Source: Bacteroidales bacterium
GTDB taxonomy: Bacteria > Bacteroidota > Bacteroidia > Bacteroidales > PXBB01
Reading direction: 5' to 3'
DNA length: 39,236 nucleotides
Assembly: GCA_028698995.1 (NCBI GenBank)
Contig: JAQVVM010000044.1
Coordinates: forward strand, 1-39,236
The translations under genes were made by a program, and so were the position numbers. The notes under the pieces are model-generated. The model saw nothing but the letters and a program-made list of their open reading frames with translations. It ran no database searches and was not told where the DNA came from. Positions 1 to 39,236 of this stretch are shown here, piece by piece. How positions within the stretch are numbered: the first letter of the stretch is position 1; each line of letters starts with the position of its first letter.

Positions 1-1251
1 ATTATTGAGTGGGACGTTAAAAACTACTACGCTTATTTACCCGCAGCATTTATTTATAACGACTTGCACCAGAAATATTTCGATACTATTCCTGAATTGC
101 AGGAATATGCATGGTACAGCCTTGATGATATGGGAAACCGCTACTTAAAAGTGAGCATGGGGGTTGCCATGATGTATTTGCCTTCTTTTATTATTGTACA
201 CACATGGCAGTTGCTTAACAATGGTGATACAGGAGGGTATGGTGTCCCTTACCAAAGAGCCATTGCTCTAAATGTGTTGTTGTTTTTATATCTTGGACTA
301 TTTGTTCTTTATAAATTATTACTTAAGTATTTTAAGCCATTTATTGCTTATTTAACAATTATCGTCATTATCTTTGCCACCAATATGCTCTATTATGCCA
401 CTAATGAGCCGGGGTTGACTCATATTTACAGCTTCTGTTTGTTTTCGGTTTTTATTTGGGCTGTTGATAAATGGCACGAAAATCCCAATATTAAAACAGC
501 TCTTGCTATTGGTCTTTTAATGGGATTCATCACAATCATACGGCCAACTAATGCCATTATTATTGTATTGCTTTTTTTATATAATGTTAAATCATTCAGT
601 GATTTAAAAAAGAACATGCTTCTTGCCTATAAATACCGTCTTCAATGGGTTTTGGCAGTTCTTATTTCATGCTTACCCTGGCTGCCTCAGATAATATACT
701 GGAAGATTGCGACTGGGCACTTCATATTTTACTCATATGGAGTAGAACGCTTTTTCTTTACCCAACCTGAGATTATCAATGTATTATTCAGTTATCGTAA
801 AGGATGGTTTGTTTACACACCTATTGCCCTGATTGCTTTAATAGGCATTATTTTTTTAAAAAATAAGCTTTCATCATACAGATGGCCAGTTATCATTTAT
901 ATAGTTTTGCAAATCTATATCGTGTCATCTTGGTGGGACTGGTGGTATGGAGGCTGTTTTGGTCAACGTTCAATGATTGAATCTTTCGCTTTATTAGCCA
1001 TCCCTTTGGCTGCATTTGTAAATTTTATTTTTAAAAAATTCTCATGGCAAAAATTGTCCTTAGGAATAATAATAATACTTTTACTGACTTTAAATATTAT
1101 ACAGACATTTCAATACAGATATACTATAATACATTGGGATTCAATGACAAAGGAAGCATATTGGCATGTTTTTTTAAAACTCGACAAACCAAAAGACATT
1201 GACCGGTATTTGGTAGAACCTGATTATGATAAACAACGAAAAGGAAGGTAA
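1..1251 (+). CDS. Polytopic membrane protein, GT-C glycosyltransferase-like (5' end outside window)
   Basis: The frame is open from base 1: codons before the TTG at 64 read IIEWDVKNYYAYLPAAF and continue into the protein, so this is the 3' part of a longer gene, with 416 residues visible. It is very hydrophobic, with about ten predicted membrane segments and aromatic-rich loops such as WWDWWYGGCFGQR near residue 300. The start, with an acidic residue near YYAYLPA followed by YNDL, resembles Bacteroidota proteins of the dolichyl-phosphate-mannose mannosyltransferase (GT-C, PMT/ArnT-like) type, in which an acidic residue in the first periplasmic loop is catalytic. Its stop lies one base before the mazG start, so the two are probably co-transcribed. 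The family call is inference from hydropathy and this motif; donor and acceptor are unknown. Confidence 0.6.
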   Translation: MIEWDVKNYYAYLPAAFIYNDLHQKYFDTIPELQEYAWYSLDDMGNRYLKVSMGVAMMYLPSFIIVHTWQLLNNGDTGGYGVPYQRAIALNVLLFLYLGLFVLYKLLLKYFKPFIAYLTIIVIIFATNMLYYATNEPGLTHIYSFCLFSVFIWAVDKWHENPNIKTALAIGLLMGFITIIRPTNAIIIVLLFLYNVKSFSDLKKNMLLAYKYRLQWVLAVLISCLPWLPQIIYWKIATGHFIFYSYGVERFFFTQPEIINVLFSYRKGWFVYTPIALIALIGIIFLKNKLSSYRWPVIIYIVLQIYIVSSWWDWWYGGCFGQRSMIESFALLAIPLAAFVNFIFKKFSWQKLSLGIIIILLLTLNIIQTFQYRYTIIHWDSMTKEAYWHVFLKLDKPKDIDRYLVEPDYDKQRKGR

Positions 1252-1252
1252 A

Positions 1253-2023
1253 ATGGATACAAGATTGGAAGCTTTTAAGCGACTTTTAGACATCATGGAC
1301 GAGCTGAGGGCAAAATGTCCATGGGACAAAGAACAAACATTTGAGAGTATCAGGCATCTAACGATTGAAGAAACGTATGAGCTCTCTGAAGCCATATTAG
1401 AGAAAAGCGGGAATGATATTAAAAAAGAACTTGGTGACTTGCTTCTTCATATAGTATTTTATGCTAAAATTGGCAGTGAACAAAAACTGTTTGATATTGA
1501 AGATGTTATAAATAGTATCAATGAAAAACTTGTTAACAGACATCCACATATTTTTGCAAATGTGGTTGCTGAAGATGCCAATAAGGTTAAGGAAAACTGG
1601 GAAAATATTAAAATGAAAGAAGGCAATCGCTCTGTATTGTCAGGGGTTCCTCTGTCTTTACCTGCTCTTGTTAAAGCATACAGAATTCAGGACAAAGCCA
1701 GGGGCATCGGTTTCGACTGGGAAAAACCTAATCAGGTATGGGAAAAAGTTGAAGAAGAAATAGGGGAGTTGAAAACAGAGCTTGACTTGAATACTTCACC
1801 CGAAAAAATTGAAAGTGAATTTGGTGATCTGATGTTTGCACTCATCAATTATGCCCGTTTTATTGGTGTCAATCCGGAAAATGCATTGGAAAGAACCAAT
1901 AAAAAATTTATCAAACGCTTCATGTACTTAGAAAAAAAAGCATTAGAAATGGGGCGAACCTTAAAAAGTATGAGTTTAGAAGAAATGGATGTTTTTTGGA
2001 ATGAAGCCAAAGCTTTTGAATAA
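1253..2023 (+). CDS. mazG: Nucleoside triphosphate pyrophosphohydrolase MazG
   Basis: This 256-residue protein is close to the length of E. coli MazG (263) and has two MazG-type repeats. The first carries CPWDKEQT, EETYELSEAI and KKELGDLLLH (residues about 20-75). The second carries EEEIGELKTEL and ESEFGDLMFALINYARF (about 165-205). The paired acidic ExxE and ExxD clusters bind Mg2+ for hydrolysis of NTPs to NMP and pyrophosphate, a house-cleaning and stringent-response-related role in the cytoplasm. I chose the ATG at 1253, one base after the preceding stop and behind an AAGGAAGG ribosome-binding site, rather than an in-frame ATG at 1226 inside the upstream gene. Confidence 0.93.
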   Translation: MDTRLEAFKRLLDIMDELRAKCPWDKEQTFESIRHLTIEETYELSEAILEKSGNDIKKELGDLLLHIVFYAKIGSEQKLFDIEDVINSINEKLVNRHPHIFANVVAEDANKVKENWENIKMKEGNRSVLSGVPLSLPALVKAYRIQDKARGIGFDWEKPNQVWEKVEEEIGELKTELDLNTSPEKIESEFGDLMFALINYARFIGVNPENALERTNKKFIKRFMYLEKKALEMGRTLKSMSLEEMDVFWNEAKAFE

Positions 2024-2042
2024 TAATTTTTTATTAATTTTG
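2015..2042 (+). promoter_or_regulatory. Candidate Bacteroidota promoter for the DUF4468 gene
   Basis: TAATTTTG at 2035-2042 matches the -7 element TAnnTTTG, with a TTTG at 2015-2018 about 16 bases upstream as a possible -33 element. It sits at the end of mazG, 30 bases before the ATG at 2073. The spacing is slightly short, so this is a pattern match only. Confidence 0.4.
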
Positions 2043-2072
2043 TTTATAGAATACACTAATAAAATATTTCAC

Positions 2073-2624
2073 ATGAAAAACAGAACATTTTTTATAATTT
2101 GCCTTTTTTCAGGCTTTTTTTTCGGTTTGCAAACAGCTTTTTCTCAGGAAATTCCTGTGATGCCTTTAAATCCAAACACAAATAAAATTGAATACAGCGG
2201 TGTTGTTCAAGTTGAGGGGACAGCCGATGAGCTTTATGTCAGGTGTATTGCATGGATTAATACTTTTTTTAACAATGCCAGCAGCGTAACCAAAGTAAGA
2301 GACCGTAATAATACATTAATTGAAGGTGTCCACAGAATCAGGATTTTAAATAAACTTGAGGATGGCACTGAACTTTTCGCAGGGCATGTTCAGTATGACT
2401 TTAAACTTCAGTTCAGAGATGGTCGATTCAGGTATGAAATAAACAATTTCTCTGCAAGAGAAATGTCCCGCTCTCCTATTGAAAAATGGCTTGATAAAAA
2501 CGATCCCTCTTTTACCACAAACACACCCTATCACCTTGAACAAATTGATAAATTTGTTAAGGACCTTATTAAAGATATGACTGAAGGTATGCAACCAAAA
2601 GTTGAGGTCAATGAAGAGTGGTAA
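2073..2624 (+). CDS. Secreted DUF4468-domain protein
   Basis: The ATG at 2073 gives a 183-residue protein with a typical signal peptide: KNR, a hydrophobic core, then a cleavage region ending TAFSQ at about residue 26. An in-frame start at 1989 would put an unlikely sequence ahead of it. The mature part (VVQVEGTADELYVRCIAWI, then a TxVRDRNNTLIEG-type strand and a YDFKLQFRDGRFRYEI hairpin) matches my recollection of DUF4468, a Bacteroidota domain with a TBP-like fold found in periplasmic or lipoprotein-like proteins. The conserved RDGRFRYEI block is the strongest cue. Its function is unknown. It follows mazG by 49 bases but may have its own promoter. Confidence 0.75.
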   Translation: MKNRTFFIICLFSGFFFGLQTAFSQEIPVMPLNPNTNKIEYSGVVQVEGTADELYVRCIAWINTFFNNASSVTKVRDRNNTLIEGVHRIRILNKLEDGTELFAGHVQYDFKLQFRDGRFRYEINNFSAREMSRSPIEKWLDKNDPSFTTNTPYHLEQIDKFVKDLIKDMTEGMQPKVEVNEEW

Positions 2625-2861
2625 ACACACTCAAGTCTTATTATATTTGATTCTTTTGCCCATCTAAGATGTAGCCCATCATTGTTTCAATCAATAGATA
2701 CCAGTTTTTTTAACTTTCGTAAAATAACAAGATTTTATTTTCTTTTCAAAAATATTAGGCCTCGTTTAGGAATATAGTAAGCTTTATTTTTGCTTTTTAG
2801 CGTAAAAGTATGGATACAAGAGCTTTTGTCATGTGGTTTAATACAAGATTTTCGGAAAAGC

Positions 2862-3452
2862 TTAAAACACCTGATGGGTGTCAAAATTCTTCACTTCGAC
2901 CACGTTAAAAGCGGTGTCTGTTACAACCATATTAAATCCTCTCTGATTCGGGCAGTATTCAATGTTGTCAATCATTACAGATGCATTATTTCCTGCATCA
3001 TAACCCTGAGAAGAAATGACAATATCTTTTAGGATTCTGAATCCCTCTGCAACACTATCCTTTGTCATAATAATTTCAACACCCTCAGTATTGTTAATAT
3101 TATAAAACAAACATTTGTTGTTATAAATGACTGCTGCAAGAGAGCCCCTATAACCCAAATTATCAATCGGAATTCCTGTTTTTCTAAAGATTTCTTTGCT
3201 GCTTTCTTGTAATTGAAGCGTGGCTTCATCTTTCACGGCAATGAACATGAAATGGTCAGAGCGTGTTTCAAGAAACTTGTCTATGCTCAAATCAGAAGCA
3301 TCAAAAGAATACATCTTAAGTATATCTGTTTCTTTTTCAGGGGTATAAAAAATAAGTAGAGAATCACAGAGAGAGACTTTTAAACTTTGATTCTGCAGTA
3401 AACCGCGAAACAAATTAAGATGTGTTATTTTAGATATATACACTGTTTTCAT
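2862..3452 (-). CDS. ILEI-like domain protein, probably the frameshifted C-terminus of the DUF6311-like gene
   Basis: The ATG at 3452 would give 196 residues with no signal peptide. The protein contains ILEI/FAM3-like blocks. Block 1 (about residues 35-105) has SFDASD, then FMFIAVKDEATLQLQ and IDNLGYRGSLAAVI, matching the family pattern FDT - IVxAVKDEA - LGYRxSxAxIG. Block 2 (about 145-196) has SSQGYDAGNNAS and RGFNMVVTDTAFNVVEVKNF and ends just after FDTH. ILEI domains are usually extracellular, so a cytoplasmic free-standing protein is unlikely. The ORF overlaps the end of the upstream membrane protein by 23 bases in another frame. Restoring one TA unit in the (TA)3 tract at 3435-3440 fuses the two in frame. 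Alternatively it could be a translationally coupled separate protein. Confidence 0.6.
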   Translation of the reverse strand: MKTVYISKITHLNLFRGLLQNQSLKVSLCDSLLIFYTPEKETDILKMYSFDASDLSIDKFLETRSDHFMFIAVKDEATLQLQESSKEIFRKTGIPIDNLGYRGSLAAVIYNNKCLFYNINNTEGVEIIMTKDSVAEGFRILKDIVISSQGYDAGNNASVMIDNIEYCPNQRGFNMVVTDTAFNVVEVKNFDTHQVF

Positions 3453-5007
3453 CAAGCTGCCCAGCTAAAAGTGATGCTTCGAGCCGGGTTTTGTAATCTA
3501 TACTGGCAGCAGTATTATATCTTGCAATATAACCGGTTGTAATTGTTTTATTGTTCAAAGCCGAAATATATGCAAACGGAACATAATCCAGACCAGTCAT
3601 TAGCTCTTTTTCAAAAGGAGGATAAGTAATAATATGTTCAAAAGGCTCCAGAATTTCAGTCCACTTAACCACTGTTTCATTGGTGGAATAATTGCTTTTT
3701 TCAAATTGAAGTTTTGAATACAGGGGTTTCAAATCATATAACTGAAGTATAGGTATAAGAACTATAAAATAACTGAGAATTTTGTGTTTTTTCAGAATCT
3801 TAGAAAAAACAAGAAAAACAAAAATTATCAGGAAATAATATACCGGCCAGAAAAGTCGTCCGCTTGACCTATAAGGATTGAGAAGCACTTCAATGATATG
3901 AGGGAGTTGAAAACTGAAGATAACTTTGTTGTTGAAAGTAACAATATGGGTTATGGCCAGTATGCCTGTAAAGATAAGGATGACAATGAGCAGTGCATTT
4001 CTTTTAACTTTTGTTAAAGCAAAATAATATTTAAAATTCATTGCCACAAAAAACAGGGCGAAAACAAGCATAAGCAATAATCCTAGCCCCAAATAGGCAT
4101 AGCCCTCAAACATTTGACCGTCAGAATAAAGGGGGTGGGTCATGAGGGAAAAAGAAGAAGTCTTGTTGGCATTATAAAGCGCATTCAGATTTGTAGAAAA
4201 CCAGCCATAACCTGCTGCACCATAATCTGCACCATTCGAAAGACCGAAAAATCCAAGGATATACCATATTGCCAATACTGAAAATATGAGTAAGAAAAAA
4301 TTCAACAAGGTCTTTTTTATTGAAATAAATTTGTGAATGAAGCCCATTCTGTACAATATTGCAGCGCAGGGCAACAACACCATGGGTGTGATATAGGGGT
4401 GGATAAAAGCGCTTAAAATATTGAAAAACCAAATCCATTTGATATTTGATGAGGGAGAGTCGCTTTCTTTTGAACGCAGATACAACCAAATAACTGCTAA
4501 AATCAGCCAATGAACACATAAGGCAGGATGTTGAGGTCTGTTCATAAGAATAGGACTGAAAATTAAAAGAATGGACATGGCCATTTTGGGGAGAAAACTC
4601 AATCTGATTTTATTGACAATAAGAGCAGCAAAAAAACCTTGAAGTATAAAACACGAGAGCAACCAAAATCCAATATATTGAGTCTGTTCGGGTAAGATGG
4701 GACTTAACAGTTTTCCAATTATAGCCATCAACGGAATAGAGTCCGTATAACCAATATTTGAGCCCAAAGGGTAAAAATAATTGTTGATGGTTCCTATTGG
4801 GAAATCCCATGGTTCATTTTTAAAAAACAACCAACCCAGATAATGAGTGGCATAATCATAAGCCATAAGCCAGCCGTTATTTAATGGATTGATTATGGCA
4901 AAGCCAAATTTAAGGTAAAAGAGAATCAAGGCAGATACCAAGCTCAGGAAAATGATTAAAACCGGTTTTTTAGTCAGGATTCTGTAAAAAGTATTGTCAG
5001 AGATCAT
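3430..5007 (-). CDS. DUF6311-like polytopic membrane protein, possibly truncated by a frameshift
   Basis: This 525-residue protein has about eleven predicted membrane segments. After the first segment it has GWLMAYDYATHYLGWLFF, NEPWDFPIG, FYPLGSNIGYTDS and later NPYRSSGRLFWPVYY, a pattern I associate with DUF6311, a GT-C-like membrane family often encoded with lipid-linked sugar synthases. The hydrophobic part ends near residue 430. A soluble stretch follows and stops abruptly at ENSVYI, where a second frame carries on with VYISKITHLNLF. Family members I know of have a larger soluble C-terminus, so the intact gene probably ran to 2862. The upstream neighbour, 27 bases away, is a GT2 that would make a polyprenyl-phosphate sugar donor, a sensible partner for a GT-C enzyme. 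Confidence 0.65.
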   Translation of the reverse strand: MISDNTFYRILTKKPVLIIFLSLVSALILFYLKFGFAIINPLNNGWLMAYDYATHYLGWLFFKNEPWDFPIGTINNYFYPLGSNIGYTDSIPLMAIIGKLLSPILPEQTQYIGFWLLSCFILQGFFAALIVNKIRLSFLPKMAMSILLIFSPILMNRPQHPALCVHWLILAVIWLYLRSKESDSPSSNIKWIWFFNILSAFIHPYITPMVLLPCAAILYRMGFIHKFISIKKTLLNFFLLIFSVLAIWYILGFFGLSNGADYGAAGYGWFSTNLNALYNANKTSSFSLMTHPLYSDGQMFEGYAYLGLGLLLMLVFALFFVAMNFKYYFALTKVKRNALLIVILIFTGILAITHIVTFNNKVIFSFQLPHIIEVLLNPYRSSGRLFWPVYYFLIIFVFLVFSKILKKHKILSYFIVLIPILQLYDLKPLYSKLQFEKSNYSTNETVVKWTEILEPFEHIITYPPFEKELMTGLDYVPFAYISALNNKTITTGYIARYNTAASIDYKTRLEASLLAGQLDENSVYI

Positions 5008-5034
5008 TTAAGGAATCATTTTAAATTTGTGGAA

Positions 5035-5799
5035 TTACCTTTGTTTGGGATTTATATCCTCTTTCTTACTGTATGTGAGCCAAATTTTAATCAATTCAAT
5101 TGGAACTTTCAGCATGTAGAAAACAGATAGTTTGGAGTCTCCTTTTTCAATCCATTGCAAAACAGGCACCTCAATCATACTTTTTAGAGCAATTTTAACA
5201 GTCAGGTGATTACGAAGGCGCATAAAGATTTCGAGGTCGAAGAGCCATTTTGTTATGAATGGTTTGCTGAAAGCTACTGCAATGATATCGTGTCTAAAAA
5301 GCTTTGCACCACACTGGGTATCATAAACAGGCATTTTTAAAATAATTCCTGCAAAAGTTGAAAACACTCTGCCAATGTAATGCCTTGAGACTTTTCTTTC
5401 GACTTGAGCACCCATTCTGTTGATTCTCGAACAGAAAGAAATGCAGTTGTTTTCATCAATATTTATATGTGCTATCAGCCGGTGAATTTCCGAAAGAGGT
5501 GTAGCGAGATCGGCATCAAAAAAACCAATGTATTTATATCTGTTAAGAGAAAGGCAATATAACATCCCTTGACGTACTGCTTCTGCTTTTCCACCATTCT
5601 GTTCCAAGTCAAGGACGTTTATCAAGTTGGGATACTTTGCTTTCAGTTTATTTAACAGTTCCAGCGTTTTGTCTTTACTCCCATCATTAACAAAACAGAA
5701 GTCAACTTCTGGATTTTTAATAAAAAAATCTTCAAATTCTGCTGTCGGCAAACGTTTCTCTTCGTTGTAACAGGGTATTATGATACAGTTTTTTTGCAT
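5035..5799 (-). CDS. Family 2 glycosyltransferase, dolichyl-phosphate beta-glucosyltransferase-like
   Basis: This 254-residue protein has the GT2 (GT-A fold) order: IIIPCYNEEKRLP at 6-18, FVNDGSKDKT at 36-45, NGGKAEAVRQGM at 68-79, the metal-binding FFDADLATP at 93-101 and DTQCGAKLF near residue 157. These are typical of the DPG-synthase/ALG5 subgroup, which transfers a sugar from a nucleotide to a polyprenyl phosphate at the cytoplasmic face. There is no long C-terminal membrane domain; a short hydrophobic segment may associate with the membrane. Its start codon lies inside the methyltransferase gene, a 22-base overlap that suggests translational coupling. It probably supplies a lipid-linked sugar to the downstream DUF6311-like protein. 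Confidence 0.85.
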   Translation of the reverse strand: MQKNCIIIPCYNEEKRLPTAEFEDFFIKNPEVDFCFVNDGSKDKTLELLNKLKAKYPNLINVLDLEQNGGKAEAVRQGMLYCLSLNRYKYIGFFDADLATPLSEIHRLIAHINIDENNCISFCSRINRMGAQVERKVSRHYIGRVFSTFAGIILKMPVYDTQCGAKLFRHDIIAVAFSKPFITKWLFDLEIFMRLRNHLTVKIALKSMIEVPVLQWIEKGDSKLSVFYMLKVPIELIKIWLTYSKKEDINPKQR

Positions 5800-6575
5800 A
5801 TAATAATATTTGATAATCCCGGAAGTTTGAGACCCAGAAGTTCAAGAAAACGGGTTTTATGAAAGTCAAGCATAAGAATACTTTCAACAATTTTTGTAAA
5901 AATCTTATTTCCATCATAACTTCCAAGACCTTTTTCTTTTTCTGGCTTACTGCCTGTAATGCCTTCCTTTACCTTTTGGATAAAACGCAGTATAAGTAAT
6001 GAGAAGAAGAAATAGGAGATATAAGTAATACCAAAGTTTGTTTTTGAAATAAGATGCTTTATTTGATTATTGTTATAACGTCTGTAATGTTTCAGAAAAA
6101 AATCTCTGGCCACAAAGAGAGATTGGAAAGCAGGAACAGTAATTAATAGCGTGGTGTTGCTGCCGATAAATTTTTGATTGCTAAGGTCCTTAAGAAAAAT
6201 CAAATCATTTTCAATGTGTTCAAGGACATCTAATAGTAAAACAAGGTCAAACTCGATATTATCAGTCAGATTTAAATCCGACATATTCTTAAAAAGATGT
6301 ATTCTGTGTGCATTTTTTCCCTTATTACATGCCGTAATAATTTCTTCGGTAAAGGCTGTATCAATGGCCCAAAATTCGGCATGGGGAATTTTTTCAGCAA
6401 GTTTTTCAATGAAAAAAGTGTCTCCACAACCAATGTCCAGAATCCTGCAATGCTTATTGTTTATTGGTTCCACATATTTCTTAATATAATGGAAAACAAC
6501 CCTGAGCCTTGCCAATTCCCATGGATGCCTTTTTTCTTCTTGTAACGACAGGTCTTTGGTTTCCCTTAAATCCAT
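5778..6575 (-). CDS. Class I SAM-dependent methyltransferase
   Basis: From the ATG at 6575 this is a 265-residue protein. Motif I is RILDIGCGDTFF at 44-55, with an acidic post-I residue in WAIDTAF. The motif II region reads FDLVLLLDVLEHIENDLIFL, as in Methyltransf_11/23-type enzymes. The C-terminus has a hydrophobic segment (ISYFFFSLLILRF) and probably lies at the membrane. A longer reading frame extends upstream to 6842, but that part lies across the promoter region and the start of glnS and shows no family similarity. A promoter match with good spacing sits 22 bases upstream. It begins a minus-strand set with the GT2 and DUF6311 genes, so the substrate may be a lipid-linked glycan intermediate (inference). 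Confidence 0.82.
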   Translation of the reverse strand: MDLRETKDLSLQEEKRHPWELARLRVVFHYIKKYVEPINNKHCRILDIGCGDTFFIEKLAEKIPHAEFWAIDTAFTEEIITACNKGKNAHRIHLFKNMSDLNLTDNIEFDLVLLLDVLEHIENDLIFLKDLSNQKFIGSNTTLLITVPAFQSLFVARDFFLKHYRRYNNNQIKHLISKTNFGITYISYFFFSLLILRFIQKVKEGITGSKPEKEKGLGSYDGNKIFTKIVESILMLDFHKTRFLELLGLKLPGLSNIIICKKTVS

Positions 6576-6597
6576 GTTTTTATTTACCTTAATAAAG

Positions 6598-6627
6598 CAA
6601 AAGTAATAAAAATATTTTGCCACAAAA
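6598..6627 (-). promoter_or_regulatory. Bacteroidota-type promoter for the methyltransferase-GT2-DUF6311 set
   Basis: On the minus strand, TTTTG (6627-6623) is followed by 17 bases and then TACTTTTG (6605-6598). This fits the TTTG / TAnnTTTG pattern with canonical spacing and is the best promoter match in the window. The ATG follows 22 bases downstream. Confidence 0.6.
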
Positions 6628-6639
6628 GAATATTGCAGA

Positions 6640-6659
6640 TTGACAAAGTATTTTGTCAA
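6640..6659. promoter_or_regulatory. Perfect 8-bp inverted repeat, candidate operator
   Basis: TTGACAAA, spacer GTAT, TTTGTCAA form a perfect inverted repeat in the 145-base divergent region between the methyltransferase and glnS. It overlaps the -33 region of the glnS promoter and lies 13 bases behind the methyltransferase -33 element, so a bound dimeric regulator could affect both. It has no U-tract, which argues against a terminator. The regulator is not identifiable. Confidence 0.45.
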
Positions 6660-6673
6660 AATATTTAACTTTG
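6640..6673 (+). promoter_or_regulatory. Bacteroidota-type promoter for glnS
   Basis: TAACTTTG at 6666-6673 is an exact TAnnTTTG -7 element, with a TTG at 6640-6642 about 23 bases upstream. It lies 47 bases before the glnS ATG, and its -33 region is covered by a palindrome. Confidence 0.5.
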
Positions 6674-6720
6674 CAAGCTCCTTAATAATTTTTACAAAAC
6701 CGAACAGAAAAACATATTTT

Positions 6721-8409
6721 ATGAAAACCGAAAATCCTGAACCTAATGAAAAGTCTTTGAATTTTATAGAACAAATTATTGAAGAAGATTTACAATCAGG
6801 TAAACATACAAGAATACACACACGTTTCCCTCCCGAACCCAATGGATATCTGCATATAGGTCACGCCAAATCAATCTGCCTGAACTTTGGTCTGGCTCTT
6901 AAGTATGGAGGTTTAACCAATTTGCGTTTTGATGACACCAACCCGGTAGCTGAGGATGTTGAATATGTTGATTCTATAAGAGAAGATGTCAAATGGCTTG
7001 GTTTCGACTGGGAAGACAGGGAATATTATGCTTCTGATTATTTTGATACTTTGTATGAATACGCCATTAAACTGATAAAAAAGGGAAAAGCTTATGTTTG
7101 TGAGTTGAGTCCCGAAGAAATAAGCAGTAACAGGGGTACCCCTACACGCCCCGGTATTGAAAGCCCTTTTAGGAATCGTTCAGTAGAAGAAAATCTGAAA
7201 CTTTTTGAAGACATGAAAAAGGGTCTTTTTCAAAAAGGAGAAAGGGTATTAAGGGCAAAAATTGATATGGCTTCTCCCAATATGCACATGCGCGATCCCA
7301 TTATTTACCGCATTATACATACACATCATCACAGAACGGGAGACAAATGGTGTATTTATCCCTCTTATGATTTTGCACATGGTCAGTGCGATTCATTAGA
7401 AAATATCACTCATTCAATTTGCACACTTGAATTTGAAGTACACCGCCCTCTTTACGAGTGGTTTATTAAAGAGCTTGAAATATTTCCCTCTCGTCAGATT
7501 GAATTTGCCCGCTTAAACCTTACTTATACGGTTATGAGTAAAAGAAAATTACTTCAACTTGTCGAAGAGAAATATGTCAGTGGATGGGATGATCCTCGTA
7601 TGCCAACCATTTCAGGCTTTAGAAGAAGAGGTTATACGGCTGCTTCCATACGAAATTTTGCTGAGAGAATAGGTGTTGCCAAAAGGGATAATGTTATTGA
7701 TGTGGCTCTGCTGGAATTCAGTTTGCGCGATGATCTGAATAAAATTGCACCCAGAGCTATGGCTGTTATCAATCCTGTTAAACTTATTATCACAAATTAT
7801 CCTGCCGACAAGACTGAGATTTTTGAAGCTAAAATTAACCCTGAAGATGAAAACAGTGGCAAAAGACATATCCCATTTACCAATACTCTGTATATTGAAA
7901 GGGATGACTTTATGGAAAACCCACCCGATAAATTTTTCCGCCTTTCAGTTGGCAAGGAAGTAAGGCTGAAATACGCCTACATCATTAAATGTGAATCAAT
8001 AGTAAAAGATGCGTCTGGAGAAATTACAGAGATTCACTGTACTTACGACCCCGACACCAAAAGTGGATCAGAAAACATGAGCCGTAAAGTTAAGGGAACA
8101 ATACATTGGGTATCTGTTAAAGATGCTGCTGAAATAGAGGTGCGGCTATTTGACCGTTTATTTATCACTGAAAGTCCCGATGATGTTGAAGAAGGTAAAA
8201 CTTTTAAAGACTACCTGAACTCCAATGCATTGAATGTTCTTAAAGGTTATGTTGAACCATTTGCCAAAAATGTAAATATTTTAGATAAATTTCAATTCGA
8301 GAGACTTGGATATTTTTGTGTTGACAAAGACTCAACAAAAGAAAAAATTGTTTTTAATAGAACAGTAACTCTGAAAGATACATGGGCAAAAGTTAACAAA
8401 AATGCATAA
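6721..8409 (+). CDS. glnS: Glutaminyl-tRNA synthetase
   Basis: This 562-residue class I synthetase charges tRNA-Gln with glutamine in the cytoplasm. [17 protein letters not shown] at 35-51 contains the HIGH signature, and VMSKRKL near 271-277 is the KMSKS-type loop. RFDDTNP, a [13 protein letters not shown]-like block and [18 protein letters not shown] are characteristic of GlnRS rather than GluRS. The C-terminal half carries the two-barrel anticodon-binding domain, with HWVS and VEPFAKN-type segments. The length matches the usual 550-570. The ATG at 6721 is chosen because homologous sequence begins soon after and a promoter match lies upstream. It is followed after 30 bases by an unrelated ABC ATPase, probably by read-through, since no terminator is visible. 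Confidence 0.96.
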
Positions 8410-8439
8410 GTTCTTGATGCTTTTTATGATCTGAAAAAT

Positions 8440-9699
8440 ATGGATGAGCCGGTAATAGTTGTAAGAGATATTTCGAAGCATTATGCTATTAACGCTTATA
8501 GAAAAAATGACAGATCGAAACATATTAAACAAAGACTTGAACATTTTCCAATATTCAAAAAAAAAGAAAAATTCAAGAACTTAAATGTGCTTGGCAATAT
8601 AAACTTTACCCTTAACAAAGGTGATGTTTTAGGTGTTGTGGGACCTAATGGCTCTGGGAAAAGCACGCTTTTGAAGATAATAACCGGTATAACAAAACCA
8701 AGTGCTGGTGATGTACTCATCAGAGGACATGTAGTTTCGGTCATGGAGCTTGGGGTTGGTTTTATTCAGGAGCTTTCCGGAAGAGAAAATGTTTTTCATA
8801 CAGCAGCCTTATTTGGTGAGAAAAGCAGGCTTATAGCTGAAAGCTATGATGCAATTGAAGCTTTTAGCGGATTGGAAGGTTTTATGGACATGCCCGTAAA
8901 ATATTATTCCAGTGGGATGTTTGCCCGTTTGGCTTTCTCAATTGTAGCTCATATTGAAGCCGATATTTACCTTTTTGATGAAGTTCTTGCTGTTGGAGAT
9001 AGCGATTTTAGAAGAAAAGCTCTTAATAAAATTAAATCATTGGTGGACAGCCATAAAACCATTATTCTGGTTTCACACAACCTTAATGAAATTGCAGAAG
9101 TCTGTAACTTAGTCATGCTGCTCGACAAAGGAAAGCTTAGAGCCTATGGCAGTCCTCTTGATGTTATTGACAGCCTTGCTCAGCAGTATTTTAACACGGG
9201 TTCTGAAAAAGGTTTAGACGATGGTTTTTCTGCCCTATCATGGAAAGCTCCGGGTTTTGAAAAACAAGGTAACATTTTAAGCCTTCAACACATTGAAATT
9301 AAACAAGAACCGCAAAACCAGAATCAAGGACTCAATAATCAATTTCCTGTAGATATTTTTTTTAAAGGCTTTATTATTGATGCTTCTTTTTCTTTTGAAG
9401 TTGCATTAACACTGACACTTCAATCGGGTTTTCCTATTGTCAATACATCCCACGTAATAATACCATCGGAAGATAAAAACAATGCCTCGTTTCTATGGCA
9501 AGTTCAAATTCCGACTCTTTTTATGAACCCCATGATTTATTTATTGGATGTATATGTTGTGGCTATTAAAAATGACTCCTCAAAGCTTATTTACAGCCTC
9601 CCGAAATGTCTCACTCTAAATGTTGAAGGAGAAGCAAATAATTCCAATTTAAGAAGAAACATAGGTGTTATAAATGCAGACTTTTTATGGAAACATTAG
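8440..9699 (+). CDS. Polysaccharide-export ABC transporter ATP-binding protein, Wzt-like
   Basis: The nucleotide-binding domain (about 1-245) has Walker A GPNGSGKST at 68-76, signature motif YSSGM at 156-160, Walker B YLFDEVLAVGD at 177-187 and the H-loop VSHN. ELGVGFIQELSGRENVF and the YSSGM variant are typical of the O-antigen/teichoic acid exporter group (Wzt, TagH). Residues about 260-419 form an extra C-terminal domain, as in Wzt proteins that recognise the end of the glycan chain. No membrane partner (Wzm-type permease) lies in the window, and its neighbours are glnS and a UbiA-like gene, so its transporter must be encoded elsewhere. Confidence 0.88.
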   Translation: MDEPVIVVRDISKHYAINAYRKNDRSKHIKQRLEHFPIFKKKEKFKNLNVLGNINFTLNKGDVLGVVGPNGSGKSTLLKIITGITKPSAGDVLIRGHVVSVMELGVGFIQELSGRENVFHTAALFGEKSRLIAESYDAIEAFSGLEGFMDMPVKYYSSGMFARLAFSIVAHIEADIYLFDEVLAVGDSDFRRKALNKIKSLVDSHKTIILVSHNLNEIAEVCNLVMLLDKGKLRAYGSPLDVIDSLAQQYFNTGSEKGLDDGFSALSWKAPGFEKQGNILSLQHIEIKQEPQNQNQGLNNQFPVDIFFKGFIIDASFSFEVALTLTLQSGFPIVNTSHVIIPSEDKNNASFLWQVQIPTLFMNPMIYLLDVYVVAIKNDSSKLIYSLPKCLTLNVEGEANNSNLRRNIGVINADFLWKH

Positions 9700-9724
9700 T
9701 TTATTTATTAACCAACTTAATTAA

Positions 9725-10573
9725 ATGAAATTAGCTCAGTCTTTCAGAGTTGGTGAAGCTTTTTTGATGAGTGGCTTTTTTATGATAGCTGCTGTTTTTG
9801 CTATTTCGGAATGGCATTTTGATTTATTATTAAAAAGTATATTGATTTTTCTGTCTGTTTTTTTTCTGATTTTATCAGTTTACGCCTTCAATGCCTTGTG
9901 CGGCATACACCATGATAAGTTTAATTTCAGGCTTTCTGCTTTAAGAAAAATACCCTCAGACATGTATTTTATAGCGTTTTTAGTTTTTTTGATTATATCA
10001 CTTTTTTTAGCATGGCTCATTTCGCCCCAATTAATTATATATATTATCTCAATAAAAATATTTTGGGTGTTTTATTCTTTACCGGTAGTTGGACTGAAAA
10101 ACTTTGCTTTTTCTGGTTCCATATTACATTTTGTGACACAAGTGTTTCACTTTAATATGGTTTTTTCTGTTTATCAGGATATTGGCACACATTCCATATT
10201 GATATCTTTATTTTTTGCCTTTATCTTTGCAGCAGGACATCTTAATCATGAAGTTATAGATTTTGAAGCAGATTCATCTGTAAAATTAAAAACAACAGCT
10301 GCTGTTTTGGGCATTAAAGCAACCGTGAAGCTATCTACAGCTGTTTTTATTACAGCACATTTCTTTTTAATTCCTTTGTTCTTATTCGATTACATTTCCC
10401 TTTATGTGTTGCTGTGTTTCTTGGTTGCTTTACTTTTTCAGCTTTTTAGCCTGATTAAATATTACAATCACTTTTTAAGCGACATGAACACTCGCATGAC
10501 ATATCGAAAAATATACAGACTTCTATACTTTTTTGCTTGCCTGTGTATAATTCTGATAAAATTTGCTTTTTAG
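9725..10573 (+). CDS. UbiA-family prenyltransferase-like membrane protein
   Basis: This 282-residue protein has about eight to nine membrane helices. HEVIDFEADSSVKLKTTAAV at 175-194 matches the second aspartate-rich motif of UbiA enzymes (DxxDxEGD...K..T..v.lG). The first motif, normally NDxxDxxxD, is degenerate here: N56 and D64 remain in FNALCGIHHDKFN. UbiA proteins transfer polyprenyl groups to aromatic rings or polyols in the membrane. The altered first site makes the substrate, or even the activity, uncertain. It follows the ABC ATPase by 25 bases on the same strand. Prenylation of a quinone, haem or lipid precursor are all possible. Confidence 0.7.
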   Translation: MKLAQSFRVGEAFLMSGFFMIAAVFAISEWHFDLLLKSILIFLSVFFLILSVYAFNALCGIHHDKFNFRLSALRKIPSDMYFIAFLVFLIISLFLAWLISPQLIIYIISIKIFWVFYSLPVVGLKNFAFSGSILHFVTQVFHFNMVFSVYQDIGTHSILISLFFAFIFAAGHLNHEVIDFEADSSVKLKTTAAVLGIKATVKLSTAVFITAHFFLIPLFLFDYISLYVLLCFLVALLFQLFSLIKYYNHFLSDMNTRMTYRKIYRLLYFFACLCIILIKFAF

Positions 10574-10620
10574 AAGAGAGAAGTAAAAAAAACTTAATAC
10601 TGTTCTTTAATGTTAAAAAT

Positions 10621-12126
10621 CTAACCGCAATGGATGAAGCTTTTAACAATTGCCATCAGTTCATCATCATTTTTAATTTCTGCTCTTAAATTTTTATCAT
10701 TAAAGGCTTTCAATTTGCTTACGGTTCCATCAATGATGCTTTGAGAAAAGACGTCATATTTTTTGTAAATATCCGCATGTTTTATCAAACAATCTGCTGA
10801 CTCATAACATGATGTCGGTAATTTTTCCAATTCATCACATTTATTTTTATGAGCTTCCTTAAAAATATTGATATTTACATAGGTTTTGTCTGTAAAAGCT
10901 AAAGCATCGGACATTTCAAATCCATGACGTGCAGCTACAGCCAATCCTGCTAAAAAGAGATATACATCGGCAGAACCATCAGGACTTCGCATTTCAACAG
11001 TTTGCTTATACGTAAAAGAACCTTGATTTTCAGCTTCCAATGGATTAATTTTTTTCACCATATCGCTTGCACCAACCCATCCAAGAGGGACACGAACAAG
11101 CACAGAACGATTACGATCGCCCCAGCAGATATTGGTGGGAGCCTCTTGATGTGGTACGAGACGGAAATAGGAAGTGGGATTTGTATTGCCGAATGCAGTA
11201 AGTGATTGTGCCAGACTTAGATAACCGGCTATGGCTTTTTTGGCATTGTCATTAAGTTTACCTTCATTATCTACCATCATATTTTTTCCGTCTTTAGTGA
11301 GACGTGTATGAAAATGCATGCCACTACCTGCTTTACCGACAGAAATTTTTGGAGCAAAGGTTATTCCAACACCGTATTTATAGCCCAGCATGCGTAATAT
11401 CCATTTACACATTACAACCTGACGAGCAGCCTCATCAAGGCATGTAGGTAAAAATTCAATTTCATTTTGAGTATAATCATGTGTTTCTGTTGAAAAATTA
11501 CCCACTTCAGAATGCCCGTATTTAATATCTGAAAAACATTGAGAAAGTAAATAAAGAGCTTCACATCTTAAGTTGTCCCAGCGTGCAAATGGAGGTGATT
11601 CATGATAGCCTCTCTGATTGGTGCCGGGAAACAACGTGTTTTTTGGACTGATGACGTAATATTCCAATTCTCCCATAGCTTCAAACTGCATACCTGTAAC
11701 TTTGGTAAAAGCTTGATCGGCTTTGTTCATTATGTTTTCAGGAGCACCATCGTAGGGGATGCCGTCCTTGTTGAAAAAAGTACAGAAAATATCCATGGTG
11801 GGAATTTCTGCAAATGGGTTTATAAAAGCTGTTTTAAACTTAGGAATTACGTATAAATCGCTTGAGCCTGTTTCAATATGAGAAAACAAACTGGAACCAT
11901 CAAGTCTTTCTCCCGATGAAAATACCATGTCTAAATACTTTTTGGAAGTAATGGGAAAGTTAAGTGTTTTCAGTCTTCCGTCTCCTCCCACGTAACGAAA
12001 ATTGAACAGTTTAATGTCGTTTTCTGCAATATAACGCATCAAATCATTTTTTGTAAAATCGTTGGATGGTTTTCCTAGAAAACGCTCCAAGGGGTTTTGA
12101 GTTAAGTTCGTTGAAAAATTTGTCAT
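10621..12126 (-). CDS. Glutamine synthetase, type I-like
   Basis: This 501-residue protein makes glutamine from glutamate, ammonia and ATP. The N-terminal beta-grasp region (about 35-115) includes RLDGSSLFSHIETGSSDLY, and GELEYYV at 152-158 holds metal-ligand glutamates. NEIEFLP at 221-227 and GSGMHFHTRL at 267-276 are catalytic-core motifs. NPTSYFRLVPHQEAPTNICW (316-335), NRSVLVRVP and MRSPDGSADVYLFLA are the ATP and substrate motifs. The length fits GS type I (about 440-500), not the about 700-residue GSIII also common in Bacteroidota. The usual adenylylation-loop motif is not evident, so adenylylation control is unlikely. It follows the protease gene on the same strand but is separated from it by a terminator. 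It converges with the UbiA-like gene. Confidence 0.9.
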   Translation of the reverse strand: MTNFSTNLTQNPLERFLGKPSNDFTKNDLMRYIAENDIKLFNFRYVGGDGRLKTLNFPITSKKYLDMVFSSGERLDGSSLFSHIETGSSDLYVIPKFKTAFINPFAEIPTMDIFCTFFNKDGIPYDGAPENIMNKADQAFTKVTGMQFEAMGELEYYVISPKNTLFPGTNQRGYHESPPFARWDNLRCEALYLLSQCFSDIKYGHSEVGNFSTETHDYTQNEIEFLPTCLDEAARQVVMCKWILRMLGYKYGVGITFAPKISVGKAGSGMHFHTRLTKDGKNMMVDNEGKLNDNAKKAIAGYLSLAQSLTAFGNTNPTSYFRLVPHQEAPTNICWGDRNRSVLVRVPLGWVGASDMVKKINPLEAENQGSFTYKQTVEMRSPDGSADVYLFLAGLAVAARHGFEMSDALAFTDKTYVNINIFKEAHKNKCDELEKLPTSCYESADCLIKHADIYKKYDVFSQSIIDGTVSKLKAFNDKNLRAEIKNDDELMAIVKSFIHCG

Positions 12127-12160
12127 TTTATATATGTTTTTATGTTTTGCCTTAATTTGT

Positions 12161-12196
12161 AAAAAAAGTCTAACTAAAAATTATAGCCAGACTTTT
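12161..12196 (-). terminator. Intrinsic terminator of the M43 protease gene
   Basis: On the minus strand, AAAAGTCT (12196-12189) pairs with AGACTTTT (12171-12164). An inner CTA/TAG pairing sits across a 2x2 internal loop, and the hairpin runs directly into a run of seven T (complement of 12161-12167). It starts 17 bases after the protease stop and precedes the glutamine synthetase start by about 35 bases. Confidence 0.7.
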
Positions 12197-12212
12197 CTTA
12201 TAATAAATGATA

Positions 12213-14513
12213 CTAGTAAACAACAATGCGTTTTACAAGCCTATTTTCTCCGTATGTAAAGTTAACAAAGTAAGTTCCAGCCACCAATTTGTTTTCAGCT
12301 CCGAAAGAAAACTGATGAGAGCCTTCTGAAAGGTTTTCATCTTTAACGACAGATACTTCCTTACCTAAAATATCACTTATACTGATTCTGATGTGGGCAT
12401 TTTCTGCAAGAGTGAAAGTAATACTTGTTTGTTCTGTAAAAGGATTCGGGAAAATATTTAAATCCAGATATTCGCTCAGACCATCTTCAATACCCACATT
12501 ATCATTATAAATATTGATGTCATCAATGTACAAATTATTACCCCCCAAATGTGTAAATTCAAATTTGAACATAACATTTGGATTTCCAGATATATTATTT
12601 AGTGCGGCAACTACTTCTTCTCTCCATTGATTATTTGTGGGGACAAATTCTGTTTCGCTTACCCCTGCAGTGCTGACGTTAACACCACTTATAATTTTTC
12701 TTGGTTGCCATGTCTGACCACAATTTGAAGAAACATATACTTTTAATTCTCCGAATACATCAATATTTCCTCCATTGAGTTGGTCAGCAATTGTACGTCC
12801 CTGATAGGCAAGCTGGAATTTCAAACGAGGATACTGAATGTTTGAAAGATCAAACGAGGGGGTAATAATGGCGTCCTTACTGTTTACAAGAGCGTCAAAG
12901 CTGTTAAGTTTTAAGGAATAACTGCCTGAAAAAGAAACACCACTTTTTCTTTCCCACTTAATTGAATCGGGGTCAGAATCTTCTGTAACCCATTCTGAAA
13001 AACTAGGGTTTGAATTTTCAAAACCATAGGCATAAGGTGCCGGATAATTACCGGTTGTTTCACCTACATAAATAAAGTTTTGTTTGGTAATGCTATCCGA
13101 TCCGGAACTATTTGTAACGATCAGCGTTACATCATAGATGCCGGGTGTATTGTAAACGACAGTAGGAAATGTATCTGTTGAGCTTGCAGGAGTACCACCA
13201 GGGAAAGTCCATTCCCATTGATCAGGTGTGCCATTATATGAAAAATCGGTAAACATTGTGTTGCCACCTGCACATAACATTTTTTTGGAAGCAATAAAAT
13301 CTGCTACAGGTGCACAAATTGAAACAGTAGTGTCAAGAACCCCTGTGGCAACAAGATTTTCATAAGACCAGAGATTGCGTCTCGTACTCATCAGGGTGGC
13401 ATTGATGCGGCTTAACTGACCATTTGTAAAAATATTCTGACATTGCCCATTGGCATAATCCATATAGTTTTCAATCATATCTGGTTCATCTCCATATCCA
13501 GTGATGCTGGTGGAACATGAATTAACACTGCCGGCAGCAGGACAACCTTGAGTTGCTGCAGCTACAGGGGGTGTGTCATCAACCTCATCACCGTTTATCC
13601 CAAGAAAGGACATATGGGTGCATGGATCAATACCAGCTATTTGGGCTAGAATATTTTGAAATGTATGATAGAGATTGAAAAAATGACCTGATTCATGGGT
13701 CATGACCCTGTTGAAGTTATTTATTCCTGAACCGGCCATACTCTGAGCAGTGCCAATAGTTCCTACACAGTCGTGACGTACCAGAACACCGTCTAAAAGA
13801 GTATCTCCTGCTGTGGGTGAAAGAGGATTGTCGGGTGTAAAAGGAGATAAGCCCCCAATGACTGCTCCGGCAGGAAGAATCATTCCTTCGGGGTAAATAA
13901 AGTTGACAGCATACACATTCATATACATTGAATAAGGCCATGCATTATCACGCATAACATTAAAATATGCATAATCTGTCCTTTGGTCAAAAGATCGGGT
14001 AATACCATCTGTACAGTTGCCCGCGGGATCTATTTTTGCCAGACGAAATTCAATCTGGTTGTTTGCAGCACGAGATTTAAACAAATAATGGGTGTTTGCA
14101 GTATCTGAGTTTTGCCTGTTATAATCCAGATTCAAATTCATAATGGCATCTTCTACCTGCTGACGGGAAATATTCTCTACTCCATATTTATGAATAACAT
14201 GAAACACAACAGGAATAATTCTTTTTCCATTTATTAATGTATCTGTACCCCTGTCACTTTTCAACAAAGGGGAATTGTTGTTAAATTGCTCCATGAGTTG
14301 ATTCATATTTTCTTCATAAACAAAATAATTATCAACAATCTGTGGGTTTTTTCGAGCATTTTCTAAAACAACTTCATCAAGAAAACAATGGTGAATTCTT
14401 AAATCGTTGCTTTTATTTTGGTGTTCTGCATGGTCACACTGCGCTACTAAATTATTATGAGCTAACAGGATAAAAAAGATAATGGCAATAATGCCGGTAA
14501 TTTTAATTTTCAT
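12213..14513 (-). CDS. Secreted M43 (pappalysin/cytophagalysin-like) metalloprotease with PKD and T9SS sorting domains
   Basis: The ATG at 14513 gives 766 residues starting with a signal peptide cleaved near AQC (24-26). The pro-region is followed by the catalytic domain with the zinc motif HESGHFFNLYH at 273-283 and a Met-turn ENYMDY at 348-353, both typical of M43. Next come a PKD domain (about 402-483; WTFPGGTPASS, VVYNTPGIYDVTLIV) and a jelly-roll-like region (about 490-690) with paired Trp/Phe strands. The C-terminal T9SS type A domain (about 690-766) has NIFPNPF at its start and ends in GTYFVNF...RLVKRIVVY. It should therefore be exported through T9SS to the surface or medium. An upstream ATG at 14606 would remove the signal peptide from the N-terminus. 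Confidence 0.9.
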   Translation of the reverse strand: MKIKITGIIAIIFFILLAHNNLVAQCDHAEHQNKSNDLRIHHCFLDEVVLENARKNPQIVDNYFVYEENMNQLMEQFNNNSPLLKSDRGTDTLINGKRIIPVVFHVIHKYGVENISRQQVEDAIMNLNLDYNRQNSDTANTHYLFKSRAANNQIEFRLAKIDPAGNCTDGITRSFDQRTDYAYFNVMRDNAWPYSMYMNVYAVNFIYPEGMILPAGAVIGGLSPFTPDNPLSPTAGDTLLDGVLVRHDCVGTIGTAQSMAGSGINNFNRVMTHESGHFFNLYHTFQNILAQIAGIDPCTHMSFLGINGDEVDDTPPVAAATQGCPAAGSVNSCSTSITGYGDEPDMIENYMDYANGQCQNIFTNGQLSRINATLMSTRRNLWSYENLVATGVLDTTVSICAPVADFIASKKMLCAGGNTMFTDFSYNGTPDQWEWTFPGGTPASSTDTFPTVVYNTPGIYDVTLIVTNSSGSDSITKQNFIYVGETTGNYPAPYAYGFENSNPSFSEWVTEDSDPDSIKWERKSGVSFSGSYSLKLNSFDALVNSKDAIITPSFDLSNIQYPRLKFQLAYQGRTIADQLNGGNIDVFGELKVYVSSNCGQTWQPRKIISGVNVSTAGVSETEFVPTNNQWREEVVAALNNISGNPNVMFKFEFTHLGGNNLYIDDINIYNDNVGIEDGLSEYLDLNIFPNPFTEQTSITFTLAENAHIRISISDILGKEVSVVKDENLSEGSHQFSFGAENKLVAGTYFVNFTYGENRLVKRIVVY

Positions 14514-14538
14514 GTGCTGTAATTTTTTGTTGTTGCAG

Positions 14539-14546
14539 CAAATATA
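14539..14546 (-). promoter_or_regulatory. Candidate -7 element for the M43 protease gene
   Basis: The minus-strand octamer TATATTTG is an exact TAnnTTTG match, 25 bases before the ATG at 14513. No convincing -33 TTTG is visible. Confidence 0.4.
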
Positions 14547-14683
14547 TGAAAATTTTATAAATAGGGTATAAAGAGAGAAGTTTTGAAAAAAATCATCTTT
14601 ATGCAACCTTTTTATTTTTTATTTGTCTGTATTAATAGAAGCCAAGAATTTTAAATTTATTATAAACCTTAAATTTTAATGCC

Positions 14684-17600
14684 ATGAAAAAGACAGTACT
14701 TTTATTTATTGCAATTGTGAGCTGCATAAGCTTACTCGCACAAAATCCCAATGATTTGGTTATCAGTGGTTATGTGACCAATTCAAACGGATTAGCTATG
14801 AACAACATTCAGGTTTGTGTTCATTCTGACAGTATGAATCCAAATCCATTTTCTCAATGCGTCTATACCAATCCTAACGGATGGTACACCATTACTGTTA
14901 CGAACGGAAGCCTTACAGGTTCCAATCAGATTTATATGGTATATATGGTTGACTGTAATAACCAGATGGTTATTGATACGGTTCAAAATATGCAGGGCGC
15001 TTTAAATGCTGTAACAGTTGATTTCGTGTACTGTCAACAAGCTCTGTGTGATGCCGGTTTTACTTATCAGGTAAACGGATTAAATGTGAATTTAACAAGT
15101 TCAAGCACCAATTCATCTTCACAGCACTATTGGAATTTTGGTGGTGGTTTAACTTCAACGGTAGCTAATCCGACAGTAATTTATCCAACAGCAGGTACTT
15201 ACGATGTTTGCCACCATATATGGGATAATAACTGTTCTGATACTGTCTGCCAGACTATAGTTGTAGGAAATACAACAAATTGTACTGCAAATTTTACTTA
15301 TCAGCTAAGTGGTCTTACTATTTCTTTAACTCCTGCTATGGCTAATACTTTAGCAACCTACAACTGGAGTTTTGGAGACGGCAGTACTTCAACACAGTAT
15401 AATGCTACCCATACTTATACTGCAGCCGGAACCTATACTGTTTGCTTGTTTGTATCAAATGGCTCCTGTACTGACAGTACTTGTCAAACAATAGTAGTCG
15501 GGAACACCACTAATTGTAATGTGAGCTTTACCTACTCAGGAGTTAATACTCCTCCCAATCAAATTCAGTTTACGGGTTCAGTATACCCCGGCATTTCTTT
15601 AACACAATGGCATTGGAATTTTGGTGATGGTACAAGTGTTTCCGGCCAACAAAATCCGCTGCATCAATATGCCCAGCCAGGAATCTATAGTGTTTGTGCA
15701 AGTATTGTTCAAAGCGGAGTTGTATTGTGTTCTTATTGTGATTCAGTCATAGTTGGCAATACTATTAATTGTCAAGCTTCCTTTACTCACAATCAGAATC
15801 CGAATGGGACTTATACCTTTACAGGTAGTTTCAATCCATCATCAGCAGCAACACAATGGACATGGAGTTTTGGCGACAGCACCGTTGGAACCGGACAAAC
15901 AATCACACACTTATTTCCAAACCCGGGTTATTATAATGTTTGTCTAACTGTAACTTCTACCAGTTGTCCCGCTGTAACCACATGCCAGACTATTTATGTA
16001 CAAGGAACCACATCAAATTGTAATGCCAATTTTACCTACCAGCAAAGTGGTGCTATTGTTCATTTTTACAACAATAACTCAGGTATTTCTCCAAGTCTAA
16101 CCATGCATTACTTTTGGGATTTCGGTGACAATACTAGCTCATCTCAGGTAAATCCTACTCATACATACACAAGCCCTGGTTCATATAACGTTTGTTTGAC
16201 AGTGTCTGATTCATTAAACAACTGTTATAACCAGTACTGCCAAATAATTACTATTGGTAATAATACAACTTGTCAGGCTTCATTCACTTTCACTTATGGG
16301 TCCGTATATAATGCCGCTTTCTTTGGCTCTTTCTCTCCCATGTCCAACAGCGTACAATGGCATTGGGATTTTGGAGATAGCACTACTTCAAATCTTCAGA
16401 ACCCTATCCATAATTTCCCCGGTCCCGGAACATACAATGTTTGTCTTACGGTGGTTACTTCAACAGCTACATGTCCTACAACTACTTATTGTCAAACAAT
16501 TACAATTCAAGGAAACCCATCAAGTTGTAATGCCTATTTCAACTACCTTATGAATAATGCCACGGTATATTTTCACAATGTTTATCCCTCGACTTCAACA
16601 AGCATGAACTATTTGTGGAATTTCGGGGACAGTACCACCTCAAATCTGCCTAATCCGGTACATACATATCTGACCTACGGCACTTATAATGTGTGTCTTT
16701 TTGTATGGGACAGCCTTTCAGGTTGCCAAGATCAGTTTTGTCAGACCATTGTCATTGGTAACAATGGAGGATTTAGTGGTAATGTTTTTGCAAGCGGAGT
16801 TCCTGCCGATATGGGGATTGTATATCTTTTAAGTGTTGTTCCTGTCCCTAATTCAATGACCAGTAATATTGTCGCCGTTGCCTCAACGCTTATTGATTCC
16901 GGTGGTTATTATCTTTTCCAAAATATTCCTTATGGCAATTATTTGGTACAAGCACATCTCGATCCATCCTCAACTTTCTTCTTCAGCCACCTGCCAACCT
17001 ATTACGGAGATGTATTATACTGGTCGCAGGCCACTTATGTAAATGTTGGTCAAGTCGGATTAACAATTCAGTACAATATCAATTTGATAAGCACGGTTGC
17101 TCTAAGCAATGGCAACGGTCAGATAAGTGGAAGTATCGTTCCCGGTGCAGGTAGTAAATCAATAACTGATATTGAAAATGTACAAGTTGTTCTTCTTGAT
17201 GAATTTGATACACCTTTGATTTACACTTATTCTGATGCAAATGGAGACTTCAGCTTTGATAATTTACCTTATGGTACATATAAGATTTATGCAGAAGTCT
17301 GGGGCAAAGATCCTGTTTCTGCAACCGTTATTCTCGATAACAGTAATTCTACAGTCAATAATGTGATTATTACCATAAACGAAGAAACCGTAATTGCAAG
17401 CATTAAAGATCTGCAAAACATTTATCTTGAACATATCAGTGAACTTTATCCAAATCCAGCAAGAGATAATGTTTATCTAGACTTTGATATGAAACAAAAT
17501 GCTAAAATTAAGATGGTGATACATAACATTTACGGGCAAGAAATCAAATCTGAAGAAATCAATGCTAACACAGGTGCTAACCGTCTTACTTTCAATGTAA

Positions 17601-17686
17601 ACAACTGGTCGGATGGTTTATATTTTGTCAGCTTGACCTTTAATGATCAATACCCGACAACAAAAATTCTCAACAAACTTAAATAA
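14684..17686 (+). CDS. Large secreted PKD-repeat protein with T9SS sorting domain
   Basis: This 1000-residue protein has a signal peptide (1-19, ending LLAQ). A carboxypeptidase-regulatory-like domain spans about 25-115. Seven PKD repeats lie at about 122-195, 200-272, 278-357, 363-440, 446-524, 530-608 and 614-691, each with the W-x-FGD-type core and a YNVCL-type strand. Two Cna-B/SdrD-like domains follow (about 696-800 and 812-905; DANGDFSFDNLPYGTYKIY). A T9SS type A domain closes the protein (about 915-1000; ELYPNPARDNVYLDF, then SDGLYFVSL...KILNKLK). No enzymatic motif is seen, so it is probably a surface adhesin or structural protein. It is divergent from the M43 protease and is followed by a strong terminator. 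Confidence 0.9.
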   Translation: MKKTVLLFIAIVSCISLLAQNPNDLVISGYVTNSNGLAMNNIQVCVHSDSMNPNPFSQCVYTNPNGWYTITVTNGSLTGSNQIYMVYMVDCNNQMVIDTVQNMQGALNAVTVDFVYCQQALCDAGFTYQVNGLNVNLTSSSTNSSSQHYWNFGGGLTSTVANPTVIYPTAGTYDVCHHIWDNNCSDTVCQTIVVGNTTNCTANFTYQLSGLTISLTPAMANTLATYNWSFGDGSTSTQYNATHTYTAAGTYTVCLFVSNGSCTDSTCQTIVVGNTTNCNVSFTYSGVNTPPNQIQFTGSVYPGISLTQWHWNFGDGTSVSGQQNPLHQYAQPGIYSVCASIVQSGVVLCSYCDSVIVGNTINCQASFTHNQNPNGTYTFTGSFNPSSAATQWTWSFGDSTVGTGQTITHLFPNPGYYNVCLTVTSTSCPAVTTCQTIYVQGTTSNCNANFTYQQSGAIVHFYNNNSGISPSLTMHYFWDFGDNTSSSQVNPTHTYTSPGSYNVCLTVSDSLNNCYNQYCQIITIGNNTTCQASFTFTYGSVYNAAFFGSFSPMSNSVQWHWDFGDSTTSNLQNPIHNFPGPGTYNVCLTVVTSTATCPTTTYCQTITIQGNPSSCNAYFNYLMNNATVYFHNVYPSTSTSMNYLWNFGDSTTSNLPNPVHTYLTYGTYNVCLFVWDSLSGCQDQFCQTIVIGNNGGFSGNVFASGVPADMGIVYLLSVVPVPNSMTSNIVAVASTLIDSGGYYLFQNIPYGNYLVQAHLDPSSTFFFSHLPTYYGDVLYWSQATYVNVGQVGLTIQYNINLISTVALSNGNGQISGSIVPGAGSKSITDIENVQVVLLDEFDTPLIYTYSDANGDFSFDNLPYGTYKIYAEVWGKDPVSATVILDNSNSTVNNVIITINEETVIASIKDLQNIYLEHISELYPNPARDNVYLDFDMKQNAKIKMVIHNIYGQEIKSEEINANTGANRLTFNVNNWSDGLYFVSLTFNDQYPTTKILNKLK
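15047..16756 (+). repeat. Seven tandem PKD repeats with a conserved cysteine pattern
   Basis: The repeats are about 75-80 codons each. Most share a boundary Cys (NCxAxFTY), a Cys in YNVCL or YDVC, and two Cys near the end, the last in CQTI. Four Cys per repeat suggests two disulfides within a repeat, or links between neighbours, in the oxidising envelope or exterior. DNA identity between copies is modest. Confidence 0.85.
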
Positions 17687-17703
17687 AAGGTTTTAAAAAC
17701 ACT

Positions 17704-17731
17704 GAAAAGGCTGCCTGATGGTGGCCTTTTC
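17704..17731 (+). terminator. Intrinsic terminator, probably bidirectional
   Basis: GAAAAGGC pairs with GCCTTTTC, extended by TGCC/GGTG (with two wobble pairs) around a TGAT loop. The total is a 12-bp stem followed by TGTTTTC. It lies 18 bases after the PKD protein stop and between convergent genes. In the minus direction it is followed by a run of five T, so it may also end the methyltransferase transcript. Confidence 0.75.
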
Positions 17732-17787
17732 TGTTTTCAACTGTTACTTGTTTTATGCGCAAAACAGGTGATGTTTATTATACCATA

Positions 17788-18594
17788 TTAAACCGACTTT
17801 ATTTTTATTTCCATCTCAAAGTACTTGTCAGGTTTGGCGTATGGGGTTAGAAAAGATGAGGAAAAATCTTCGGTCAGATACACTGCACAAAGGGTATTGC
17901 TTATATGAAAAATTCTTTTTCGCTTTTCGGGAGGACTCCCATCCAGAATGCCTAACATGACATCATAACGCACTGTTTCGGGAGAGGCTGCATAATCGTG
18001 CCAGACAATGATAGAATCATCCTTTTTAATAATATTGAAAGCTGTTTGTGTGTCTTTTTTAACAGACTCATAATGATGGTCACCATCAACAAAAACCATA
18101 TCAAATCGGGTTCCTAAACTTTCAAATTCAAAACTGTGTGAATGGGCTGCAATATGTTTGACATTTGATATTTTTTTTGAAAAAAACCTGTGTGAATCTA
18201 TATAAGCCTGTGTTTGTCCCATCTTAATCAATTCTTCATCAGAAAGGTTAAGGGACACACAATTTCTGACATGAGGAGCCACATTTGCTGCGCTTTCACC
18301 ACGCCATGTGCCAATTTCAAGATAATCCTCAACTTTGTATTTTTTTGCTAGTGCTCTCAGAAGAGCCAGATCTATTGGAAGACTAGATCCATCCAAAAAA
18401 GCATAAGGGGAAACAGACTCATTAAACTCAGGAAAAATGGCTTCTATTTTTATTTGAGGGAAACCACATTTTAAATTATATTTTTTGATTATTTTTTCCT
18501 TGTATAAATCTTGATTTTCAACAATCAGATTAAGTAGATGCGGTTTTTTTAGTATGAGCTTGATGGCTGTTATCAGCTTATTTATTTTGTTCAT
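17788..18594 (-). CDS. Class I SAM-dependent methyltransferase (Methyltransf_24-like)
   Basis: This 268-residue protein has the SAM-binding motif DYLEIGTWRGESAANV near residues 93-108 and the acidic motif DMVFVDGDHHYESVKKDT near 168-185, followed by IIVWHDY. Both are typical of the Methyltransf_24 family, often found in exopolysaccharide and glycan-modification clusters. Its start overlaps the end of the flippase gene by 17 bases, so it is probably co-translated. The likely substrate is the sugar or lipid-linked glycan made by this cluster (inference from context). It is cytoplasmic, with no signal peptide or membrane segment. Confidence 0.82.
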   Translation of the reverse strand: MNKINKLITAIKLILKKPHLLNLIVENQDLYKEKIIKKYNLKCGFPQIKIEAIFPEFNESVSPYAFLDGSSLPIDLALLRALAKKYKVEDYLEIGTWRGESAANVAPHVRNCVSLNLSDEELIKMGQTQAYIDSHRFFSKKISNVKHIAAHSHSFEFESLGTRFDMVFVDGDHHYESVKKDTQTAFNIIKKDDSIIVWHDYAASPETVRYDVMLGILDGSPPEKRKRIFHISNTLCAVYLTEDFSSSFLTPYAKPDKYFEMEIKIKSV

Positions 18595-19858
18595 TTTTGT
18601 AAGTGTGAATAATATTTCTAATTTCTTTAAAATCGTTTTTTGTAACTAATAGAACACCGAAGGACAACCGTGTAGTTCTTAAAAATGTATAAAAGGCAAA
18701 TATGCTCATTCCAATAAAAGAAATTTGTGTGGCCAAAGCCGCTCCGTAAATCCCCCATAAAGGAATGAACCAAAGGCATAATCCAACTGTAAGTATCAAT
18801 CCTATAATAGATGTTAGTGTGTTGATATGATACTTGCCCAATCCCGAGAAATAATGACCGATAATGATACATGTATTATATATTAAAATACCCGGAGCCA
18901 GAATTCTAATGATGGTATTTACATCTCCAAATTCAGTTCCGAACAAAAAAGTATAGAATTGTGATGGCAGCAACATTATCGGCAGTATCAGTAAAAAAGC
19001 AATAATCAAAGATGCTTTGGAAAGTCGTATGCTGAGTAACTGAGAATATTCTTTGTCGGAACTGTTGGCTATTCGTGCGTACTGCACTGTGGCAATACTC
19101 TTACTGACAAGCCATACAGCCTCAGCCAGTGAAACAGCATTAGAATAAATGCCAACTTTATCTTCGCCAAGATAGTAGAGTAAAAAATAATAGCTTAAAC
19201 GGATACTCAGTAGTTGGGTTATGTGGCTTAGCTGATTCAGAAATCCGTATCTGAACATGTCTTTGAGAAGTGCTTTCATGTTTCCATCAAAATCACTCTT
19301 TTCAAATACAGACCCAAATACAAAATAGCAACTTAAGAGAAAACTTAAGCCATAGCCAACATAAAGTGCTGTAATATAATGGTTTATAGAATGTTTGTTT
19401 AGAAGTGAGTAAAAAAAGATAAGAGTTAAAACAATGGCTACAATCTGAATTAGCCCAACTAAGTTCTTTTCCTTTATTTTTTCATGCCCTAACAAAATCA
19501 TAGAGTTAATAGCCATAAATGAATTGATGAGGGTTAACAGACATATGTGAATAACATATTGCTGTGGTATATCTGGCAATTTGTATAAAAGAAAGTAAAC
19601 AACAAAACATACAACTATTGTCCATGTGTAAGCCGGCAGTAGAATTTTAAGATTGTTATATCGTGGCACAAGATAAACAAGGGACGCACCTCCGGCAATA
19701 TTACAAACCAAAAGAATAAAGGCTATGGTAGTAATAAGAATACTTTGCTGTCCTTTACCTGCTGCCCCGAGATATCTTGATACAATAACAGCAATCACTA
19801 AATTGAGTATAGCAATGAGTACATTTGTGCTGAAAGTATTAATGATTTTTTTTAGCAA
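18578..19858 (-). CDS. Polysaccharide/oligosaccharide flippase (Wzx/MATE-like fold), TTG start
   Basis: This 426-residue integral membrane protein has about twelve helices. The opening KKIINTFSTNVLIAILNLVI followed by VSRYLGAAGKGQQSILI is characteristic of the polysaccharide_synt / Wzx family, which flips lipid-linked repeat units across the inner membrane. No ATG is available: an in-frame TAA lies just upstream, and the first Met occurs far into the conserved region. I therefore use the TTG at 19856-19858, which is rare in this phylum. It lies between GT4 (75 bases upstream) and the methyltransferase (17-base overlap), forming one polysaccharide gene set. Confidence 0.88.
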   Translation of the reverse strand: MLKKIINTFSTNVLIAILNLVIAVIVSRYLGAAGKGQQSILITTIAFILLVCNIAGGASLVYLVPRYNNLKILLPAYTWTIVVCFVVYFLLYKLPDIPQQYVIHICLLTLINSFMAINSMILLGHEKIKEKNLVGLIQIVAIVLTLIFFYSLLNKHSINHYITALYVGYGLSFLLSCYFVFGSVFEKSDFDGNMKALLKDMFRYGFLNQLSHITQLLSIRLSYYFLLYYLGEDKVGIYSNAVSLAEAVWLVSKSIATVQYARIANSSDKEYSQLLSIRLSKASLIIAFLLILPIMLLPSQFYTFLFGTEFGDVNTIIRILAPGILIYNTCIIIGHYFSGLGKYHINTLTSIIGLILTVGLCLWFIPLWGIYGAALATQISFIGMSIFAFYTFLRTTRLSFGVLLVTKNDFKEIRNIIHTYKNEQNK

Positions 19859-19933
19859 GGTCTGTTATATTTATTATTAAATAAACTTACATTTTGGGTG
19901 TAAAGCAGAGAACTTATACATTCAGTTAAAAAT

Positions 19934-21106
19934 TTATTTTTTCAACAATATTAAATTATAAATTTCAGTGAATTTCTTTCCCACACTCTCATAACTGAAA
20001 TTATCCAACGCATATTGGTGCAGTTTTATTTTGTCATAGGTTTGAAAAGTATCAAGCATTTTGTTGCACAACGCCAAAAGTCCTTTTTCGTCTCGAGGTT
20101 CCATCAGCAGACCTTTATCTGGTGTAAGGTGTTCGGCAATACCGCCTGCCGTTGAAGATACTACAGGTAAACCTGAAGCAAAAGCTTCAACAATCACGCA
20201 GGGAAGGTTCTCATAATTACTGAAAAGAATAAAAAAGTCAGCATTTTTCATCTTCTCTGCAATTTCTTTAGTGCTCATAGTGCCAAAGAAAAAAACATAA
20301 TTGTTTAACAGATTGAGTTCTTTTGCTTTTTGGATATGGGAGGAGGCATCTCCGTCTCCAACTATATGAAGCTCGAAATCAGAACGTATTTCGCTTAACT
20401 GTTTTACTACATTTAAAATACCACTTATGTTTTTATGCGCATCCAGCAAAGAAGATACATGTAGTATGATTTTTTTATCCCGTGGATTTTGTGTCTGTTC
20501 AATATTAAAGTGTTGAATGTCTGTTACATTAGGCACTATAAAATAGTTGTTGTAAAATCCAAGATGCAACATGGCTTTTTTAAGATCCAATGTAACAGGC
20601 AACAAAGCCGAAGCATTGAGGGCTATTCGTCTGCTTATCCATAGTGAAAAAATATTTTGCTTTGCTCTTGTTGCTGGCAGATAACCAGTCCAGTTTTCTG
20701 TAATGACATAAGGAATACCATATCGGAATCGTATAAAAAGAGCAATTATTCCTACAGGAAATAAAATATTAAGATGTACAACATTTGGTTTGCCTTCTTT
20801 TTTGATAAAATTGCTGACAGCTACTCTATAAATATTAAAAAAACGAAAGGCTTTTATGATTTTATCAATGTAATTTTCTTTTTCTTTCTTTCTGAAATAA
20901 TATTGGTGTGTTTTAATGGTATTGTTTTCTGAAAGAACATATTCGATTTTTTCTCTCATGTTGCTGTCTGCAGCCACATGAATAACTTCAACCTGATTGT
21001 AAAGGGCAATGGCTTCGCTAAATTTTTCGTTAAAATTACCCAATGTGGCATTCACCCTGGTGGGATACCAACTTGATAGTACCAGAACCTTCAATTGATT
21101 AGTCAT
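19934..21106 (-). CDS. Family 4 glycosyltransferase
   Basis: This 390-residue GT-B protein has an N-terminal acceptor domain starting KVLVLSSWYPTRVNATLGNF, a GT4-type opening. The donor domain includes KIILHVSSLLDAHKNISGIL, LHIVGDGD and the E-x7-E motif ENLPCVIVE followed by AFASGLPVVSSTAGGIAEHL. This family uses retaining chemistry with a nucleotide-sugar donor at the cytoplasmic side of the membrane. I place the start at the ATG at 21106; a TTG lies one codon earlier. It is the first gene of the set with the flippase and methyltransferase and has its own -7 element. Confidence 0.9.
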   Translation of the reverse strand: MTNQLKVLVLSSWYPTRVNATLGNFNEKFSEAIALYNQVEVIHVAADSNMREKIEYVLSENNTIKTHQYYFRKKEKENYIDKIIKAFRFFNIYRVAVSNFIKKEGKPNVVHLNILFPVGIIALFIRFRYGIPYVITENWTGYLPATRAKQNIFSLWISRRIALNASALLPVTLDLKKAMLHLGFYNNYFIVPNVTDIQHFNIEQTQNPRDKKIILHVSSLLDAHKNISGILNVVKQLSEIRSDFELHIVGDGDASSHIQKAKELNLLNNYVFFFGTMSTKEIAEKMKNADFFILFSNYENLPCVIVEAFASGLPVVSSTAGGIAEHLTPDKGLLMEPRDEKGLLALCNKMLDTFQTYDKIKLHQYALDNFSYESVGKKFTEIYNLILLKK

Positions 21107-21123
21107 CAAAAATAATAATAGGA

Positions 21124-21131
21124 CAAACCTA
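21124..21131 (-). promoter_or_regulatory. Candidate -7 element for the GT4-flippase-methyltransferase set
   Basis: Minus-strand TAGGTTTG matches TAnnTTTG exactly, 17 bases before the ATG at 21106. A TTTG further upstream is too close to be an ideal -33 element. Confidence 0.4.
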
Positions 21132-21195
21132 CAAGTTTTTCGTCAAACAGCATTCATTTTATTAAAGCATATGGACTTTTTTCCTTAATTTTTTT

Positions 21196-21203
21196 TACCT
21201 TTG
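21196..21203 (+). promoter_or_regulatory. Candidate -7 element for dgt, implying a very short leader
   Basis: TACCTTTG matches TAnnTTTG and ends only 10 bases before the ATG at 21214. If transcription starts at the usual distance, the mRNA would have almost no 5' leader. No clear -33 element is present. Confidence 0.42.
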
Positions 21204-21213
21204 AAATAAAAAA

Positions 21214-22425
21214 ATGCAGGAAAAACTTTTTAAAGGGGTGGCCATTCAAAAGACTGATGCCAAGTGGGAGGCTTCAGTTAAACGAGAAAATGATATTGAT
21301 TACAGAAAGGAAGACATACGAACCGAATTCGAAAGGGATTATAACCGTATTTTACACAGTAAAGCATACAGGCGTCTGAAAAATAAAACACAAGTGTTTT
21401 TTGCTACTCGCAACGATAATATATGTACCCGTATAGAACATGTGAATCATGTTTCTTCGGTTAGTTATACAATTTCTAAATTTCTTGGGCTTAATACCCA
21501 ACTCACCATGGCTATTGCCATAGGACATGATCTGGGTCATGCACCTTTTGGGCATTCAGGAGAACGAATTATCAAGAGCATTGTAGATAAAGTTCTTAAT
21601 GACAACTTTTGGCATGAAAAAAACAGCTTGAGGGTAATTGATTCTATTGAAACGCTGGAAGACAGCACGGGCAAACATAAAAATCTCAATCTAACATATG
21701 CCGTGCGTGACGGTATTGTTTCGCACTGCGGGGAAGTAAATGAAAATGCACTTGTACCCAGAAATGAAGTCATTGATTTACATACAATAAAAAAACCAAA
21801 TGAATATGCTCCTTTTACATGGGAAGGCTGTGTGGTGAAAATTGCCGATAAAATCTCATATCTGGGCAGAGATATTGAAGATGCGCTTACCCTCAATATC
21901 CTCAATCGCGATCAATTGAGTGCATTGAAAGATATTGCCGGTGAAAATTATAAAGCCATTAACAATACTATTCTGATGCACGATTTTATTATAGATCTAT
22001 GTAAAAGCAGCCATCCTGATATTGGTATTTGTTTTTCGGAAAATTACCTGCGTTTGATTAATGATGTGAAAAAATTTAACTACCAGAATATTTATAACCA
22101 CAAAAGACTAAAAAATTATGAGAAGTACGCTAAGTTAGTTATAGAGTCAATTTATGAAGCTTTGTGTGGTTTTTATGACGGACCTTCTACAATAGAGAAA
22201 ATTAGCAGCTATCAAAGGTCTTTTCCCATTCTGTGTACAGCTTTTATTCAATGGCTCGAAAAATACGACAAGAATTCCCGATCTGAAAAACTTCTTTTGT
22301 TGGAGAATAAAACACTCTACGATTTGAATATTGAAAATGATTACAATAAAGCGATTATTGACTTTATTGCAAGCATTACCGATAATTTTGCCATTGAAAT
22401 TTTTAATGAATTAAGCAGTTTTTAA
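21214..22425 (+). CDS. dgt: dGTP triphosphohydrolase (dGTPase), HD superfamily
   Basis: This 403-residue HD-domain protein shows the dGTPase signature: DYNRILHSKAYRRLKNKTQV at 42-61 and RIEHVNHV at 73-80 with the first metal-binding His. AIGHDLGHAPFGHSGE at 102-117 holds the HD pair, and YAVRDGIVSHCGE and VKIADKISYLGRDIEDAL supply the later His/Asp ligands. The enzyme splits dGTP (or other dNTPs) into deoxynucleoside and triphosphate and so adjusts dNTP pools. The length fits the shorter bacterial dGTPase-like group rather than the 505-residue E. coli Dgt. It is followed after one base by the rhomboid gene. Confidence 0.92.
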   Translation: MQEKLFKGVAIQKTDAKWEASVKRENDIDYRKEDIRTEFERDYNRILHSKAYRRLKNKTQVFFATRNDNICTRIEHVNHVSSVSYTISKFLGLNTQLTMAIAIGHDLGHAPFGHSGERIIKSIVDKVLNDNFWHEKNSLRVIDSIETLEDSTGKHKNLNLTYAVRDGIVSHCGEVNENALVPRNEVIDLHTIKKPNEYAPFTWEGCVVKIADKISYLGRDIEDALTLNILNRDQLSALKDIAGENYKAINNTILMHDFIIDLCKSSHPDIGICFSENYLRLINDVKKFNYQNIYNHKRLKNYEKYAKLVIESIYEALCGFYDGPSTIEKISSYQRSFPILCTAFIQWLEKYDKNSRSEKLLLLENKTLYDLNIENDYNKAIIDFIASITDNFAIEIFNELSSF

Positions 22426-22426
22426 T

Positions 22427-23047
22427 ATGACCATTACTATTTTAATAATAATTGGAACTGTCATTGTTTCGATTGCAGCTTTTCAGAAAAGAGAACTTCA
22501 CGAAAAGCTGATGTTCGACCCTTATTCTATTGTCATTAACAAGACATGGTATCGTTTTTTCTCTTATGCCCTCGTTCATGCCGACTGGGGTCATTTGTTG
22601 ATCAATATGTTTGTGCTTTATTCTTTTGGAACTAATGTTGAATACCTATTCAGTTATTTTTTCGGAGGAAAAGCTGTTCTGTATTTTTTACTCCTCTATG
22701 TGGGCGGGGTATTTGTTTCTGTGATACCGTCTTTTGAAAAAAACAAACACAATCCATATTATGTGGCTGTAGGTGCTTCAGGAGCTGTTTCTGCTGTGCT
22801 TTTTTCGAGCATCCTCATGTACCCGCAGGGCGAGATAATTTTTTTACTGCTCCCAATTCCTATTCCGGCTTATATTTTTGGCATTTTATATCTTGTGTAT
22901 TCTTGGTATATGGCTAAGCGTGGCAGAGACAATATCGGGCATGATGTGCATTTCTGGGGAGCCATTTTTGGTTTTGCTTTTACCATTCTTCTTAAACCGC
23001 AACTTTTTTTATCTTTTATTCATGAAATAACATCTTTTCTGAGATGA
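22427..23047 (+). CDS. Rhomboid family intramembrane serine protease
   Basis: This 206-residue protein has six to seven membrane segments. WYRFFSYALVHADWGHLLIN (41-60) is the rhomboid L1/TM2 region with its His and Asn. VGASGAVSAVL contains the nucleophile Ser118 in the GxSG motif. GHDVHFWGAIFG provides the catalytic His175 in the last core helix. It cleaves membrane proteins within or near their transmembrane segments; the substrate is unknown. It begins one base after the dgt stop, and its own stop overlaps the next start (ATGA), so the three genes look like one translationally coupled operon with no obvious functional link. Confidence 0.92.
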   Translation: MTITILIIIGTVIVSIAAFQKRELHEKLMFDPYSIVINKTWYRFFSYALVHADWGHLLINMFVLYSFGTNVEYLFSYFFGGKAVLYFLLLYVGGVFVSVIPSFEKNKHNPYYVAVGASGAVSAVLFSSILMYPQGEIIFLLLPIPIPAYIFGILYLVYSWYMAKRGRDNIGHDVHFWGAIFGFAFTILLKPQLFLSFIHEITSFLR

Positions 23048-23889
23048 AATCATTTGTAAATATTAACGGTTTAATAAAAAAAACCAATACATACTTTCCT
23101 TTTGAAAAAAACAGGGCTTTTTATTATGGAGATGGCCTTTTTGAAACAATTAGGGTGTTTAAAGGGAAACCTTTGTTTGTAAAGTATCATTTTGAAAGAC
23201 TTTCAAAAGGACTTGAAGTGTTGGGAATTATCGTTGAAAAATTTTCTGATTTAGCATCATTTGAGAAGGAATTACTAAAAACGATTCAAAATAATGAAAT
23301 TATAGCTTCCGGACGCCTAAGATGTGCTGTATTCCGCAATGAAGGCGGCTATTATAAACCTTTAACGAATAATGGCTCTTATTTTATTGAAGCCTTTGCC
23401 ATTTCTGAATCTGATTATAAAATTGGAGATGGGATTCTTCTTGATATTTGCGAAACCATACAAAAACCTGTTAATTTTCTATCAAATCTCAAAAATCCCC
23501 ATGCGCTGATATCTGTTCTTGCTGCAAAAAGTATCAATGAACCTTATACAGATATGATTTTGTTGAACACTTATGGCAATGTTTGCGAAGCACTGAGTTC
23601 CAATATTTTCATAATCAAAGAGGGTATTCTCTATACACCCCACCTCAATCAAGCTTGTGTTGAAGGTATTATGAGACAGGTCGTTATTAATAATGTCGCT
23701 CCTGCTCTAAATTACAAAGTTGTTGAAACAGCTATAAATTTGTTTGAAATAGAGGAGGCTGATGAAGTTTTTTTAACCAATGTTATAAATGGTTTAAAAT
23801 GGGTAAAGTCTTTTAGAAAGAAAAGTTATAAGAATGACAAAACCATTCCTATTCATAATGTGCTCAACACATTAATATCTCAACAATAA
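23044..23889 (+). CDS. Class IV aminotransferase (PLP fold type IV; PabC/IlvE-like)
   Basis: This 281-residue protein has the fold-type IV core: YYGDGLFETIRVFKGKPLFV at 27-46 and the PLP lysine, probably K150 in NLKNPHAL. DMILLNTYGNVCEALSSNIF at 170-189 includes the conserved Glu182 that binds the pyridine nitrogen. ACVEGIMRQVV is the phosphate-binding region, and EADEVFLTNVINGLKWV near the end is typical. The family includes branched-chain aminotransferase, D-amino acid transaminase and aminodeoxychorismate lyase. The length and the ETIRV start slightly favour an aminodeoxychorismate-lyase-like enzyme (folate synthesis), but the reaction cannot be decided from sequence. Its ATG overlaps the rhomboid stop by four bases. 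Confidence 0.87.
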   Translation: MKSFVNINGLIKKTNTYFPFEKNRAFYYGDGLFETIRVFKGKPLFVKYHFERLSKGLEVLGIIVEKFSDLASFEKELLKTIQNNEIIASGRLRCAVFRNEGGYYKPLTNNGSYFIEAFAISESDYKIGDGILLDICETIQKPVNFLSNLKNPHALISVLAAKSINEPYTDMILLNTYGNVCEALSSNIFIIKEGILYTPHLNQACVEGIMRQVVINNVAPALNYKVVETAINLFEIEEADEVFLTNVINGLKWVKSFRKKSYKNDKTIPIHNVLNTLISQQ

Positions 23890-23896
23890 CCAAATT

Positions 23897-24082
23897 TTAA
23901 AAACATCCGAGTTGGCACTTGGTGATTTTGATGTTGTTTTCATTGATTACTTTTGCCACATCGCTGATTTTTACGTTGCAAGAAAAAGCCACATCATAAG
24001 CTGCATTACATTCAATTTTCCATTTACCGTCTATGTTTTGAGAGTGTTTAAAAACCTCTTCTTTTATTTTTTCTTTGTCCAT
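23897..24082 (-). CDS. Small cysteine-containing protein of unknown function, ending CQLGCF
   Basis: This is a 61-residue ORF with a real-gene look: ATG at 24082, an exact TAnnTTTG element (TAACTTTG, minus strand 24103-24096) 13 bases upstream, and a composition that reads as a compact helical protein. It has a segment DGKWKIECNAAYDVAF, then a helix-turn-helix-like stretch (NVKISDVAKVINENNIKI), and ends KCQLGCF. The pattern Cys - Ala/Ala helix - VxxVAxxxNxxxIKIxxCQLGCF resembles small proteins I have seen annotated as hypothetical in anaerobes, but I cannot name the family. Four Cys in 61 residues allow a metal or redox role. It converges with the aminotransferase (7-base gap). Confidence 0.68.
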   Translation of the reverse strand: MDKEKIKEEVFKHSQNIDGKWKIECNAAYDVAFSCNVKISDVAKVINENNIKITKCQLGCF

Positions 24083-24095
24083 GGTTGTTTTTATA

Positions 24096-24103
24096 CAAAG
24101 TTA
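24096..24103 (-). promoter_or_regulatory. Candidate -7 element for the 61-residue protein
   Basis: Minus-strand TAACTTTG, identical to the glnS -7 element, lies 13 bases before the ATG at 24082. No good -33 element is visible; a TTG lies 13 bases upstream of it. Confidence 0.4.
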
Positions 24104-24158
24104 TGAAATATGAGAACAATTATAATGAAATACTGTTAAAACATATTTATAAAAAATG

Positions 24159-24166
24159 TATTTTTG
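24159..24166 (+). promoter_or_regulatory. Candidate -7 element for tadA
   Basis: TATTTTTG fits TAnnTTTG and lies 24 bases before the tadA ATG. The sequence around is very AT-rich, so a chance match is possible. Confidence 0.38.
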
Positions 24167-24190
24167 TTTTTATTACTGTAAAAACTATTA

Positions 24191-24640
24191 ATGCAAGAGG
24201 GCATATTGTCTGACACGTATTTTATGAAGGAGGCCATGAAAGAAGCCCAAAAAGCTTTTGAAAAGGATGAGGTCCCCATTGGTGCTGTAATTGTTTGTAA
24301 TGATGTTATAATAGCCCGTGCCCATAATCTTGTTGAAGCGCTTCAAGATGTAACAGCTCATGCAGAAATTCTCGCCTATACTGCTGCAGCAGAATATCTT
24401 GGGAACAAACTTCTTCCTCAATGCACCATGTACGTAACATTAGAACCTTGTCCCATGTGTGCAGGTGCTTTGAGCGCCGCACGAATTGGCCGTCTTGTTT
24501 TTGGTGCTCATGATGAAAAAAGAGGGTATAGCATTTTCAATAATAAATTGTTACACGCATCGACTAAATTATCAACCGGTTTCTTAAAAGACGAGAGTAT
24601 TAACATTCTGCAAAAATTCTTCAATAGTAAAAGAGAATAA
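24191..24640 (+). CDS. tadA: tRNA-specific adenosine deaminase TadA
   Basis: This 149-residue deaminase converts A34 to inosine in the tRNA-Arg(ACG) anticodon. Zinc and proton-shuttle residues are visible: TAHAEI with His57 and Glu59, and EPCPMCAGAL with Cys87 and Cys90. PIGAVIV and RIGRLVFGAHDEKRGY are typical TadA segments; the latter separates it from free cytidine or guanine deaminases. The length is within the normal 145-170 range. The response regulator starts 12 bases after its stop, so the two may share a transcript. Confidence 0.92.
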   Translation: MQEGILSDTYFMKEAMKEAQKAFEKDEVPIGAVIVCNDVIIARAHNLVEALQDVTAHAEILAYTAAAEYLGNKLLPQCTMYVTLEPCPMCAGALSAARIGRLVFGAHDEKRGYSIFNNKLLHASTKLSTGFLKDESINILQKFFNSKRE

Positions 24641-24652
24641 AACTAGATTATT

Positions 24653-25303
24653 ATGAATAAAAAAAATGTGGGGATTTTTATAGTTGAAGATGTGGAACTT
24701 TTTAGAAAAGGACTAACTTTGGTCATTAATAAGTTTGAAAATACCCGCGTTGTAGGCGAAGCAGGTACAGGAAAAGAATTCTTAAACCTTTTGCCTGGTT
24801 TAGATGCTGATATCATTCTTATGGATATCGAGCTGCCTGATATGAATGGAATAGAAATTACCAAAAAAGCTCTGGCTGTTAAACCTGACTTGAAAATCAT
24901 TGCACTTACCATGTATGGAGAAGATGAGTACATTGAAAATATGATTGCTTCAGGAGCAAAGGGTTTTTTACTTAAAACCATTGGCAAGGAAGAGCTGAAA
25001 AAAGCCTTTGCTGCTGTTTCAAACGGTCGGTTTTATTACAGCGAGGAACTGATGTCCTATTTTTGTAAAAAAATGACCAAAACCAAAAGCGATGATAAAA
25101 TAAAAGACATACTTACTGCCAGAGAACTCGAAATTCTTAAGTATATTGCTAAAGGTCTGAATGATTCTGAAATAGGAGATGCTTTATATATCAGCCCCCG
25201 AACAGTTAGTACACACAAAAGCAAAATCTTGTTCAAAACAAATTGCAACAACACGGTTAAACTTATAATCTTTGCTGTCAAACACAATTTGATAGAATTG
25301 TGA
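24653..25303 (+). CDS. NarL/FixJ-type response regulator
   Basis: This 216-residue protein has a receiver domain (about 5-120) with acidic pocket E12/D13, phospho-acceptor D58 in LMDIELPD, T86 and K108 (FLLKTIG), so the phosphorylation site is intact. A LuxR-type helix-turn-helix (about 148-210) has LTARELEILKYIAKGLNDSE and ISPRTVSTHKSKIL. It is a DNA-binding transcription regulator controlled by phosphorylation. No histidine kinase is encoded nearby, so it is an orphan here; its partner and targets are unknown. It lies directly behind tadA and converges with the beta-barrel gene. Confidence 0.92.
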   Translation: MNKKNVGIFIVEDVELFRKGLTLVINKFENTRVVGEAGTGKEFLNLLPGLDADIILMDIELPDMNGIEITKKALAVKPDLKIIALTMYGEDEYIENMIASGAKGFLLKTIGKEELKKAFAAVSNGRFYYSEELMSYFCKKMTKTKSDDKIKDILTARELEILKYIAKGLNDSEIGDALYISPRTVSTHKSKILFKTNCNNTVKLIIFAVKHNLIEL

Positions 25304-25315
25304 TAAGAAAAAAAT

Positions 25316-26563
25316 CTAAAACTGATAAATAAAAGCGAGTAAAGCCCTGAGATTGGCTACTTCTTTTGCATTTGAAATTTGTCCTAAAGAGTTCGCCTGG
25401 CCATAAGCAGCTACAGTATATTCAACCTCAAGAGCGATGGCTGTTTTGTTGTGCTTAGCCACAATTCGTGGAGATACCCTGTAAACATAATCTATATTCG
25501 ATCCACGTGCATAAGCTGTAGAACCTGGCAGCATATTATAATCTGTGCCAAAATTTTTAGAAAAACCGCCAAAAACACCGGCAGTAAATTTGCCGATAGT
25601 TGTATAAAGCTCTGTCCAGACACTTCCTGTTGTGAAATTAGTGTATTCTCCAATTCCTGTGAGTGTATCAAAATTAGTGTTTTTAATACCGTAACCACCC
25701 ATGAGTAATAGATCAAATGCATTTTGTGCCACAAGAGCTTGTAACTTCCATGTTGTGTTTTTAATTTTAATCTTTGAAAAAGCTGTAACAGAAAGGCTTT
25801 CTAAAGTGTTATCATTCTTGAAATTTTTAGCAGTTACAAGTTCCGGTTTAATAATTTTATAGTCGGCACCAACGCCAAAAAGATGTCCTTTGTTGCCAGG
25901 TGCAAAACTAACACACAAATTAGTGTTGGGAATAACAGCATTTCTCATGTAAACATTGCTCACGCCGAGTGGTCCTGTGCTTGAAAAATCTCTTTGAGCA
26001 AAAGCAGTAGCAGCAATCGAAATTGGTCCTATTTTATGAGTAAGCCTGATCTGTGGATTGCGTGAAAATGGCTGAAAAGGAACTCCCGTGTTAAAAGAAA
26101 TCACTTCAGGAAAAGCTTGTGGGATAAATAGGGGATGCCAGTATTGACCTGCCAGAAGCTCTGTTTTATTCCAGTTAAGTTTTACAAATGCATGACGCAA
26201 CCTGAATCCGTTGATATCAGCATCCGTATGCCCGAAAAAGGCTCCTTCAATCACCCCTGAGGTTTTGGCACCAAAAGCATCAGGCCCTTTGATGTTGCCG
26301 GTAAGACGGCTTTGTATGGCAAGCATATTGAAGTTCTGCTGCGCATTTATGTCTTTACCGTTTTCATCTAATTTTATATTGGCAGGAAATAATAAAAAAT
26401 GGCCTTCTCTTGAAGCAATAGTTTGTCGGGTATCGAAAAACACATCATTTTTTACAAAACCACTGAATGTAATTCCAAAGGTCCTTTCTTCATCTGTTTG
26501 TGAGAATAATAAAGACGACGTAAATAAATGTATTACTGTTATAAAAAATAAAAATTTTCTCAT
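25316..26563 (-). CDS. Outer-membrane beta-barrel (porin-like) protein
   Basis: This 415-residue protein has a signal peptide (1-21, ending LLFSQ). The mature part alternates polar and hydrophobic residues in strands, including SGFVKNDVFFDTRQT, RLTGNIKGP, GVIEGAFFGHTD and RLRHAFVKLNWNKTELLAGQ. The last residues are LRALLAFIYQF, ending in the C-terminal Phe expected for BAM insertion. FRLRHAFVKLNW and LLAGQYWHPLF recall DcaP-like or phosphate-porin-like barrels, but I cannot assign a substrate. It follows the collagen-like gene by 20 bases on the same strand and may be co-expressed with it. Confidence 0.78.
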   Translation of the reverse strand: MRKFLFFITVIHLFTSSLLFSQTDEERTFGITFSGFVKNDVFFDTRQTIASREGHFLLFPANIKLDENGKDINAQQNFNMLAIQSRLTGNIKGPDAFGAKTSGVIEGAFFGHTDADINGFRLRHAFVKLNWNKTELLAGQYWHPLFIPQAFPEVISFNTGVPFQPFSRNPQIRLTHKIGPISIAATAFAQRDFSSTGPLGVSNVYMRNAVIPNTNLCVSFAPGNKGHLFGVGADYKIIKPELVTAKNFKNDNTLESLSVTAFSKIKIKNTTWKLQALVAQNAFDLLLMGGYGIKNTNFDTLTGIGEYTNFTTGSVWTELYTTIGKFTAGVFGGFSKNFGTDYNMLPGSTAYARGSNIDYVYRVSPRIVAKHNKTAIALEVEYTVAAYGQANSLGQISNAKEVANLRALLAFIYQF

Positions 26564-26583
26564 AATTATAGATTTATATTGGT

Positions 26584-28425
26584 TTAGTTAATGCCGGTTT
26601 TTGTTTCATGTCTGATAGGTTCAGCAGTTCTCTGTTCAAGGTCTGTGGAAGTTCTTATTTCTGTGGGGAGCAGCAGTGGGGCAGGTGCAAAACGGGTACC
26701 TACATTACGAGAAAACAATTGGCCGTTTTCATCATATTCATCGGCTCTTTGTGCCACTACCGACCAACTGAATGAAGCATCTGACTGGCCGTTATTAAGT
26801 TCAATCACATCAAATCCTGTCTTGCTTTTATTACTTGTATAAACACCATTACATTGTCCCTCAAGCTGTATAAATACCATTATGGGATTGTTTTCGTCAA
26901 CAAATATATTGTGAGAATAAATAGGATCTAAATCAATTCTAGCTCGACCATTTACCAATTGTCCTACTCCGTAATCCATAAAAAGAATATCAGGTGTTTC
27001 GGGACAATACATGATGACTTTATCATTATTAGGGGTGCTGACTATAGAGCTGGCTGTTCCGGATCCAATAACTTTATAAACCGTTCCTCCGCTTGTCTTA
27101 CCGCCAACATATGCATAATTACCAGCTGCATTGCTGAAATACCCGCCCCAGGTATCATTGGCATTATTTACTGCATAACCATAAACACCGATTCGTGTAC
27201 CCGAAAAAGCACCTCCGCTGCCATCGGTAAGAACGGAACCAGTAACATTATTGCTGAGCCCGATTACACCGGCTCCTCCAGTTGCATTCGTAGATACGCC
27301 GTATAAGCCTGCTCCGGTTCCTTTAAAAATACCTCCGGCTCCACCTATATAGGTGCTCAGCCCTAAATTATTTCCTGATGCAGTTACCCCTGTTCCATCT
27401 AAAGCATCTCCTCCCCATAGGGCTAAGGCCACCTGTGTACCTTTGAATGCACCACCACTGCCCGATGTAAGATAGGTTACACTCTGGTTATTACCGCCTC
27501 CGGCTATGGCTGTCCCTGATGTATGGGTGTTCCATCCAAATAAAGCTCCTCCGCCCGACTGGCTCGACTGTGCTCTAACACCTGAGCCATCTCCAGTTCC
27601 TAATGAAGCATTGTTTATACCTAATATTCCGTCCCCAGATGGATTGATGTTGACTCCAGTATTACCAGAATACACAATAGAATTTGAAATACCATAAACA
27701 CCATCTGTTGAAGCACCTCCATTTCCAAAAACTCCGGCACCGGTGTTTGAGTTACTAACACCTAAAATGCCACTATTTGTATTGCCTAATTGGCCATATA
27801 TATCATTGGTATATTTTCCTTCAACGGCAATGGTGCCTCCTCCTCCAATAACATGCAATTTCATAACAGGGGATGTGGTTCCAATACCCACATTGACACC
27901 GTTGTTATATAAAATACTGTTGGCTGTCCATGTGGATCCGTCGTGTCTTAAAGTCTGACCTGAAGTGCCAGCAACTAAAGGTCCGGTTGCGCCTGTAGAG
28001 CCAGTTGCGCCTTGTGCTCCTGTCTGACCGGTTGATCCTTGTTGGCCGGTTGCTCCCTGAGTACCCGTAGGTCCCTGTAACCCTGTTGGGCCTTGAGCTC
28101 CGGTTGCACCAATAATTCCTGTAGGACCGGTAGGGCCTGTTACTCCTGACAGACCAATTATTGGAGCCCATTGTGTGCCATCAAAAAACCAGAACTGGTT
28201 TAAATTGGTATCGTAAACCAATAATCCTGTAGCTGGATTGAAAATATTTGTACGCTCAACACTGGTCATTCGGGGAATCAATAAGCCCTTTTCTGTACTG
28301 CTTACATCAAGCATAGCAGTGTTATGCGCAGCCTGACCACTTGTGTTAATAGCTACGCCTTGTTGCGAAAAAATATTTTGAACGCACACCATCAGGACAA
28401 AAAATAAAACTAATTTTGTTCTCAT
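26584..28425 (-). CDS. Exported collagen-like (Gly-X-Y) protein
   Basis: This 613-residue protein has a signal peptide (1-20). An N-terminal region common in Bacteroidota surface proteins follows ([36 protein letters not shown]). Next comes a collagen-like tract of 19 Gly-X-Y triplets at 94-150, rich in GPT, GAT and [19 protein letters not shown] follows, a phrase found in tail-fibre-like proteins. A glycine-rich region (about 205-440) repeats motifs of the GVFG, GVYG and GGAFKGT type. A non-repetitive C-terminal domain (about 445-613) has DIDLDP-like and [18 protein letters not shown] segments. There is no T9SS signal, so its route to the surface is unclear. It is probably a trimeric fibre or adhesin (inference). 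Confidence 0.82.
27976..28146 (-). repeat. Collagen-like Gly-X-Y tract, 19 uninterrupted triplets
   Basis: It encodes residues 94-150 of the preceding gene. Every third residue is Gly and Thr is common in the Y position (GPT, GAT, GST), as in bacterial collagen-like proteins. The tract is repetitive at DNA level and so could change length by slippage or recombination. Confidence 0.85.
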
Positions 28426-28464
28426 ATAAAAGGATTTTTTATCAGGTTTACAGTAAAAGAATTA

Positions 28465-28472
28465 CAAAAGTA
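28465..28472 (-). promoter_or_regulatory. Candidate -7 element for the collagen-like / beta-barrel operon
   Basis: Minus-strand TACTTTTG lies 39 bases before the ATG at 28425. A TTTG (minus strand, 28490-28487) is 14 bases further upstream, closer than the usual -33 spacing. Confidence 0.35.
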
Positions 28473-28547
28473 TAATTTTTCTTTTTCAAAGTTAAAAAAT
28501 ATTCATAATAGGACAAGGTTTTATTACTTTTTGTATTTTAGCAGATA

Positions 28548-30041
28548 ATGTCTATGAAAATGATGACAAATCACCCCTTATGGAATTTTCTTCGTAGGTT
28601 TATGTTGCTCCTAGCCGCCTTGTATTGTATTTTTCCTTTTATAATTCTTGCAGTTTATGCAAATCCTAATGCGGAAGATTTTTCACATTCTTTTCTTCCC
28701 AAAGTTAGCTCAGTATTATATTCAGTTTTTGATTTTTTTAAAAATAAAGAAGCCCGAATCTTTACCAACCTGCTGTATGCATTAAATCCTCTAACATTTG
28801 GCTTTAAAGAAGGCTATAAGCTTTTGCCTCTCATCCTAATCTTTTTTTTCTTAACAGCACTAAATGTATTATTTAAGAATATTTTCTCTATAAAAGAGCT
28901 GTCTAATTTTAGTGGCTTTACAGCTTTATTTATACTGTCTCTATTTTTTGCAGGTATGCCCTCTCCTGTACACGCATTGTATTGGATGTCGAGTAGCTTT
29001 AATTACTCTACCTCTCTGATTCTTTGGCTATTTCTATTGTCACAGATTTTGGCCTCGATTAAAAAAATAAAAGATTTTGAATTGGTTAAAGTTAAATCTC
29101 TTTTTATGGGTGTTATTCTTATCTTTTGTATTGTACTATCAAATGAAATTTATATTATTACCCTGACCTTGTTCTTCTTTATGTTATTTGTTTTTGCTTT
29201 TATAAGAAAAAATCCCATGTCTTATTTTTTTCTTACTTATTTATTTGTAACCTTGTCAGTATCCTCTATTTACTTGCTTCCACATATCATCATGTCAGAT
29301 TTATCACCTGTTGTGATTTCTTTTAACAGCAGTATTATTAATGCTGCTTTGTTGTTGTCAGTAAAAAACACTTTCTTCAATTTGGTATCATGGGTTTTTC
29401 TTAATCCTTCACTTATAATTTTGTCCTTGATTTTTATTTTTATGTCAAGCATAATATATCCCTATAGCTCGAAATTGAAGGCAAAATTTGTGTTTGTCAA
29501 TTTTTGGTTTTATATTCCCTTTGTTTTTATTATTCTTGCAAGCTTACTCATTCCCTATTATATGTTTCGCAATCCCGAACATCAACCACAAAGAATATTT
29601 AATATTCAGTTTATGATTTTTCTTGTTGCATGGATTTATGGGCTGTTTAATTTTATCCTGAGAAATTTTAAAAAAATAGATTCTTTTGCCTTAAATAAAT
29701 CTGCTCTTTTTAAATTGATAATTTCTCTAGCATTTGTGGTTTCAATTATAGCAACTAAAAATATAAAAGTTGCCTATAGTGATATTTTTTCGGGCAAAGC
29801 AGCAGCTTATAATAATGAAATGAACAAAAGATTTGATGTTATTTCCAATGCTCAAAACAGTTCTCACAAAACCGCAGTTGTCGAATACATCGAAAATAGA
29901 CCGCAGAGCCTGTTTTTCCCTCCTGAAATTGAACCGGAAAGAGCTGTCCCTATGTGGAATGAGGCGTATGAAAATTATTTCAGTCTAAAGGAAATTATAC
30001 TTTTAAATCATCATAAAGATTCAATTATTAATAAAAGGTAA
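28548..30041 (+). CDS. Polytopic membrane protein, DUF6056-like
   Basis: This 497-residue protein has about twelve hydrophobic segments. After the first helix, VYANPNAEDFSHSF resembles the acidic first loop of DUF6056-type and other GT-C-like proteins (typically NPSADDF followed by aromatic or small residues). ALYWMSSSFNYST near residue 145 is another shared motif of this group. The soluble end (about 425-497) is short. Several ATGs are clustered at the start (28548, 28554, 28560, 28563); I used the first. It is translationally coupled to the next gene (TAATG overlap). The family assignment is tentative; no catalytic residue is proven. Confidence 0.55.
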   Translation: MSMKMMTNHPLWNFLRRFMLLLAALYCIFPFIILAVYANPNAEDFSHSFLPKVSSVLYSVFDFFKNKEARIFTNLLYALNPLTFGFKEGYKLLPLILIFFFLTALNVLFKNIFSIKELSNFSGFTALFILSLFFAGMPSPVHALYWMSSSFNYSTSLILWLFLLSQILASIKKIKDFELVKVKSLFMGVILIFCIVLSNEIYIITLTLFFFMLFVFAFIRKNPMSYFFLTYLFVTLSVSSIYLLPHIIMSDLSPVVISFNSSIINAALLLSVKNTFFNLVSWVFLNPSLIILSLIFIFMSSIIYPYSSKLKAKFVFVNFWFYIPFVFIILASLLIPYYMFRNPEHQPQRIFNIQFMIFLVAWIYGLFNFILRNFKKIDSFALNKSALFKLIISLAFVVSIIATKNIKVAYSDIFSGKAAAYNNEMNKRFDVISNAQNSSHKTAVVEYIENRPQSLFFPPEIEPERAVPMWNEAYENYFSLKEIILLNHHKDSIINKR

Positions 30042-30541
30042 TGCAAAGAAATAATTACATCATCACATTGGTTTTTTCATTATGCATAAGCATGAGTATT
30101 ATTTATTATATTCTTGATTTCAGATATAACAGTGCCATTTATACACTTATGAAAATCAGTTCTCTTAGTGAGCAGAATAATCAAGAAATTAATCAGTTGT
30201 GTAATCTTGAATCTTTTGCAGACAGCCTGAATGCCATGTTTTGGGTTTTTGAAAACAATCCTCTAATTAAAAGAGACAGTGCTTTTATTGTAAGTATGAG
30301 ACAATACTATAGTGAAGGGAATTTTAAAAGTTATTTTTTTCAATTGTATAACTACATAAAAACAATAGATGCCTCAATGATATATCAAATTGAAAAGAGA
30401 AAAAACCGGCTTTCTTATGTGTATCAAAGTTATAAACTTGGTTATTCAAATATAAAAGTAGTTTTAAAACTTATTTTTCTAAGGGAAAAAGGGACGTATC
30501 TATTACAATACATTGATAAAATTTATTGTTCAACTATCTGA
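30041..30541 (+). CDS. Small membrane-anchored protein of unknown function
   Basis: This 166-residue protein begins with one hydrophobic segment (YIITLVFSLCISMSIIYYIL, an uncleaved anchor or a signal), followed by a basic, Tyr- and Lys-rich soluble domain predicted to be largely helical. I do not recognise a family. Its ATG overlaps the stop of the preceding membrane protein by one base, so the two probably act together. Its last 19 bases overlap the convergent TMTC-like gene. Confidence 0.6.
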   Translation: MQRNNYIITLVFSLCISMSIIYYILDFRYNSAIYTLMKISSLSEQNNQEINQLCNLESFADSLNAMFWVFENNPLIKRDSAFIVSMRQYYSEGNFKSYFFQLYNYIKTIDASMIYQIEKRKNRLSYVYQSYKLGYSNIKVVLKLIFLREKGTYLLQYIDKIYCSTI

Positions 30542-32577
30542 CAATATGAATTAAACAGATTTTGTGCCTCCTCGCTACCTAGTTGTGCAGCCGCTTTCCA
30601 GTCCTTGCATACATCTTCGATATTTCCAAGCTCTATATTAACGAGTGCACGGTTCAAATAATTTTTAATGTTTTCCGGATTGATATCAATCGCCACATTA
30701 AAATCTGTTAGTGCACCTAAATAATCTTTAGACTGATATCGCAGCCAACCACGATTGATATAAGGTAGCTCGAAATCAGGGTTCTGAGCCAAAGCCATGT
30801 CATAATCATTTAGTGCTCCCTGAAAATCATTCATTGTAAATTTTAGCCATCCTCTGTTATTGTAGGCAATATCTAAAGTAGGCTTTAATAGTATAGCCCT
30901 GTCGAAATCAGCCATTGCTTTTTCATATTCATTTGTCAGAAACCATGTCCAACCCCTGCTGTTATAAGCTTCTGCATAATTAGTATCCAATTCAATAGCT
31001 TTTGTATAATCAATTATGGCTTCTTGGTTTAAATCCATACGATGCTTGGCAAGTCCTCTGTTGTAATAAGCCATGTAATGTCTGCCGTCAAGTTCAATGG
31101 CTCTGGTAAAATCAATAATGGCCTCTGAATTCAAACCCAGTTCCAGTTTGCTGTTTCCACGATTATAATGAGCCTTCACATATTTGGGGTTATACTTTAT
31201 CGCATTGTCAAAATAAACAACAGCTTCCTGATACATTTTCTTTTTATTATAAATAACACCGATGTTATTATAAGCCAACCAAGCTTCCGGATATTTAGCT
31301 ATAGCATCTTTAAAAATGCTTTCGCCATCTCTCCAAACTTTGACCCTTTCGTGAGAAATATATGAGAAAGTAAAAGCGCAAATCAATAAAAAAGATAGCA
31401 TCATTTTTTTATAAAACCCTGATTCAAGGTGCGAATATGAAGCACCGGCCAGAAAAAACAAGCCGATATACGGCAAATACGTATAGCGGTCTGCCGTCAC
31501 AACAACTCCTCCAATAGAATTTACTATATGAAGGACAAGGGAAATATGAATCAGAAAAAACATGGATCCAAAAATCAGTTGACGAGATTTTTTGTAATTT
31601 TTATAAACATAAAAACAAAGTGCACTTACGATTACAATTGAAATGACCGTGGCAATATAGTAAATGGCAGGAAGTACAACCCCCTGAACCGGATAAGGAT
31701 AGAGCAGCGACAACTTAGAAGGCACAAAAGACTTTATGGTGTAAAACATAAACGAATAGCCTCCCAGAAAAATTCTGTCCAAAAAGGTGAATTCAATTTT
31801 TTCGATGTGAGTAGGTGTTTTAACCATGAAGTAATAAGCACCAAATAATGCCATAATAAAAAGAAAAAACAGTTTTTCTGCAATGACCTTTTTATTGATT
31901 TCTCTCTTAAAATAATAATCAAGCAGAAGTAAAAGGGCAGGGAAAGTAACACCTGCCGGTTTTGACAACATCGAAATAGTGATTAAAAGAAGGGTGTAAA
32001 ACAAATAACGGAGTTTGTAATTATTTGTAAGATATTTTATATAACTTATAGATGCCAGTAAATAGAACAAGGCATAAAGCAGATCTTTTCGTTCTGCTAT
32101 CCAGACTACCGATTCAACGTGTAATGGATGAATAGCAAAAAAGAGTGATGCAATCAAAGCTGTGCCCGATTTTTTTGATACAGCATAAATAAATCTGTAA
32201 ACAAGAATGGTGTTTATAAGATGAAACAAGAGATTTGTAATCAGATAAGGGTAGGGCAGGTTATCCCATAAAAAATATTCCAATGCATAAGTGAATAAGG
32301 TAATTGGAATATACCCATAGTAATAGAAACTAGTAAAGATAGTAATGATTCCCTTAACCGAAAAATCTTTTATAATGCTGTTTTCAAGCACATAGACATC
32401 ATCATCATAATAAATAAAGTTATTGTAAATAATGTTTGAAAATACAACAATCGTCAGCAGCAAAATACCCAAGAGCAAGAAATTCGGATTCCTGAAAAGT
32501 GCAGGAACGCCAGTTTTTTTTAATGCCGGTTTTTTTTCATTAATAGATTGAAATGGGCTCCTTTTTTTCTTTTTCAC
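30523..32577 (-). CDS. TMTC-like membrane protein with C-terminal TPR array
   Basis: This 684-residue protein has a short basic cytoplasmic start, then about eleven membrane segments (35-410), then TPRs (431-675). Motifs typical of TMTC/GT-C proteins are visible: the acidic loop FIYYDDDVYV at 54-63, HPLHVESVVWIAERKDLLYA at 150-169, LSKPAGVTFPALLLLLDY and ADRYTYLPYIG. Seven TPR units follow (e.g. AYNNIGVIYNKKKMYQEAVV, AIELDTNYAEAYNSRG). The C-terminal cap has VCKDWKAAAQLGSEEA. In animals TMTC proteins are O-mannosyltransferases; bacterial relatives are not biochemically defined. It is a paralogue of the gene at 35093-36640. It lies 9 bases behind a P-loop kinase gene. Confidence 0.82.
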   Translation of the reverse strand: MKKKKRSPFQSINEKKPALKKTGVPALFRNPNFLLLGILLLTIVVFSNIIYNNFIYYDDDVYVLENSIIKDFSVKGIITIFTSFYYYGYIPITLFTYALEYFLWDNLPYPYLITNLLFHLINTILVYRFIYAVSKKSGTALIASLFFAIHPLHVESVVWIAERKDLLYALFYLLASISYIKYLTNNYKLRYLFYTLLLITISMLSKPAGVTFPALLLLLDYYFKREINKKVIAEKLFFLFIMALFGAYYFMVKTPTHIEKIEFTFLDRIFLGGYSFMFYTIKSFVPSKLSLLYPYPVQGVVLPAIYYIATVISIVIVSALCFYVYKNYKKSRQLIFGSMFFLIHISLVLHIVNSIGGVVVTADRYTYLPYIGLFFLAGASYSHLESGFYKKMMLSFLLICAFTFSYISHERVKVWRDGESIFKDAIAKYPEAWLAYNNIGVIYNKKKMYQEAVVYFDNAIKYNPKYVKAHYNRGNSKLELGLNSEAIIDFTRAIELDGRHYMAYYNRGLAKHRMDLNQEAIIDYTKAIELDTNYAEAYNSRGWTWFLTNEYEKAMADFDRAILLKPTLDIAYNNRGWLKFTMNDFQGALNDYDMALAQNPDFELPYINRGWLRYQSKDYLGALTDFNVAIDINPENIKNYLNRALVNIELGNIEDVCKDWKAAAQLGSEEAQNLFNSYCQIVEQ

Positions 32578-32586
32578 AATGTAAAA

Positions 32587-33150
32587 TTATTCTTTATCAG
32601 TAATTTTTGAAAAAAAACGCTCTATCTGCATATATAATTCATTAAAACCATGGTTGTTTTGAATGATAAAGTCGGCTCTTTCAATGCATTTCGACAGATT
32701 TTGCTTGTTGGGATCATCGGTGTGCATTTCCCGCTTTTCGTTTTCAATAAAAGTATCAAAACTGATTTGGTCGGTTTCAGAATTTCTGTTCACTATCCGT
32801 TCATATCTTATTTTAGAGTCTGCATCTACAGCTAAGAGGTAAAAATTTTGTTTTGTCTGAAGCAAGTCAATTTCTCCGGGGGTTCGAATACTTTCAATAA
32901 TGGTATGGTCTCCTTCTTTAAAAGCTTTCAGATAAAGTTGTTCAACGATATAGGCAGGCCCGAATTTTAGTCTGAGTTCATTGGCTATTTCAACCATTGA
33001 ATCCCTGTTTACCTCCATGCCTCTTTGTCTAATGATATCAATTAAAAAAGTCCTTACCGAATAGTGTCTGAAATTCTTCTTTTGTATCAGATATTCAACG
33101 ACAGTGCCTTTACCTGCTCCGATGGTTCCTGTAATACCTATTATTATCAT
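32587..33150 (-). CDS. P-loop kinase, dephospho-CoA kinase / adenylate kinase-like
   Basis: This 187-residue cytoplasmic protein starts IIIGITGTIGAGKGTVVEYL, a complete Walker A (GTIGAGKGT at 8-16). Later DHTIIESIRTPGEIDLL and VDADSKIRYERI correspond to the substrate- and LID-type segments of dephospho-CoA kinase or nucleotide kinase folds. It is not a clear CoaE: the expected CoaE sequence past the P-loop is missing. It could phosphorylate a nucleotide or CoA precursor, or be a general AAA_18-type kinase. The TMTC-like gene lies 9 bases downstream; no functional link is obvious. Confidence 0.72.
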   Translation of the reverse strand: MIIIGITGTIGAGKGTVVEYLIQKKNFRHYSVRTFLIDIIRQRGMEVNRDSMVEIANELRLKFGPAYIVEQLYLKAFKEGDHTIIESIRTPGEIDLLQTKQNFYLLAVDADSKIRYERIVNRNSETDQISFDTFIENEKREMHTDDPNKQNLSKCIERADFIIQNNHGFNELYMQIERFFSKITDKE

Positions 33151-33190
33151 GCAGTGAAGAATTAGTATTTTAAAATTATTGAAATTTATA

Positions 33191-33198
33191 TATATTTG
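33191..33198 (+). promoter_or_regulatory. Candidate -7 element for the C69 dipeptidase, inside a palindrome
   Basis: TATATTTG fits TAnnTTTG, 26 bases before the ATG at 33225. ATTTGT-CA-ACAAAT at 33194-33207 is a 6-bp inverted repeat covering this element and could be an operator, although short AT-rich palindromes also occur by chance. Confidence 0.42.
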
Positions 33199-33217
33199 TC
33201 AACAAATTAATTAAATA

Positions 33218-33225
33218 CAAAACTA
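33218..33225 (-). promoter_or_regulatory. Weak candidate -7 element for the P-loop kinase gene
   Basis: Minus-strand TAGTTTTG matches TAnnTTTG but overlaps the first base of the divergent dipeptidase gene and lies 67 bases before the kinase ATG. Confidence 0.25.
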
Positions 33226-34922
33226 TGAAGAATTTGAAAAAAATGATCTTATTTGGACTTTTATTTTTATTGTTTGGGATAATATCTGTACAAGCATGTA
33301 CCAATTTTATAGTTACAAAGGGTGCTTCAAAAGATGGTTCTGTGATGGTCAGTTATGCAGCCGACAGTCATCTTTTGTATGGAGAACTTTACCATTGGCC
33401 AGCTGCGAGATATCAGCCAGGTGCAATGCTTGATATCTATGAATGGGATACAGGGAAATTTTTAGGCCGTATTAAACAAGCTGCAGAAACCTACAATGTT
33501 GTTGGTAATGTGAATGAACATCAGGTTGCTATAGGTGAAACTACTTTCGGTGGCAGAGAAGGACTTGAAGATACCACTGCAATTATTGACTATGGTAGTT
33601 TGATTTACATAACATTGCAAAGAGCTAAGTCAGCCCGTGAAGCTATGAAAATTATGACTGAACTGGTAGCTGAATATGGTTATTACAGCAGTGGAGAGTC
33701 GTTCTCGGTTATTGATAAAAACGAAGCATGGATTCTTGAAATGATTGGTAAAGGCCCGGGCAACAAAGGTGCCGTTTGGGTTGCAAGGTTGATACCGGAC
33801 GGATATGTGTCCGGTCACGCTAATCAGGCCCGAATTACAACTTTTGATTTTCAGCAAAGCAACAACTGGTTTGACCCTAATCAAACCGTTTTTCACGCTC
33901 CTGATGTTATCACATTTGCACGGCAGAAAGGTTATTTCAATGGACAGGACAGGGAATTCAGTTTCTCAGACACATACAATCCTCTGAGTTTTGGGGGAGC
34001 ACGATTTTGCGAAATAAGAGTTTGGGCTTTTTTTAATGCCGTAACAACAGGAATGGAAAGCACATGGGAATATGTCAAAGGTAATGTCCAATTTGATGAA
34101 AAGGGTTATGCTGTTAATAGGATGCCTTTATGGGTGAGGCCTACCAACAAGCTGTCTCATTTTGACATCATGAAATTAATGGGCGACCATCTCGAGGGTA
34201 CTGAACTTGACATGACTAAAGATATTGGTGCCGGTCCTTACAATTGTCCCTACAGATGGAGACCCCTCACATGGACACTTGACGATCAAAAATATTTTAA
34301 CGAACGTGCCGCAGGTACTCAACAAACAGCTTTTTCTTTTGTCGCTCAAATGCGTTCATGGCTGCCTGACCAAATTGGTGGTATCAACTGGTTTGGCCTT
34401 GATGATGCTGCAACCACACTTTATGTACCTATGTACTGTGGTATTACAGATGTACCACGTTCTTTTAAACAGGGGAACGGTAGTTTAATGGTGTTCTCCA
34501 TGGAGTCTGCATTCTGGATATTTAATATGGTGTCAAATTGGGCTTATACGCGTTATAGAGATATGTATCCCGACATTCAAAAAGTTCAGGAAGAGATGTA
34601 TGCTTTGTATGCTGCCGATATTGAGCGAAATGACAGAGAAATTGCCGACTTATTCAATTCTAATAGGGAAGAAGCTATTAATAAAATTACCGATTACAGC
34701 GTAAACGCAGGTGCATTAGCTCATCAAAGATGGGTGGCTTTATACGGCTTTTTGTTTTCAAAATACCTCGATGGCTATATTAAAACTCCGGCTGAAGTTC
34801 CTGAGGGATATAAATTTCACGTCCCTAATTATGAATGGCCGGGTTATGGGGAAGAATGGTATAGAAGAATTGTTAACGAAACCGGTGATCAGTTCAGGCA
34901 AAAACCTACGATGAATGATTAA
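33225..34922 (+). CDS. Secreted family C69 (U34) dipeptidase
   Basis: This 565-residue N-terminal-nucleophile peptidase has a signal peptide ending VQA, directly followed by CTNFIVTKGASKDGSV. Cys25 becomes the N-terminal nucleophile after cleavage, as expected for C69. Other family segments are GNVNEHQVAIGETTFGGRE, SFSVIDKNEAWILEMIGKG and VSGHANQARITTF. It hydrolyses dipeptides in the periplasm or outside the cell. The length is normal for the Bacteroidota form. It converges with the second TMTC-like gene: their intended stop codons are only 14 bases apart. Confidence 0.92.
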   Translation: MKNLKKMILFGLLFLLFGIISVQACTNFIVTKGASKDGSVMVSYAADSHLLYGELYHWPAARYQPGAMLDIYEWDTGKFLGRIKQAAETYNVVGNVNEHQVAIGETTFGGREGLEDTTAIIDYGSLIYITLQRAKSAREAMKIMTELVAEYGYYSSGESFSVIDKNEAWILEMIGKGPGNKGAVWVARLIPDGYVSGHANQARITTFDFQQSNNWFDPNQTVFHAPDVITFARQKGYFNGQDREFSFSDTYNPLSFGGARFCEIRVWAFFNAVTTGMESTWEYVKGNVQFDEKGYAVNRMPLWVRPTNKLSHFDIMKLMGDHLEGTELDMTKDIGAGPYNCPYRWRPLTWTLDDQKYFNERAAGTQQTAFSFVAQMRSWLPDQIGGINWFGLDDAATTLYVPMYCGITDVPRSFKQGNGSLMVFSMESAFWIFNMVSNWAYTRYRDMYPDIQKVQEEMYALYAADIERNDREIADLFNSNREEAINKITDYSVNAGALAHQRWVALYGFLFSKYLDGYIKTPAEVPEGYKFHVPNYEWPGYGEEWYRRIVNETGDQFRQKPTMND

Positions 34923-34942
34923 ATAGTTTTAAGGAACTATTT
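34921..34942. terminator. Weak bidirectional hairpin covering both convergent stop codons
   Basis: AAATAGTT, loop TTAAGG, AACTATTT form a perfect 8-bp, AT-rich inverted repeat. It includes the end of the dipeptidase TAA (34920-34922) and the TAG (34939-34937) that would end the extended TMTC-like frame. It lacks a long U-tract, so termination strength is doubtful. Confidence 0.35.
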
Positions 34943-35092
34943 ACAATACCTTAAAATTAATTCCTCAGACTGGAAAATGTTTAAGTTTTTAGCAGTAGAA
35001 AAATCTTTGCAGGCATTCTCAACTTCACCCATGCGGATAAATATTACGCCGCGATTATAAAAAGCTCTTCCATTAGTAGGATTTAATTTTAT
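34937..35092 (-). pseudogene. In-frame continuation of the TMTC-like gene beyond a premature TAA
   Basis: Directly after the TAA at 35095-35093, the same frame stays open for 51 codons to a TAG. It reads IKLNPTNGRAFYNRGVIFIR, then MGEVENACKDFSTAKNL and ends LILRYCK. This is a further TPR (NPTNGRAFYNRG) and a C-terminal cap matching the end of the paralogue at 30523-32577 (YLNRALVNIELGNIEDVCKD ... AQNLFNSYC). The stop falls at the conserved TPR position that is Ala in the preceding unit (TAAIALMP aligned with LNQ-stop-IKLNP). It was almost certainly coding recently. Confidence 0.82.
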
Positions 35093-36640
35093 TTACTGAT
35101 TGAGGTCTTCCAGTGCGCCAACGAAATTATTGAGATTAAGCCTTGCAATAGCTCTGTCGTTATAGGCATTGGCATCATTGGGCATAAGTGCTATTGCTGC
35201 AGTATAATCCTGTGCCGCTTTCTCAAAATTCTGTAATAAATTATGCACCAAACCCCTGTTATATAGTGTAAATCCATACGAATCATTAAGAGCAATAGCC
35301 CTATCATAATCTTCAAGGGCTTTTTGAATTTCATTCTTATAGTAGAATGCAATTCCCCTTGAATGGTAAGCATAAAAACTGTCGGGGTGTTTTTCTATTA
35401 CATCATCAAACAAAACAATCCCATTAGCCCATACCTTATTGCGATGGTGGGATTGCAAAGTGAAAAACATTACAAAAATTACAAGAACCAATAAGGTTAT
35501 AACCGAAATGCGCCCCTTAAACTGTAGGTATTTGTCTGCAATATATGCTATCCATACTGAAAAACCGATATAGGGCACATAGGTGTAACGCTCTGCCACA
35601 ATAGCACCTCCAACCGGAATAAATTGAATAACAGTAAATATGGTAAAAAGAAAAAACAATAATCCAAATGCAAAAACCTTTTTGTCCTTTAGCAGGAAAT
35701 AGAACCCTGAAACAGAACCCCAGATGATTACGGGACTCGCATAATATATGAAAGGTAAAGCCCCGTTTTCAGTTACCGGATGCGGATAAAATGCCGATAG
35801 ATTTATGGGTAAGAAAAACTTGTACAAATAGAACAACAAGGCATAATGGGCTACAAAAAATCGCTGAATAATGGTATAGTCGGGTGTTAAATACTGTGTT
35901 GATGCACCCTGCGATTTTAATGCAACAATGCCAAAAATAAGGGATAAAACAAAAAATGGTATTATTGGCAGGTATCTTTTGTAGTTGAAATCGGATTCTT
36001 TAAAAAAGACACAAATCAGTAGTACTAAAGGCAGACTTACTGCCGCAGATTTTGACAAAAGAGACAACACAAAGAAAAGAAGAGATGCTAGGTAAAGTTG
36101 TATTTTTTTTAATTCAGAAAATCGCAGAAACATAATCAGTGAAAGCAAGTAAAAAAAAGTATATAGAACATCTTTCCTTTCTGAAATCCATGAAACTGAT
36201 TCAACATGTAAGGGGTGAATAGCAAATAACAATGCTGTAATCAATGAAATATTGCGATTTTTAATCAATATTTTCAAAAAAACAAAGACTAAAAAAACAT
36301 TGCAAATATGTAACAATAAATTACTTACATGATAAGGTTTAGGGTTCAGTTTAAAAAAATGAAATTCAAGGGCATAAGATAATGTTGTCAGAGGATGATA
36401 ATTCCCCATGTGAAATGATGAGAAGATATTTTGAACACTTTCGGCTGAAAGTTTTTTAATAGCTTGGTTGTTTAATATATAACCATCATCATCCCAGTTG
36501 TTTACAAAATCATTGTCTAGTGAGTTAGCATAAACAATAAAGGTAAAAATTAGAACAAGAACGATATAAAAATTATATGAAACAGACGAGCCTTTTGATA
36601 GGCTTTGCCTGCTTTTTATTTTTGCTGCGGACTTTTTCAT
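35093..36640 (-). CDS. TMTC-like membrane protein with TPR array, truncated by an in-frame stop
   Basis: The 515 residues before the TAA have an N-terminal cytoplasmic start, about eleven membrane segments with FVNNWDDDGYIL at 45-56, HPLHVESVSWISERKDVLYT, LLSKSAAVSLPLVLL and ERYTYVPYIG. Three TPRs follow (SRGIAFYYKNEIQKALEDYD, YNRGLVHNLLQNFEKAAQDY and the NDRAIARLNLNNF unit). This is the same architecture as the 684-residue paralogue at 30523-32577. A fourth TPR and the C-terminal cap lie beyond the stop in the same frame, which would make a 567-codon gene down to 34937. The truncated protein may still fold, since the membrane domain is whole. It follows the GH57 gene by 28 bases. Confidence 0.8.
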   Translation of the reverse strand: MKKSAAKIKSRQSLSKGSSVSYNFYIVLVLIFTFIVYANSLDNDFVNNWDDDGYILNNQAIKKLSAESVQNIFSSFHMGNYHPLTTLSYALEFHFFKLNPKPYHVSNLLLHICNVFLVFVFLKILIKNRNISLITALLFAIHPLHVESVSWISERKDVLYTFFYLLSLIMFLRFSELKKIQLYLASLLFFVLSLLSKSAAVSLPLVLLICVFFKESDFNYKRYLPIIPFFVLSLIFGIVALKSQGASTQYLTPDYTIIQRFFVAHYALLFYLYKFFLPINLSAFYPHPVTENGALPFIYYASPVIIWGSVSGFYFLLKDKKVFAFGLLFFLFTIFTVIQFIPVGGAIVAERYTYVPYIGFSVWIAYIADKYLQFKGRISVITLLVLVIFVMFFTLQSHHRNKVWANGIVLFDDVIEKHPDSFYAYHSRGIAFYYKNEIQKALEDYDRAIALNDSYGFTLYNRGLVHNLLQNFEKAAQDYTAAIALMPNDANAYNDRAIARLNLNNFVGALEDLNQ

Positions 36641-36668
36641 TTAGGATATTTTAGCCCAAGGGAAATAG

Positions 36669-38321
36669 CTATTTACTTATAAAGTCAAGAATATATTTTT
36701 CAAAATCTTTCTTAGCCATTTTTAAATCTTTAGAAGCAACATTGTCAATAGTGGCAATCACATCTTCATATTCATGCAATTTTCTGATGCCCATCTGAGA
36801 TAGAAGCGTATCCTTCAATTCATCATTTAAATCATTAATAGAATAAGCCAAGAGTTTTACATCAACATCTTTCATTATTTCTTTAATGATTGATTTTGGT
36901 AAAATGTTAATTTTTCTTATATTAAAATTTTCAATAAGCTTTTCAATTTTTTCTTTGTTTGTTGTTTTTGTCTTTCTTTTCTTCATCTTTCTTTTAGGTT
37001 TTAAAGTTTGAGGTTCTTTTATATTTTGCTCTTTTTTTTCTGTCTTCTCTGTGTTTTTTTTCTTAACAGGCTTTATCTCTTTTTTAATTTCAGTATTGAC
37101 AATTTCCGGAACGATGACTTCTTTAAAATTAACAATATTGTTAATCCTTATAGAGAAATCAGCAAGAACATTCATGTAATTAATAAATGCCTCGTAAGGA
37201 CTTGGATATGGATTAAAATATTTATGCACTTCGCCATCTGAAAACCATTTGGTGCACATATAATAAAAATGATCACTGTTTTGAAGTCTTAACCAATCTC
37301 TTTGAATATTTTCATCGTTGCAGATGGTAATTTTTTCTTCCAAATTATACAACTTATTAAAAGCCTCATCCTGCAATTCATTTCCGAGCCAGGCAGTTAC
37401 ATCTCGCTCATCATCTGCCCATGAAATCGGATATGGAACACTGATGGAAGATACCGGTTGCAACTTTTTCCACAATTCGTTTGGTTGACTAAACATGTAA
37501 TTTGATGAACTTAAAACAACCTTGGGCAATTGTTTAATAAAATCAAAGATACCTGTTTCAGCCCATTGATGTTCTCCAAATGTTTCATAATCCATAAAGA
37601 GGTTGATTGTTTCGTTAAAAGGGTCTACATTGTTGAGCCATCCGGTAAACTTCTCGGCTGTGAGTGGCCATTCAGCCCATGATCTATCAGAAAAACGAAA
37701 AGCAATGTCATCACTGAGTCTAAAATTTTTAAGCAATACCTTTAGTTTGGGATTTATGGCATTACAATACATATAATTAGGGCTTTTCCATCCTAAAACA
37801 TGCTTGGCTCCTTCTGTAATCATTGTCCTGAAACCCATTTCCGCAATCTGCTCACCAATCAAATCCGAATAAATTAACTCGGTATTACGAAATGTTTTGG
37901 GCTTTTGCTTAAACAAAACCTCAATTTTTTTAGTGTGGGCATTGATTTGTTTGATAAACTCATTGTTGCTCTTTAGTGAAGATAGGGAATGTGCCTGTGT
38001 TTCAGCAAGGAATTCTACATTGTTGGTTTCTGCCAGTTTCTGAAAACTTTCTAATACGTCTGGTGCGTATAGTTCAAACTGAGCAAGGGCACTTCCCGAA
38101 ATCGAAAAACTGAGTTTAAATAAATTGCCGTATTCTTTTATCATGCTCAGTAAAAGATTATTCGCCGGCAGGTAACATCTTTCAGCCACTTTACGCATGA
38201 TATATCTGTTGGCGTAATCATCAAAATAATCATGTTTGTGTCCGATGTCAAAAAATCTGTAAGTTCTTAGCCTGAACGGTTGGTGAACCTGGAAGTACAA
38301 ACAAATATGTCTTTTATTCAT
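36669..38321 (-). CDS. GH57 alpha-amylase/glucanotransferase with Lys-rich linker and FliG-C-like domain
   Basis: From the ATG at 38321 this is a 550-residue protein (a TTG two codons earlier is less likely). Residues 1-395 are a GH57 catalytic domain: CLYFQVHQPFR at 7-17, RNTELIYSD at 145-153 with the presumed nucleophile Glu148, and MDYETFGEHQW at 243-253 with the presumed acid Asp244. A basic linker (about 411-458) holds many Lys and Glu. Residues about 466-550 resemble the FliG C-terminal helical domain, with SIIKEIMKDVDVKLLAYSI, DELKDTLLSQMGIRKL and EDVIATIDNVASKDLKMAKK. Together with the GT4 upstream it probably acts in cytoplasmic alpha-glucan (glycogen-like) metabolism. The C-terminal domain could serve for oligomerisation or docking (inference). 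Confidence 0.85.
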   Translation of the reverse strand: MNKRHICLYFQVHQPFRLRTYRFFDIGHKHDYFDDYANRYIMRKVAERCYLPANNLLLSMIKEYGNLFKLSFSISGSALAQFELYAPDVLESFQKLAETNNVEFLAETQAHSLSSLKSNNEFIKQINAHTKKIEVLFKQKPKTFRNTELIYSDLIGEQIAEMGFRTMITEGAKHVLGWKSPNYMYCNAINPKLKVLLKNFRLSDDIAFRFSDRSWAEWPLTAEKFTGWLNNVDPFNETINLFMDYETFGEHQWAETGIFDFIKQLPKVVLSSSNYMFSQPNELWKKLQPVSSISVPYPISWADDERDVTAWLGNELQDEAFNKLYNLEEKITICNDENIQRDWLRLQNSDHFYYMCTKWFSDGEVHKYFNPYPSPYEAFINYMNVLADFSIRINNIVNFKEVIVPEIVNTEIKKEIKPVKKKNTEKTEKKEQNIKEPQTLKPKRKMKKRKTKTTNKEKIEKLIENFNIRKINILPKSIIKEIMKDVDVKLLAYSINDLNDELKDTLLSQMGIRKLHEYEDVIATIDNVASKDLKMAKKDFEKYILDFISK

Positions 38322-38344
38322 TATCAAAATATATTTAGTTTTCT

Positions 38345-39236
38345 TTAATCATTATTTTTTAAAAGGGTTTTCTTATAAACATCCTCAACGTTATAGGCAG
38401 CTTTATCCCATTTTATAGAATCAACTTCAGCCTTGGCATAAATTTCAAACATCTTATTGATACCGTTGTAATGAAGAAGTCCGTAAATGGCATCTGCCAT
38501 GGCATCTACATCCCAGTAGTCAACTTTTATAGCATGCTTAAGTACTTCTGAAACACCTGATTGTTTTGAAATTATAACCGGCACATTGGAGCGCATTGCT
38601 TCAAGTGGAGCAATACCAAAAGGTTCAGAAACCGATGGCATGACATAAACATCACTGATACCATACATCCTGTCAACATCATCTCCTTTCAGAAATCCGG
38701 TAAAATGAAATTTGTCGGCTATTCCAAGCTTTGCAACACGTTTTATTGAGCGGTTGAGTAAATCACCGCTTCCGGCCATGACAAAGCGGACATTCTTTGT
38801 TTTTAATAGTACCTTATTTGCAGCTTCTATAAAGTAATCGGGACCTTTCTGATAAGTTATCCGTCCCAGAAAAGTTACAACCTTTTCCTTAAAATGCTTT
38901 TCAAATTTATCACGACCAGCATTTTCATTTGGCTCCACACCGTTGTGAACTGTAATTACTTTTTCTGGCTCAATTCCATAGCGTGACAGGACAATGTTTC
39001 TTGTAAAATGACTGACAGTTATTACTGCGTCTGCAGCCATCATCCCATCTTTTTCAATATTATATACTATTTCATTGATGTTTTCTCCTGAACGGTCAAA
39101 TTCTGTAGCATGCATGTGAACAACTAATGGTTTGCCGGATATCCTTTTTGCCGCTACCCCTGCCGGATATGTCAGCCAATCGTGGGCATGAATGACATCA
39201 AAATCATTTTCCATGGCAATTTGAGATGCTACCAGG
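38345..39236 (-). CDS. Family 4 glycosyltransferase, glycogen-synthase-like (5' end outside window)
   Basis: 296 residues are visible. The frame is open to the window end (LVASQIA before the Met at 39214), so the true start lies outside. DVIHAHDWLTYPAGVAAKRI and HMHATEFDRSGENIN are typical of GT4/starch-synthase-like enzymes. VVTFLGRITYQKGPDYFIEA, VRFVMAGSGD and the E-x7-E region SVSEPFGIAPLEAMRSNVPV are complete. GT4-GH57 pairs of this kind sit with debranching enzyme in Bacteroidota glycogen loci (from my knowledge of Bacteroides genomes), and the GH57 starts 23 bases downstream of the stop. It probably makes or extends an alpha-glucan. Confidence 0.88.
   Translation of the reverse strand, partial: LVASQIAMENDFDVIHAHDWLTYPAGVAAKRISGKPLVVHMHATEFDRSGENINEIVYNIEKDGMMAADAVITVSHFTRNIVLSRYGIEPEKVITVHNGVEPNENAGRDKFEKHFKEKVVTFLGRITYQKGPDYFIEAANKVLLKTKNVRFVMAGSGDLLNRSIKRVAKLGIADKFHFTGFLKGDDVDRMYGISDVYVMPSVSEPFGIAPLEAMRSNVPVIISKQSGVSEVLKHAIKVDYWDVDAMADAIYGLLHYNGINKMFEIYAKAEVDSIKWDKAAYNVEDVYKKTLLKNND

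Follow-up and report, generated by a model that had tools for sequence, protein, structure and literature searches.

Layout of the locus and identity of the encoded protein

The window (the whole stretch of DNA that was analysed, 39,236 nucleotides) carries on its minus strand a gene interrupted by a single in-frame stop codon. Translation of 36640–34923 gives a frame of 515 codons, from 36640 to 35096, which is followed directly by TAA at 35093–35095. Beyond the TAA the same frame stays open for 51 more codons (34940–35092; residues IKLNPTNGRAFYNRGVIFIRMGEVENACKDFSTAKNLNIFQSEELILRYCK) and ends at a TAG (34937–34939), the position at which homologues, as judged from their C-termini, have their natural end. 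A gap of 14 bases separates this TAG from the end, at 34922, of an intact and convergent C69-family dipeptidase gene on the plus strand (33225–34922). On the minus strand at 30523–32577 lies an intact paralogue of the interrupted gene, 684 aa in length and about 38% identical to it.

Searches carried out with the neighbouring dipeptidase and GH57 genes returned homologues, mostly of 43–72% identity, which speak neither for nor against the reading given below. The GH57 gene (36669–38327) encodes a lysine-rich linker and, at the C-terminus, an extension weakly similar to FliG_C (E 1e-4, just below the Pfam cut-off). A small nucleotide-kinase-like gene is located at 32587–33150, and its best NCBIfam matches, all sub-cut-off, include the kinase part of an anti-phage dCTP deaminase. 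A protein with collagen-like GPTG/GATG repeats is encoded at 26584–28425. Terminator-like hairpins were searched for near the TAA and the TAG and none was found. An eight-base AT-rich inverted repeat, AAATAGTT...AACTATTT (34921–34942), overlaps the two convergent stop codons; it is not the minimum-energy fold and was left out of the argument.

The gene product is a TPR-bearing GT-C (PMT/OST-like) membrane glycosyltransferase. Its transmembrane core (residues ~20–405; 35426–36583, minus strand), placed by invariant columns and by the match to STT3 structures, is intact and lies upstream of the stop. The structural model matched oligosaccharyltransferase STT3 chains with Z scores of 20–22 over ~320–334 residues, and in one of these matches (Z 21.9) 332 residues were aligned, within model residues 13–427. 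Pfam PMT_2 was matched at E 3.4e-05, just under its cut-off. D50, D51, R351 and Y354 are invariant in the family and E350 is at least 90% conserved, so that both the DD of the first loop and E350-R351-x-x-Y354 are present. The DD and ERxxY motifs and their roles have been described for the related TMTC proteins (PMC7801869). DUF1736, the Pfam segment that lies between TM7 and TM8 in TMTC proper, gave no match to the query at E 0.001 or 0.01, and the gene is therefore not filed as TMTC proper.

The core is followed by a C-terminal TPR domain (residues 421–567 of the read-through frame; 34940–35380, minus strand), which superposes on OGT and consensus TPR structures with an rmsd of ~1.5 Å. It comprises four TPRs and a capping helix, and the stop interrupts it within helix B of TPR3. 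Thus the part ahead of the stop (35096–36640) encodes the core, TPR1, TPR2 and most of TPR3. The 51 codons behind it encode the end of TPR3, TPR4 and a cap with the family ending ACxD...A..L...YCK.

Coding character of the tail and position of the stop in the fold

From composition alone, the chance of an open stretch of 51 codons is about 2%. Open length is weak as evidence, and it is therefore homology that proves the tail to be coding. An HMM was built from 36 C-terminal segments, all intact, and the tail scored 61.3 bits against it. When the 36 segments were themselves scored leave-one-out, the range was 8.3 to 73.4 with a median of 55.3, and 26 of them fell below the tail. None of 200 shuffles exceeded 5.5 bits, and translation of this DNA in its other frames gave scores below 0. 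The tail aligns over its full length with the natural C-termini of the family, and the ends differ by no more than a few residues (..ACxD...A..L......YCK). When the stop is read through, the Pfam TPR_1 score is 85.9 bits, compared to 56.3 bits without read-through. No second stop or frameshift is present in the tail, and homology to intact family members runs in frame on both sides of the TAA. Codon usage of the tail gave a positive but weak signal and was left out of the proof. Reinitiation after the TAA was rejected, the first in-frame ATG lying about 21 codons into the tail.

An earlier note on this DNA had described an in-frame TAA within a TPR gene, followed by 51 intact homologous codons. 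Its coordinates and its reading were both exact, as judged from the translation and the HMM score of the tail. The accompanying description of the tail, as a TPR and a C-terminal cap ending at a TAG with the convergent dipeptidase stop 14 bases away, agrees with the layout given above.

In the read-through model (mean pLDDT 90), confidence remains high across the stop, with block pLDDT values of 92–97 from residue 501 to the end. Residue 516, the position of the stop, is located inside the helix formed by residues 506–519, which is helix B of TPR3. In the homologue alignment the TAA takes the place of exactly one codon and spacing is unchanged. The column is occupied in 144 homologues by Ala (81), Val (16), Ser (11), Thr (7) or Cys (7), among other residues. 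The conserved small-residue site proposed earlier is thus borne out. The accompanying estimate that one or two substitutions are needed does not hold as the only range: the homologue codons at this column are one change away from TAA in 12 cases, two in 61 and three in 71.

Termination at the TAA would give a protein of 515 residues. In such a protein the membrane catalytic core would be complete and TPR1, TPR2 and most of TPR3 would be kept, while helix B of TPR3 would lack its end and TPR4 and the capping helix would be missing altogether. The truncation would probably destabilise the TPR domain, leaving function impaired or abolished.

Comparison with the family

A total of 156 non-redundant family members were gathered, and for 145 of them the natural 3′ end lies in the available DNA. 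Repeat number varies among these 145; none ends at the position of the TAA and none terminates inside a TPR helix B. Members of any length end with a complete helix pair followed by a terminal helix or cap, the one exception (L080) ending ahead of the TPRs altogether. Relatives that end at the same stop and lack conserved downstream sequence, which the earlier note had named as the finding that would overturn its reading, were sought and none was seen among the 145. At the stop column no homologue has a stop; all those sampled carry a sense codon, none of them being closer than about 47% identity. The query deviates from the conserved columns at 3 of 59, which places it in the middle of the ranking among intact members.

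The homology of the tail, the Ala-rich column and the lack of any member ending there (0/145) together argue that the stop is both secondary and recent. That it is secondary to a longer gene, as had been claimed earlier, is strongly supported by the sequence comparison, the alignment and the read-through fold being in accord with it. By the same comparison, it is not an ancestral end of the gene. Its recency follows from the undegraded tail and from the query's agreement with the conserved columns, which is no worse than that of intact members.

A closer relative was looked for among the relatives, in 393 genomes of the order, in 395 of the class and in a genome collection that was scanned both by single sequence and by profile. 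No close orthologue above about 43–47% identity was found, and the best profile match was 44% identical. The comparison of orthologues suggested earlier could therefore be made only with distant homologues, which uniformly carry a sense codon. Because the searches returned no close orthologue, the event cannot be dated, nor can it be polarised at the codon level.

In this genome the family is represented by 14 strong matches, including the intact copy 4 kb away, and no internal stop is present in the others. One apparent second split member on another contig (C58, at about 10,387 of L085) was rejected, the interruption being a 10-N scaffold gap and nothing else. The same region of that contig (L085, 2654–14578) holds a tandem array of at least six TPR/GT-C members, one of them interrupted by nothing more than the 10-N gap. 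A further apparent split, in genome G048 (L082), was also set aside, since it consists of a frame change and an inserted low-complexity stretch and is not a lone stop. This member (contig C225, about 3085–3290 of L082) is divided over two frames around the low-complexity insert (GERGNGGTGE / SPSPFRPFAPSP), which looks like an inserted small repeat element.

A second case was found in the metagenome-assembled genome SMBSF77. Its family member, on a 3,880-base contig (L034/L076/L154), has a lone in-frame TGA (L076, 2126–2128) in the conserved membrane core (KSAAVT*PVVLLL). Such alleles therefore recur. With two lone nonsense codons among roughly 156 members, they are rare in the family and not unique.

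Origin of the stop

The earlier note had left three alternatives side by side, namely a recent nonsense mutation, an assembly or base-calling error, and stop readthrough. Recent nonsense mutation is the most likely of the three. Probably, then, one copy of a GT-C family that is expanded in this Bacteroidota genome has recently gained one nonsense codon, and the mutation is real. The size of the family in this genome and the lone stop in another MAG make decay of a redundant copy the plain reading. The loss would be tolerated because many paralogues exist.

An error in the consensus is the next explanation to be weighed and is rather unlikely. In that case the TAA would be confined to the consensus, and the gene in the organism itself would run uninterrupted for 567 codons. 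A fully intact tail is what would be expected if the gene were not really broken, and the genome, in 119 contigs, is a draft in which some N gaps occur. An internal stop is often an artefact of assembly, and errors of this kind underlie many of the pseudogenes claimed in published assemblies (PMC11017572). The TAA, however, does not adjoin a gap, and the end of the contig is 4.1 kb away. A heuristic codon-model scan for stops flanked on both sides by 45 or more open codons gave 43 candidates, which were judged by eye; nearly all were ordinary neighbouring genes, and within the 0.9 Mb of the genome scanned no further lone-stop split gene was convincing. The assembly is therefore not riddled with internal stops. 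In addition, 132 of the 144 homologue codons are two or three changes from TAA, so that one wrong base would be enough only if the true codon were one of the rarer neighbours.

It is far less probable that the shortening to 515 residues is stable and the protein functional, the tail being a relic still to decay. Such a form would have its entire GT-C catalytic core as well as two complete TPRs, and TPR number differs widely between family members. Against this, it would be exceptional in its ending, as no member of the 145 stops inside a TPR helix B, and with an undegraded tail any stable shortening must be recent.

Stop-codon readthrough is very improbable. Under this reading, decoding of the TAA at a rate of some use would let a capped form (567 aa) coexist with an uncapped one (515 aa), while TAA otherwise serves as the main stop; the intact coding sequence past the TAA speaks for it. 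On the other side, of the 375 long ORFs in 0.9 Mb of the genome 270 end in TAA, more than in any other stop; none of about 50 tRNA genes has a stop-codon anticodon; RF1 and RF2 both act on UAA; and the stop is kept in no relative (none closer than about 47% identity). The documented cases of readthrough in E. coli involve UGA (PMC5373646).

Recent nonsense mutation thus remains the preferred reading. The case is almost certainly an ordinary nonsense allele of a redundant copy or, less likely, an error of the consensus, rather than a new genetic trick. For annotation, one locus (34937–36640) interrupted by a stop should be recorded rather than a naturally short protein. It serves as one example of copy inactivation in a large redundant Bacteroidota glycosyltransferase family, and has little import beyond annotation. 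If a sense codon is the true state, the locus would be useful for flagging consensus error in this assembly.

The encoded protein resembles the TMTC-like TPR GT-C/PMT-clan glycosyltransferases (PMC7801869) in its N-terminal GT-C core, first-loop DD, ERxxY motif and C-terminal TPR domain. It differs from them in being bacterial, in having no Pfam DUF1736 match and in being truncated within the TPR domain. As an allele, it is comparable to a bacterial pseudogene or null allele with a single internal stop: one disabling stop, in-frame homology on both sides of it, intact paralogues and an otherwise normal gene. Unlike the typical single-stop pseudogene, it would be either very young or very mild, as the catalytic core is kept and the loss is limited to the final 51 codons; its loss of function is what we infer from the truncation.
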